DNA of 53,374 nt from a candidate division FCPU426 bacterium (GCA_027451505.1 DAIDJD010000143.1:1-53374); one strand, 5' to 3'; shown: positions 1 to 53,374, numbered from the stretch's first letter. Translations and numbers: made by a program. Notes: generated by a model from the sequence alone, not told the origin.

Positions 1-592
1 CCTCGCGGCGCGAGGCCAGGGCCCGCGCCACGGTCACCTGGTCGGCGTACTCCAGTTCGCTCCCCTGCGGCAGGCCCGCGGCTAGGCGCGTGACGCGGGG
101 CCCCAGCGGCTTGAGCAGCCGCGTCAGGTACAGGGCCGTGGCGTCCCCCTCCACGTCCGGATCCAGGGCCAGGATGACCTCCTCCACCCCCTGCCCCGCC
201 CGTTCCACCAATTCGCGGACCTTCAATTCCCCCGGGCCTATCCCCTCCAACGGCGACAGCACCCCCAGAAGCACGTGGTAGCGGCCCCGGAATTCCGCCG
301 TGGCCTCGATCACGTCGACGTCGCGGGGATCCTCCACCACGCACAACACCCGCCCGTCCCGACGCGGATCCCCGCAGATCGCGCAGAGCTCCCCCGACGC
401 CAGGTACGAGCAACGCGGGCACAGCCGGACCCTGGCGTGCAGGCCGGCCAAGTCCCGGCCCAGGGCCGCGGAAAGGGCGGGTTCGGATTTGAGCAGGTGG
501 AAGGCCAGGCGCTGGGCGCTTTTGCGGCCCACGCCCGGCAGCCGGGCCAGGTTCTCGACCAGGCTCTGGAACGCGGGCGGGTGGCTCGCCAC
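1..592 (-). CDS. recR: Recombination protein RecR (3' end truncated by window edge)
   Basis: Manual minus-strand translation from GTG at 592: VASHPPAFQSLVENLARLPGVGRKSAQRLAFHLLKSEP...CPRCSYLASGELCAICGDPRRD...VVEDPRDVDVIEAT...; helix-hairpin-helix, C4 zinc finger and Toprim segments. Directly downstream of ybaB. Not in the ORF track because of the GTG start and edge truncation. Confidence 0.93.
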   Translation of the reverse strand, partial: MASHPPAFQSLVENLARLPGVGRKSAQRLAFHLLKSEPALSAALGRDLAGLHARVRLCPRCSYLASGELCAICGDPRRDGRVLCVVEDPRDVDVIEATAEFRGRYHVLLGVLSPLEGIGPGELKVRELVERAGQGVEEVILALDPDVEGDATALYLTRLLKPLGPRVTRLAAGLPQGSELEYADQVTVARALASRRE

Positions 593-599
593 GGGGCCG

Positions 600-911
600 C
601 TAGAAGGGCAGCTTGAAGCCGCCGGTGAGGCGGCTCATCTCGGCGGAGGCCTGGGATTGGGCCTGCTCCAAGGCGGCGTTGCAGGCCGCAAGCACCAGGT
701 CCTGGAGCATGTCGCGGTCTCCGGCCCGGACCAGGTCCTCCTGGATCGCCACGGCCTTCAGCTTCATGTCGCAGGTGGCGGTGGCCGTCACGGCCCCGCC
801 GCCGGCGGAGGAGGTGACCTCCTTGAGGGCCAGTTCCTCCTTGAGCTTGGCCATGCGGGCCTGGAGCTGCTGGGCCTGTTTGAGCATGTTTCCCATGTTT
901 CCGGGGAACAT
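600..911 (-). CDS. ybaB: YbaB/EbfC family nucleoid-associated protein
   Basis: MFPGNMGNMLKQAQQLQARMAKLKEELALKEVTSSAGGGAVTATATCDMKLKAVAIQ...; between dnaX and recR. Confidence 0.93.
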   Translation of the reverse strand: MFPGNMGNMLKQAQQLQARMAKLKEELALKEVTSSAGGGAVTATATCDMKLKAVAIQEDLVRAGDRDMLQDLVLAACNAALEQAQSQASAEMSRLTGGFKLPF

Positions 912-922
912 AGGGCGTCCTC

Positions 923-2722
923 CTAGTCTTCGCTGATCTCGACGATCTCGCCGCCGAAGAGGTCCTGCACCCGCTTCAACTCCGGGCTTTGCGCCAGAAG
1001 GCGCTGGACCTCCTCCGGCGAGGGGGGCGCGCCCTTGGGGCCGCGCGTCCGGGGGGCCGGGGGCTCGTAGGAGACCCGCACCTCGAAGGGGCGCCCATAG
1101 CGGCCCTCCAGGGACGCCTCCAGGCGGCGCTTCTCGGACGGGTCCTCCAGAACCTTGCGCTGGAACGCGTTGACCGCGGCCAGGGTCAGGCGGCCGCCCT
1201 CCAGGGCCTTCAGTCCGGCGTCCTTGGCCGCGGAGGCCAGGTTCAGGGAGCCGGCCGCGAGGTCCGCCACCAGGGCCTCCCAATCCGCGGCCAGGACCGC
1301 CAGGTCCGGTTCCTTGGGCGCGGCGGGTTCCTCCACCGAGAGCACCGGCGGCACGGGTTCCCCGGCCTCGGCCGGGTCCTGGGCCGGGCCCGCAGCGGGC
1401 GCACCCGAGGGCGCCGGGGAGGACTCCATCCCGCCCGTGCCGGGGCCGGGGGCGGCCTCCGGCGCGGGGCCCGGTCGGCCGGCCTCCCGGGCCATCGCCT
1501 TCGCCGCGGGCGCCCCGGACGCGGCGGCGTGCGTCTCCGCGGGGGCCGCCTGGGGCGCGGACCGCAGGCGCTGCTCCAGGTCCCTCAGTTCGTCGACGAT
1601 CTCGCCGAGCCCGGCGGAGGGCCCCGCCGGCGCCAATTCGATGAGCAGCAGCTCCAGGGCCAGCCGGCCCTGGCCGCCGTAGCGCAGCGCGGTCTCGGCG
1701 TCCGAGCAGGCCTTCAGGGCCGTGAATAGCCGCGACAGTCCCAACCCCGGAGCCGCCGCCGCCAGGGCCGCCGCGGTCTCGGGAAGGAGTTCGGCGTCGG
1801 CCCCACCCTGGGGCGCGGCCTTCATCAGGATGAGCCCCCGCAGCAGCGCCCGGAAGGCCTCCAGGACCTGCTCCAAGTCCGCGCCGCGCTGGTACTGCTC
1901 CTGAAGCCACTCCAGGGCCTCGGCCAGGTCCCCCCGCAGGGCCGCCGACAAGGCGGCCCAAGCCTGCCCCTCCTGGACGCCCCCCAGGACCGCCAGCACG
2001 TCCTCGGCGCGCAGGGCCCGGCGTTCACCCCCGGTCAGGGCGAAGGAGATGACCTGGTCCAGCAGCGTCTGGCTGTCCCGGACGCTCCCCTCGCCGGCGC
2101 GGGCCACCAGGCGCAGGGCCTCCTCGGAGGCGCCCAGCCCCTCGGCCTCCAGGATGCGGGCCAGCTGGGCCGCGACGTCGGCCGAGCCCACCCTGCGGAA
2201 GTCGAAGCGCTGGGTGCGGCTGACGATGGTGGCGGGGACCTTGGACGCCTCGGTGGTGGCGAAGATGAAGACGACGTGCGGGGGCGGCTCCTCAAGGGTC
2301 TTCAGCAGGGCGTTGAAGGCCGCCTGCGAGAGCATATGCACTTCGTCGATGATGTAGACCTTGTAGCGGTCGCGGGCGCCGACGTACTGGACCTTCTCCC
2401 GCAGCGCGCGCACGTCCTCGACGCTGTTGTTGCTGGCGCCGTCGATCTCGATGACGTCGACGCTGCCCGGTCCGGCCACCTCAAGGCAGGCCGGGCAGGC
2501 CAGGCAGGGATGCGGGGTGGGGCCCTTCTCGCACTTGAGGGCCTTGGCCAGGATGCGCGCGGTCGAGGTCTTGCCCACGCCGCGCGGCCCGGTGAAGAGG
2601 TACCCGTGCGCCACCCTGCCCGCGGCCACCGCGTTCTGCAGCGTGCGGGTGACGTGGGCCTGGCCGACGACGTCCTCAAAGGTCTGGGGGCGCCATTTTC
2701 GGGCGATGACGAGGTAGGACAT
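923..2722 (-). CDS. dnaX: DNA polymerase III subunit gamma/tau
   Basis: MSYLVIARKWRPQTFEDVVGQAHVTRTLQNAVAAGRVAHGYLFTGPRGVGKTSTARILAKALKC; Walker A/B and C4 zinc motif. Confidence 0.97.
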   Translation of the reverse strand: MSYLVIARKWRPQTFEDVVGQAHVTRTLQNAVAAGRVAHGYLFTGPRGVGKTSTARILAKALKCEKGPTPHPCLACPACLEVAGPGSVDVIEIDGASNNSVEDVRALREKVQYVGARDRYKVYIIDEVHMLSQAAFNALLKTLEEPPPHVVFIFATTEASKVPATIVSRTQRFDFRRVGSADVAAQLARILEAEGLGASEEALRLVARAGEGSVRDSQTLLDQVISFALTGGERRALRAEDVLAVLGGVQEGQAWAALSAALRGDLAEALEWLQEQYQRGADLEQVLEAFRALLRGLILMKAAPQGGADAELLPETAAALAAAAPGLGLSRLFTALKACSDAETALRYGGQGRLALELLLIELAPAGPSAGLGEIVDELRDLEQRLRSAPQAAPAETHAAASGAPAAKAMAREAGRPGPAPEAAPGPGTGGMESSPAPSGAPAAGPAQDPAEAGEPVPPVLSVEEPAAPKEPDLAVLAADWEALVADLAAGSLNLASAAKDAGLKALEGGRLTLAAVNAFQRKVLEDPSEKRRLEASLEGRYGRPFEVRVSYEPPAPRTRGPKGAPPSPEEVQRLLAQSPELKRVQDLFGGEIVEISED

Positions 2723-2739
2723 GGGGCCTTCCGCGCCGG

Positions 2740-2860
2740 CGCGGGGCTGGCGGCAGGGTGGCCGGCTTCACACCGCTCCCAGGTACCGCTGCTCCCTTCC
2801 GGGCCTGACGGGGTTCCCTGGTCGCACACGTTGAGCCGGGCCCGGCCGCCAGCCCGGCGC
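2740..2860 (-). ncRNA. ffs: Bacterial small signal recognition particle RNA (4.5S-type)
   Basis: Minus strand contains GTCAGGCCCGGAAGGGAGCAGCGGTACC, the conserved SRP RNA apical domain. Closing stem GGGCTGGCGGC (plus 2845-2855) pairs with GCCGCCAGCCC (plus 2744-2754). Ends approximate. Confidence 0.92.
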
Positions 2861-2938
2861 CGGCGCCGCGCGGGATGGAGGACGGCCGCGCGCCCTTCAA
2901 GGGCGGACGGGAGGTCGATGATATCCCCGCCGGGCCCC

Positions 2939-4132
2939 TCAAGGCAAGCGGGGGGCCTCCCTGGCGGGGCGCCCGGCCGCCTCGGCGAAGGCCGCCAAGT
3001 GGCCCCGGGCGCTGCGGTCCCAGGAGAAACGGACGGCCCGGGCGCGGCCGGCCCGCGCCAGACGGAACCGGGCCCCGGGGGCGCAGGCTCGCGCCAGCCC
3101 TCGGGCGAGATCGGGGACATCCAAGGGATCGGCGTAGACCGCGGCCGGGCCGGCCACCTCGGGGAGGGCGCCGGCCCGGGCCGCCAGCACCGGGCATCCC
3201 AATCCGAAGGCCTCCAGCACCGGGAGGCCGAACCCCTCCTCCAGGCTGGGGAAGGCGTAGCACAGGGCGCCCTGGTAGAGGGCCTTGAGCGCGGGGTCGT
3301 CGACGTAGGGCAGGAACCGCACGGCCCCGGCCACGCCGGCCGAGGCGGCGGTGCGGGCGTAGGTGGTGGTGGCCGCCTCGCCCGGGCGCAGCGAGGTCAC
3401 CACCAGTTCCGCCCGGGAGAGGCCCCCCCGCCCGGCGCGGGCCCGGGCGAAGGCCAGGATGAGGCGGTCGATGTTCTTGCGCCGGTCCGAGGCCCCCGAG
3501 GCCAGCACATAGGAACCCTCCACGCCCAGTCCCCGGCGCAGTTCCGCGGCCTGGGCCGCGGGCAGGGGCTCCCGGAAGGCCGGGTCCGCGGCCGAGGGCA
3601 GCACCCGCACGCGCGCGGGATCCACCCCCAGGGCGGCGACGGCGGCGGCCGAATGGCGCGACACCGTAAGCACCAAGGCGGCGGCATGGGCCGCGCGGGG
3701 GCAGACGAACTTGCGGTAGGGGTCCTGGAGGCGCTGGCGCGCCGTGGGGCGGGCGATGGCCTCCCGCAGCGGCCGCAGCCATAGGGTGTCGTGGAGGGTC
3801 AGCGCCAGGGGCAGGCCGGGCCCCAGGGGGCCGGTGTTGTCAGGGAAGTGCAGCACGTCCGCCCCCCAACTCCGCGCGCGCCAGGGGATGACGCACTGCT
3901 CGGCCAACACGGGATGGAGACGGGAAAGGTCCTCGGTGTCGAAGCGGGGGTCGCGGGGCACCAGGTCCCGCACCGAGGCCCGGCCGAGGTAGAGCCGCAG
4001 GCGCACATCCTCCCGGGAGGCGGCCACGGCGCGCAACAGGTTGGCCAAATAGCGGCCTATGCCCCGTTGGCCCAGCACCCGAGCGTCCACGGCCACGGCC
4101 AGCGGCCGGCCGACGCCCTTCAGAACCGCCAC
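2939..4132 (-). CDS. Glycosyltransferase family 4/1-like protein
   Basis: VAVDARVLGQRGIGRYLANLLRAV...VLASGASDRRKNIDRLILAFARA...FPSLEEGFGLPVLEAFGLGCPVLAARAGALPEVAG; GTG start inferred, overlapping the pgpA stop. Confidence 0.85.
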   Translation of the reverse strand: MAVLKGVGRPLAVAVDARVLGQRGIGRYLANLLRAVAASREDVRLRLYLGRASVRDLVPRDPRFDTEDLSRLHPVLAEQCVIPWRARSWGADVLHFPDNTGPLGPGLPLALTLHDTLWLRPLREAIARPTARQRLQDPYRKFVCPRAAHAAALVLTVSRHSAAAVAALGVDPARVRVLPSAADPAFREPLPAAQAAELRRGLGVEGSYVLASGASDRRKNIDRLILAFARARAGRGGLSRAELVVTSLRPGEAATTTYARTAASAGVAGAVRFLPYVDDPALKALYQGALCYAFPSLEEGFGLPVLEAFGLGCPVLAARAGALPEVAGPAAVYADPLDVPDLARGLARACAPGARFRLARAGRARAVRFSWDRSARGHLAAFAEAAGRPAREAPRLP

Positions 4133-4692
4133 AGCAGGGCTGCCGCCGTCAGCACCGGGGCCCCCAGGAGCCCGGCCAGGGCGTCGTCGACCACGATGCC
4201 CCAGCCCCCGGGCAGGGACTGGCTGCGCCCCACCGGGCCGGGCTTCCACACGTCGAGGATCCGGAAGAGCAGGAAGGCGGCGGCATAGGTGCGGAAGTCG
4301 GCGAACGCGGACCCAGGCAGGAAGGCCATCGTCAGGAGGGTGCCCACGGTCTCGTCGACCACCGCGGCACCGGGGTCGTGGCGCCCCAGCGCGGCCTCGA
4401 TGCGGCCGGCCGCGGCCACGGCCGGCAGGAAGAGCGCCAAGGCCGCGGCCAGGCACCAGGGGTTCCAGGGCCCCCAGGCGGGCAGGCGCCCCAGGGCCCA
4501 GGCCAGGGGGAGCGTGGCCAGGGTCCCGGCCGTGCCCGGGGCCACCGGGGAGAGCCCGGAGCCGAACCAGGTGCCCAGGACCCAGGCCCAGGCCGGGGCC
4601 GCCTTGCGGGCCGCGGGGGTCGCGGCGGGGGGCCCGTCCGGCGCGGGGGCCGGAGGCCGGTTCCGGCGCGGCCGACGGACGGCGGGGCTCAC
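4120..4692 (-). CDS. pgpA: Phosphatidylglycerophosphatase A
   Basis: WVLGTWFGSGLSPVAPGTAGTLATLPLAW...DPGAAVVDETVGTLLTM. Confidence 0.88.
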   Translation of the reverse strand: MSPAVRRPRRNRPPAPAPDGPPAATPAARKAAPAWAWVLGTWFGSGLSPVAPGTAGTLATLPLAWALGRLPAWGPWNPWCLAAALALFLPAVAAAGRIEAALGRHDPGAAVVDETVGTLLTMAFLPGSAFADFRTYAAAFLLFRILDVWKPGPVGRSQSLPGGWGIVVDDALAGLLGAPVLTAAALLWRF

Positions 4693-5470
4693 GGGTCCAA
4701 CCTCTCGGCGTCCTCAAGCTCCAGGCAGACCACCTCCCAATTCCTGCGGAAGTAGTGGATGCCCGAGACGATGGCCAGGGCCGCCGAGGCGAGCATGGCC
4801 CAATAGGGCACCGCGTTGGTGTCGAGCATCTCGGCGCTGATCCAGCCGGCCGACCCGAGGTTGCCCAGGCGCAGGCGCCAGTCCGGCACCGCCGCGTTGA
4901 GGGTGTTCTGGAGGCAGTACACCAGCATGCCCCCCACCACGGCGACCACCTGCAGCGCGGTCTTGGCCTTGCCCCAGGCGTCGGCCGCCAGCACGTGGCG
5001 GCGGGCGGCCATGAGGATGCGCAACCCCATGACGGCCAGTTCCCGCCACCAGATGACCACGATCATCCAGCCCGGCACCAGGCCGAGCTGCACGAACAGG
5101 ATCATGGCCGTGAGCATGAGCAGCTTGTCGGCCAGGGGGTCCATCACCTTGCCGAAGTTGGTGACCATGCGGAAGCGCCGGGCCACATAACCGTCGAGCC
5201 AGTCGGTGAAGGCGCAGATCCCGAAGACGCCCAGGCCCAGCCACTGCGAGACCACCCCGTCGCCCAGGAAGAGCCAGGCGTAGAGGGGCAGAAGGGCGAT
5301 GCGCAGCAGGGTGAGCTGGTTGGCCAGGTTGACCTTGTGGATGCGGAACAGCGGGAAGGGCAGCGCCAGGAAGCGCCGGAGCAGGCGGGCCCCCTCCCGC
5401 ACCGGGCGCGTCCGGCCCCCGGCGGCGGCGCGTCCGGCCCGCGCCTCGGCCCGCGGGCCCAGGGCCGCCT

Positions 5471-5474
<4 letters not shown>
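4689..5474 (-). CDS. pgsA: CDP-diacylglycerol-glycerol-3-phosphate 3-phosphatidyltransferase
   Basis: NLANQLTLLRIALLPLYAWLF...FTDWLDGYVARRFRMVTNFGKVMDPLADKLL: CDP-alcohol phosphatidyltransferase motif. GTG start overlapping rimO stop. Confidence 0.9.
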
Positions 5475-6904
<1,430 letters not shown>

Positions 6905-6910
6905 GGCTCC

Positions 6911-8068
6911 CTAGTTCCGCGGCGCGGGCGTCGCCGCAGCCGCGGCCGCGCGGGCCCGCTCCAGGCGGGATTCGGCGATCCTGAGCGCCTGAACCACGGT
7001 GTCGTCCTCGTTGGTGTTGGCCAGGGCCTTCTCCACGGCCGGGAGGGCCGAGGGGTCGCCGATGGCCGCCAGGGCCAGGGCCACCTGGATGCGCACCAGC
7101 GGGCTCCGGTCGCGCCACACCGCCGCGGCCATGCGCGGGGGCACGGTCTTGAGGTGCTCACCCAGCCGGAAGGCGGCGTCGCGACGCTCGAAGGGCGAGG
7201 AGGCGGTGTAGAGCTTGCGCAGTTCCTGGCGGTCCTGGTAGAAGTCGAAGTCCGCGGGATCCCAGGCGAAACGCTCGCTGTAGCGCACCGTCGACGAGGG
7301 CGGGGCCTGGGCCTCGGGCACGCCCATGTAGTGTTCGAACTCCTCCCGCCGCATCCAGGGGTAGCTGTCGATGCGCACCCGGCGCAGGATGGACTGGTTC
7401 CCGGGGAAGACCAGCTTCTCGGTGACGTGCTCGGAGTGCCCCAGGTACTTGGCCGTGATGTAGGCGTCGTCGACCTCCTGGAAGGTCAGGCGCATGCGCC
7501 CCTCCTCATCGTAGCGGAAGAGGCTGGCCACCTGGACCCGGCCGTAGATGTCGTCCTGGACGATGTGCTTGACCTCCCAGAAGCGGATGTCGTCGCCCAG
7601 GATGTCGGGGAAGGCCGTCCACAGGCCCCGGACGGGGTCCGTCTTGAAACGGAACACCTGGAACGCCCTCCAAGGGCGCTCGCCCCGCCCGTCCTGGCGC
7701 AGGATCACCGCGTACCAGTGCTGGCGGCCCAGCTCCGGGACGGTGAGGACGGCGAGCTTGAGGCGCTCGAACTCCAGGAACTGGGCCGTGACGCGGACCG
7801 GCGCGTCGAAACGCGGGTAGGCAACCTCGCCCCGGCCCCTATCCTCCCGGATGAAGCCCAGGGCCTTGAGCGCGGCGGCGTGCCGGAAGGGGTCGGTGGT
7901 GCGCAGGCCGGCCATGACGTCCTCGAGCTTGACCAGGGGCTGGTCGGCCTCGAGGGTCCAGGTGCGGTACCCGGGGCCCTGGACCACGACCGGGCGCGGG
8001 TCGAGGGCCCGGAGCGAGCCGGCGAAGGCCAGCAGGAGGGCGGCGACGATCGTCAGGGAACGCTTCAT
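6911..8068 (-). CDS. Hypothetical secreted protein with C-terminal HEAT-like repeats
   Basis: MKRSLTIVAALLLAFAGSLRA signal peptide; C-terminal SPLVRIQVALALAAIGDPSALPAVEKALAN HEAT-like unit. Confidence 0.75.
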   Translation of the reverse strand: MKRSLTIVAALLLAFAGSLRALDPRPVVVQGPGYRTWTLEADQPLVKLEDVMAGLRTTDPFRHAAALKALGFIREDRGRGEVAYPRFDAPVRVTAQFLEFERLKLAVLTVPELGRQHWYAVILRQDGRGERPWRAFQVFRFKTDPVRGLWTAFPDILGDDIRFWEVKHIVQDDIYGRVQVASLFRYDEEGRMRLTFQEVDDAYITAKYLGHSEHVTEKLVFPGNQSILRRVRIDSYPWMRREEFEHYMGVPEAQAPPSSTVRYSERFAWDPADFDFYQDRQELRKLYTASSPFERRDAAFRLGEHLKTVPPRMAAAVWRDRSPLVRIQVALALAAIGDPSALPAVEKALANTNEDDTVVQALRIAESRLERARAAAAAATPAPRN

Positions 8069-8076
8069 GCACGCTC

Positions 8077-8574
8077 CTACTTGAAATTGGTGAACTGGAT
8101 GTCGAGCTCCAGGTCCATGCCCCGCACCAGGGCCATGACGGCCTGCAGTTCGTCCTTGCTCTTGGACGCTACCCGTACGCTGTCGCCCTGGATGCTGGCG
8201 GTGACCTTGAGCTTCTTGTCCTTGATGGCGGCCACGATCTGCTTGGCCTTCTCCGCGGGGATCCCGTCGACGAGCTTGGCCTTGCGCCGCCACAGGCCCC
8301 CGCCCGCGGGTTCGGGGTCCTTGAGTTCCAGGCAGCGCAGGCTCAGGCCCCGCTTGACCAACCGGCCCTGGAGCACGTCCAGGACGGACTTCAGCCGGCC
8401 CTCGCTGTCGCTCTCCAGGCGCAATTCCTTGGCCTTGAGGTCGAGCTCCACCTTCGTGTGGACGCCGCGGAAGTCGAACCGGGTGGCCAATTCCTTGAGG
8501 GTCTGGTTGACGGCGTTGTCGAGTTCCTGGGCGTCGGGCTTGGATACGATGTCGAAGGAATTCTCGGAAGGCAT
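8077..8574 (-). CDS. yajQ: YajQ family nucleotide-binding protein
   Basis: MPSENSFDIVSKPDAQELDNAVNQTLKELATRFDFRG...VASKSKDELQAVMALVRGMDLELDIQFTNFK. Confidence 0.95.
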   Translation of the reverse strand: MPSENSFDIVSKPDAQELDNAVNQTLKELATRFDFRGVHTKVELDLKAKELRLESDSEGRLKSVLDVLQGRLVKRGLSLRCLELKDPEPAGGGLWRRKAKLVDGIPAEKAKQIVAAIKDKKLKVTASIQGDSVRVASKSKDELQAVMALVRGMDLELDIQFTNFK

Positions 8575-8593
8575 GCTCCTCCCTTCTCGTTGG

Positions 8594-9628
8594 CTATTCG
8601 ATGCCGGCGGGCAGGGGCAGGTCCGCCCCGGGATCCGGGCGCGGCTCATGGCCCCTCTCGAAGACCAGCCCGTTGGTTCGCCGGTCCAGCGGGCCCAGGT
8701 ACCCCAGGTTGTCCCCCTGCCACCACACTCTCAGGGCCCCGATGTTGCCGGCCAGGAGCACGGCCCGGTCGTCGACCTGGAAACGCACCTTTTGCCCGTC
8801 GGCCAGGGTCAGGGTCTCGGGAGGGCGGCCGTCAACCTTGAGCACCAGCCAGCAGGGGCGGCGGGCCCTCAGGACCAGGGAGGTCGGCGCACCGGCGTCG
8901 GCCCCCGCGGCCGTCCCCGAGGCCGACACGGAGGCGCCGGCGGAGGCCGCGTCATAGGCCCGCATGGCCTCCGGGGCCAAGCGTCCGACCGGTCCCCCGC
9001 CCAGGGCGCCCGGAGCCGGGACCGCGGCCGCCGGGTGGGCGCCCGGAGCCGTTGCCGCCGTGGCGGCGGCCGGGGTGGCCGCGGCCAGGATGGCGGCGGC
9101 TTCGCGGTCGCGCCAGCGCTGCACCGACCAGGCGGCCAGGAAGCTCAGGGAGCCTGCGGCGCCCAAAAGGGCCAGGAGCAGGCCCAGGGGCAGGGCGCGC
9201 AGCCGGGCCGAGGCCTCCAGCATGGCGGATCCCCGCGCCTCCCCCCCCTCCCGCCGGGCGGCGGCGTAGACGGGCTCCAGGGGCGCGCCCTCCGGGCCGG
9301 CCTTATGGGCCAGGGAGGGCGGCGGAGCGGGCGTGTCGAAACTGCGGTCCCCGCCCGGCCGGGCCGGAACGGGCGCGGTGGCGGCCAGGGTCCTCAGGGC
9401 CAGGTCCGCGGCGCGGGTCCCATCGGTTCCGCAGGCGCGGGCGATGGCCACGCTGAAGGCCCGCACATGGGTGTTGGAGGGCAGCTCGCCCCAGCGGCCG
9501 GCCTCCAGGGCCTCCACGAAGCGCGCCTGGATCTTGGTCCGGGCGCACACCGCCTCCACATCGAGGCCGGCGGAGCGGCGCAGCCCCGCCAAGTACCCTG
9601 CCAGGTTCTCCTCGTCTCGTCCGCTCAC
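8594..9628 (-). CDS. RodZ-like helix-turn-helix/transmembrane protein (DUF4115-type C-terminus)
   Basis: N-terminal LAGYLAGLRRSAGLDVEAVCARTKIQARFVEALEAGRWGELPSNTHVRAFSVAIARACG, single TM ALPLGLLLALLGAAGSLSFLAAW, C-terminal PCWLVLKVDGRPPETLTLADGQKVRFQVDDRAVLLAGNIGALRVWWQGD. GTG start. Confidence 0.8.
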   Translation of the reverse strand: MSGRDEENLAGYLAGLRRSAGLDVEAVCARTKIQARFVEALEAGRWGELPSNTHVRAFSVAIARACGTDGTRAADLALRTLAATAPVPARPGGDRSFDTPAPPPSLAHKAGPEGAPLEPVYAAARREGGEARGSAMLEASARLRALPLGLLLALLGAAGSLSFLAAWSVQRWRDREAAAILAAATPAAATAATAPGAHPAAAVPAPGALGGGPVGRLAPEAMRAYDAASAGASVSASGTAAGADAGAPTSLVLRARRPCWLVLKVDGRPPETLTLADGQKVRFQVDDRAVLLAGNIGALRVWWQGDNLGYLGPLDRRTNGLVFERGHEPRPDPGADLPLPAGIE

Positions 9629-10377
9629 AGCCCGTCCATGTCGAAGACCTGGTACCGCCGCGGGGGCCGGTACCGGAACGCGTCCTTGCGCAGCCTTTGG
9701 CCGGGGTCGGCGCGAAGCCCCGCCGCGCTCATGGCCCGCACCCCGGGGAAGTCGATGTCGTCGCGCACCCCGGCCCGGTCCAGGACCACGCGCAGCACCA
9801 CCCAGCGGCGCACGTTGACCCACACCTTCAGGCGCCGGAAGTCCGCCACCGCGCCGCGCCGGGGGGTCAACACCAGGGCCTGGTCCCAGTCCGGGTTGAA
9901 CCCGGGGCCCAGGCGGGCCGGCCGGGGCTTCCCCAAAGCGGCATAATGCCGAATGCTGCTTGCCAGGTCGAGGAAGAAATTCCCGCCCGCGGCCAGGCGG
10001 GCCTGGTCGTAGCGGTAGACCTGGCCGACCTGGGGCAGTTCCACCCAGAGGTGGCGCCCGTCGGCCACCACCAGCCCCTTGGCCGGCGCCGTGATGCGCA
10101 GGCGGGCCTTCCCGCGCGCGCACAGGAGCCTCCCCCGGGTCACCTGGGCCCGACCCCGCGGACGATCCCGCGCGTCCAGGCGCCGCTCCACTTTGACCAC
10201 CCCGGCGCGGGTCCAGTAGCGGGAATCCTGGGCCGCCAACAGGCGGCGGATCAGGTCCCCGGGGCTATAGTGCGGACGCCTCCCGCGGGCCGCCAGCGGG
10301 GCCGTCGGCGGCAGCGCGGCCAGCAGGGCCGCGGCCAGGACCACCCCGACGGCGGCCCGGGGCGCCCACGGCCTCAC
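9625..10377 (-). CDS. LolA-like outer-membrane lipoprotein carrier
   Basis: Signal peptide; YSPGDLIRRLLAAQDSRYWTRAG...GKARLRITAPAKGLVVADGRHLWVELPQVGQVYRYD; adjacent to ftsK. Confidence 0.72.
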   Translation of the reverse strand: MRPWAPRAAVGVVLAAALLAALPPTAPLAARGRRPHYSPGDLIRRLLAAQDSRYWTRAGVVKVERRLDARDRPRGRAQVTRGRLLCARGKARLRITAPAKGLVVADGRHLWVELPQVGQVYRYDQARLAAGGNFFLDLASSIRHYAALGKPRPARLGPGFNPDWDQALVLTPRRGAVADFRRLKVWVNVRRWVVLRVVLDRAGVRDDIDFPGVRAMSAAGLRADPGQRLRKDAFRYRPPRRYQVFDMDGL

Positions 10378-12875
10378 GCCGCCGGCGCCGAGCGGGGGGG
10401 CTCGTCGCTGTACTCGGAGGCGTTGATGAGCAGCTTGCGGGGCTTGTTGTGCTCCGCCGGCCCGATGATGCCCTCGGCCTCCATGCGGTCCAGCAGACGC
10501 GAGGCCCGGCCAAAGCCGAGCTTGAGGCGCCTCTGCAGCACGCTGGTGCTGCCCTGGCCCGCGGAGATGACCACCTTGAGGGCCTCCTCGTACAGGGCGT
10601 CGTCGACGTCGCCGTAGTCCTCGCCCACGTCGGCGGCGGATTCCCCGACCGCCGGGGCCGCGAAGCGGGGATCGTAGACCGGCTGGGCCTGCCGCTTCAC
10701 GTGGGCGACGACGCGGGCCACCTCCGCCCCGGAAAGGAAGCAGCCCTGCACCCGCACCGGCTTGTTGACGTTGTACGGGTTGTAGAGCATGTCACCCCGC
10801 CCCAGAAGGGCCTCGGCCCCGTTGCCGTCGAGGATGGTCCGGCTGTCGATCTTGCTGGAGACCTGGAAGGCGATGCGGCTGGGCAGGTTGGCCTTGATGA
10901 CGCCCGTGATGACGTCCACCGAGGGCCTTTGGGTGGCGATGACCAGGTGGATGCCCACGCCGCGGGCCATCTGGGCCAGGCGGCAGATGCTGTTTTCGAC
11001 CTCGTTGGCGCTGACCATCATCAGGTCGGCCAACTCGTCGACCACCACCACGATGTAGGGCAGGCGGCGGTGGGGGTCGGTCTCCCTGGGGACGGCCTCG
11101 GCCTCCTCGGCGGACAGCTCCGGGCTGCGCTCCCGCTCCCCGTCGCGCGCGGCCACCCACTCGTTGTAGTCGTCGATCTTGCGCATGCCGGCCTGGGCCA
11201 GCAGCTTGTAGCGGTCCTCCATCTCCTCGACGAGCAGGCGCAGGGCCCCGGCGGCCTCCTTGGGGTTGGAGACCACCGGCCGCAGAAGGTGGGGGATGCC
11301 GTCGTAGGGCGTCAACTCGACGCGCTTGGGGTCGACCATGAGCAGCTTGACCTCGTCGGGCGCGGCCCGGAAGAGGACGCTGGTGATGATGGCGTTCAGG
11401 CATACCGACTTGCCCGAGCCCGTGGACCCGGCCACCAGCAGGTGCGGCATCTCGGCCAGGTTGCTGAAGATCATGCTCCCGCCGATGTCCTTGCCCAGGG
11501 CGAAGATCAGCTTGTGGGCGCTTTCCCGGAACTCGGCGGTCTCGACGAGTTCGCGCATCATCACGGGCACGGACTTGGAGTTGGGGATTTCCACGCCCAG
11601 GGTGCCCTTGCCCGGGATGGGCCCCTCGATGCGCACGGCGCTGGCCTTGGCCCCCAGCGCGATGTCGTCGGCCAGCGAGACCACCCGGCTCATCTTGACC
11701 CCCGGGGCCAGGGCGATCTCGTAGCGGGTCACCGTGGGGCCGGGGCAGACCTCCACCACCTTCGCGGAGACCCCGAAGCTGGCCAGCACCCGCTCAAGGT
11801 TGGTTGAGACCTGCTCGTAGTCCTTGGGCGCGGCGATGGAGCCGGCAGCCGGCTGCAACAAATCGGGGTCCGGAAGCCGGTACCCCTCCAGGGCGCTGGC
11901 GCTACCCTGCGCGGTCACGGCCAAGGCGTCGGTGCTGGCCAGGGTGTTCACCCTGGGCCCGGCCTCGGAGACCTTGATCTTCTCGCCGCGCTTGCGCTCG
12001 ATGACGCGCTCGGCCAGGGCCTCGCGCTCCCGCGCCGAGGCGGCCCGGGCCCCGGCCGGATCCGCGACGGCGCCGGCATCCCCCCGGCCGGCCCCCGCGT
12101 CCGCATCCTGCTCCCCGGCCTCCCCGGCTTCAGGCTCCCAGGACGCGCCCTTGCGCCCCAGCCTGGGGGCCGCGTCGGCGGCCTCCCCGGCGCCGAGGCG
12201 CCCCAGCCGAAGGCGCTCATAGGCCCGCAGCACCACGGTCTTGACCCGGGCCTCCTGCTCCAACAGGTAGACCGAAACGGCCAGCAGCGCCAGGCACACG
12301 AGGACCGTGCCCACGGCCGAAAGGTACTGCTCCATGGCCGCGCCCAGGAGGGTCCCCAGCATGCCGCCCAGGTAAAGCCCCTGGGCCGGGCCGGTGGCCA
12401 GCGGCGCGGGCGCCACCAGGTGCACCAGGCTACAGACGGCGACCATGGCCAGCCCGGTGCCGGCGGCCTTCACCGAAGGAGCCCTCAGGGAGCGCCGGCG
12501 CAGGTTCAGCCAGCCCAGCAGCAGGAGGGCCAGGGGCGGCGCCACGTAGGACAGGCCCAGCAGGCCGAAGCAGGCCCGGAAGCAGTACATGCCCGCCACG
12601 CCCAGAAGGTCCTTGTCCAGGGGCACCAGGGCCAGGGCCAGGGCCAGGCCGGCCAAAAACTGCATCAGCCCGGTCAGTTCCTGGCGCCGTTCCTGGCCGA
12701 AATCCAGGGCGGCCTCCCAGGCCTGGGCCACGAACCCGGGACGGGACCGTCCCCGGGGCGCGGCCACCGCCGGGACGCGGCGGGACGCGGCCCGCCGAGG
12801 GGCGGCGGGGGCACGGCGAGATGGCTTCCTGGCGCGGGCGCTGGACAAACGTCCTCCCTCCGGGTCGCGGTTCAC
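10374..12875 (-). CDS. ftsK: DNA translocase FtsK/SpoIIIE
   Basis: 4-TM N-terminus; HLLVAGSTGSGKSVCLNAIITS; LPYIVVVVDELADLMM; GVGIHLVIATQRPSVDVITGVIKANLPSRIAFQVSSKIDSRTILD; gamma winged helix at C-terminus. Confidence 0.97.
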   Translation of the reverse strand: MNRDPEGGRLSSARARKPSRRAPAAPRRAASRRVPAVAAPRGRSRPGFVAQAWEAALDFGQERRQELTGLMQFLAGLALALALVPLDKDLLGVAGMYCFRACFGLLGLSYVAPPLALLLLGWLNLRRRSLRAPSVKAAGTGLAMVAVCSLVHLVAPAPLATGPAQGLYLGGMLGTLLGAAMEQYLSAVGTVLVCLALLAVSVYLLEQEARVKTVVLRAYERLRLGRLGAGEAADAAPRLGRKGASWEPEAGEAGEQDADAGAGRGDAGAVADPAGARAASAREREALAERVIERKRGEKIKVSEAGPRVNTLASTDALAVTAQGSASALEGYRLPDPDLLQPAAGSIAAPKDYEQVSTNLERVLASFGVSAKVVEVCPGPTVTRYEIALAPGVKMSRVVSLADDIALGAKASAVRIEGPIPGKGTLGVEIPNSKSVPVMMRELVETAEFRESAHKLIFALGKDIGGSMIFSNLAEMPHLLVAGSTGSGKSVCLNAIITSVLFRAAPDEVKLLMVDPKRVELTPYDGIPHLLRPVVSNPKEAAGALRLLVEEMEDRYKLLAQAGMRKIDDYNEWVAARDGERERSPELSAEEAEAVPRETDPHRRLPYIVVVVDELADLMMVSANEVENSICRLAQMARGVGIHLVIATQRPSVDVITGVIKANLPSRIAFQVSSKIDSRTILDGNGAEALLGRGDMLYNPYNVNKPVRVQGCFLSGAEVARVVAHVKRQAQPVYDPRFAAPAVGESAADVGEDYGDVDDALYEEALKVVISAGQGSTSVLQRRLKLGFGRASRLLDRMEAEGIIGPAEHNKPRKLLINASEYSDEPPRSAPAA

Positions 12876-14602
12876 AGCTCCAGGACCGCCGGTACGATCA
12901 CCGGGCGGGCCTGGAGCCGCTTCTTGAAGAAGCGCTTGAGCGTGGTGGTGGTGAGGTCGCGCGCCTGGTCCCAGTCCGGCGGCTTGCCGTAGGCGGCCTG
13001 TTCCGAGAGCACGGCGTGCACCTGCCCCTCGGCCTGGGCCAGCAGGCCGTCCAGGTCCGGGGCCATCAGGCCCCGGGCCAACAGGTGGGGCCCTTGGAGC
13101 ACTTCCCCGTCGCGGCGGCTCAGGCCCACCGAGCAGACCACGAACCCGTCCTCGCGCAGGTGCTGGCGGTCGCGCAGCACCACGGAATCGGGCTCGTCCG
13201 TGGCCAACCCGTCGACGAGCACCTCGCCCGCGGGCACGAAGACGTCGGCGGCGGCCCGGGCCCCGTCGAAGGTCCAGCGCTGGCCGTTCTCCAGCAGGAA
13301 CACCCGCTCGGAGGGGATGCCCTCGTCGTAGGCCAGGCGGCGGTGGTTGACCTGGTGGCGCAGTTCTCCGTGGACGGGCAGGAAGAAACGGGGCTTGAGC
13401 AGCCTCAACATCTCGCGGCCGTCCTCGCGCGAACCGTGCCCGCTGACGTGCACGCGGTCGTTGCGTTCGGTGATGACCTCGGCGCCGCGGCGGTAGAAGT
13501 TGTTGATGAGCGCGCCGATGGTGCGTTCGTTGCCCGGGATGGCCCGGGCCGAGTACACCAGCACATCGCCCGGGGCCACCTTCAAGTCGGAGTGGGTGCC
13601 GTCGGCCAGGCGGGCCAGCCCGCTGCGGGGCTCGCCCTGGCTGCCGGTGCTGACCACCACGCTACGCTCCGGGGGCAGGCGCTGCACCGTGGCCAAGTCC
13701 ACCAGCACGCCCTCGGGCACGCGCAGGTAGCCCAATTCCCGGGCCAGGCGCATGTTGCCCTCCATGCTGCGGCCCAGGGGGCAGACCACGCGCCCCGTGT
13801 CGCTGGCGGCGTCGAGCACCTGCTGGAAACGGTGCACATGGCTGGCGAAGCTGGTCAGGAAGACCCGGCCCGGGGCGTCGGCCAGGGCCCGTTCCAGTCC
13901 GGGCCGCACGCTGCGCTCCCCGGGGGTCCAGCCCGGCAGTTCGACGTTGGTGCTGTCGCTCATCAGCGCCAGCACACCCTCCTCGCCCAGGCGCCGCAGC
14001 AGCTCTCGGTCCAAACGCCGCCCGTCGACCGGGTCGGAGTCGAACTTGAAGTCCCCGCTGTGGACCACCATCCCCAAGGGCGTGCCCACCGCCACGCCCA
14101 TCCCGTCGCAGACGCTGTGGCAGACGCTGAAGAAGCGAAGGCGGAAAGGCCGCAGCTCCAGGGTGCCGCCGGCGGCGACCTCCACGAAACGGGCCCGTTC
14201 CAGCAGCCCCATCTCCCGCACCCGGCCCTGGGCCAGCGCCAGGGTGTAGCGGGTGCCGTAGACCGTGAGGGGCCTCTCCCGCAGCAGGAAGGCCAAGGCC
14301 CCGATGTGGTCCTCGTGGCCGTGGGTCAGGACCAACCCCACCACCTCCCCGGCCTGGCGGAGGTAGCTGAAGTCCGGGATGATCAGGTCGATGCCCGGGT
14401 GCTCCGCCACGTTGGGGAAGCGCAACCCGCAGTCGATGATCAGGGTCTTGCCGCCGTACTCGATGAGGGTGAAGTTCTTGCCGACCTCGCCCACCCCCCC
14501 CAGGGGGGTCACGGAGAGCACCCCGGGTGACGGCGGGGCCAATTCCGCGGCTTTATCCCCGCTCAGACGTTCCTGCACCACCTGGCCGGCCTGGACCTCC
14601 AT
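12872..14602 (-). CDS. rnj: Ribonuclease J
   Basis: VTPLGGVGEVGKNFTLIEYGGKTLIIDCG...LVLTHGHEDHIGALAFLL...VHVSGHGSREDGREMLRLLKPRFFLPVHGE. Confidence 0.95.
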   Translation of the reverse strand: MEVQAGQVVQERLSGDKAAELAPPSPGVLSVTPLGGVGEVGKNFTLIEYGGKTLIIDCGLRFPNVAEHPGIDLIIPDFSYLRQAGEVVGLVLTHGHEDHIGALAFLLRERPLTVYGTRYTLALAQGRVREMGLLERARFVEVAAGGTLELRPFRLRFFSVCHSVCDGMGVAVGTPLGMVVHSGDFKFDSDPVDGRRLDRELLRRLGEEGVLALMSDSTNVELPGWTPGERSVRPGLERALADAPGRVFLTSFASHVHRFQQVLDAASDTGRVVCPLGRSMEGNMRLARELGYLRVPEGVLVDLATVQRLPPERSVVVSTGSQGEPRSGLARLADGTHSDLKVAPGDVLVYSARAIPGNERTIGALINNFYRRGAEVITERNDRVHVSGHGSREDGREMLRLLKPRFFLPVHGELRHQVNHRRLAYDEGIPSERVFLLENGQRWTFDGARAAADVFVPAGEVLVDGLATDEPDSVVLRDRQHLREDGFVVCSVGLSRRDGEVLQGPHLLARGLMAPDLDGLLAQAEGQVHAVLSEQAAYGKPPDWDQARDLTTTTLKRFFKKRLQARPVIVPAVLEL

Positions 14603-14615
14603 GCACCCTCGTCAG

Positions 14616-14647
14616 CTTATGTTTTGGACCAGAAATTGTACCATAAG
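14616..14647 (-). promoter_or_regulatory. Possible promoter/operator upstream of the rnj operon
   Basis: Inverted repeat CTTATG(14616-14621)/CATAAG(14642-14647) flanking a minus-strand TACAAT (14635-14640) in the only AT-rich gap before the rnj start. No strong -35 seen. Confidence 0.35.
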
Positions 14648-14657
14648 AAAGGCCTTT

Positions 14658-15080
14658 TCACCGCCCGGCACGGGCCACCAGGACCCCCAGGCAACGGTCC
14701 GCCACCACCCGGTATCCGGCGGCTTCCAGGCGGGCCTCGGATTCGGGGTGGCGGATGCCGGTCTGAAGCCAGACGGTCCGGGGCCGCCGCGGCGGGGGCA
14801 AGGCCAGCAATTCCTCGGCCAGCTCCGGGATGGCATCGCTGCGGCGGAAGACATCCACCACATCCGGGACTTCCCTGAGATCGGCCAGATGGGGCACGGA
14901 GGTCTCGCCCAAGGCCGCGGAGATCATGGGATTCACCGGGAGAACCCTCAGGCCCCGCTTCTGGAGCATCTGCGGGATCTCGAAGCTGGCGCGCCCGGGT
15001 TTGGACCCATCGGTCATGCCCACCACGGCCACGACCCGGGCGGTGCGGGCGACTTCCAGGGCTTCCTCGTCGGAAAGCAT
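14658..15080 (-). CDS. CoA-binding protein (YccU-like)
   Basis: VVAVVGMTDGSKPGRASFEIPQMLQKRGLRVLPVNPMI...VDVFRRSDAIPELAEELLA...VWLQTGIRHPESEARLEAAGYRVVADRCLGV. Confidence 0.88.
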   Translation of the reverse strand: MLSDEEALEVARTARVVAVVGMTDGSKPGRASFEIPQMLQKRGLRVLPVNPMISAALGETSVPHLADLREVPDVVDVFRRSDAIPELAEELLALPPPRRPRTVWLQTGIRHPESEARLEAAGYRVVADRCLGVLVARAGR

Positions 15081-15114
15081 GCGTTCCCCCGAATATTCCG
15101 TGAAAATCCTTTAT

Positions 15115-15816
15115 TTAGAAGCGTATTTCTTGGTCGCCATAGAAGAACTTGCCGCTGACTTCAAAGGGCAGGGCCGCCAGGGCCAAGACCCGGTGCCCGC
15201 CGTCGACGGGTTCCCCCGGCGCGTTGGGGCCGCCGAGGTCGGTCTTGAGCCAGCCCGGATCCAGGGCGTTGACGGCCACCGCGCCCTTGAGCTCGCCGGC
15301 CCACAGGATGGTCAGGCCTCCCAGGGTATATTTGGTGAGGCGGTAGGTGGGCATGTCCGGGGTCTCGATGAGGGCTTGGCGCGTGCCGGCGCCGGAGCTG
15401 ACGTTGATGACCCTGGGCTCGTCGCCGTTGCGCAGCAAGGGCAGCAGGTGGAAGGTCAGCTCATGGGGCGCCAGCACGTTGACGCGCAGTTGGCGCTCCA
15501 GAAGGTCCACCCCTTCGGCCATCCAGTCCTTCTTGTAGGTCTGCACGCCGGCGTTGTTGACCAAAAGGTCCAAAGCTCCCCATTGGCGGCCGACCGCCTC
15601 GGCCAGGCGCTTGGGCGCGGCCGGGTCGAAGAAATCCGCCACCACGGGCGTGAAGGCCCCCAGGGCCTTGAGCTCGGAGGCGGCCTTCCGCAGGCGTTCC
15701 GGGTCGCGGCCCGTGCCGAGGACCTCGGCGCCGGCCTCGAGGAAGAGGCGGGCGGCGTGGTAGCCGACGCCGCGCGAGGCCCCGGTGATGACGATGCGTT
15801 TGCCTTTGAACGACAT
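15115..15816 (-). CDS. Short-chain dehydrogenase/reductase
   Basis: [37 protein letters not shown]...[12 protein letters not shown]...[12 protein letters not shown] (degenerate YxxxK). Confidence 0.88.
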
Positions 15817-16085
15817 GGGTTCTCCTGACGGGAAGTCCACCGGCCCCGGGCCGGCGCTTGGCCATGATACCCGCCCGGGCCCGGGGACGCCACGCCTTAG
15901 GGTCCGGCCGGCGAATCCCGCTGGCTCCCCTTGAAGCGGCCCGCACCCGTAGTCCGGCCCCGGAAAACCGGGACGCCCCCAAGATGGGGCTGGACAAGAC
16001 AGGGGGGGCTTTTGAGAATCGAGCTTCCATCCACCCCAATGAGGACCCTCCCTGTCGCGGGGATGCGGCCTCAAGGAGCCCCACG

Positions 16086-18353
16086 ATGCCCGTGATCGAG
16101 ACCACGCCCGAAATGGTGGAGCGCGTCTACGCCACCACCCGCAGGAACCTAGCCGCCGTGCGCAAGCGCCTGAACCGGCCGCTGACCCTGGCCGAGAAGA
16201 TCGTCTTCGGCCACCTGGACAAACCCGAGTCCCAGGAGCTGGCCGTGGGCGCGGCCTTCCTGGACACCCGCCCGGACCGCGTGGCCATGCAGGACGCCAC
16301 GGCCCAGATGGCCATCCTCCAGTTCAGCCAGGCCCAGATCCCCACGGTGCGCGTCCCCTCCACCGTCCATTGCGACCACCTCATCCAGGCCTACCGGGGC
16401 TCCTCCCAGGACCTGGCCACGGCCGAGGACACGAACAAGGAAGTCTACGCCTTCCTGGCCTCGGCCTCGGACAAGTTCGGCATCGGCTTCTGGAAGCCGG
16501 GCGCGGGCATCATCCACCAGGTGGTCTTCGAGAACTACGCCTTCCCCGGCGGCATGATGATCGGCACCGACAGCCACACCCCCAACGCCGGCGGCCTGGG
16601 CATGGTGGCCTGCGGCGTGGGCGGGGCCGACGCCGTGGACGTGATGGCCGGCCTGCCCTGGGTGGTCAAGCACCCCAAGCGCATCGCCGTCGTACTCACG
16701 GGGGCCATGTCCGGATGGACCTCGCCCAAGGACGTGATCCTGAAGGTGGCCCAGATCCTCACGGTCAAGGGCGGCACCAACGCCATCGTGGAGTACATCG
16801 GCCCCGGGGCGCGCAGCTTCAGCTGCACCGGCAAGGGAACCATCACCAACATGGGCGCCGAGATCGGGGCCACCACCTCGGTGTTCCCCTACGACGCCTC
16901 CATGGCCCGCTACCTTCGGGGCACGGGCCGCGCCGCGCTGGCCGCCCTGGCGGACGCGAACAAGGACCTCCTGGAGCCCGACCCGGAATGCGAGGCCGAC
17001 CCCGAACGCCACTACGACCAGGTGGTGCGCATCGACCTGTCCGCGCTGGAGCCCCACGTGGTGGGACCCCACACGCCGGATTTGGCCCGCCCGGTGAGCC
17101 AGATGGCGCGGGACGCCGCCTCCAACGGCTACCCCGTCGAGCTGAAGGCGGCGCTCATCGGCAGCTGCACAAACTCCAGCTACGAGGACCTCGGACGGGC
17201 CGCCGATGTCGCCGAGCAGGCCGCGTCCCGGGGCGCCAAGACCTCGGCTCCCCTGCTCATCACCCCGGGTTCGGAGCAGATCTACCGCACCATCCAGCGC
17301 GACGGGCAGATGGCCAGCCTGGAGAAGGTGGGCGCCACGGTGATGGCCAACGCCTGCGGGCCCTGCATCGGCCAGTGGAAGCGCGACGACGTCAAGAAAG
17401 GGGAGGTCAACAGCATCATCAGCTCCTTCAACCGCAACTTCCCCGCCCGCAACGACGGCAACGACGCCACCATGAGCTTCATCGGCTCCCCCGAGGTCGT
17501 GATAGCCTTCGCCCTGGCCGGGCGCCTGGACGTCAACCCCCTGGCCGGGGAGTTCACCACGGCCGCCGGCGTGAAGGTGCGCCTCGAGCCGCCCAAGCCC
17601 GCCGACGACCTCCCCAAAGCCGGCTTCGTGCCTCCCCAGGGCGTCTACGCGGCCCCGGCCAAGGACGGGTCCGCGGTGCGCATCGTGGTCGACCCCAAGA
17701 GCGACCGCCTGCAGTTGCTCTCGCCCTTCGACGCCTGGCACGGCCGCGACTTCACGGGCCTGCCGCTGCTGTTGAAAGCCAAGGGCAAGTGCACCACGGA
17801 CCACATCTCCCCGGCCGGGCCCTGGCTGAAATACCGTGGCCACCTGGACAACATCTCCAACAACATGTTCCTGGGCGCGGTGAACGCCTTCACCGGCAAG
17901 CCCGGCCAGGCCAAGGACCAGGCCACCGGCGAATGGAAGGAGCCCCAGGCCGTGGCCCGGAGCTACAAGGCCCGCGGCCTGAAGTGGGCCGTGGTCGGCG
18001 ACGAGAACTACGGCGAGGGCTCCAGCCGCGAACACGCGGCCATGAGCCCGCGCCACCTCGGCGCGGCCGTGGTGCTGGTCAAGAGCTTCGCCCGCATCCA
18101 CGAGACCAACCTGAAGAAGCAGGGCATCCTGCCCCTGACCTTCGCCGACCCCAAGGACTACGACAAGGTTTTGGAGGACGACACCCTCGACGTGCTGGGG
18201 CTGAAGGACCTGGCCCCGGGCCGGGACTTGACCGTGGTCCTGCGGCACAAGGGCGGCTCCGAGGAGCGCATCCAGGCCCGGCATTCCCTCAACGCCGACC
18301 AGATCGCCTGGTTCAAAGCCGGCAGCGCCCTGAACCTGATGAGCAAGAACTGA
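16086..18353 (+). CDS. Aconitate hydratase
   Basis: [32 protein letters not shown]...[16 protein letters not shown]...[10 protein letters not shown]...[19 protein letters not shown]. First good start ATG 16086. Confidence 0.96.
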
Positions 18354-18375
18354 CCCGCGCAGGCCGATGAAACGG

Positions 18376-18404
18376 AAAGGGCCGCCCCATTGGGGCGGCC
18401 CTTT
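18376..18404. terminator. Rho-independent bidirectional terminator between aconitase and aldo/keto reductase
   Basis: AAAGGGCCGCCCCATTGGGGCGGCCCTTT followed by CGCTTTTT on plus; convergent genes. Confidence 0.88.
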
Positions 18405-18429
18405 CGCTTTTTGAAGGCCCGTCGACCCG

Positions 18430-19407
18430 CTACCAGGCGTACGCCTCGGGGGCGGTCCCGCCCGGACCCGGGAACAGGCGGTCCAGTTCGCCCAGACGCT
18501 TGGCGTCGAGCTCCACCTTGAAGGCGCCCAGGCTGCCCTCCAACTGCTCCAGGGTGCGCGGCCCGATGATGGGCGCCGTGACCACGGGGTTGCGCAGCAG
18601 CCAGGCCAGGGCCACGTCGGCGGGGGCGTGCCCCCAGCGCCGGCACAGGCGCTCGTAGGCCTCCAGGGTCTTGGCGTGCTCCTTGACGAAGCCCTTGGTC
18701 CACTCGTGCTGGCGGCGCTTGCCCTGCCCCCGGGTCGCCCCCCCGGCCAGGGCGCCCCCGGCCAGCGGGCTCCAGGGGATCAACCCCAGGCCGTAGCCTT
18801 GGGCCGCGGGCAGGACCTCCAGCTCCGGGACGCGGCAGGCCAGGTTGTACTTGGTCTGCTCGCAGACGAGCCCCAGGAAGCGGCGCGAACGGGCGGCCTC
18901 CTGGGCCTGGGCCAGGTGCCAGCCCGCGAAGTTGCTGCTTCCGAAGTACGTGACCTTGCCCTGCTGCACCAGGACCTCGCAGGCCTGCCAGATCTCCTCC
19001 CAAGGCACGTTGCGGTCGACGTGGTGGAACTGGTACAGGTCGATGTGGTCGGTGCGCAGGCGCTTGAGGCTGTCCTCGCAGGCCCGCCGTATGTGCAGCG
19101 CCGACAGCCCGCGCTCGTTGGGCCACTCGCCCATGGGGTTGAAGACCTTGGTGGCCAAGACCACCTTCTCACGCCGCCCGCCGCCCAGGCGGAACCAGCG
19201 GCCCAGGATCTGCTCGGTGAGGCCCTCGCCCATCTTCCAGCCGTACACGTTGGCGGTGTCGAAGAAGTTGATGCCCAGCTCCAGGGCCCGGTCCATGATG
19301 GCGAAGGCCGTGCTTTCGTCGGAATCCCATCCGAAATTCATGGTGCCCAGGCACAGGCGGCTCACCACCACGCCGCTGCGCCCCAGGCGCGTTTTTTGCA
19401 TCTCCAT
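18430..19407 (-). CDS. Aldo/keto reductase
   Basis: MEMQKTRLGRSGVVVSRLCLGTMNFGW...GINFFDTANVYG...DHIDLYQFHHVDRNVP...YFGSSNFAGWHLAQA. Confidence 0.93.
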   Translation of the reverse strand: MEMQKTRLGRSGVVVSRLCLGTMNFGWDSDESTAFAIMDRALELGINFFDTANVYGWKMGEGLTEQILGRWFRLGGGRREKVVLATKVFNPMGEWPNERGLSALHIRRACEDSLKRLRTDHIDLYQFHHVDRNVPWEEIWQACEVLVQQGKVTYFGSSNFAGWHLAQAQEAARSRRFLGLVCEQTKYNLACRVPELEVLPAAQGYGLGLIPWSPLAGGALAGGATRGQGKRRQHEWTKGFVKEHAKTLEAYERLCRRWGHAPADVALAWLLRNPVVTAPIIGPRTLEQLEGSLGAFKVELDAKRLGELDRLFPGPGGTAPEAYAW

Positions 19408-19474
19408 CGCAGCACTCTCCCAAGGAAAAGGTACGTCCCACTTTACCACCGCGCCGCGCGTGGGGCATGAAAAA

Positions 19475-19498
19475 GCCCTCCCCCGGGCGGGGGAGGGC
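19475..19498 (-). terminator. Rho-independent terminator
   Basis: Perfect 10-bp stem GCCCTCCCCC/GGGGGAGGGC, loop 4 nt, followed by TTTTT on the minus strand; downstream of the 19531-20190 gene. Confidence 0.85.
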
Positions 19499-19530
19499 CC
19501 TTCGAAAAGCCTTCAGGAACCCTGGAGAGG

Positions 19531-20190
19531 CTAGTATCCCACCGTGGCGGCTGCGTTGGTGACCGCGGCGGCGGCATGGGTGGTGGCCGAGACGGCCGCG
19601 GGCAGGGACTTCTTGATGGACTTCAGCTTGCCCTTGGCCAGGCGCTCGGCGGCGGCCTGCAGCGACTGCAGGTTCTGGTCCAGCCGGGAGTGGTCGGCAC
19701 CGTCCTTGGTGAGCTGGGCGACGCCCTTCTGGTACGTGGCGATGGCCGCGGCCCGGTCGCCGGAATTCACCTGGGCCGAAGCCAGGTCGTTCCAGGCGCC
19801 TTCCAGGTCCGGGTTGAGGGCCAGGGCGGCCTGGGCCGCCTTCTCGGCGTTCGCATAGTCGTTCTCGCCCAGGTACGCGGTGGCGAGGTCGAGCTGGCGG
19901 TACGGCTCACGCTTGGCCTTGCCGTGGTCGGCGACCTGCTCGCCGATGCCGGTGAAGTACGCCACCGCATCGGCGTACTTGCCCGCGTCCAGAAGGGCCT
20001 TGCCCTTCTTCAGCGAACCGGGCGCGTCGTTCTTGGCCACGCCGGAGGCATCCGGAGCGGCCGCGCCGGCGGCGGCGGTCGAACCGGTCGCGGCCGTGGA
20101 CGAGGTGGCCGCCGGGGCGTCGGCCCTCAAGGCGCCGGACAGTCCCAGGCACGCGCAGGCGGACAGGGTAAGCAACAAGGACTTGTTCAT
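19531..20190 (-). CDS. Secreted TPR-like repeat protein
   Basis: MNKSLLLTLSACACLGLSGALRA signal; AKREPYRQLDLATAYLGENDYANAEKAAQAALALNPDLEGAWNDLASAQVNSGDRAAAIATYQKGVAQL. Confidence 0.8.
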   Translation of the reverse strand: MNKSLLLTLSACACLGLSGALRADAPAATSSTAATGSTAAAGAAAPDASGVAKNDAPGSLKKGKALLDAGKYADAVAYFTGIGEQVADHGKAKREPYRQLDLATAYLGENDYANAEKAAQAALALNPDLEGAWNDLASAQVNSGDRAAAIATYQKGVAQLTKDGADHSRLDQNLQSLQAAAERLAKGKLKSIKKSLPAAVSATTHAAAAVTNAAATVGY

Positions 20191-20269
20191 CAGGAACCTC
20201 CCAGGGCCGAAGTGAGTGGATGCGGCTGAAATGATGATAGGTAGGGGGCGGCACAAAATCAAGGAGCGC

Positions 20270-20374
20270 ATGAAACGTCGTTCCAAAAAAGTTGCGCCCG
20301 TGATCCCGCAGGGGGAAGGGCCGGGGCCCCTCCCGGCTCAGCGGATTCCGGATGCCGATGACCCCGAACGCTGA
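20270..20374 (+). CDS. Possible 34-aa small protein
   Basis: ATG 20270 preceded by AAGGAG at about 7 nt spacing; MKRRSKKVAPVIPQGEGPGPLPAQRIPDADDPER stop; followed by hairpin and T7 at 20393-20429. Below the ORF-track length cutoff. Confidence 0.4.
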   Translation: MKRRSKKVAPVIPQGEGPGPLPAQRIPDADDPER

Positions 20375-20392
20375 AGCCTAAAAATGCAGAAA

Positions 20393-20428
20393 GCCCGAGT
20401 CTCGAGAGACAGGGGCTGCTGCTTTTTT
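20393..20428. terminator. Hairpin terminator between tRNA-Glu and the small ORF
   Basis: GCCCGAGTCTCGAGAGACAGGGGC (GTCTC/GAGAC core plus GCCC/GGGC) then TGCTGCTTTTTTT on plus; on minus it follows tRNA-Glu with a T-run after CTGCA. Confidence 0.65.
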
Positions 20429-20502
20429 TAGCGCCTACGGGGCTCGAACCCGTGATCTCCGCCTTGAGAGGGCGGCGTCCTAACCAGCTAGACCAAGGCG
20501 CC
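20429..20502 (-). tRNA. tRNA-Glu (anticodon CTC)
   Basis: Minus strand GGCGCCTTGGTCTAGCTGGTTAGGACGCCGCCCTCTCAAGGCGGAGATCACGGGTTCGAGCCCCGTAGGCGCTA; anticodon arm CCGCC-CTCTCAA-GGCGG, T arm ACGGG-TTCGAGC-CCCGT. Confidence 0.95.
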
Positions 20503-21028
20503 TCAGTTTTCCTTTGTGTCGCAAGGCTTTTGGCCCGCGTGGGGAAGCCAAAATGCCCGTGTGCGCCAGGACGGATGGCGTGGGAACGCAAATCCTGCCG
20601 ACGCACAGCGCCCCGGTTCAGAACCCAAACCAGGGGCGGATACCATACGGGAAGGGGGTGTTGGGGTCAAGGGATTTTGGGGAGTGGCAGGAGACACGCG
20701 CCACCTTGCCGCCAGTCCCCGTAGGTGCCGACTTCTTTAAGATCCTGCTTTAAGGCCGTGGTGCTTCATCAAGAACGCCCACACCCAGCGTGGAACCGCC
20801 GCTGGAATAGGGCGATGCCCCTCTTCCCACGAAATCCAGAATCTATTGAGACGCTAACAAGGTGCTACCAAACCCGCATTCGATTTCCTCCCCGAGCCCT
20901 TAAAGCCTTCGATTAAAGGCTCAAATCAAGTTCTGGCCACACATTGCGGGGCTGGGTTGGGATCCTTGGAAGGGTTGGGAAAGAAGGCTGGGCTTATTCC
21001 CGAAGGTGCGGAGTTTTGATTTTAAAGC

Positions 21029-21046
21029 TATATCATATATGATATA
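21029..21046. promoter_or_regulatory. 18-bp perfect palindrome overlapping a -10-like element upstream of the toxin-antitoxin pair
   Basis: TATATCATATATGATATA; overlaps TATAAT at 21043-21048; toxin ATG at 21065 preceded by GAGGAG. Confidence 0.65.
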
Positions 21047-21064
21047 ATCATTCCGAGGAGACCC

Positions 21065-21406
21065 ATGGCAGGGTATCGGATCAAGGAATACCTACTCAAT
21101 GGCGAGAGCCCCTTCAGGCAATGGCTTGATGCGCTGGACAAGCCTGTTCGTATTCGGATCCAGGCCAGGATTCAACGATTCGAAGTGGGCAACCTGGGCA
21201 AAGGGCGACACTTTGCTTCTGGTCTCTGCGAAGCGATCCTGGATTTTGGACCTGGCTATCGGCTCTATTACGGTCTGCATGGGGACACTCTGGTTGTCCT
21301 CCTCTGCGGTGGTTCCAAGTCGGGACAACAGAGCGACATAGCCCGAGCAATGCAATACTGGGAAGACTACCTACAGGAGAAGGGCCATGCCCAAAAAGAG
21401 TGTTGA
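21065..21406 (+). CDS. RelE/HigB-like addiction module toxin (TIGR02683-like)
   Basis: SPFRQWLDALDKPVRIRIQARIQRFEVGNLGKGRHFASGLCEAILDFGPGYRLYYGLHGDTLVVLLCGGSKSGQQSDIARA; matches the family consensus in layout. Overlaps the antitoxin by 20 nt. Confidence 0.88.
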   Translation: MAGYRIKEYLLNGESPFRQWLDALDKPVRIRIQARIQRFEVGNLGKGRHFASGLCEAILDFGPGYRLYYGLHGDTLVVLLCGGSKSGQQSDIARAMQYWEDYLQEKGHAQKEC

Positions 21407-21722
21407 TTGGAATGAGGGGCTGCTGGAGGACCTCAAGGACCCTGAATTCGCCAAGGGTTTTGTCCACGCTTGCCTGGAGGAGGGAATCCCCCTGAAGGTA
21501 GCCGTGGGCAAAGTTGTGAAGGCGCAGGGTTATTCTGCTGTAGCTCGCAGAATCCACATGGCGGTTCCAAATGTCATAAGGGCGGCTCAACCCAAGTCCA
21601 ACCCCACCCTTGAGACATTTGAAAAATTGATGGCTGGGGTAGGCTTGAAATTTGCCGCAGACTCTATTGGCGTCACCGGAGTCAAACGCAACGGTTCCCG
21701 CAGGTTGGCGAAAGCAATTTAA
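21387..21722 (+). CDS. Cognate helix-turn-helix addiction module antidote (TIGR02684/HigA-like)
   Basis: DPEFAKGFVHACLEEGIPLKVAVGKVVKAQGYSAVARRIHMAVPNVIRAAQPKSNPTLETFEKLMAGVGLKF. Confidence 0.83.
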   Translation: MPKKSVDWNEGLLEDLKDPEFAKGFVHACLEEGIPLKVAVGKVVKAQGYSAVARRIHMAVPNVIRAAQPKSNPTLETFEKLMAGVGLKFAADSIGVTGVKRNGSRRLAKAI

Positions 21723-21871
21723 ACGGGAGCCCCCTGAGGCTTGAGAACCTCCTCCCGCAGGATGTGGTCACAAACTTCCTTGGGTGTGCTTCCCCTGGCG
21801 TAGAGTCGGCGTGGGGGCTGGGCCGCGACGTTGTGGGAGAAGCCGACATTACGGCCGGGGGAAATGGGCGC

Positions 21872-22306
21872 TCACCAAGGCAGGGGCCGGTCGCGGATCG
21901 GGGCAGCGTCTTTGGGGATGTCCTTGAGGCGGGCCCCTCCGGCGCGTATGCAGATCCATTTCAGGGGCACCGGGCTCGTGGGCGCGCAGCGCCAAGTGCG
22001 CAGCACACCCTGGCCCACCCGCACTGCGGTGCCGGCCTTGACCGGAACGACCCGGTCGTCCAGACCCATCTCGCCCTCGCCCTCCAGGAACAAATAGAGC
22101 TCCTCCAGGACGGAATGGGAGTGCCAATAGTCGACGCCCTCGCCCGGGACGCGCGAATTGAGCGAGACCCCGAAGTATCCCAGGTCCATCTCGCGGTCCA
22201 CGAATTTTCGGCCCGGAGCCAGCGTTTGGGGGGAGTACCCGCCGAAGAAGGCGCCCCAGGACTCCATAGGCCCGAATTCCACAACTTGGTAATCCGATTC
22301 CGCCAT
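21872..22306 (-). CDS. Cupin-domain protein
   Basis: VDYWHSHSVLEELYLFLEGEGEMGLDDRVVPVKAGTAVRVGQGVLRTWRC. Confidence 0.85.
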   Translation of the reverse strand: MAESDYQVVEFGPMESWGAFFGGYSPQTLAPGRKFVDREMDLGYFGVSLNSRVPGEGVDYWHSHSVLEELYLFLEGEGEMGLDDRVVPVKAGTAVRVGQGVLRTWRCAPTSPVPLKWICIRAGGARLKDIPKDAAPIRDRPLPW

Positions 22307-22392
22307 CCTCGCCTCCTGGAAGGGTCTTGGGGCGGCGTCCCGCCTGCACGCCTAAGCTGGCCCGTCGGCCCGGCCCAGGCTATCATAGCCCC

Positions 22393-22680
22393 ATGCCCAC
22401 CCCCACGCGGAAGATCCCCGGCGGGACGGTCCATCCCCTGCCGCCGGACCTGCGCTCCATGCTCCGGGCCGACGCCGCGGCGCGCGCGGCCTGGGACGAC
22501 GTCACGCCCCTGGCCCGCAACGAGTGGATCTGCTGGATCACGTTCTTCAAGAAACCCGAGACCCGGGTGGAGCACCTACGCCGGGCCCGGGAACAGCTCA
22601 AGGCGGGAAAGCGCCGGCCCTGCTGCTGGCCGGGCTGTCCGCACCGGGAGCGCGGCTCCGGGAGCCGCGGGCGGCCCTGA
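22393..22680 (+). CDS. YdeI/OmpD-associated (OmdA) C-terminal-type domain protein
   Basis: GTVHPLPPDLRSMLRADAAARAAWDDVTPLARNEWICWITFFKKPETRVEHLRRAREQLKAGKRRPCCWPGC. Confidence 0.75.
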   Translation: MPTPTRKIPGGTVHPLPPDLRSMLRADAAARAAWDDVTPLARNEWICWITFFKKPETRVEHLRRAREQLKAGKRRPCCWPGCPHRERGSGSRGRP

Positions 22681-22768
22681 CCCGCGCGGGCCTCCCGCAT
22701 CGTTCCAGGAATGACGATCCGTCCCCAACGGCGTCCCCCGCGCCGAAACCACCCCTCCGGGAAGCGCC

Positions 22769-23467
22769 ATGCTCACCCTCAGACCGGGCACCCAACGCGG
22801 CCGGGCCGATCACGGCTGGCTCCTGTCCCTGCACACCTTTTCCTTCGCGCAATACCACGACCCGGCGCACATGGGCTTCCGCTGCCTGCGCGTGATCAAC
22901 GAGGACCGGGTCCAGGGAGGCCACGGCTTCGACCTGCATCCCCACCAGGACGTGGAAGTCCTCACCTACGTGCTTGAGGGCGCCCTGGAGCACCAGGACA
23001 GCCTGGGGCGGCGCGCCACGATCCGCGCGGGGGAGGCTCAGCTCATCAGCGCCGGGACCGGGATCGCGCACAGCGAGGTCAACGCCTCACCGACGGAGGA
23101 GACCCACTTCCTGCAGATCTGGATCCTCCCCTCCCGGCGTGGGGGCGAACCCGCGTACCACCAAGCCACGCTGACGGAATCCGCCTTGCGCAACCGCCTG
23201 GCTCCGGTCGCCTCGGGCGACGGCCGGGAGGGCTCCCTACCTTTGCTCCAGGACGCCGTGGTGGAGGCCTGCCGCCTGGACGCGGGGGCCCGGGTGGGGC
23301 GCACCTTGCTGCCCGGGCGCCACGCTTGGGTGCAGGTGGCGCGGGGAAAGCTGGAACTCCAGGGCCAGCGGCTCGTCCAGGGGGATGGGGCCGCGCTCAG
23401 CGGGGAGCGCTCCCTGGATATTCGGGCGGCCGGCGCCTGCGAATTCCTCCTGTTCGACCTTCCCTGA
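22769..23467 (+). CDS. Pirin family protein (bicupin)
   Basis: GFRCLRVINEDRVQGGHGFDLHPHQDVEVLTYVLEGALEHQDSLG...GEAQLISAGTGIAHSEVNASPTEETHFLQIWILP. Confidence 0.93.
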   Translation: MLTLRPGTQRGRADHGWLLSLHTFSFAQYHDPAHMGFRCLRVINEDRVQGGHGFDLHPHQDVEVLTYVLEGALEHQDSLGRRATIRAGEAQLISAGTGIAHSEVNASPTEETHFLQIWILPSRRGGEPAYHQATLTESALRNRLAPVASGDGREGSLPLLQDAVVEACRLDAGARVGRTLLPGRHAWVQVARGKLELQGQRLVQGDGAALSGERSLDIRAAGACEFLLFDLP

Positions 23468-23479
23468 GGCCACCCCGGC

Positions 23480-23983
23480 CTAACGCCCCCCATCGCGCAG
23501 GGGCGCCGGCAATTGCTCCAGGGCCGCGGGGGTCCAGACGGCCCCGGCCGAGGCGGGCCTGAGGCGAGCCAGCAGACGCAAAGCCTCCCCCCGCTCCAAC
23601 TGCGCGGAGCAGTACGCGCGGCCCTCGAACTGCAGCTCGACCTCGTAGGTGCCGGCGGGGTTCTTGGGCGGGCGGCAGTCCACCCCCCGGATCCCGTCCC
23701 AGGCCACGAAGCGGTAGCGGAAGGCCCCCAAAGACAGGTACCGCAGCCCAGCCGGCTCCAGCCGGAACCTGGGCCTCGCGGTGGAGGCGGCCAAGGCCAA
23801 AAAAACCGCCGCCAGCCCCAGGCTGGCCACCAGGTCCATGCCGTAGTCCTGGGGGCCGGCCTTGGCCATGCGATGGACGTCCAGGCCGCACTCCACGATC
23901 TGGGTGAGCATGAGGAACCCCCAGACCCAAGGGGAACGCAGAATCCCGCGTTCGCGGAAGTCGTTGGGCGAGGCTTCCTTCAC
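23480..23983 (-). CDS. Small membrane protein with PH-like C-terminus, hypothetical
   Basis: GTG start 23983; two TM segments, then RFRLEPAGLRYLSLGAFRYRFVAWDGIRGVDCRP... Confidence 0.6.
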   Translation of the reverse strand: MKEASPNDFRERGILRSPWVWGFLMLTQIVECGLDVHRMAKAGPQDYGMDLVASLGLAAVFLALAASTARPRFRLEPAGLRYLSLGAFRYRFVAWDGIRGVDCRPPKNPAGTYEVELQFEGRAYCSAQLERGEALRLLARLRPASAGAVWTPAALEQLPAPLRDGGR

Positions 23984-24594
23984 GATTCCCCCTTGGTTCG
24001 GGCCGTCGGCCCGTGGAAGGCGCGGCGCTCCTGGAGCATGGCCAGAATGGCGGCCTGGCGCCGGGCCAGGGTTTCGGGTTTCTTGGCCGTGGCCAAGCGG
24101 TAGGCGATGGCGTAGCGGTTGGCCTTGTCCAGGCCCTCGAAAAAGGCTTGGGCGCCCTTGTGGCGGGCGAGGGCCTTGAGAAAGCCCTCGGGCAGCGCCG
24201 CGTCGGAGCGCGAGGGCGGGGCATAGGCCTGGGCCCAGCGCCCGTTGGCCTTGGCCTCGGCCACCCGCGCCAGGCCCGCGGGCCGCATGCGCCCTTCCCG
24301 GGCCAGCCGCTCCACGTGCCCGACATTGACTTGGGACCAGAGGCTGCCCGCGCGGCGGGGGGTGAAGCGCCTGAGCCAGGACCGGGCATCGCCCTTGCGC
24401 AGGGGGCCGTCGATCCACCCGTAGCACAGGGCGCCGTCCAAGGCCTGCGCGTAGCTCATGGAAGCCACGCCCGATGCCTTCTTGTACAGCCGCACCCATA
24501 GGCCCGGATGGGAGGCGTGGTGGGACTCCAGCCAGGCCTCCCAGTCCTTCGCCGAGGGGAAGGCGCGGATCTCGCCGGGGACCGGGGCCGTCAT
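23980..24594 (-). CDS. YdeI/OmdA family protein
   Basis: FPSAKDWEAWLESHHASHPGLWVRLYKKASGVASMSYAQALDGALCYGWIDGPLRKGDARSWLRRFTPRRAGSLWSQVNVGHVERL. Confidence 0.9.
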   Translation of the reverse strand: MTAPVPGEIRAFPSAKDWEAWLESHHASHPGLWVRLYKKASGVASMSYAQALDGALCYGWIDGPLRKGDARSWLRRFTPRRAGSLWSQVNVGHVERLAREGRMRPAGLARVAEAKANGRWAQAYAPPSRSDAALPEGFLKALARHKGAQAFFEGLDKANRYAIAYRLATAKKPETLARRQAAILAMLQERRAFHGPTARTKGES

Positions 24595-25133
24595 TCCGCT
24601 CCCTGGAGCAGGGCCGCCAGGGCCTCGACCGTGCGCAGGTTGCGCAGCGTGCACACCGTCTTGAGCCGGGAGTCGAAGTAGGCGTTGGTGAGTTTGGTGC
24701 CGGCCACCCCGTGCGGCAGGAGCAGGTGCACTTCGCGTCCCAGCACCCGGACCTCCTCGCCCGGGGCGCGGGGCGCCTGCCGCACTGCCGCGTCCGCGGC
24801 GGCCTTGGCCGGCGCTTCCTTGAGGAAACCGATGTGGCGGTGGGCGGGATCGGCCCCCGGAAAGGGCCGGGCGGCCAGGGCCTCCCCCCATTCCCGCGCG
24901 GAACGCTGGACCACCGGCGCTTCGAACCCGAAGCGCCCGCGCAGGGCCGCTTCCAACCGCGCCGGCAGGTCCTTGGCCAGGGCGGCGGGGGCCTCGTAGA
25001 CGGCGTTGCCGCTTTGGATGTGGGTCACCACGCCGCCGCAGCCGAGCCCGGCCATGACCTCCTTCAGCTCGGCCATGGGCATCCGATGGGCGCCCCCGAC
25101 GTTGACGCCGCGCAGCAGGACCAGGAAACGCAT
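24591..25133 (-). CDS. DUF1697 family protein
   Basis: MRFLVLLRGVNVGGAHRMPMAELKEVMAGLGCGGVVTHIQSGNAVYEA. Confidence 0.92.
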   Translation of the reverse strand: MRFLVLLRGVNVGGAHRMPMAELKEVMAGLGCGGVVTHIQSGNAVYEAPAALAKDLPARLEAALRGRFGFEAPVVQRSAREWGEALAARPFPGADPAHRHIGFLKEAPAKAAADAAVRQAPRAPGEEVRVLGREVHLLLPHGVAGTKLTNAYFDSRLKTVCTLRNLRTVEALAALLQGAE

Positions 25134-25159
25134 GGGTCGCTCCGGCCGGGACGGGCCCC

Positions 25160-26665
<1,506 letters not shown>

Positions 26666-26792
26666 TTAGGCCGGGGACCCAGGGGTGTCAACCTAGGCCC
26701 GGGCGGGGCCCCCCAAAGGCGTCACAGTCCGGGCCCGCGGCGCGTATCGTAGGGAAGGGGCAGGCCGCCCCGCCGGGACACAAGGGGGAGCC

Positions 26793-27116
26793 ATGAAGGC
26801 GCTGGGACTGGTCGGGCTTTTGGTCGTGCTCGGGATCGCGGGATGGATCATGGTGGGGCAGGGAGGCCCTTCCGCCGCGTTGGGCGGCGGGGAGCTGGCC
26901 GAGGCCTCGCGGGCCCAGGCCATGGAACAGAGCGCCCGCAACGCCGTGGCGGAGGCGGACCTGGCGAATTTGAAAACGGCGGTGTCCGCGTTCCAAGCGG
27001 CCCAGGGGCGCCTGCCCGGGAGCCTCGACGAACTCAAGGACGGGGGCTACATCCAGTCCGTGCCCGCAGGGGTTCGCTACGACCCCGCCACCGGGGCCGT
27101 GACCGCGGTGCCTTGA
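26793..27116 (+). CDS. Small N-terminally anchored pseudopilin-like protein, hypothetical
   Basis: MKALGLVGLLVVLGIAGWIMV TM; C-terminal EADLANLKTAVSAFQAAQGRLPGSLDELKDGGYIQSVPAGVRYDPATG resembles type II/IV pseudopilin layout. GGGGGAG ribosome site. Confidence 0.6.
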   Translation: MKALGLVGLLVVLGIAGWIMVGQGGPSAALGGGELAEASRAQAMEQSARNAVAEADLANLKTAVSAFQAAQGRLPGSLDELKDGGYIQSVPAGVRYDPATGAVTAVP

Positions 27117-27121
27117 AGGCC

Positions 27122-27562
27122 TCAGCCCAGGAGGCCCAGGAGCCGGCGCAGGCCCTCCTGGGCCAGGGAGGCCATGCGCACGCCGGCCACGGGCTCGCCG
27201 GCGGATTCCCCGGTCCACACCACCTCGCCCAGCAGCTTCACCACCCGCCTATCCCCGGGAAGGTGCACGTCCAGGCACAGGCCCTTGCCCGTGGAGACCC
27301 CCTCCAGGCCTTGCACTTTCAGGCGCAGCCCCGAGGCCGAAACGTCGCGGCTCTCCAGGCGCGTGAGCCCGTGGCGCGGCCGGCTCAGGGAAAGGGCCTC
27401 GTCGTCGAGCTCGGCGAAACCCTGGCCCGCCATCAGCGCGTGGCGTTCCTCGGGGCGCACCAAACGCGCGTCCACGCGCAGGCGCGCCGCGGTGCGCGGG
27501 GTGATCCTTTTTTCGCCGGATTCGGGGACGGTGGGGCGCGGTTCGGGATGGTCCTGGGTCAC
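27122..27562 (-). CDS. PilZ domain protein
   Basis: RTAAR (RxxxR) and DVSASG (DxSxxG); GTG start. Confidence 0.75.
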   Translation of the reverse strand: MTQDHPEPRPTVPESGEKRITPRTAARLRVDARLVRPEERHALMAGQGFAELDDEALSLSRPRHGLTRLESRDVSASGLRLKVQGLEGVSTGKGLCLDVHLPGDRRVVKLLGEVVWTGESAGEPVAGVRMASLAQEGLRRLLGLLG

Positions 27563-27576
27563 GTAGCTTCCGGACC

Positions 27577-28017
27577 TCAGGCGGGGACGGCTTCGCGGTC
27601 CCGGGGCAGCAGGGCCAGATAGCTCTTGAGGCGTTTGAGTCCGTCCTCGTCCATGGCGGCGAAACGCAGTCCGCAGGAATGGGGCCGGGTCTCGTCGGCG
27701 GCGGGTTGGGACCACACCACCTCGGCCAGGGCCTTGAGCGCCACGCGTTCGTCCAAAAGATGCAGGTCCAGGGCCGCCACCTCCCCTTCCTTCATGGGCA
27801 GGGGTCCTTCCAGGCACAGGCCGCCGGGACTGAGATTCTTGATGCGTGCCGGCAGCATGCCTTGGCGGGGCCGGCTCAGGGCCAAGCTGGCGTAGGCCAG
27901 TTCGCTGTAGCCGTGGCCGTCGAGGATGTCCTTGATCTCGGCGGAGGAAAGGGGCTTGCAGTCCACCCGCATGCGTACCGGAATGCGGTTGGAACTTCTC
28001 TGCTCCGTGAACACCAT
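27577..28017 (-). CDS. PilZ domain protein, tandem paralog
   Basis: RSSNRIPVRMRVD and NLSPGGLCLEG; same length as the 27122-27562 gene. Confidence 0.8.
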   Translation of the reverse strand: MVFTEQRSSNRIPVRMRVDCKPLSSAEIKDILDGHGYSELAYASLALSRPRQGMLPARIKNLSPGGLCLEGPLPMKEGEVAALDLHLLDERVALKALAEVVWSQPAADETRPHSCGLRFAAMDEDGLKRLKSYLALLPRDREAVPA

Positions 28018-28086
28018 GTCAGCCTCGTTTCAGTGTGCGCGATTTCCATAGTCTATCAAAGAACCTCACACATGGAGGAGAAAATT

Positions 28087-28149
28087 GGTTAAATTCAATC
28101 GATTAAACCAGGTTAAATCAGATACTTTCCTACAACTAATGCATTAACC
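28087..28149. promoter_or_regulatory. AT-rich intergenic region with iterated GGTTAAAT/ATTAAACC/ATTAACC motifs
   Basis: GGTTAAAT at 28087-28094 and 28111-28118, ATTAAACC at 28102-28109, ATTAACC at 28143-28149. Confidence 0.4.
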
Positions 28150-28303
28150 ATTAGACAATTTCTTCAAAGCCATTAGGAGGCTGTTTTTAAGGTAAATTTT
28201 TCGTTACGGACCCCGAACCCCCCTGCGCCCCGCTTTTTCTTGGCGCGGGCCAATCCTCTGCGCTAAGGTGTCCGGACCCACTTAGCCCCAACTCAAGGCC
28301 GCC

Positions 28304-30019
28304 ATGAACGCCCGCCCGTGGACCCGGTTCTACGCCCCCAACACCCCCCACGAACTGCCGCCCCTACCCGAGGACCACCTGGCGCGCTTCCTGCGGGCCC
28401 ACGCAAGCCTGCACAGCCATAGGCCGGCCTTCACCACCGTGCTACCGGGAGGCCAATCCGGCACCCTCAGCTTCGGACGGCTCGACGAGCTCAGCGATGC
28501 CTTCGCCGCGCACCTGCGCGAGGACCTGGGGCTCAAACCCGGCGAGCGGGTGGCCCTGCAGCTGCCCAACTGCCTGGCCTACCCCATCGCCGCCTTCGGC
28601 GTGCTCAAGGCCGGGTTGGTGCTGGTCAACACCAACCCGCTCTACACCCCCGCGGAGATGGCCTACCAACTCAAGGACAGCGGTGCCGCGGCCCTGGTGA
28701 TCCTGGACCTCTTCGCCGACAAGCTGGAGGCCGGACTGGCCGGGACCGGGGTGCGCCACGTGGTGCGGGCCTCGCTGGCCGAGGGCTTCGGGACGCTCCA
28801 GGGGGCCTTGGTGCGCTTCGTGCTCGAGCGCATGCAGCGCCGCGTGCCGCGCCAGGCCCGCGGCCTCGCGGACCTGCGCTCGGCCCTGGAGGCGGGACGC
28901 CGGCGCATCGCCTCGGGCGCCGACCCCATCGCCTACACCTCCGGATCGGGCCCGGACTCCCTGGCCTGCCTTCAGTACACCGGGGGGACCACCGGCGTGA
29001 GCAAGGGCACCATGCTCACCCACGGCAACCTGCTGAGCAACGTCGAGCAAACCTGGCTTTTCTGCCGCCACCGCATCGTGCCGGAGCAGGAGGTCGTGCT
29101 CGCCCCGCTGCCTCTGTACCACATCTTCGCCTTCACCGTGAACCTGCTGACGTTCTACCGCACCGGATCGCACGGCATCCTGGTGCCCAGCCCGCGGCCC
29201 CTGTCCAACCTGAAGGCCGCCTTCCGCGGGCGCCGGATCACGTGGATGTGCGGGGTGAACACCCTTTACGCCGGGCTGCTGGCCGAGCCCTGGTTCCGGG
29301 AGCGCCCGCCCGAAAGCCTCAAGTTCTCATTGGCCGGGGGCGCGGCCCTGCTGAGCGCGGTGGCCGAACGCTGGCGGGTGCTTCAGGGGAACCCCGTGAC
29401 CGAGGGCTACGGCCTCAGCGAAGCCTCCCCCGTCGTCTGCGTCAATCCCCTGGGCGGGGAGCGGGTGGGCTGCATCGGGGTGCCGCTGCCCGGCACCGAC
29501 GTGCGCCTGCTGCACGACGATGGGAGCGAGGCCCGCCAAGGCGAGGCCGGCGAGCTGTGCGTGCGCGGCCCCCAGGTCATGAAGGGCTACTGGAACCGGC
29601 CCGAGGACACGGCCCAGGTGCTCCGGGACGGCTGGCTGCGCACGGGGGACGTGGCCGTGATGGACGAGGACGGCTTCCTGCGCATCGTGGACCGGCTCAA
29701 GGACGTGGTGGTGGTCAGCGGCTTCAAGGTCTTCCCCAACGAGGTGGAGGACTGCCTGGCCAAGCTGCAGGGGGTGCGCCTCGCCGCGGTGGTGGGGGCC
29801 CCGGCCGGGGACCACGGCGAGCAGGTGGTGGCTTTCGTGGTGGGCGAACCGGGGTCCCGGCTGACCGAGGAGGCGGTGCGGGAGCACTGCCGCCTGAGCC
29901 TGACCGCCTACAAGGTGCCCAAACGGGTGGTGTTCAAGGACGACCTTCCCAAATCCAACATCGGCAAGATCCTGCGCAAGGACCTCAAGGCCGAGGCCGC
30001 CCGCGTGGTCGCGGCATGA
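28304..30019 (+). CDS. Long-chain acyl-CoA synthetase (AMP-binding)
   Basis: LQYTGGTTGVSKGTMLTHGNL; EGYGLSEASPVVCVNP; GWLRTGDVAVMDEDGFLRIVDRLKDVVVVSGFKVFPNEVED; KSNIGKILRKDL. Confidence 0.95.
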   Translation: MNARPWTRFYAPNTPHELPPLPEDHLARFLRAHASLHSHRPAFTTVLPGGQSGTLSFGRLDELSDAFAAHLREDLGLKPGERVALQLPNCLAYPIAAFGVLKAGLVLVNTNPLYTPAEMAYQLKDSGAAALVILDLFADKLEAGLAGTGVRHVVRASLAEGFGTLQGALVRFVLERMQRRVPRQARGLADLRSALEAGRRRIASGADPIAYTSGSGPDSLACLQYTGGTTGVSKGTMLTHGNLLSNVEQTWLFCRHRIVPEQEVVLAPLPLYHIFAFTVNLLTFYRTGSHGILVPSPRPLSNLKAAFRGRRITWMCGVNTLYAGLLAEPWFRERPPESLKFSLAGGAALLSAVAERWRVLQGNPVTEGYGLSEASPVVCVNPLGGERVGCIGVPLPGTDVRLLHDDGSEARQGEAGELCVRGPQVMKGYWNRPEDTAQVLRDGWLRTGDVAVMDEDGFLRIVDRLKDVVVVSGFKVFPNEVEDCLAKLQGVRLAAVVGAPAGDHGEQVVAFVVGEPGSRLTEEAVREHCRLSLTAYKVPKRVVFKDDLPKSNIGKILRKDLKAEAARVVAA

Positions 30020-30786
30020 AGCTTTTCGTCCAGACCCTGGGCCAGGGCGGCACCCCCCTGGCCTGCCTGCACGGCTTTCTCGGATCCGGCGACAACCTCT
30101 GGCCCCTGGCCGACCACCTCAGGGCCAGCCACCGCTGCCTTCTGGTGGACCTGCGGGGCCACGGCCGCAGCCCCCACGGGGGGCCCTACACCCTCGAGGG
30201 AATGGCCGACGACGTGGCCGAAACGCTCGCCGACGCCGGGGTGGGTCCCACCGCGGTGCTCGGCCACAGCCTGGGCGGCAAGGTGGCCATGGCCCTGGCC
30301 CTGCGCCACCCCGGCCTGGTGGAACGCCTGGTCCTGGCCGACATCACCATGGCCAAGGTCCCCCCGGTCTTCACCGTGCTGTTGGAGGACATGGCCAAGG
30401 TCCCCCTGGCGGGCCTGGAGCGCCGGGAGCAGGCCGAACCCTACCTCCGCGACGCCGAGCCCCTGCTGGCGACCCGACGCTTTCTTCTGAAGAACTTGGT
30501 GGCGCTCCCGGAGGGGGGCTTCCGCTGGCGCCTGGACCTGGAGGGGCTCACCCGGGACCATCCCCGCATCCTCGACGCGGTGCCCGCGGAGGGTTCCCCG
30601 TACCCGGGCCCGACCCTGCTCATCCACGGGCGGGACAGCACCATCGTCACCCGGGAGGGGCTGGACCTGACCCGGCGTTCCTTCCCGCGCCTGGAGGTCC
30701 TCGACCTGCCGGGCGGGCACTGGATCCACGTCGACGCCAAGGACGCCTTCAACGCGGCCGTAGAGGCCTTCCTCGGCAAACCCTGA
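30016..30786 (+). CDS. Alpha/beta hydrolase (YbfF-like)
   Basis: LACLHGFLGSGDNLWPLADHL...LLVDLRGHGRSPHGG...AVLGHSLGGKVAMALALRHPGLVERLVLADI; ATGA overlap with the acyl-CoA synthetase. Confidence 0.9.
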   Translation: MKLFVQTLGQGGTPLACLHGFLGSGDNLWPLADHLRASHRCLLVDLRGHGRSPHGGPYTLEGMADDVAETLADAGVGPTAVLGHSLGGKVAMALALRHPGLVERLVLADITMAKVPPVFTVLLEDMAKVPLAGLERREQAEPYLRDAEPLLATRRFLLKNLVALPEGGFRWRLDLEGLTRDHPRILDAVPAEGSPYPGPTLLIHGRDSTIVTREGLDLTRRSFPRLEVLDLPGGHWIHVDAKDAFNAAVEAFLGKP

Positions 30787-30817
30787 GCCCGCCTCGCGGG
30801 CGGGCCTTCCCGGGATT

Positions 30818-31501
30818 TCAGGCCCGCCCGAGTTCGGCGAGGTCGCGCGGCTCCAACACGGCCTTGGGGGATTGCCCCAGCGCCACCCGCACCATGGCCC
30901 GGCCCAGGGTGGGGCCGTCCAGCACCATGCCGGCCCCCAGGACGCGCTTGAGGACCGGCAGCAGAGGCCCCAGGACGGCGTAGCCCAGGCGGGTCGCCCA
31001 GGCCCGCGAGCGGAACCCCGGAGTCGGCACCAGCGCGGCCAGGCGCACCATGCCGTGGTGGGCGAAGGGCAGGGCCAGCAGGTCGTTCTCGGTGCGGCCC
31101 TTGACCCGGGCCCACATCACCCGGCCGGCGCCGCTGGAGTCGGTCCCGGTTCCGGAGACATAGCAGAAGGCCATGCCCGGGTTGAGCTTGAGCAGGGCCC
31201 GGGCCGCGGCCAGGGTCAGGTCATGGGTGTCGCGGGTGTACTCGGCCTCGCCCAGCCCCAGTGAGGAACGCCCCAGGCAGAAGAAGCAGGCGTCGATCCC
31301 GCCCAACACCCCGGCCGCGTCGGAATAGTCGAAAAAATCGGAGCGCAGATGCTCGGTGAGCTTGGGATGGCTCCGTCCGCAGCCCCTGCGTCCGACCACG
31401 AGCACGGAGGCCACGGCCGAGTCGGCGAGGCAATGCTCCAGCACGGCGTGCCCCACCATGCCGGTGGCGCCGAACAGGGCGACCCTCAACCCCCCCTTCA
31501 C
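30818..31501 (-). CDS. NAD(P)-binding epimerase-like protein
   Basis: RVALFGATGMVGHAVLEHCLAD...ACFFCLGRSSLG...AFCYVSGTGTDSS. Confidence 0.8.
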   Translation of the reverse strand: MKGGLRVALFGATGMVGHAVLEHCLADSAVASVLVVGRRGCGRSHPKLTEHLRSDFFDYSDAAGVLGGIDACFFCLGRSSLGLGEAEYTRDTHDLTLAAARALLKLNPGMAFCYVSGTGTDSSGAGRVMWARVKGRTENDLLALPFAHHGMVRLAALVPTPGFRSRAWATRLGYAVLGPLLPVLKRVLGAGMVLDGPTLGRAMVRVALGQSPKAVLEPRDLAELGRA

Positions 31502-32655
31502 CGGCCCCCTTCCTCGCCGGCCAAGCGGCGTGCGAAGGCGCGGAAGGCGGGCGGGTCGAGCTCATGGATGCGGCCCTCGTCGCAGGCCAGGGCCACGGCC
31601 GGGTCCACGGGCAGGCTGCCCCAATACGGCACCCCGTGCTCCTCGGCGGTGCGCGCGCCCAGCAGCGGCCCGAAGAGGTAGTAGGGATCGCGGCGCTCGG
31701 GGATCTGGACATAGGCCAGGTTCTCCACCAGCCCCAGGACAGGCACCCGCAGGGTCTTGGCCATGCCTAGGCTCTTGGCCACGATCATCCCCACCAGGGA
31801 CTGCGGCGTGGTCACGATGACGACCCCGTCCAAAGGCAGGCTCTGGTAGATGGTGAGGGTGGCGTCCCCGGTCCCCGGGGGCATGTCCACGAGCAGGTAC
31901 TCCAGCCCTTCCCAAGCCGCGTTGGCGTAGAGCTGGCGGATGGCGCCGTTGATGAGGGGCCCGCGCCAGATGACCGGGGCCTTCTCGTCGCCCAACAGCA
32001 GGTTCATGCTCAGCACCCGCACCCCGGATCGGGTTTCCACGGGCACCAGCACGTCGCCCTCGCCTTCCTTCACGCGGGGGCGCTCCTCGGTTCCGAAGAT
32101 GCGCGCGATGCTGGGCCCGGTGATGTCGGCGTCGAGGATGCCGGTGGGGTGCCCCTCCCGGACAAGGGCGCAGGCCAGTTGGGCCGTCACGCTGCTCTTG
32201 CCCACCCCGCCCTTGCCCGAACCCACCGCCACCACATGGGGTACCTTCTTGGCCAGCAGGTTGATGCCCCCCGCGTTGCCGGTGAGCTTGCCCGCGGTGG
32301 CCCCCGGGCCGGCCGGCCCAGGCTCGGCCCCCGGGCCGCTCCCGCCGCGCGATCCTATGGCCTGGGACTTCTGGGCCCCCAGACGGCGCTTGAGCCGGTC
32401 GAGTTCCTCGGCGCTCAGGGCCCCCAAGGTGAGCTCCAGGCGGGCCTTGGGCATGGCCTTGCGCACCGCCTCCTCCACCTCCCGGCGGATCTGCTCCTTG
32501 AGCGGGCAGCCCGGGATGGTCAGGTCCACGCCGACTTCAACGAGGTCGCCGGAGACCTCGACTTTTTTGACCAAGCCCAGATCGATGATGGATAGGCCCA
32601 ATTCCGGGTCGATGACCTCGCGAAGGGACTCCAGAATCCGCGTTCGGGAAGACAT
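31498..32655 (-). CDS. mrp: Mrp/NBP35 family P-loop ATPase with N-terminal MIP18/DUF59 domain
   Basis: ESLREVIDPELGLSIIDLGLVKKVEVSGDLVEVGVDLTIPGCPLKEQI; VAVGSGKGGVGKSSVTAQLACAL; LLVDMPPGTGDATLT. Confidence 0.93.
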   Translation of the reverse strand: MSSRTRILESLREVIDPELGLSIIDLGLVKKVEVSGDLVEVGVDLTIPGCPLKEQIRREVEEAVRKAMPKARLELTLGALSAEELDRLKRRLGAQKSQAIGSRGGSGPGAEPGPAGPGATAGKLTGNAGGINLLAKKVPHVVAVGSGKGGVGKSSVTAQLACALVREGHPTGILDADITGPSIARIFGTEERPRVKEGEGDVLVPVETRSGVRVLSMNLLLGDEKAPVIWRGPLINGAIRQLYANAAWEGLEYLLVDMPPGTGDATLTIYQSLPLDGVVIVTTPQSLVGMIVAKSLGMAKTLRVPVLGLVENLAYVQIPERRDPYYLFGPLLGARTAEEHGVPYWGSLPVDPAVALACDEGRIHELDPPAFRAFARRLAGEEGGR

Positions 32656-32821
32656 AAGCGCTTTTTTCCTCCAGGGTCGGGGAGGACCAGCCTAACGCGG
32701 GCCCCCGCGTTCCGCAAGGCGGACCCCGGGGACGCGCCGCGCCAGGAAACGCCTCGCCAAAGTCCTCGCCCCTTTGCTACGATAACCGGGCCCAAAGCAA
32801 TTCCCACCCGAAGGAGCCCGC

Positions 32822-35050
32822 ATGCGGCCGTCCAAACGTTTCCTGCTGTTCGCCCTGGCCCTGGCCTTCACGGCCCGCCTGTCCGCAGACATCACCACGG
32901 TCTACAATTTCGAGCACGGCACGGACGGCTTCGACGGCAACACCTCGACCTCGACGCTGTGGGCAAGTTCGGGCCAGCACTCGCTCGCCATCGACGCCAC
33001 GGGCTCCACGGGGTGGAACCAGAACCTGGCGGTGAACGGGAGCAACAACGTCGACTGGACCCACGCGGTGGAGTTCCTCTGCGACGTGTACATGCCCGCG
33101 GGCACCAAGGCCGCGGCCACCTACGTGCAGTTCATCCCGACCTTCTCCGGACCGGTAAACAGCTTCTACCAAGCCGGCAAGGTGGACCTCGTCGACGGGG
33201 TCAACCACGTCGCCCTGAAGATCAACGGCTCTCAGATCACCACGCCCTGGAAGATCTACCTGATCCTCAACACCGGCGGGGCCATCCCCGGCAAGATCTA
33301 CGTCGACGACATCCGCATGCGCACCCCGGGCAAGCCCGGGCGCCTGACGCTGACCCTGCGCACCCCCTACGGGTCCCCGGTCCCGGGCGTGGTAGTGGCC
33401 GCGGGCACGGCAGCGGTGACCACGGATTCCGGGGGCCGGGCCGTGCTGGCCCTGCCCAGCGACAACTATGACGCCGAGGTGCTGGGGTCCGACGTCGTGG
33501 ACACGCCCTTCACGGCCCGCGTGCCCGTCGGCGACGGCAGCCAGGAGGTGACGGTCTCGTACCTTCCGCGCACGCCCCCGCGCCGGGCCCAAGTGGTGGT
33601 CCGCGCCGGGTCCGTCCTGCGCCCCTTCGACGCCGACCATGTCTACGGCCACAACCTGGCCATGTGGAGCGGCCTGGATCCCTTCACCAACCCGATCCAA
33701 AAGGCCAAGCTGCTGGCCATACGCACCCGCCTCATCCGCCTGCCCGGCGGCGAATACGGCAACCAATGGAACTGGCGCACGGGCGGCATCTTCAAGCAGA
33801 CCGCCGATGCGCCCCTGGACTGGACGCCCGAGGCCAACTGGGACGTCTGGAAGACCTTCCTCCACGGCCTGGGCCCCCAGACCGAGGCCCTCATGATCCT
33901 CAACGTGTTCCAGAGCACGCCGCAGGAACAGGTGGCTTGGATCCGCAACGCCTTGGACTCGGGCCTGAAGGTCCCCTACGTGGAGTTGGGCAACGAGCCC
34001 GACCTGGACCCGAACCGCTACATGTCCGGGGTCCCGGGCGGCTCCACGGTGCTGTCGAACTACGTGCGCACGGTGCTGCCCTTCGCCCGGGCCGTGCGCG
34101 CCGCCTTCCCGAACATCAAGATCCTGGGACCGGTGATCGCCCAGATCGACGACCCGGTCTGCCCGGGCAAGCACCCCTGGGACTGCTACCAGTACGTCAA
34201 CGGGGAGCAGGTCGACAACACCCGGGACAACTGGATCCACAAATTCCTGGCCCTCTATTCCAGCCTGGGCGGCCCCCTGGACGGGGTGAGCTTCCACAGC
34301 TACCCGTTCTACGAGAAGTGGGACAACCACCCCACCGGGTACTGGGACGCCACGCAGGCCTGGACCAAGATCCCCAAGCTGGTCCCCTGGATGCGGCGCT
34401 ATGAGAAGTGGATGGCCCAGTACTACCCCTCCCAGGCCGGCCGCATGGAACTGGGCATGACCGAGTTCAACATGCAGGTCGACGAGACCTGGGCCACGGC
34501 GGCGGTGGAGGACGCGGTGTGGAACGCGGCCTACCTCGGCGAGTTCATCCGGGGCGGCGGCACCCTGGCCACGGACTGGGACATCAACACCGAGAAGCCC
34601 ACGGACGGCGGCGGCCACGGGTTCCTGGACCCCAACAACGACCCCACCCGCCCCTACGCCGAACGCGCCCGGTACTGGCTGTATAAGATGATGGCCAACA
34701 ACTTCACCGGGGATCTGGTGCGCTCCACGAGCAGCTCCCCCATGGTGGAGGTCTACGCCGCCAGCGACCGGGGACGGGTGACGGTCCTGCTCATCAACCA
34801 CGACGAGAACCGCCCCGCGGACGCGACGCTCTACGTCGCCGGCGCCGGGGACGCCACCCGGCTCAGGGTGATGAGCCTCTCGCGGCGCAACTACCTGTGG
34901 AGCAAGGTCCTCTACCGCGCCGTGCTCAACCTGGACCCCACCGTCCCCCCGCAGGTCAAGGTCTACGGGGTCCCGCCCGAGCGCTCGGGCTGGCGCGTCT
35001 ACACCCAGCACCTCGACCCGATGAGCGTGACCATGGCGGTGTTCGAATAG
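32822..35050 (+). CDS. Secreted glycoside hydrolase-like protein, (beta/alpha)8 clan GH-A type, with N-terminal carbohydrate-binding-like domain
   Basis: Signal peptide; beta-sandwich; RTRLIRLPGGEYGNQWNWR; PYVELGNEPDLD (candidate acid/base); GRMELGMTEFNMQ (candidate nucleophile); C-terminal beta domain. Confidence 0.75.
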   Translation: MRPSKRFLLFALALAFTARLSADITTVYNFEHGTDGFDGNTSTSTLWASSGQHSLAIDATGSTGWNQNLAVNGSNNVDWTHAVEFLCDVYMPAGTKAAATYVQFIPTFSGPVNSFYQAGKVDLVDGVNHVALKINGSQITTPWKIYLILNTGGAIPGKIYVDDIRMRTPGKPGRLTLTLRTPYGSPVPGVVVAAGTAAVTTDSGGRAVLALPSDNYDAEVLGSDVVDTPFTARVPVGDGSQEVTVSYLPRTPPRRAQVVVRAGSVLRPFDADHVYGHNLAMWSGLDPFTNPIQKAKLLAIRTRLIRLPGGEYGNQWNWRTGGIFKQTADAPLDWTPEANWDVWKTFLHGLGPQTEALMILNVFQSTPQEQVAWIRNALDSGLKVPYVELGNEPDLDPNRYMSGVPGGSTVLSNYVRTVLPFARAVRAAFPNIKILGPVIAQIDDPVCPGKHPWDCYQYVNGEQVDNTRDNWIHKFLALYSSLGGPLDGVSFHSYPFYEKWDNHPTGYWDATQAWTKIPKLVPWMRRYEKWMAQYYPSQAGRMELGMTEFNMQVDETWATAAVEDAVWNAAYLGEFIRGGGTLATDWDINTEKPTDGGGHGFLDPNNDPTRPYAERARYWLYKMMANNFTGDLVRSTSSSPMVEVYAASDRGRVTVLLINHDENRPADATLYVAGAGDATRLRVMSLSRRNYLWSKVLYRAVLNLDPTVPPQVKVYGVPPERSGWRVYTQHLDPMSVTMAVFE

Positions 35051-35092
35051 CCCGCCGGGCCGGCCCACCGCCGCCCGCCGCCCCGAAAACAA

Positions 35093-35123
35093 GGAAGCCC
35101 GGCGCCAAAGGCGCCGGGCTTCC
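35093..35123. terminator. Rho-independent bidirectional terminator
   Basis: GGAAGCCCGGCGCC-AAA-GGCGCCGGGCTTCC, 14-bp perfect stem between convergent genes. Confidence 0.88.
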
Positions 35124-35150
35124 TCCATTTAAGGACCCCTTGGGGCCGCC

Positions 35151-35561
35151 TTAGGGGCGGGATCCCGGCCCCGCCGCGCCTGCGGGAAGCTGCTTGGCGA
35201 TCTCGCCGGGGTCCGAGGACTCGTAGGTGTAGCTGCTGACCACGCCCTTGGAGTTGAAGACCACGTCGAGGTTCTTCACGGTGGAGGCCCCGAAGGCGCT
35301 GTAGTGGTAGTAGGCGTAGGCCCACTTCTCGGAGCCGTCGTCGTACCCCACCCGGGTGGGCCGACCGAACTCGGCGACCAGATCGGCCTTGTCGGTCTTG
35401 CCCACGGTGATGGAACCGGGGCCGGGGAAGGCGAAGGGAGTCCCCAAGGTGGCGCAGGCCGAAGCCAAAAGGGGCAGGGCGGAGACGAGGGCCAGGGCGC
35501 GAAGCCTGGCGTACGGGACGGGGACGGGCACGGCGTACCTCCTGGGGGTTCGGGACATCAT
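35151..35561 (-). CDS. SmpA/OmlA-like lipoprotein
   Basis: Lipobox-like LLASACATLG; GSITVGKTDKADLVAEFGRPTRVGYDDGSEKWAYAYYHYS. Confidence 0.7.
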   Translation of the reverse strand: MMSRTPRRYAVPVPVPYARLRALALVSALPLLASACATLGTPFAFPGPGSITVGKTDKADLVAEFGRPTRVGYDDGSEKWAYAYYHYSAFGASTVKNLDVVFNSKGVVSSYTYESSDPGEIAKQLPAGAAGPGSRP

Positions 35562-36091
35562 TCCTTCCACTTGATGGTGCAGCCCACGGCGAAGGTCTCG
35601 GGAAGGCGCACGGGGCGCCCCGCCAGGACGTCGTCGACCGCCTCGCGGAGCTCGCTGCGGGTGACCTTGGCGGGGTTGTCCCAACTGTCGTCGATGCGGC
35701 CCACGTAGGCCAGGCGCCGGGCGCCGTCGAAAAGGAAGACGTGGGGGGTGCGCACCGCCCCATAGGCGCGGGCCACCGCCTGGCTTTCGTCGCGCAGATA
35801 AGGGAAGTTGAAGCCCCGCTCCGCGGCCCGCGCACGCATGGCCTCGAAGGAATCCTCGGGGTAGCCCTCGGCGTCGTTGGAATTCACCGCCACGAGTTGG
35901 AAGCCCTTGGGGCCCAGTTCGGCCTGCATCGCGACGAAGCGGCCCTCGTAGGCCTTGACGTAGGGGCAGTGGTTGCAGGAAAAGACCACGCACAGGGCCT
36001 TGGCGTCCCCGAAGGAGGCCAGGGTCCGCACGCCGCCGTCCACCCCGGGGAGGCTGAAGTCCGGGGCCTTGGAACCGAGTTCAAGCATCAT
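35558..36091 (-). CDS. Thioredoxin-family/AhpC-TSA redoxin
   Basis: LGSKAPDFSLPGVDGGVRTLASFGDAKALCVVFSCNHCPYVKAYEGRF. Confidence 0.9.
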   Translation of the reverse strand: MMLELGSKAPDFSLPGVDGGVRTLASFGDAKALCVVFSCNHCPYVKAYEGRFVAMQAELGPKGFQLVAVNSNDAEGYPEDSFEAMRARAAERGFNFPYLRDESQAVARAYGAVRTPHVFLFDGARRLAYVGRIDDSWDNPAKVTRSELREAVDDVLAGRPVRLPETFAVGCTIKWKE

Positions 36092-36125
36092 GCGCTCCCC
36101 CTCATGGGCCCGGGCAAAGCCCGGG

Positions 36126-36596
36126 CTACTGCACCGCCAGGAGTTCGACGTCGAAGACCAGGGTGGCGTCGGGCGGGATGGGCCCCTGGCCGGTGTCGCC
36201 GTATCCCAGGTAGGGCGGGATGACCAGTTCCCGCTTGCCCCCGACGCGCATGCCGTTGAGGCCCATGTCCCAGCCCTTGATGACCTGGCCCGCCCCCATG
36301 GTGAAGGTGAAGGGCCCGCGGCCGTAGCTGCTGTCGAACTGGGCCCCGGTGAGCAGGCGGCCGGTGTAGTTGACGGTCACGGTCTTGCCCGGCGCGGCCT
36401 CGGCGCCGGTCCCCAGAACCAGGTCCGTGATCTTGAGGCTGCCCAGGCCGGGATCCGGGGTGGCCGCCGGGGACGGGCTCGGGGCCGGCGTGGGCGTGGA
36501 CGCCGGCTGCGGGGCCGGCGAAGAGGCGCATCCGAAGGCCAATCCGGCGGCGAGCAGGAGGGCGGTCAGGGTGGGCGGAGACGCGTACCGGGTCAT
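36126..36596 (-). CDS. FKBP-type peptidyl-prolyl isomerase lipoprotein
   Basis: [81 protein letters not shown]. Confidence 0.95.
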
Positions 36597-36630
36597 GGTC
36601 TTACCTCGAGAGGGCGCCCGCGGGCGGGGT

Positions 36631-37218
36631 TCAAGCCAGCCCGAGGAAGGCGAAGAATTCGTCGCGGGTTCCGGTGCTGTGCGCGCGGTTCCAAGCGCTG
36701 ACCTTGGCCGCCCAGGCCGCGTCCTGGCGGTCGTCCCAGCGCCAGTCGGCCGCCAATTCCGCCACCGTGTTGCGGCCGTCGAGCTCGTAGGGGCAGGGCA
36801 GGGCAGGGTTGATGGAAAGCGAGCTGACCCGGCGGCCGGAGGCGTCGAAGCCCAGGGTGAAGGGCCAGACCCTGCAGGTCACCGGCCTGTGGGCGTAGGC
36901 CGAACAGCGGTCGCCCACGAAGAAGCGGCAGGCTTCGCGCCCGTTGGCCCGGTCCTGGCGCTTCAGCAGCCCCAGCGTGCGCCGGCCGCCCTCCAGGTTG
37001 GCGAACTGCAGCCCCTCGCCCTTGTCGTCGAAGTCGGATTCGCGGTAGAGGGTGGCCACGTCGGCGGCCTTGAGTCCCATCCCCGCGGCCAAGCGCCGCA
37101 CATCCTCGTCCGTGACCGGGACGATGGTGTCGCTGCAGCAGTTGCCGCATTCGGTGCAGCGGAATTTCAGGTAGCGTTCGCCCCGCATGCGGGGCCGGCG
37201 GGCGTGGTAGGGGTTCAT
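36631..37218 (-). CDS. YkgJ family cysteine cluster protein
   Basis: [26 protein letters not shown]...[24 protein letters not shown]. Confidence 0.9.
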
Positions 37219-37234
37219 GCTCTCCGGGTGGCCG

Positions 37235-38524
37235 TCAGGCCGGTTCGACGTAGTCCAGGTCCTTGTGGAAGCTTTCCTCCAGCCCGGAAAGCCCCCACAG
37301 GCCCAGGGCGAAGACGGCCGCCCCCACCACCAGGGCCGACGCCGTCGGCGTCAGCGCGCGGGACTGGAGCCAGGCGAAGGCCAGCGTCATCGGCACGGTG
37401 GCACCGCGGACCATGTTGGGCACGGTGGTGGCCACGGTGGCGCGGATGTTGGTCCCGAACTGCTCCGCGCCGATGGTCACGAACAGGGCCCAATAGCCCC
37501 CGGTCAGGCCCAGCGCCAGGCAGCAGGCGTAGAAGGCCCGCTGCGAATCCCGCCCCAGCAGGAAGTAGGCGCCCACGCCCAGGGCCTGGGCCAGCATGAA
37601 GAGGGCCACCGCCTTGACCCGGCTGCGCAGCGCCTGGCTGAGCATGCCGCTGAGGAAGTCCCCCGCGGCCAAGCCCACGTAGCACAGCGCCACGGCCGGC
37701 CCCGCCTTGGGCGCCGGGTTTAGGCCCAAGGATGCGCCTATCTCCGGGCTGAAGATGATGAGGATGCCCACCAAGTACCAAAGCGGCAGCCCTATGGCCA
37801 CCACCCGAAGGTATTTGAGCGCCCGGCCCCGGTCCGTGAAGAGCATGAGGAAGTCGCCGCGCCGGGCCGCGGAGGCCTCGGCCTTGCGGAACAGGCCGCT
37901 TTCGGCGGCCCCCAGCCGCAGCAGCAGCAGGGCCAGGCCCAGCCCGCCGCCGATGACATAGGCGTGGCGCCAAGTGGTGAGGTCGGCCACGCCGAAGCCC
38001 ACCACCGCGCCCAGGATGCCCACCGCGGCGACGATGCTGGTGCCCCAGCCCCGGCTCTCCTTTGGCATCACCTCGCTGACCAGGGTGATGCCGGCGCCCA
38101 GTTCCCCGGCCAGGCCCACGCCGGCGGCCAGACGCAGCCAGGCGTACTGGTCCACGGTGGTCACCAAGCCGTTGGCCAGGTTGGCGATGGAATAAAGGAT
38201 GATCGAACCGAACAGGACCGAGAGCCGGCCGCGCCTGTCCCCCAACACCCCCCACAGGATGCCACCCAGCAGCAGCCCGCCCATCTGCATGTTCTCGAGG
38301 AAGGCGCCGGCGCGGAAGAGGTCCGCCGGGGCCACCCCCAGGCCCTTGAGGCTGGCTACGCGCACCATGCCGAACAGCAGCAGGTCGTAGATGTCGACGA
38401 AGTAGCCCAGGGCCGCGACCAAGATCAAAAGCAGGACCTGGCGCCGCTGCGCTGGGGGGAGCGAACCGAACACGCGCACCTCCGGGAAGGACGCCAGGGT
38501 AGCGGAGCCGGCGGTGGGGCGCAA
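37235..38524 (-). CDS. MFS transporter (MHS-like)
   Basis: 12-TM pattern; GGILWGVLGDRRGRLSVLFGSIILYSIANLANGLV...RLAAGVGLAGELGAGITLVSEVMPKESRG. Confidence 0.9.
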   Translation of the reverse strand: MRPTAGSATLASFPEVRVFGSLPPAQRRQVLLLILVAALGYFVDIYDLLLFGMVRVASLKGLGVAPADLFRAGAFLENMQMGGLLLGGILWGVLGDRRGRLSVLFGSIILYSIANLANGLVTTVDQYAWLRLAAGVGLAGELGAGITLVSEVMPKESRGWGTSIVAAVGILGAVVGFGVADLTTWRHAYVIGGGLGLALLLLRLGAAESGLFRKAEASAARRGDFLMLFTDRGRALKYLRVVAIGLPLWYLVGILIIFSPEIGASLGLNPAPKAGPAVALCYVGLAAGDFLSGMLSQALRSRVKAVALFMLAQALGVGAYFLLGRDSQRAFYACCLALGLTGGYWALFVTIGAEQFGTNIRATVATTVPNMVRGATVPMTLAFAWLQSRALTPTASALVVGAAVFALGLWGLSGLEESFHKDLDYVEPA

Positions 38525-38554
38525 GCCCCTAGGCCCGGACCGGTCCGGGGCGTG

Positions 38555-40642
38555 TCAGGCCGCGGCCCGTCCCGAGCGCATCGCGGCGCAGGGCTTGAGC
38601 CATGGGGCGACGCGGGCCAACTCGTCGGCCCGGTCGGCCCAGCGGGGCAGGCCGCGCACCCCGGCCAAACGCAGGGGCCCACCCTTGTAGGGCGGGAACC
38701 CGGTGCCGTAGATCATGGCCAAGTCCAGGAGCCCGGGGTCCGACACCAGACCCTCGTCCATGGCCCGCAGCGACTCGTTGAGCATGGCCAAATAGAGCCG
38801 GTCCTCCAGGTCGGGGGCCGGCATCCCGGGGTCGGGCCGTCCCACCCAGGCGCGGATGCGCGCCGCGTCCACGGACAGGCGCCCATCGGCGCCGCGGGGG
38901 AAGGCCGAAGCGAGGTCCTCGCGGTTCACCCAATCGGGCGCCGGGAGGTGGTCCCCGAAGGCCCCTCGCAGGATGCCCAGCACGTGCTTGATCACCGGCA
39001 CGCCCACCTCGCCGATGAGCTTGATCGGACCCACCGGCATGCCGAACTCGAGGGCCGCGGAATCCACGGTCCGGGGGTCGACGCCCTCGGCCACGAGTTG
39101 GGTGGCCTCCAGGATGTAGGGCAGCAGGATTCGGTTGACCAGGAAGCCGGGGCTGTCCTTGACCACCACCGGGGTCTTGCCCATGCGCAGGGCCAGGTCC
39201 ACGGCCGCGGCCACCGTCTTGGGCGAACTGCGCGGGCCCGGGATCACCTCCACCAGGGGCATGACCTCGGCGGGGCTGAAGAAATGCATCCCCACGAAAC
39301 GCTCCGGATGCCGGGCCTTCGCGGCGATGTCCGCTATGGGCAGGGTACTGGTGTTGCTGCCCAGCACCGCGGCCTCCGGGACCAGGGCCTCAAGCTCGGC
39401 GAAGACCGCGTGCTTGATCTCGAGCACCTCGGGCACGGCCTCGATGACGAAGTCGACGCGCCGCAGGTCCTGGGCCTCGGCGCCCGGGGCCAGCAGGTTG
39501 AACCCCGCCGCCGCCTGCACCGGGGTGAGCTTCCGCTTCGCCACGGCCTTGTCCAGGTGGCCGCGCACCTTCTTGAGGGCCCGGCCCAGAACCTCCAGGT
39601 TGGCTTCCTTCAGCGCCGTGGGCAGCTTGGCCTTGGTCACCAGCGGGATGGCGATGCCCGAACCCATGAACCCGGCGCCGACCACGGCCGCGCGGGCGGC
39701 GCTGGGGGAGCCCTCCCCGGCCTGCTTCTTGGCGTCCTGCCCCAGGAAAAAGATCCTCACCAGGTTGCGGCTGACATCGGTGGCGAGCAGTTCGCCCAGG
39801 GCCCGCGCCTCCCGCTCGAGGTAGGCCGCCCGGCCGCCCGAACGGTCGCCCAGGAGCGCCAGGACCTTGAGGGGGGCGGGGTAGCGGCCCTTGGTCTTGG
39901 CCAGGACGTCCTTGCGGGCCTTGGAAAGCGCCAAGCTCCGTAGGGGGGCGGAATCCAGGACCCGGTTCATCCTCGGGATCCGGGCCCGCCTCACCCGGGC
40001 CGCGCGCTCCGGGGCGCCGGGCCGGGCCAGGGAGAGGGCGAGTTCCTCGGCCACCTGGACCAAGCGCGGCAGGGGCGCCAGGGTGTCGGCCAGGCCCGCC
40101 TTGAGGGCCCGCCGGGGGTCGAACGGCGCCCCGGTGAGGATGGCCGGAAGGGCGGCAGGGAGGGTCAGCAGCCGCGGCAACCGCCAGGTCCCGCCGAAGC
40201 CGGGCAGGATGCCCAACTGGGTCTCGGGCAGTCCGACGCTGGCGCCTTCCTCGGCCAGGACGCGCGCCGTGCAGGCCAGGGCAAGTTCGCATCCCCCGCC
40301 CAGGGCCGCGCCGTGGACCGCCGCCACCACGGGCTTGCCCAAGTCCTCGACCAGGTCCATGAGGCCCTGGCCCTCGCGGGCGGCCCGGTACCCGGCCTGC
40401 GCCGCGTCGGCGGCCTCGGAAAGGGCCTTGAGCTCGCGCAGGTCGGCCCCGGCCAGGAAACCCCCGGGCTTGGCCGAACGCACCACCACCGCCCTCACCG
40501 CGGCGTCGGATTTGAGAGCGGCGAAGCGCTCCTTGAGCTCGGCGATCATGGCCGCGCCCAGGGTGTTGAGCTTGGCCTCGGGGTCGTCCAGCACGAGATG
40601 GGCGACGGCCCCGCTGGTTTCCAGGGTGGTCTTGGGTGCCAC
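38555..40642 (-). CDS. 3-hydroxyacyl-CoA dehydrogenase/enoyl-CoA hydratase fusion (FadJ-like)
   Basis: N-terminal crotonase GKPVVAAVHGAALGGGCELALACTARV; Rossmann AAVVGAGFMGSGIAIPLV; ERFVGMHFFSPAEVMPLVEVI. GTG start inferred. Confidence 0.93.
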   Translation of the reverse strand: MAPKTTLETSGAVAHLVLDDPEAKLNTLGAAMIAELKERFAALKSDAAVRAVVVRSAKPGGFLAGADLRELKALSEAADAAQAGYRAAREGQGLMDLVEDLGKPVVAAVHGAALGGGCELALACTARVLAEEGASVGLPETQLGILPGFGGTWRLPRLLTLPAALPAILTGAPFDPRRALKAGLADTLAPLPRLVQVAEELALSLARPGAPERAARVRRARIPRMNRVLDSAPLRSLALSKARKDVLAKTKGRYPAPLKVLALLGDRSGGRAAYLEREARALGELLATDVSRNLVRIFFLGQDAKKQAGEGSPSAARAAVVGAGFMGSGIAIPLVTKAKLPTALKEANLEVLGRALKKVRGHLDKAVAKRKLTPVQAAAGFNLLAPGAEAQDLRRVDFVIEAVPEVLEIKHAVFAELEALVPEAAVLGSNTSTLPIADIAAKARHPERFVGMHFFSPAEVMPLVEVIPGPRSSPKTVAAAVDLALRMGKTPVVVKDSPGFLVNRILLPYILEATQLVAEGVDPRTVDSAALEFGMPVGPIKLIGEVGVPVIKHVLGILRGAFGDHLPAPDWVNREDLASAFPRGADGRLSVDAARIRAWVGRPDPGMPAPDLEDRLYLAMLNESLRAMDEGLVSDPGLLDLAMIYGTGFPPYKGGPLRLAGVRGLPRWADRADELARVAPWLKPCAAMRSGRAAA

Positions 40643-40668
40643 GGCGTCGGACCTGAGAGGAGGGGGCT

Positions 40669-41973
40669 TCAGCGGGTGTGTTCGTCGCGTTCGAGGACGA
40701 AGGCGGCGCCCTGGCCGCCCCCCACGCACAGCGTGGCCAATCCGCGGGCCGCGCGGCGCTCGATGAGTTCGTGCGCCAGGGTCAGCAGCAGGCGACCGCC
40801 CGAACTGCCCACGGGATGCCCCAAGGCGATGGCCCCCCCATGGACGTTGAGCCGGGCCGGATCCAGCGCGCCCGCGGCCCGCTTCAGCCCCAGCCGGCCC
40901 ACGGCGATTTTCTCGTCGGCGAAGCCCTTGAGGCAGGCCAACACCTGGGCGGCGAAGGCCTCGTTGATCTCCACGACGTCCATGTCGGCCATGGAAAGGC
41001 CCAGGCCGTCGAACAGGCGCCCCGTGGAGTACACCGGGCCGAGGCCCATGCGCCGCGGGTCGAGGCCGGCGTAGGCTTGGCCGCGCAGGATGGCCAAGGG
41101 TTTGAGTCCCCACGAGAGCGCCCGCTCCATCGTGGTGATGAGCAGGGCCACGGCCCCGTCGGTGATCTGGCTGGAGTTGCCCGCGGTGACCGTGCCGTGC
41201 TCGCGGGCGAAGACGGCCTTGAGCTTGGCCAGCTTCTCGACGCTGCTGTCGGGGCGGATGCCGTTGTCCTTGGTCAGGGGCGCCATCGAGGGGGGCGCGA
41301 AGAGGGGCACGATCTCCCGGTCGAAGCGCCCCGAGGTTTGGGCCTGGGCCGCCTTGAGGTGGGACCGCACCGCGTACTCGTCCTGCTCGCGCCGGCTGAT
41401 CCCGAACTCGTCGGCCAGCAGTTCGGCCGTCTGGCCCATGCCCATGCCGCAGGTGGGGTCGGTGAGCCCCTCCAGCAGCGTGACGCGGGGCTTGAGGAAC
41501 TCCCCCCAGGGCGCCTTCAGCAGGAGCCCGGCCTTCTGCAGGGGCGTCTTGGCCCGGCCCAGGCGGGCGAACCAGGCCACGGCCTTGCGGTTGTAGGCCA
41601 GCGGGGTGTTGCTCAGGCTTTCAGTGCCCCCGGCCACCACCACCTGGGCGCGCCCGCTGAGGATCTGTTCGCAGGCGCTGGTGACCGCCTGCATGGAACT
41701 GGCGCAGTTGCGGTGGACGGTGTAGGCGGGGATGGAGAGGGGCAGCCCGGAGTTGATCTGGGCCACCCGGGCCACGTTGGCCTGGTCGAAGGGCTGCGCC
41801 ACGCAACCGAAGATGATCTCGTCGATCTCCTGGGGGTCCACGCTCACCCGCTTGAGCAGGGCCTGCAGGACCTGGCGGGCCATTTCCCCGGCGCTGGCCT
41901 CCTTGGCGTCGGTGCCGGATTTGAGGAAGGGCGTGCGCACGCCCTCGGCGATGACCAGGATGGGTTGGGACAC
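40669..41973 (-). CDS. Acetyl-CoA acyltransferase (thiolase, FadI-like)
   Basis: VHRNCASSMQAVTSACEQILSGRAQVVVAGGTESLS...NVHGGAIALGHPVGSSGGRLLLTLAHEL...LCVGGGQGAAFVLER. Confidence 0.95.
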   Translation of the reverse strand: MSQPILVIAEGVRTPFLKSGTDAKEASAGEMARQVLQALLKRVSVDPQEIDEIIFGCVAQPFDQANVARVAQINSGLPLSIPAYTVHRNCASSMQAVTSACEQILSGRAQVVVAGGTESLSNTPLAYNRKAVAWFARLGRAKTPLQKAGLLLKAPWGEFLKPRVTLLEGLTDPTCGMGMGQTAELLADEFGISRREQDEYAVRSHLKAAQAQTSGRFDREIVPLFAPPSMAPLTKDNGIRPDSSVEKLAKLKAVFAREHGTVTAGNSSQITDGAVALLITTMERALSWGLKPLAILRGQAYAGLDPRRMGLGPVYSTGRLFDGLGLSMADMDVVEINEAFAAQVLACLKGFADEKIAVGRLGLKRAAGALDPARLNVHGGAIALGHPVGSSGGRLLLTLAHELIERRAARGLATLCVGGGQGAAFVLERDEHTR

Positions 41974-42228
41974 GTCCGACTCCTTCGTCTTTTGGGGGGA
42001 CCGCCGGCCCCGAAAAACGGCTTAAAATTGGGGCAAAATCGTCCTAGATTCCATCATACCAGCGTCGCCCCAGGGCCACAAGGCCGGGGGCGCCGGGGGG
42101 CCAAGGGCCTGCGCCGGGGCCGGTATGGCCCCTTGTACGGCCCTCGGCCAGACCCGATAATCCGGCCGGGCGCCGCCTTCCGCGGCGCTTATCCCCGGGC
42201 GCCGGGGCCCCCTTAAGCAGGCATCCCT

Positions 42229-44169
42229 ATGTGTGGCATCGCCGGGGCCTTCGCCCCCCAACCGAATCCCCCGGATCTGCGCCCGGGCCTGGAGCGCGCC
42301 CTGGTCCGCCTTGAGCGGCGGGGCCCGGACGGCGGCGGCGTGGCCTCGGGCAAGGGCTGGGCCTTCGGGCACCGCCGCCTGGCGATCATCGACCTAGCGG
42401 GCGGGGCCCAGCCCTTCACCGGCCCCGGCGGCGCGGCCCTGACCTACAACGGCGAACTCTACAACACCCGCGAGCTGCGCGAGGAACTGCGCTCCGCGGG
42501 CTGGACCTTCACGACCGCCTCGGACACCGAGGTCGTGCTCAAGGCCTGGCTGGCCTGGGGGCCGGAATGCCTGCCGCGCTTCAACGGGATGTTCGCCTTC
42601 GCCGTCTACGATCCCTCGCGCGACAGCGTCTTCCTGGCGCGGGACCACTTGGGGATCAAGCCCCTGTTCCACCACACGGGGCCGGTGGCCTTCCACTTCG
42701 CCTCGACGCTGGCGGCCCTGCTGGCGTTCCCCGGGGTGGACGCCGTGGCCGACCCGGTCGGGGTGTCCCACTACCTCTCCACGACCAAGGTGGTCCTGGG
42801 GACGCGGACCCTGATCCGCGGGGTCTCCTGCCTGGAGCCCGGAACCTGGATGGAGGTCCGCAGGGGGCGCCCGCCCTCGGCGCCGGCGCGATATTGGAGC
42901 CCGCCCGCCGTCTCCCCGGAGCCTCTTCCCTTCGCCGAGGCGGCGGCACGGGTCCGGGAACTGGTGGGGGACTCGGTCCGCCGCCAACTCGTCAGCGACG
43001 TGCCGTTGGGCGGCTTCCTCAGCGGCGGCCTCGATTCCACCGTCATCGCCTCCCTGGCGTCCCGCCACTCGCCGCGCCCCTACCACGCCTACAGCGTGGG
43101 CTACGCCGAGGGGTCCGACGCCTACCAGGAATGGGACTACGCCCGCGAGGCGGCCGCGGCCTATGGTCTGGCCTGCGACGTGATCCCGCTGCGGCGGGAG
43201 GACTATCCCGGGGACTGGCGCCTGCTCATCGCCGAGAAGGGGCAGCCCCTGAGCACCCCCAACGAGGTCGGCATCTACCGGCTGGCCCGGGCCCTGAAGT
43301 CGGATTCCACGGTGGCCCTCAGCGGCGAGGGCGCCGACGAGGTCTTCGGCGGGTACTCGGTGTATTTCTCGGCCCACGACTACGAGCGCTCGCGCGGCCT
43401 GGACCGGATGGCCCCCGAGGGCCGGGCGTCCCTGTCCGCGGCCCTCAAGCGCATGTACGGGACCGACCGCTTCGGGTCCTTGACCGACCACTTCATCAGG
43501 ACCGTGTTTTGGATGGGATCCGGGGCCAAATTCGCGCTGCTGCGTCCGCAATGGCGGGAGGCCTTGCGCGACGACGAGACCCTGTTGCGCCACTACCTGG
43601 GCCGTTTCGAGGACCTGCGCGACCTGAGCCCCTTCGACGCGTACCTGCGCATGATCCTGGAGAAGAACCTGGAGAACCTGCTGTTCCGCCTGGATTCCAG
43701 CACCATGGCGGCCTCCGTGGAGGGCCGCGTACCCTTCACCGACCCCCGCCTGGTTTCCCTGCTGTTCTCGCTGCCGGGGAGCTACAAGATGGCCTGGGCC
43801 CCGGGGGTGGCCGAGGAACAGCGCCTGGGCGTCAACACCGCGGAAGCCGAGGCCCAGGGATGGATCACGGGAAAACTGCTGCTGCGGGCCGCCTTCGCCG
43901 ATGCCGTGCCGGAACGCATCCTGAAGCGGCCCAAGATGAGCTTCCCGGTGCCCTTCAGGGAATGGTTCGCCGGTCCCATGAGGCCCCTGGTGGAGTCCCT
44001 CCTGCGTGAGAACCCCTGGGCCCGGGACTGGCTCGCCCCGGCCGCGGTGGACGCCCTGGTCGCCGGGTTGAACCAACCGCACCAGGCCCTGCTGGCCTGG
44101 CCCCTGGTGAATCTGTGCCTCTGGCAGCAAGAGTTTGGGGTGTCCTGGGGATCCGGGAACCCGAATTAG
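42229..44169 (+). CDS. asnB: Glutamine-hydrolysing asparagine synthetase
   Basis: MCGIAGAF class II amidotransferase; LGGFLSGGLDSTVIASLAS; LSGEGADEVFGGY. Confidence 0.95.
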   Translation: MCGIAGAFAPQPNPPDLRPGLERALVRLERRGPDGGGVASGKGWAFGHRRLAIIDLAGGAQPFTGPGGAALTYNGELYNTRELREELRSAGWTFTTASDTEVVLKAWLAWGPECLPRFNGMFAFAVYDPSRDSVFLARDHLGIKPLFHHTGPVAFHFASTLAALLAFPGVDAVADPVGVSHYLSTTKVVLGTRTLIRGVSCLEPGTWMEVRRGRPPSAPARYWSPPAVSPEPLPFAEAAARVRELVGDSVRRQLVSDVPLGGFLSGGLDSTVIASLASRHSPRPYHAYSVGYAEGSDAYQEWDYAREAAAAYGLACDVIPLRREDYPGDWRLLIAEKGQPLSTPNEVGIYRLARALKSDSTVALSGEGADEVFGGYSVYFSAHDYERSRGLDRMAPEGRASLSAALKRMYGTDRFGSLTDHFIRTVFWMGSGAKFALLRPQWREALRDDETLLRHYLGRFEDLRDLSPFDAYLRMILEKNLENLLFRLDSSTMAASVEGRVPFTDPRLVSLLFSLPGSYKMAWAPGVAEEQRLGVNTAEAEAQGWITGKLLLRAAFADAVPERILKRPKMSFPVPFREWFAGPMRPLVESLLRENPWARDWLAPAAVDALVAGLNQPHQALLAWPLVNLCLWQQEFGVSWGSGNPN

Positions 44170-44285
44170 TCCGTTGACTTTACATCTGTCAAATCGATAT
44201 CCATCTCGGTCTATTTGCCGGAATGGTCTTTAAGTCGCTACGATTGACCAAAATGATTACATGACAATCGATTAATGACTTTCAT

Positions 44286-44314
44286 TTGACGAAATATCTG
44301 GGCGACTTTATAAT
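44286..44314 (+). promoter_or_regulatory. Near-consensus sigma70 promoter of the Qmo/Hdr-TusA-DsrE2 operon
   Basis: TTGACG (44286-44291), 17-bp spacer, TATAAT (44309-44314). Confidence 0.75.
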
Positions 44315-44321
44315 TCAGTTG

Positions 44322-44345
44322 TTAATAAATTAATTAATTTATTAA
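44322..44345. promoter_or_regulatory. 24-bp perfect AT-only palindrome at the predicted transcription start
   Basis: TTAATAAATTAATTAATTTATTAA, identical to its reverse complement, 7 bp after TATAAT and 26 bp before the first ATG. Confidence 0.6.
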
Positions 44346-44371
44346 TTTAATCCTCCCCTACGGGGTGCGCC

Positions 44372-44782
44372 ATGACGGATGCTGCGACGACAAGGCCGAC
44401 GCAAGATCGGATCCTGATCCTCGCGACCCAGGCCAGCTCCTACCCCGGAGCCAACGCCGTGGGCCAGGCCCGGCTCCAGTACGCGCCCGACACCTACATC
44501 TTCAGGGTACCGGATCCGGTGATGTTCCCCGAAACGTTCTACCTGCGCCGTTTCGAGCGCGGCTTCGCCGGGATCATCGTCATGTCCAGCGGCTCCGACT
44601 GCCCCTATGAGGGGGCCTACGCCCGCCTCTCCCAACGGATCGCCCGCGTCTACGACCTGATGAAGGAACGCGGCATCCCCTCCTCCCGGCTCAAGCTCAC
44701 GACCATCTGCACCGTGTGCCGGGCCGCCTTCCTAAAGGAGATCGCCTCGATGCGCGAGGCCATCGCGGCCCCCACCGGCTGA
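44372..44782 (+). CDS. MvhD-like hydrogenase/heterodisulfide reductase iron-sulfur subunit, divergent
   Basis: RILILATQASSYPGANAVGQARLQYAPDTYIFRVPDPVMFPETFYLRRFERGFAGIIVMSSGSDCPYEGAYARLSQRIARVYDLMKERGIPSSRLKLTTICTVC: MvhD fold layout with altered cysteines. Confidence 0.75.
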   Translation: MTDAATTRPTQDRILILATQASSYPGANAVGQARLQYAPDTYIFRVPDPVMFPETFYLRRFERGFAGIIVMSSGSDCPYEGAYARLSQRIARVYDLMKERGIPSSRLKLTTICTVCRAAFLKEIASMREAIAAPTG

Positions 44783-44844
44783 CAACGCCCCCCCCGCCCC
44801 TCCGGGGACGCCCCACGGCGGCCCCGCCCCCTTCGGAGAACGCC

Positions 44845-45093
44845 ATGCCAGAACTCAGCGAAATCAAGGCCGCCAAGACGGTGGACGCGCGCTCGATGGC
44901 CTGCCCCGGCCCCCTGCTGGAGGCCAAAAAGGCCGTCGGCGGGGTCCCGGTGGGCCAGGTCCTGGAGGTGCTCTCCGGGGACAAGGGCAGCCGCGAGGAC
45001 ATCCCCGCGTGGTGCCGCAAGATGGGGCACGAATTCCTCGGGTTCCTCGAACGCGACGGCCACGACAGCCTCTTCCTCATCCGCAAGAGGTAG
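44845..45093 (+). CDS. TusA-family sulfur carrier protein
   Basis: KTVDARSMACPGPLLEAKKAVGGVPVGQVLEVLSGDKGSREDIPAWCRKMGHEFLG: CPxP motif. Confidence 0.93.
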   Translation: MPELSEIKAAKTVDARSMACPGPLLEAKKAVGGVPVGQVLEVLSGDKGSREDIPAWCRKMGHEFLGFLERDGHDSLFLIRKR

Positions 45094-45095
45094 CC

Positions 45096-46427
45096 ATGAC
45101 GGCCTCAGCCACCGTTTCCGCCTCCGCCGCGACGCTGGACGTCGACGTCCTGGTGGTGGGCGGGGGGATCGCCGGGCTTCAGTCCGCGCTCGAGGCCGCC
45201 GAACAGGGGCGCAAGGTGCTGGTGGTGGAGCGCCAACCCAGCATCGGTGGGCGCATGATCAACCTGAGCAAGGTCTTCCCGACCCTGGACTGCGCCAGCT
45301 GCATCACCACGCCGCGCATGGCCTCCGCCGCCCACCACCCCAACATCACCATCCGCACGTACTCGGAACTGGGCCCCATCCGCCGGGAGGGACCCCGCTT
45401 CACCTCCACCCTGCGCCAGAAGGCCCGCTACGTCGACGAAGCGGCCTGCATCGGCTGCAAGCGCTGCGAGGAGGCCTGCCCCGTGTTCGTCCCGGACGAA
45501 TACGAGCACGCCCTGGGGGCCCGCAAGGCCATCCGCATCCCCTTCACCAACGCCATCCCCCAGACGGCCGTGCTGGACATGGACCACTGCACCCTGTGCG
45601 GCCTCTGCGCCAAGGCCTGCCCCACGGACTGCATCGACTTCCTCCAGGAGGACGCCGAGATCCCGGTGACGGCGGGGGCCGTGATCCTGGCGACCGGCCA
45701 CGAACTCACCAGCATGGCCGCGAAGCCGGAGTATGGCAGGGCCGCCCTCCCCAACGTGATCTCCCCCATGCAGGCCGAACGCCTGCTGGCGCCCCACGGC
45801 GCCTACGGGCGGGTCCTGCGGCCCTCGGACGGGAAGATTCCGGACTCCATCGCCTACGTGCAGTGCGCCGGCAGCCGCGACGCCAGCCTGGGCGTGCCCT
45901 ATTGCTCGCGCGTCTGCTGCATGTACGCGGTCAAGCAAGCCATGCTCCTTTCCGGCTCCCTGCCGGTGGCCGACATCACCATCTACTACATGGACATCCG
46001 GGCCTTCGGGAAGGGCTACGAACAGTTCGTGGCCAGCGCCCGCGCCATGGGCATCAATTTCGTGAAGGCCAAGGTCGCGCGCATCCGCGAGGACGCCGAC
46101 CACAATCCGATCGTCCGAATCGAGCGCCAGGAGGCCGGCGGAACCGTCGAGGAGGTGCGCCACGACTTGGTGGTGCTCTCCCTCGGCATGCTCCCAGGGG
46201 CCGACCCCGAACGGGAGGGCTTCGCCGGGGTGCTCCGGGACGCGGACGGCTTCGTGCGCACGCCGGAGGCCAAGCTGTCGCCCACGCTCACCGACGAACC
46301 GGGGATCTTCGTCGCCGGGACGGCGGCCGGGCCCAAGGACATCGTCGATTCCATCCAGGACGCCGGGGGCGCCGCCATGGAGGCCCTGCGCCACCTGCGT
46401 TCCAACGGACTCGAGGGGCGGCCATGA
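45096..46427 (+). CDS. HdrA-like/QmoA-like FAD and iron-sulfur protein
   Basis: VVGGGIAGLQSALEAAEQGRKVLVVERQPSIGGRMINLSKVFPTLDCASCITTPRM; CIGCKRCEEACP and CTLCGLCAKACP. Confidence 0.92.
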   Translation: MTASATVSASAATLDVDVLVVGGGIAGLQSALEAAEQGRKVLVVERQPSIGGRMINLSKVFPTLDCASCITTPRMASAAHHPNITIRTYSELGPIRREGPRFTSTLRQKARYVDEAACIGCKRCEEACPVFVPDEYEHALGARKAIRIPFTNAIPQTAVLDMDHCTLCGLCAKACPTDCIDFLQEDAEIPVTAGAVILATGHELTSMAAKPEYGRAALPNVISPMQAERLLAPHGAYGRVLRPSDGKIPDSIAYVQCAGSRDASLGVPYCSRVCCMYAVKQAMLLSGSLPVADITIYYMDIRAFGKGYEQFVASARAMGINFVKAKVARIREDADHNPIVRIERQEAGGTVEEVRHDLVVLSLGMLPGADPEREGFAGVLRDADGFVRTPEAKLSPTLTDEPGIFVAGTAAGPKDIVDSIQDAGGAAMEALRHLRSNGLEGRP

Positions 46428-48205
46428 ACGGCCCAGGAACGGCCCCGGACTCCGGGCTGGGCGAGGAAACCGAGGACGTGCGCGTGGGCGTGTACGTGTG
46501 CCACTGCGGTGGGAACATCAGCGACGTGGTCGACGTGAAGGAACTCGCCGCCCTATCGGCGGAATACCCCCACGTCGTGGTCGCGAAGGACTACCCCTTC
46601 ATGTGTTCGGACCCGGGCCAGGCCCTGATCGTCGAGGACATCAAGGCGCACGGGGTCAACCGGGTGGTGGTGGCCTCCTGCGCCCCGGCCCTCCACGAGC
46701 AGACCTTCCGGCGCGCGCTCCAGCGCGGCGGCCTCAACCCCTACCTTTACGAACACGTCAACATCCGGGAGCAGGTGAGCTGGGTCCACAAGGCGGACCA
46801 CGCCGCGGCGACCCGCAAAAGCTTGGCCCTGGTCCGTGCGGGTATCGAAAAGGTGGTGCGGCAGGACCCCTTGGAGGCCCTGCGGGTCTCGGCCGAACGC
46901 CGGGTCGCGGTCATCGGCGGGGGCGTGGCCGGGATGAAGGCCGCCCTGGCGGCGGCCGGCGCGGGCCTCGCGGTGACCCTGTTCGAGAAGGGCCCGGCCC
47001 TGGGAGGGCGCCTGCCCGAACTGGGCCGGGTTTTCCCCACCGAAGACGAGGGGGCGGCCCTGTCCCGCCGCATGGAGGAGGAGGTGCGTTCCCAACCCGC
47101 CATCGAGGTACGGCTGGGCGCCGAGGTCCGCAGGGTGGACGGCTTCGTGGGACGCTTCAGCGTGGAGGCCGGGGACGGACCTCCGGTGAAGGCCGGGGCG
47201 CTCATCGTGGCCACCGGCTATGACCCCTACGCCCCGGCGCCCGGCGAATTCGGGGCGGGCGGCCCCCTCACCGTGACCTTGCCGGAATTCCGGGCCGCGC
47301 TTGAGGGGCTTACCGAGGGCCCCCTGCTCACCTGGAAGGGCCGCCCCATCCGGGACCTGGCCTTCATCCACTGCGTGGGCAGCCGCCAAGTGGAGGGGAT
47401 CCACGCGCCCCAGGCCGACGGCAAGGTCAACGACTACTGTTCGCGGGTCTGCTGCACCGCGACGCTGCAGACCGCCGAGCGGGTGCTCGACCGGCACCCC
47501 GGCACGCGCGTCTACGACTGCTATAGGGACATACGCACCTATGGCCGGGGCCACGAGGCCATCTACGAGCGCGCCGCGAGGAAGGGGACGCTCTTCTTCC
47601 GCTACCGGGAGGACGCCCCCCCGACCCTGGTGGAGGAGGGCGGGCGCGCGCGCCTGAGGGTCAAGGACGTCCTGACCTGGGACACCGAGGTGGACCTTCC
47701 CGTGGACTTGGTCGTCCTGGCCACCGGGATGGTCCCGCGGGACATAGGGGCCCTCGCCGACTCGCAGAAGCTGCCCCGGGGCGCCGACCGCTTCCTGCAG
47801 GAGGCCCACCCCAAGCTCAGGCCGGTGGAACTGGCCAACAACGGGATCTTCCTCGCCGGGACGGCCCAGGCGCCGATGACCGTGGACGAGGCCTGCGCCG
47901 CCGCCGGGGCCGCCGCGTCAAAGGCCGCCCAACTGCTCCTGCCGGGGGAAATCCAGCTCGACCCGTTCATCGTGGCCCTGAAGCCGGAGCGATGCGACGG
48001 CTGCGGGGCCTGCCTCGACGCCTGCTCCTACACGGGCTCGCTGACCCTCAGCGGGGAGGGTCCCGGGAGACGGGTGGAGGTGAACCCGGCCTTGTGCAAG
48101 GGCTGCGGCGCCTGCGTGGCGGTGTGCCCCACGCGGGCTTTGGATATCGCCGGCTGGGGCCTCGACCAGTTCGAGGCCATGGCCGACGCGATCGCAGCGG
48201 TCTGA
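46424..48205 (+). CDS. HdrA-like/QmoB-like FAD and iron-sulfur protein without fused MvhD domain
   Basis: N-terminal HdrA domain VGVYVCHCGGNISDVVDVKELAAL...RVVVASCAPALHEQTFRRALQRGGLNPYLYEHVNIREQVSWVH; VIGGGVAGMKAALAAAGAG; ferredoxin CDGCGACLDAC and CKGCGACVAVCP. Confidence 0.92.
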   Translation: MNGPGTAPDSGLGEETEDVRVGVYVCHCGGNISDVVDVKELAALSAEYPHVVVAKDYPFMCSDPGQALIVEDIKAHGVNRVVVASCAPALHEQTFRRALQRGGLNPYLYEHVNIREQVSWVHKADHAAATRKSLALVRAGIEKVVRQDPLEALRVSAERRVAVIGGGVAGMKAALAAAGAGLAVTLFEKGPALGGRLPELGRVFPTEDEGAALSRRMEEEVRSQPAIEVRLGAEVRRVDGFVGRFSVEAGDGPPVKAGALIVATGYDPYAPAPGEFGAGGPLTVTLPEFRAALEGLTEGPLLTWKGRPIRDLAFIHCVGSRQVEGIHAPQADGKVNDYCSRVCCTATLQTAERVLDRHPGTRVYDCYRDIRTYGRGHEAIYERAARKGTLFFRYREDAPPTLVEEGGRARLRVKDVLTWDTEVDLPVDLVVLATGMVPRDIGALADSQKLPRGADRFLQEAHPKLRPVELANNGIFLAGTAQAPMTVDEACAAAGAAASKAAQLLLPGEIQLDPFIVALKPERCDGCGACLDACSYTGSLTLSGEGPGRRVEVNPALCKGCGACVAVCPTRALDIAGWGLDQFEAMADAIAAV

Positions 48206-48217
48206 AGGGGGAGGGCC

Positions 48218-48511
48218 ATGACCGTCGAGGGCATGAAGAAGGTCCAGGAACAGCTCAAGACCCTGCGCAAAAGGCGCGGGCCCGTGCCGGAGGCGCTGGC
48301 CGAATCGGTCAAATCCGTGGCGCGGGCCCAGGGCGCGGTGCTGGCCGCGCTGAAGGGGGGGCCCCGCACGGTCCCGGAGCTCTCCGCCTCCACGGGCCTG
48401 CCCGGCGCCGAAGTCCTCTGGAACGTGACCGCGCTGCGGAAGTACGGGCAGATCGACGACGGCCCGGCGCGGGACGGCTACCCCACCTATGCGCGAAAGG
48501 AACGGCCATGA
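48218..48511 (+). CDS. Small winged-helix-like protein of unknown function
   Basis: VARAQGAVLAALKGGPRTVPELSASTGLPGAEVLWNVTALRKYGQIDDGPARDGYPTYARKERP: HTH/wing-like layout. Co-directional, embedded in the operon. Confidence 0.7.
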   Translation: MTVEGMKKVQEQLKTLRKRRGPVPEALAESVKSVARAQGAVLAALKGGPRTVPELSASTGLPGAEVLWNVTALRKYGQIDDGPARDGYPTYARKERP

Positions 48512-49656
48512 GCGACGTGGTCGACGCGGGCCTGCTTCCCGAGCTCAGGTCCTACGGCGCCTTCGACATCTCGGCATGCTTCAACTGCGGCAACTGCTCG
48601 GCGGTCTGCCCGCTGTCCGACGGGGAGGGTTCCTTCCCGCGGAGGATGATCCGCCTGGGCCAACTCGGCCTGCGGGACCGCCTCCTCGCCGGCCGCGAGG
48701 CGTGGTTGTGCTACGCCTGCGGGGAATGCACCGCCACCTGCCCGCGCCAGGCCGGCCCCTCCGACTACATGGCGGCCTTGCGGCGGTGGTCGGCGGCCCG
48801 GCACGAGCCCACCGGCCTGGGCAGGCTTATGCACCGCGGAGCCTGGGGCGTCTCCGCCGTGACCCTCGGGCTGGGGGCGGCCCTGGCGGCGGCGCTCCTC
48901 ACCGTGCCGGCCCCCCCCTCGCCGCCCCAGTGGATCTTCCGCGCGGTGCCCTACGGCGCCATCCACGAGGTGGGTCTGGCGGTGTCCGCCCTCCTGGCCG
49001 TGTCCCTGGCGTGGTCCCTGGGCCGCTTCCTGCGCCGGGCCGACCCGGGATTCCGGTCGCTGTCGAGGCCGCTGGCCGACCACCGCGCCGCGGCCAAGGC
49101 GACCCTGCGGGAACTGGTCCAACTCCGCCGCTGGGCTCCGGCGGCGCCGGGGCGTGCCGACCCCGGTTCACCCCGGGCCGCGCACATGCTGATCGCGGGC
49201 GGGTTCATGGCCCTCCTGGCGGCGACCAGCCTGGACTTCGTCTTCATCTACCTGCTCAAGTTCGCCTCGTTCCCGCCGGCCCGCGTCCTGGGCACCCTGG
49301 GAGGCGCGGCCCTGCTCCTGGGCGTGAGCGCGGCCCTGCTGCGGCGCGCCCGGGCGGCGGACCCGGCCGTGCGCCGCAGCCACGCCGCGGACTGGTGGCT
49401 GCTGGGGGCCCTATGGTTCCTGGCGGTGAGCGGATTCTGGCTGGAGGCCGACGTGGGCCTGCGCGTCGCCGGGGCGTTCCAGGACGGGGTGCTGCTGCTG
49501 CATGTGGTGGCTGCCCTAGAGCTCATCCTGCTGTTGGGCTCCGGCAAACTGGCCCACGTCGTGTACCGTCCCCTCTCCCTTTACCTCCATTACTTGGACG
49601 GGGGATCCGCGTCCGCCGGGGGCTGCGGCGGGGCCGTTTCGAGGAGCGCGCCATGA
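48508..49656 (+). CDS. QmoC-like protein: HdrC-type 2x[4Fe-4S] domain fused to a multi-TM membrane domain
   Basis: CFNCGNCSAVCPLSD and CYACGECTATCPRQA followed by about six hydrophobic TM segments with several His. Confidence 0.85.
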   Translation: MSDVVDAGLLPELRSYGAFDISACFNCGNCSAVCPLSDGEGSFPRRMIRLGQLGLRDRLLAGREAWLCYACGECTATCPRQAGPSDYMAALRRWSAARHEPTGLGRLMHRGAWGVSAVTLGLGAALAAALLTVPAPPSPPQWIFRAVPYGAIHEVGLAVSALLAVSLAWSLGRFLRRADPGFRSLSRPLADHRAAAKATLRELVQLRRWAPAAPGRADPGSPRAAHMLIAGGFMALLAATSLDFVFIYLLKFASFPPARVLGTLGGAALLLGVSAALLRRARAADPAVRRSHAADWWLLGALWFLAVSGFWLEADVGLRVAGAFQDGVLLLHVVAALELILLLGSGKLAHVVYRPLSLYLHYLDGGSASAGGCGGAVSRSAP

Positions 49657-50210
49657 GCACGTCGCCCGAAGAACTCGACCGCAAGGTCGCCGAACTGGAG
49701 GGCCGGCTTTCCCGCCTGGAGGGATCCGCGCCGGAGGACCGCCTCAGCATGGTGGTGATGAGCGGGGACCTGGACCACCTGCTGGCCGCGTTCATCATCG
49801 CCACCGGCGCCAGCGCCATGTTCGAGAAGGTGAGCATGTTCTTCACCTTCTGGGCCACGGCGGCGCTGCGCGACCCCAAACTGGCCCCGCCCCGCAAGGA
49901 CGTGATGGGAGCCGCCTTCGGCGCGCTGCTGCCGAAGGGGCCCCCCAAGTTGGGCCTTTCCCGGATGCACTTCTGCGGCCTGGGAACCTCCGTGCTGAAG
50001 CGCCTGATGAAGAGCAAGGGGGTGCGCTCCCTGGACGAACTGATCGCGCTGGCGGCGGAGGGGGGCGTGGAGATCTTCGTCTGCGAGATGAGCATGAACC
50101 TCATGGGCATGCGCCGCGAGGAGCTCATCGACTACCCCGGGTTGAAGCTCGCCGGGGTGGCCACCTTCCTCCAGCGGGCGGGAGCCTCCAAGGCGTCGCT
50201 GTTCATCTGA
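49653..50210 (+). CDS. DsrE2-like (DsrE/DsrF/DrsH-like) sulfur-transfer protein
   Basis: LSMVVMSGDLDHLLAAFIIATGASAMFEKVSMFFTFWATAAL...GLSRMHFCGLGTSVLKRLMKSKGVRSLDELIALAAEGGVEIFVCEMSMNLMGM. Confidence 0.92.
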   Translation: MSTSPEELDRKVAELEGRLSRLEGSAPEDRLSMVVMSGDLDHLLAAFIIATGASAMFEKVSMFFTFWATAALRDPKLAPPRKDVMGAAFGALLPKGPPKLGLSRMHFCGLGTSVLKRLMKSKGVRSLDELIALAAEGGVEIFVCEMSMNLMGMRREELIDYPGLKLAGVATFLQRAGASKASLFI

Positions 50211-51006
50211 ACGCCCCTGGGACCGCGGGCGCCGCCTCCGCGCCCGCCCCCGCGGGGGCGTCGGGGGCCCGGTTGAGCCTGCTCCGACGCAGGCGCCAAT
50301 CCGGCATCCGGCGGTCCAGGATGGCCCGGAAACGGGGCCCGTGGGTTCGGACCAAAAGGTGGGCCCATTCGTGCGTGAGGATGTATTCCAGGGCCTCCGG
50401 GGGCCGGCGGGCGAGTTCCAGGGCCAGGGTGATGGTCCGGGTGCGTATCGCGCAGCTCCCCCAGCGGGTGCGCATGGCGCGCACCCTTATCCGCGCCGCG
50501 TCCACCCCCAGGGCCTCCCGGAGCCCCGGCGCGAGCCGCAGGGCGGCGCCGACCAACTCCCTGGCGTACCAGCGCTCCACGGCCGCCGCGCGGATCCCCT
50601 GAGGCGCCGCTTCGGGAACCCGCAAATCCAGGATCCCATCGACCGCGGCTTCGGCCCGGGCCCGCGATCCGCCCGCGCGCACCCGCAGGATCCAGCGGGC
50701 GCCCCAGACCGTGAGAGCCTCCCCGTCCCGGTATTGGGGAGGGGACACCGGCGGCGGAAGGGCCCGACGCCGGCGAAGCACCCACTCCCGATGGTCCAGG
50801 ATGAAACTGAGGATGGACGCATCGGTGGCCCGCAGCGGGGCCGAAACGTGCAGGGCCCCATCGGGCGGGCGCAGGCTGAGGCGCAGGGTGCGGATGGCCT
50901 TGCGCCGGACCGTGGCGCTCAGGTCGCCGGCGGCCAGCGTGTAGGGGATCCCGGCGCGCGGCGCGGGTTCCGGGCTTCGCGGTGATGGGAAGGGCCAGGG
51001 GGGCAT
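50203..51006 (-). CDS. YgjP-like metallopeptidase (DUF45/M48-like)
   Basis: YILTHEWAHLLVRTHGPRFRAILDRRMPDW (HExxH-like HEWAH plus H...F); ends overlap dsrE2 by 8 bp convergently. Confidence 0.88.
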   Translation of the reverse strand: MPPWPFPSPRSPEPAPRAGIPYTLAAGDLSATVRRKAIRTLRLSLRPPDGALHVSAPLRATDASILSFILDHREWVLRRRRALPPPVSPPQYRDGEALTVWGARWILRVRAGGSRARAEAAVDGILDLRVPEAAPQGIRAAAVERWYARELVGAALRLAPGLREALGVDAARIRVRAMRTRWGSCAIRTRTITLALELARRPPEALEYILTHEWAHLLVRTHGPRFRAILDRRMPDWRLRRSRLNRAPDAPAGAGAEAAPAVPGAFR

Positions 51007-51121
51007 GGGCCGATGCGGCTCCTAGCGGCGGGAGGGGGCTCGCGGTATTTTATACCCGGACGCGGGTCCGGGTGCGATGCTAACCAAGGGCCGGAAAAAG
51101 TGTCCCCGACCGGAGGTGGCC

Positions 51122-51928
51122 ATGCAGGATGATCGGATCAAACCCGGGACCAAGGTGAGGCTGAAGGACTGGGACACCCGTCCGCCCGAGGAAGGCGATG
51201 CCTTCAAGCGCGAAGCCCGGGAACGGCTGGAGTCCCTGGTGGGGCGCCTGGCCGAGCTCCAGCATCTGCTGTACGCCCAGCGCCGGCACCGGGTTTTGGT
51301 GGTGCTCCAAGGCATGGACACCTCGGGCAAGGACGGCACCATCAAGGCCGTGTTCTCGGGGGTCAGCCCTTCGGGCCTGAGGGTCGTTTCGTTCAAGGCC
51401 CCCACCCAGCCTGAGCTGGAGCGCGACTTCCTCTGGCGCGTGCACCGGGAGGTCCCCGCCGACGGCGAACTGGTGGTGTTCAACCGCAGCCATTACGAGG
51501 ACGTGCTGGCGGTGCGGGTCCGCGGCCTGCGCCCCGAGGAGGTCTGGCGCAGGCGCTACCGCCACATCGCCGAATTTGAGCGGCTCCTGGCCGAGGAAGG
51601 CACCCTGGTGCTGAAGTTCTTCCTGCATATCTCCAAGGCCACCCAGAAGAAGCGCCTCGAGGAGCGCCTCGCCCAAAAGGACAAGAATTGGAAGTGGGAC
51701 CCGTCCGACCTCCGGGACCGGGAGTCCTGGGACGCCTTCCAGGGGGCCTATGAGGAGGCCCTGGAGCGCACCGCCTCCGACCACGCCCCCTGGTTCGTGG
51801 TTCCCTCGGACAAGAAATGGTGGCGGGACCTGTCCGTGGCCCGGAGCCTCGTGGAGGCCCTCGAGGGACTGAAGATGCGCTACCCCACCCCCAAGATGGA
51901 CGTCCAAACCATCCGCATCGGCGACTGA
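51122..51928 (+). CDS. Polyphosphate kinase 2 family protein
   Basis: VLVVLQGMDTSGKDGTIKAVFSGVSPSGLRVVSFKAPTQPELERDFLWRVHREVPADGELVVFNRSHYEDVLAVRV. Confidence 0.95.
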   Translation: MQDDRIKPGTKVRLKDWDTRPPEEGDAFKREARERLESLVGRLAELQHLLYAQRRHRVLVVLQGMDTSGKDGTIKAVFSGVSPSGLRVVSFKAPTQPELERDFLWRVHREVPADGELVVFNRSHYEDVLAVRVRGLRPEEVWRRRYRHIAEFERLLAEEGTLVLKFFLHISKATQKKRLEERLAQKDKNWKWDPSDLRDRESWDAFQGAYEEALERTASDHAPWFVVPSDKKWWRDLSVARSLVEALEGLKMRYPTPKMDVQTIRIGD

Positions 51929-51953
51929 GCCGGGGACGCCGCGGCCCCGGGCG

Positions 51954-53374
51954 TCAACGCACCACCGCGACCTTCAGGAAAGACCGCGAAAGGGGCGCCC
52001 CTGAGGCGCCCGCCCGGGAGAACTCCAGCACCGCGATGTACACGCCCGAGGCCAGCCCCGAGGTCGGGAAGATCAACGCGGCGGTTCCCCCCAACTCCCG
52101 CTCCACCAGGGAGCCCCGAACGTCATAAAGCAGGCCCTCCACCAAACCCCCCGCGACCGGGTTGTAGTCCACGGTCAGCGGCGTCCCGGCCATGGCTGGA
52201 TTGGGGCCGAACTTCAGGCCCGACAGGCCCCCCTGGTCCACGGACACCACATTGAAGCTCTTGGCGATCACGACGCGGCTGGCCCCTTCCTCGGAGAAGT
52301 AGACCAAGTCGGCGGTGTAGACGCCCGAGGCCACGGGGGAACCCGCGTCGCTGAGCCCGTCCCAGGAGGTCTGGGCCGGCGCGCCCCCCGAGGCCTCCGA
52401 AAGGTCGAACACCAGGGGATTTCCGGCCTTCCCCGTGGCCGGGTCATAAGCGGGCGCCCAGGTGGTGACGGGAAGGCTGAAGCCCACCACCCCGCCGGCG
52501 GAGGTCGGCAAGGTCAGCCTTCGGACGACCTCCCCCGAACTGTCGTAGATCACCAGGGAATTCTGGGGCCCTTCGTCGATGACCTGGATCGACCGGTCCA
52601 GGGTGGTGGCCTGGCCGAAGGTGTTCAGGTACTGGACCTCGATTTCGTAGATGCCGGAGGCCACCAACTGCCCGCCGCTGTTGAGCGCGGACCACACCAA
52701 CACGTCCGAGGCCGAACCGCTGGGCATCTTCAAGTATCCCGGGAAGGTGATGTGGACGCTGCCGTCGGGCCCCTGCGACCCGCCGTTGATGACCGTGGAA
52801 CTGAGCGTCAACTGGCCCGGGACGTATTCCGCGCTGCCGTTGAAGAGGGTATCCACCAACTCGCCGGCGCTGTTGTAGACGCCCACGGTCAATTGGTCGC
52901 CGCCGGGGAACGGGGTCGGCGACGCCGTGGGGCTGTCCGACGCAGTGGGGCTGGCCGTATAGGTCGGGCTGGGCGTGGGCGTGGGGCTGCGGGTCGCTGT
53001 GTCCGTGACCGTCGGCGTCGAGGTCCAGGATGGCGTGGCGGTGGGGGTCGCCGATGGGCTCGGCGAGTCGGTGAAGGTGGCCGACTTCGTGGCCGTGTCC
53101 GACGCCGTGAAACTCGCCGTGGGCGTGGCCGTGGCCGTGGCCGTGGGCGAGTCGGTGGAAGTGGAGGACTGGGTGGCCGTGTCCGACGCCGTGAAGCTCG
53201 CCGTGGGCGTCGCCGTGGCCGTGGCCGTGGGTGAATCGGTGGAGGTGGAGGACTGGGTGGCCGTTTCCGACGGCGTGAAGCTCGCCGTCCACGACGCCGT
53301 GGGCGTGGAGGTCGGGGTGCCCGTGGCCGTGTCCGAGGACGTGAAGGTCGGGGTGGCCGTGGGGGAGGACGTCG
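51954..53374 (-). CDS. Surface/secreted protein with Pro/Thr/Ser-rich linker and FlgD-like Ig C-terminal modules (5' truncated by window edge)
   Basis: TVGVYNSAGELVDTLFNGSAEYVPGQLTL... with repeated FlgD-like units (QNSLVIYDSSGEVVRRLTL; LVEGLLYDVRGSLVERELGG). The same frame stays open upstream through ...SPTATATATPTASFTASDTATQSSTSTD... to the window edge. Confidence 0.82.
   Translation of the reverse strand, partial: TSSPTATPTFTSSDTATGTPTSTPTASWTASFTPSETATQSSTSTDSPTATATATPTASFTASDTATQSSTSTDSPTATATATPTASFTASDTATKSATFTDSPSPSATPTATPSWTSTPTVTDTATRSPTPTPSPTYTASPTASDSPTASPTPFPGGDQLTVGVYNSAGELVDTLFNGSAEYVPGQLTLSSTVINGGSQGPDGSVHITFPGYLKMPSGSASDVLVWSALNSGGQLVASGIYEIEVQYLNTFGQATTLDRSIQVIDEGPQNSLVIYDSSGEVVRRLTLPTSAGGVVGFSLPVTTWAPAYDPATGKAGNPLVFDLSEASGGAPAQTSWDGLSDAGSPVASGVYTADLVYFSEEGASRVVIAKSFNVVSVDQGGLSGLKFGPNPAMAGTPLTVDYNPVAGGLVEGLLYDVRGSLVERELGGTAALIFPTSGLASGVYIAVLEFSRAGASGAPLSRSFLKVAVVR
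53089..53374 (-). repeat. 84-bp in-frame tandem repeat encoding a Pro/Thr/Ser-rich linker
   Basis: Units at 53089-53172 and 53173-53256 nearly identical, third degenerating unit from 53257 into the edge; encodes QSSTSTDSPTATATATPTASFTASDTAT. Confidence 0.85.

Follow-up and report, generated by a model that had tools for sequence, protein, structure and literature searches.

Several systems that combine Hdr-type proteins or sulfur carriers have been described. The open literature covers QmoABC of types I and II (PMC10504309), the QmoAB-HdrBC or HdrAACB arrangement (PMC6397845), sHdr (PMC6067878) and YTD (PMC12998232). Type II QmoABC is known from Ammonifex degensii and Vulcanisaeta moutnovskia. 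It has been described as nearer to hdrA, and as occurring with or without Apr/Dsr (PMC10504309). QmoAB-HdrBC/HdrAACB has been described in some sulfur oxidisers and in Gram-positive sulfate reducers (PMC6397845), and the YTD cluster of sulfur disproportionators carries TusA and a DsrE-family gene together (PMC12998232). A search of the open literature, with subscription papers outside its scope, found none describing the seven-gene cassette analysed below.

The cassette lies in a stretch of 53,374 nucleotides from a candidate division FCPU426 bacterium, the whole of which is called the window here. A sequence-only reading had proposed a seven-gene, Qmo-type membrane complex with TusA and DsrE2 sulfur carriers. 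The synteny, the QmoAB/HdrC-like architecture, its sulfur carriers and the lack of aprA, dsrA and HdrB stood up to analysis; the Qmo identity did not, and the arrangement is not rare. The cassette appears to be a widespread and so far uncharacterised system that handles reactive sulfur.

Genes and functional residues of the cassette

Seven co-directional genes occupy 44372-50210, all on the + strand, and an ORF check of this region reproduced the gene order and junctions first read there. The spacing between tusA and hdrA1 is 2 nt, and ATGA overlaps join hdrA1 to hdrA2, the winged-helix gene to the HdrC-membrane fusion, and the fusion to the DsrE2-like gene. The widest breaks in the set are 62 nt between mvhD and tusA and 12 nt between hdrA2 and the winged-helix gene. 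Upstream of mvhD lies a sigma70-like promoter (TTGACG-17-TATAAT; 44286-44314, + strand), a consensus match only, at 11/12 positions (1 found, 0.4 expected). Just past its -10 box is an AT-rich palindrome, TTAATAAATTAATTAATTTATTAA (44322-44345, no strand assigned), a possible operator. Further downstream in the window, 51954-53374 encodes long Thr/Ser/Pro-rich repeats and an FlgD-like C-terminus, and runs past the contig end.

The first gene (44372-44782) encodes an MvhD/FlpD-like protein (PF02662, 58 bits). The MvhD fold is kept, the AF2 model matching MvhD (5odc_D) with a TM of 0.78, and the canonical cysteine motifs are gone from the window protein except for C77. This residue is found in 97%, and C113/C116 in 100%, of 78 rows. 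The latter pair, ICxVC (C113-x-x-C116), is specific to the cassette: every one of the 78 MvhD-like rows has it, and all apr-linked QmoB lack it. Extra cysteines (CAYPGA, SCGxECP) are retained in the MvhD-like subunits of some other cassettes; the motif loss is therefore partial across the family. Next comes the TusA sulfur carrier (44845-45093; PF01206, 76.5 bits), whose CPGP cysteine, C20, is present in 99% of 77 rows.

The next two genes encode HdrA-like flavoproteins, an assignment supported by Pfam/NCBIfam. HdrA1 (45096-46427) has a FAD module with an inserted 2x[4Fe-4S] ferredoxin domain; HdrA2 (46424-48205) has the HdrA N-terminal domain, a FAD module and a C-terminal 2x[4Fe-4S] domain. 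HdrA1 residues C257/C270/C274/C275 and K280 are present in 100% of 81 rows. These, with E228, correspond to C386/C399/C403/C404, K409 and E356 of the HdrA of Methanothermococcus thermolithotrophicus (5ODC), where Lys409 sits near the flavin N5 (PMC6405883, PMC10734219). HdrA1 thus keeps every cluster ligand and the flavin Lys of the bifurcating HdrA (PMC6405883), and flavin bifurcation is possible. HdrA2 has Gln at the position of K280. The Lys is also kept in apr-linked QmoA, so K280 is no proof of bifurcation.

The winged-helix protein (48218-48511, 97 aa) gave no Pfam match above cut-off. Its AF2 model (pLDDT 93.5), compared with known structures, has an ArsR/MarR/Zalpha-like fold, and a search for an assigned function by structure match returned generic winged-helix matches only; the protein is probably an accessory or regulatory subunit. 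The following gene (48508-49656) encodes HdrC (2x[4Fe-4S]) fused to a QmoC-like, diheme-b-like membrane anchor with several hydrophobic segments. All eight Fe-S cysteines of HdrC are invariant or nearly so, and H226, H350, K347 and R354, heme- or quinone-side residues, are common to QmoC.

The last gene (49653-50210) encodes a DsrE-family sulfur carrier with C144 in 100% of 49 rows. Its first assignment as DsrE2 holds at the level of the family (PF13686 DrsE_2, 144 bits) and fails for DsrE2 in the strict sense, with 73.8 bits against a cut-off of 210 (NF047629 equivalog). By a Kyte-Doolittle scan, the protein has a single weak hydrophobic stretch in place of a pair of transmembrane helices. 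In relatives of the cassette, a FadL/TodX-type outer-membrane transporter gene lies near this gene in 17 Elusimicrobia and 3 Armatimonadota loci (for example, L065:14724-15941); it may import a hydrophobic sulfur compound.

The Qmo identity was examined with a maximum-likelihood tree of 77 rows containing cassette HdrA1 and HdrA2 together with apr-linked QmoA and QmoB and the methanogen HdrA 5ODC_A. Cassette HdrA1 forms a clade of its own (100/100), as does HdrA2 (100/99), and the apr-linked QmoA/QmoB lie apart in their own group (100/100). The HdrA1 and HdrA2 topologies are largely congruent. The window HdrA1 is 32-38% identical to apr-linked QmoA, and the window HdrA2 25-29% to QmoB. Against the QmoC equivalog NF038018, with a cut-off of 300 bits, the window fusion scores 162 and its relatives 137-196, compared with 397-495 for true QmoC. 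In those genomes examined that carry both the cassette and aprA, a separate canonical QmoABC is encoded beside aprAB. The tree, the identities and the profile score rule out a canonical type I Qmo, and the proposed Qmo-type membrane complex is not borne out.

Distribution and regulation in relatives

An HdrA1 profile scan of genome contigs yielded 341 relatives, of which the best 80 were analysed. All seven components lie beside each other in 64/80 of these loci, and in 44/44 of those whose contigs reach far enough; the loci are co-directional. The synteny noted in the window is therefore conserved and is not peculiar to this contig, nor is the cassette rare: the best 80 of the 341 relatives span at least 8 phyla. 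They include Elusimicrobia, Armatimonadota, Desulfobacterota, Planctomycetota, Chloroflexi, Acidobacteria, Spirochaetes, Marinamargulisbacteria and several single MAGs, the labels being taken from record titles, which for MAGs may be wrong. Closer to the window, a kinship search found the full set in a genome of the same order (L036, the same contig as L046) and in one of the same phylum (L037), and a cassette cut by the contig end in L039, of the same phylum, and in L040, from outside it.

Within phyla the occurrence is patchy. HdrA1 (E < 1e-130) was found in 4/45 genomes of the window's phylum and in 4/120 genomes of the phylum of G064, which suggests horizontal transfer. Across phyla, cassette HdrA1 is mostly 55-71% identical to that of the window. 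Most loci share the window's arrangement, with HdrC fused to the membrane anchor. A short, soluble HdrC match is seen instead in 15 loci, mainly of Desulfobacterota (one of them, L081, is cut by a contig end), and in nearly all of the soluble-HdrC loci a CCG-domain protein adjoins it. The cultured sulfate reducer NaphS2 (L124) is one carrier of the soluble form. Since many Desulfobacterota carry this form without the membrane anchor, quinone is no invariant partner of the cassette.

Other genes recur nearby. CoA-disulfide-reductase-like flavoproteins are encoded near some cassettes (L081:880-3333, L057:16290-17972, L103:15515-16864), and the L081 frame matches DsrE2 too. A protein of ~240 aa recurs near Desulfobacterota cassettes (L090:10898-11674 and 15 other loci); its L090 copy has no Pfam match.

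An ArsR-family gene clusters near the cassette in 31 loci among the best 80 of the 341 relatives; in L046 it lies between mvhD and tusA. The nearest PDB entries of one such ArsR are YgaV, SqrR and BigR. In most of the close cassette ArsR proteins, the two sensor-cysteine positions of YgaV/SqrR/BigR are both occupied by cysteine; several more distant ones lack the two. Repressors of the SqrR/YgaV/BigR type sense sulfane sulfur (PMC12423496). A conserved palindrome, GTTTAG-N6-CTAAAC, directly precedes the cassette or the accompanying arsR in 20/80 loci (for example, L046:947, L056:7856, L069:7809 and L077:7799). An operator scan with spacers of 3-10 over 1.16 Mb gave 22 matches, against 0.25 expected from mononucleotide shuffles, and 1/22 lies elsewhere. 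The predicted sulfane-sulfur-sensing ArsR and the putative operator in relatives, alongside the TusA and DsrE cysteines and ICxVC, tie the cassette to sulfane sulfur at the level of sequence.

The GTTTAG-N6-CTAAAC site and an adjacent arsR are absent from the window, and the AT-rich palindrome at 44322-44345 differs from that site. Contig C113 of the window's genome encodes an ArsR of the two-cysteine SqrR/YgaV type (L167:8339-8677), related to the L046 ArsR at 59%. Its gene is oriented divergently from those for pyruvate:ferredoxin oxidoreductase, and an imperfect operator lies upstream of it at 8285.

Proposed function and rival readings

In the window's genome, no match to aprA or dsrA was found, and no HdrB-like protein; the CCG proteins there look like GlcF beside GlcD and a large FAD-linked fusion. 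The absence of aprA, dsrA and HdrB first noted at the locus thus extends to the genome, provisionally because the assembly is ~90% complete. With these three genes sought, no canonical Apr-Qmo or sHdr pathway appeared elsewhere in it to which the locus could belong. The genome encodes a heme-copper oxidase (COX1), a YeeE/YedE-type sulfur transporter pair (PF04143, contig C228) and two MqnA/MqnD-type futalosine menaquinone genes, which make the proposed exchange with the quinone pool plausible. Among 54 carrier genomes, aprA is over cut-off in 15 (39 without), dsrA in 20 (34 without), and PF02621 menaquinone genes occur in 23, the classical Men pathway lying outside the search.

The reading that we prefer, held with about even confidence, is a menaquinone-linked, two-electron consumption of carrier-bound sulfane sulfur by one seven-gene complex. 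HdrA1 and HdrA2 would form a split two-flavin Hdr core, on which the MvhD-like protein would dock, and the HdrC-heme-b fusion would link the assembly to the membrane and menaquinone. The DsrE2-like protein and TusA would hand over sulfane sulfur bound as a cysteine persulfide. At a cysteine site on the MvhD-like/HdrA face, two electrons would then convert TusA-S-SH into TusA-SH and sulfide. They would be drawn from menaquinol together with a low-potential donor, for instance ferredoxin (confurcation). Because a repressor that senses sulfane sulfur would lift its block on the genes in the presence of that sulfur, their product is likely to consume it. The lack of HdrB and of lipoate-binding partners makes a six-electron oxidation to sulfite unlikely, and this in turn favours a two-electron persulfide/thiol step via flavins, Fe-S clusters and menaquinone. 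Gene content, conservation, the cofactor and cysteine motifs, the menaquinone and oxidase genes of the host and the sensor-type regulator of relatives are observed, while we infer assembly into one complex, substrate, direction and bifurcation. Separate carriers working beside an independent complex, in place of one assembly, are possible. Counting against the preferred reading are also the position of the genome's own ArsR on another contig, the absence of the exact operator from the window, the Desulfobacterota form that has no membrane anchor, and the presence of PF02621 genes in only 23/54 carriers.

The direction of electron flow is not fixed, since carriers occur both with an oxidase and without one (COX1 in 24/54, none seen in 30/54). 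Persulfide reduction by menaquinol and a low-potential donor is, in our reading, slightly more likely than oxidation, and the opposite flow, with carrier-bound sulfur oxidised into menaquinone, is nearly as possible. A purely oxidative role, in which menaquinone (and perhaps ferredoxin, by bifurcation) would receive electrons from sulfide or carrier-bound sulfane sulfur and the respiratory chain would be fed, is a doubtful possibility. It would account for the COX1 and menaquinone genes of the window's genome and for the likeness to the TusA/DsrE/Hdr gene sets of sulfur oxidisers, and SqrR/SoxR-type regulators govern sulfur oxidation genes elsewhere (PMC12423496). It fits poorly, however, with the 30 carriers in which COX1 was not found, with the many that are sulfate reducers with aprA/dsrA, and with the lack of HdrB in the genome, and of lbpA near the cassette, for oxidation to sulfite.

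We regard as improbable that the cassette is a type II Qmo or a QmoAB-HdrBC variant serving APS reductase or another partner, with the carriers as incidental neighbours. Neukirchen et al. is cited in support, and the Desulfobacterota cassettes with HdrC and a CCG protein would suit it. Yet aprA is below cut-off or absent in 39/54 carriers, the aprA-bearing genomes examined have their own canonical QmoABC, sulfur carriers are present in every one of the 44 untruncated loci, and the QmoC-like scores fall below the cut-off. A general thiol-disulfide or sulfur-assimilation role outside energy metabolism, such as supplying sulfur for cofactor synthesis, is very improbable: TusA has biosynthetic roles that would agree with it, as would the occurrence in 4/120 and 4/45 genomes, but an Hdr core with two flavins and a heme-b anchor in the membrane would be costly for housekeeping, and patchy accessory occurrence better suits a specialised redox function.

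Taken more broadly, the consumption of carrier-bound sulfane sulfur by one complex would make the cassette a member of a new, widely transferred group of membrane TusA-persulfide:menaquinone oxidoreductases, with flavin con- or bifurcation, a cysteine-switched MvhD-like docking site and, in many lineages, a persulfide-sensing repressor; this generalisation is tentative. If true, a sulfane-sulfur energy or redox module would be present in Elusimicrobia, Armatimonadota, Planctomycetota, Chloroflexi and other poorly known lineages, and surveys of sulfur genes based on Dsr, Apr, Sox or sHdr would miss it. It would also connect a sulfur sensor with sulfur carriers and an Hdr-type flavin complex in a concrete way that can be tested.

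Comparison with described systems

Like type I QmoABC, the cassette encodes a pair of HdrA-like flavoproteins along with an MvhD module and a membrane subunit of the HdrC-heme-b type. In type I QmoB the MvhD part is fused and its cysteine motif intact, whereas in the cassette it is a separate gene and the motif is lost except for C77; type I QmoABC is also apr-linked, while most cassette carriers lack an aprA partner. For type II QmoABC, compared by description only, the accessible part of the source mentions no TusA, DsrE or winged-helix gene (PMC10504309). A possible overlap of type II Qmo with the cassette is the main threat to its novelty. The QmoAB-HdrBC/HdrAACB outline is that of the Desulfobacterota form (HdrA1, HdrA2, HdrC, CCG protein); the window form differs, by gene content rather than by tree comparison, in its HdrC-membrane fusion, the lack of a CCG protein and the carriers in the operon.

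Like sHdr of Hyphomicrobium and Acidithiobacillus, which has ArsR sulfane-sulfur regulators, the cassette combines Hdr-like proteins with TusA and DsrE; this sHdr-type trait of clustered carriers is found in 44/44 untruncated loci. Unlike sHdr (PMC6067878), it is without HdrB1/B2 or lbpA, and has two different HdrA and a membrane anchor. An lbpA-like gene formed no conserved cluster near the cassette, and a crude motif scan of related loci gave no match. A full sHdr reading is weakened by the lack of HdrB in the genome and of lbpA near the cassette. The YTD cluster has yedE and conserved hypotheticals, with no Hdr genes listed for it (PMC12998232); yedE is absent from the window operon and from the recurrent cassette neighbours. 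The Hdr/TusA cluster of Ca. Stygibacter (PMC8542988) may be the same thing as the cassette. Long frames joining two HdrA-like halves also occur in the window's phylum (L038:6451-9546 and L044:4512-8141, the latter adjoining 2-oxoacid:ferredoxin oxidoreductase-like genes) and are a different Hdr complex. With the methanogen HdrABC-MvhAGD, the cassette has in common the HdrA cluster ligands, the flavin Lys and the MvhD fold; in contrast to it, the cassette has neither HdrB nor a hydrogenase, and it has a split HdrA, a membrane anchor and sulfur carriers.
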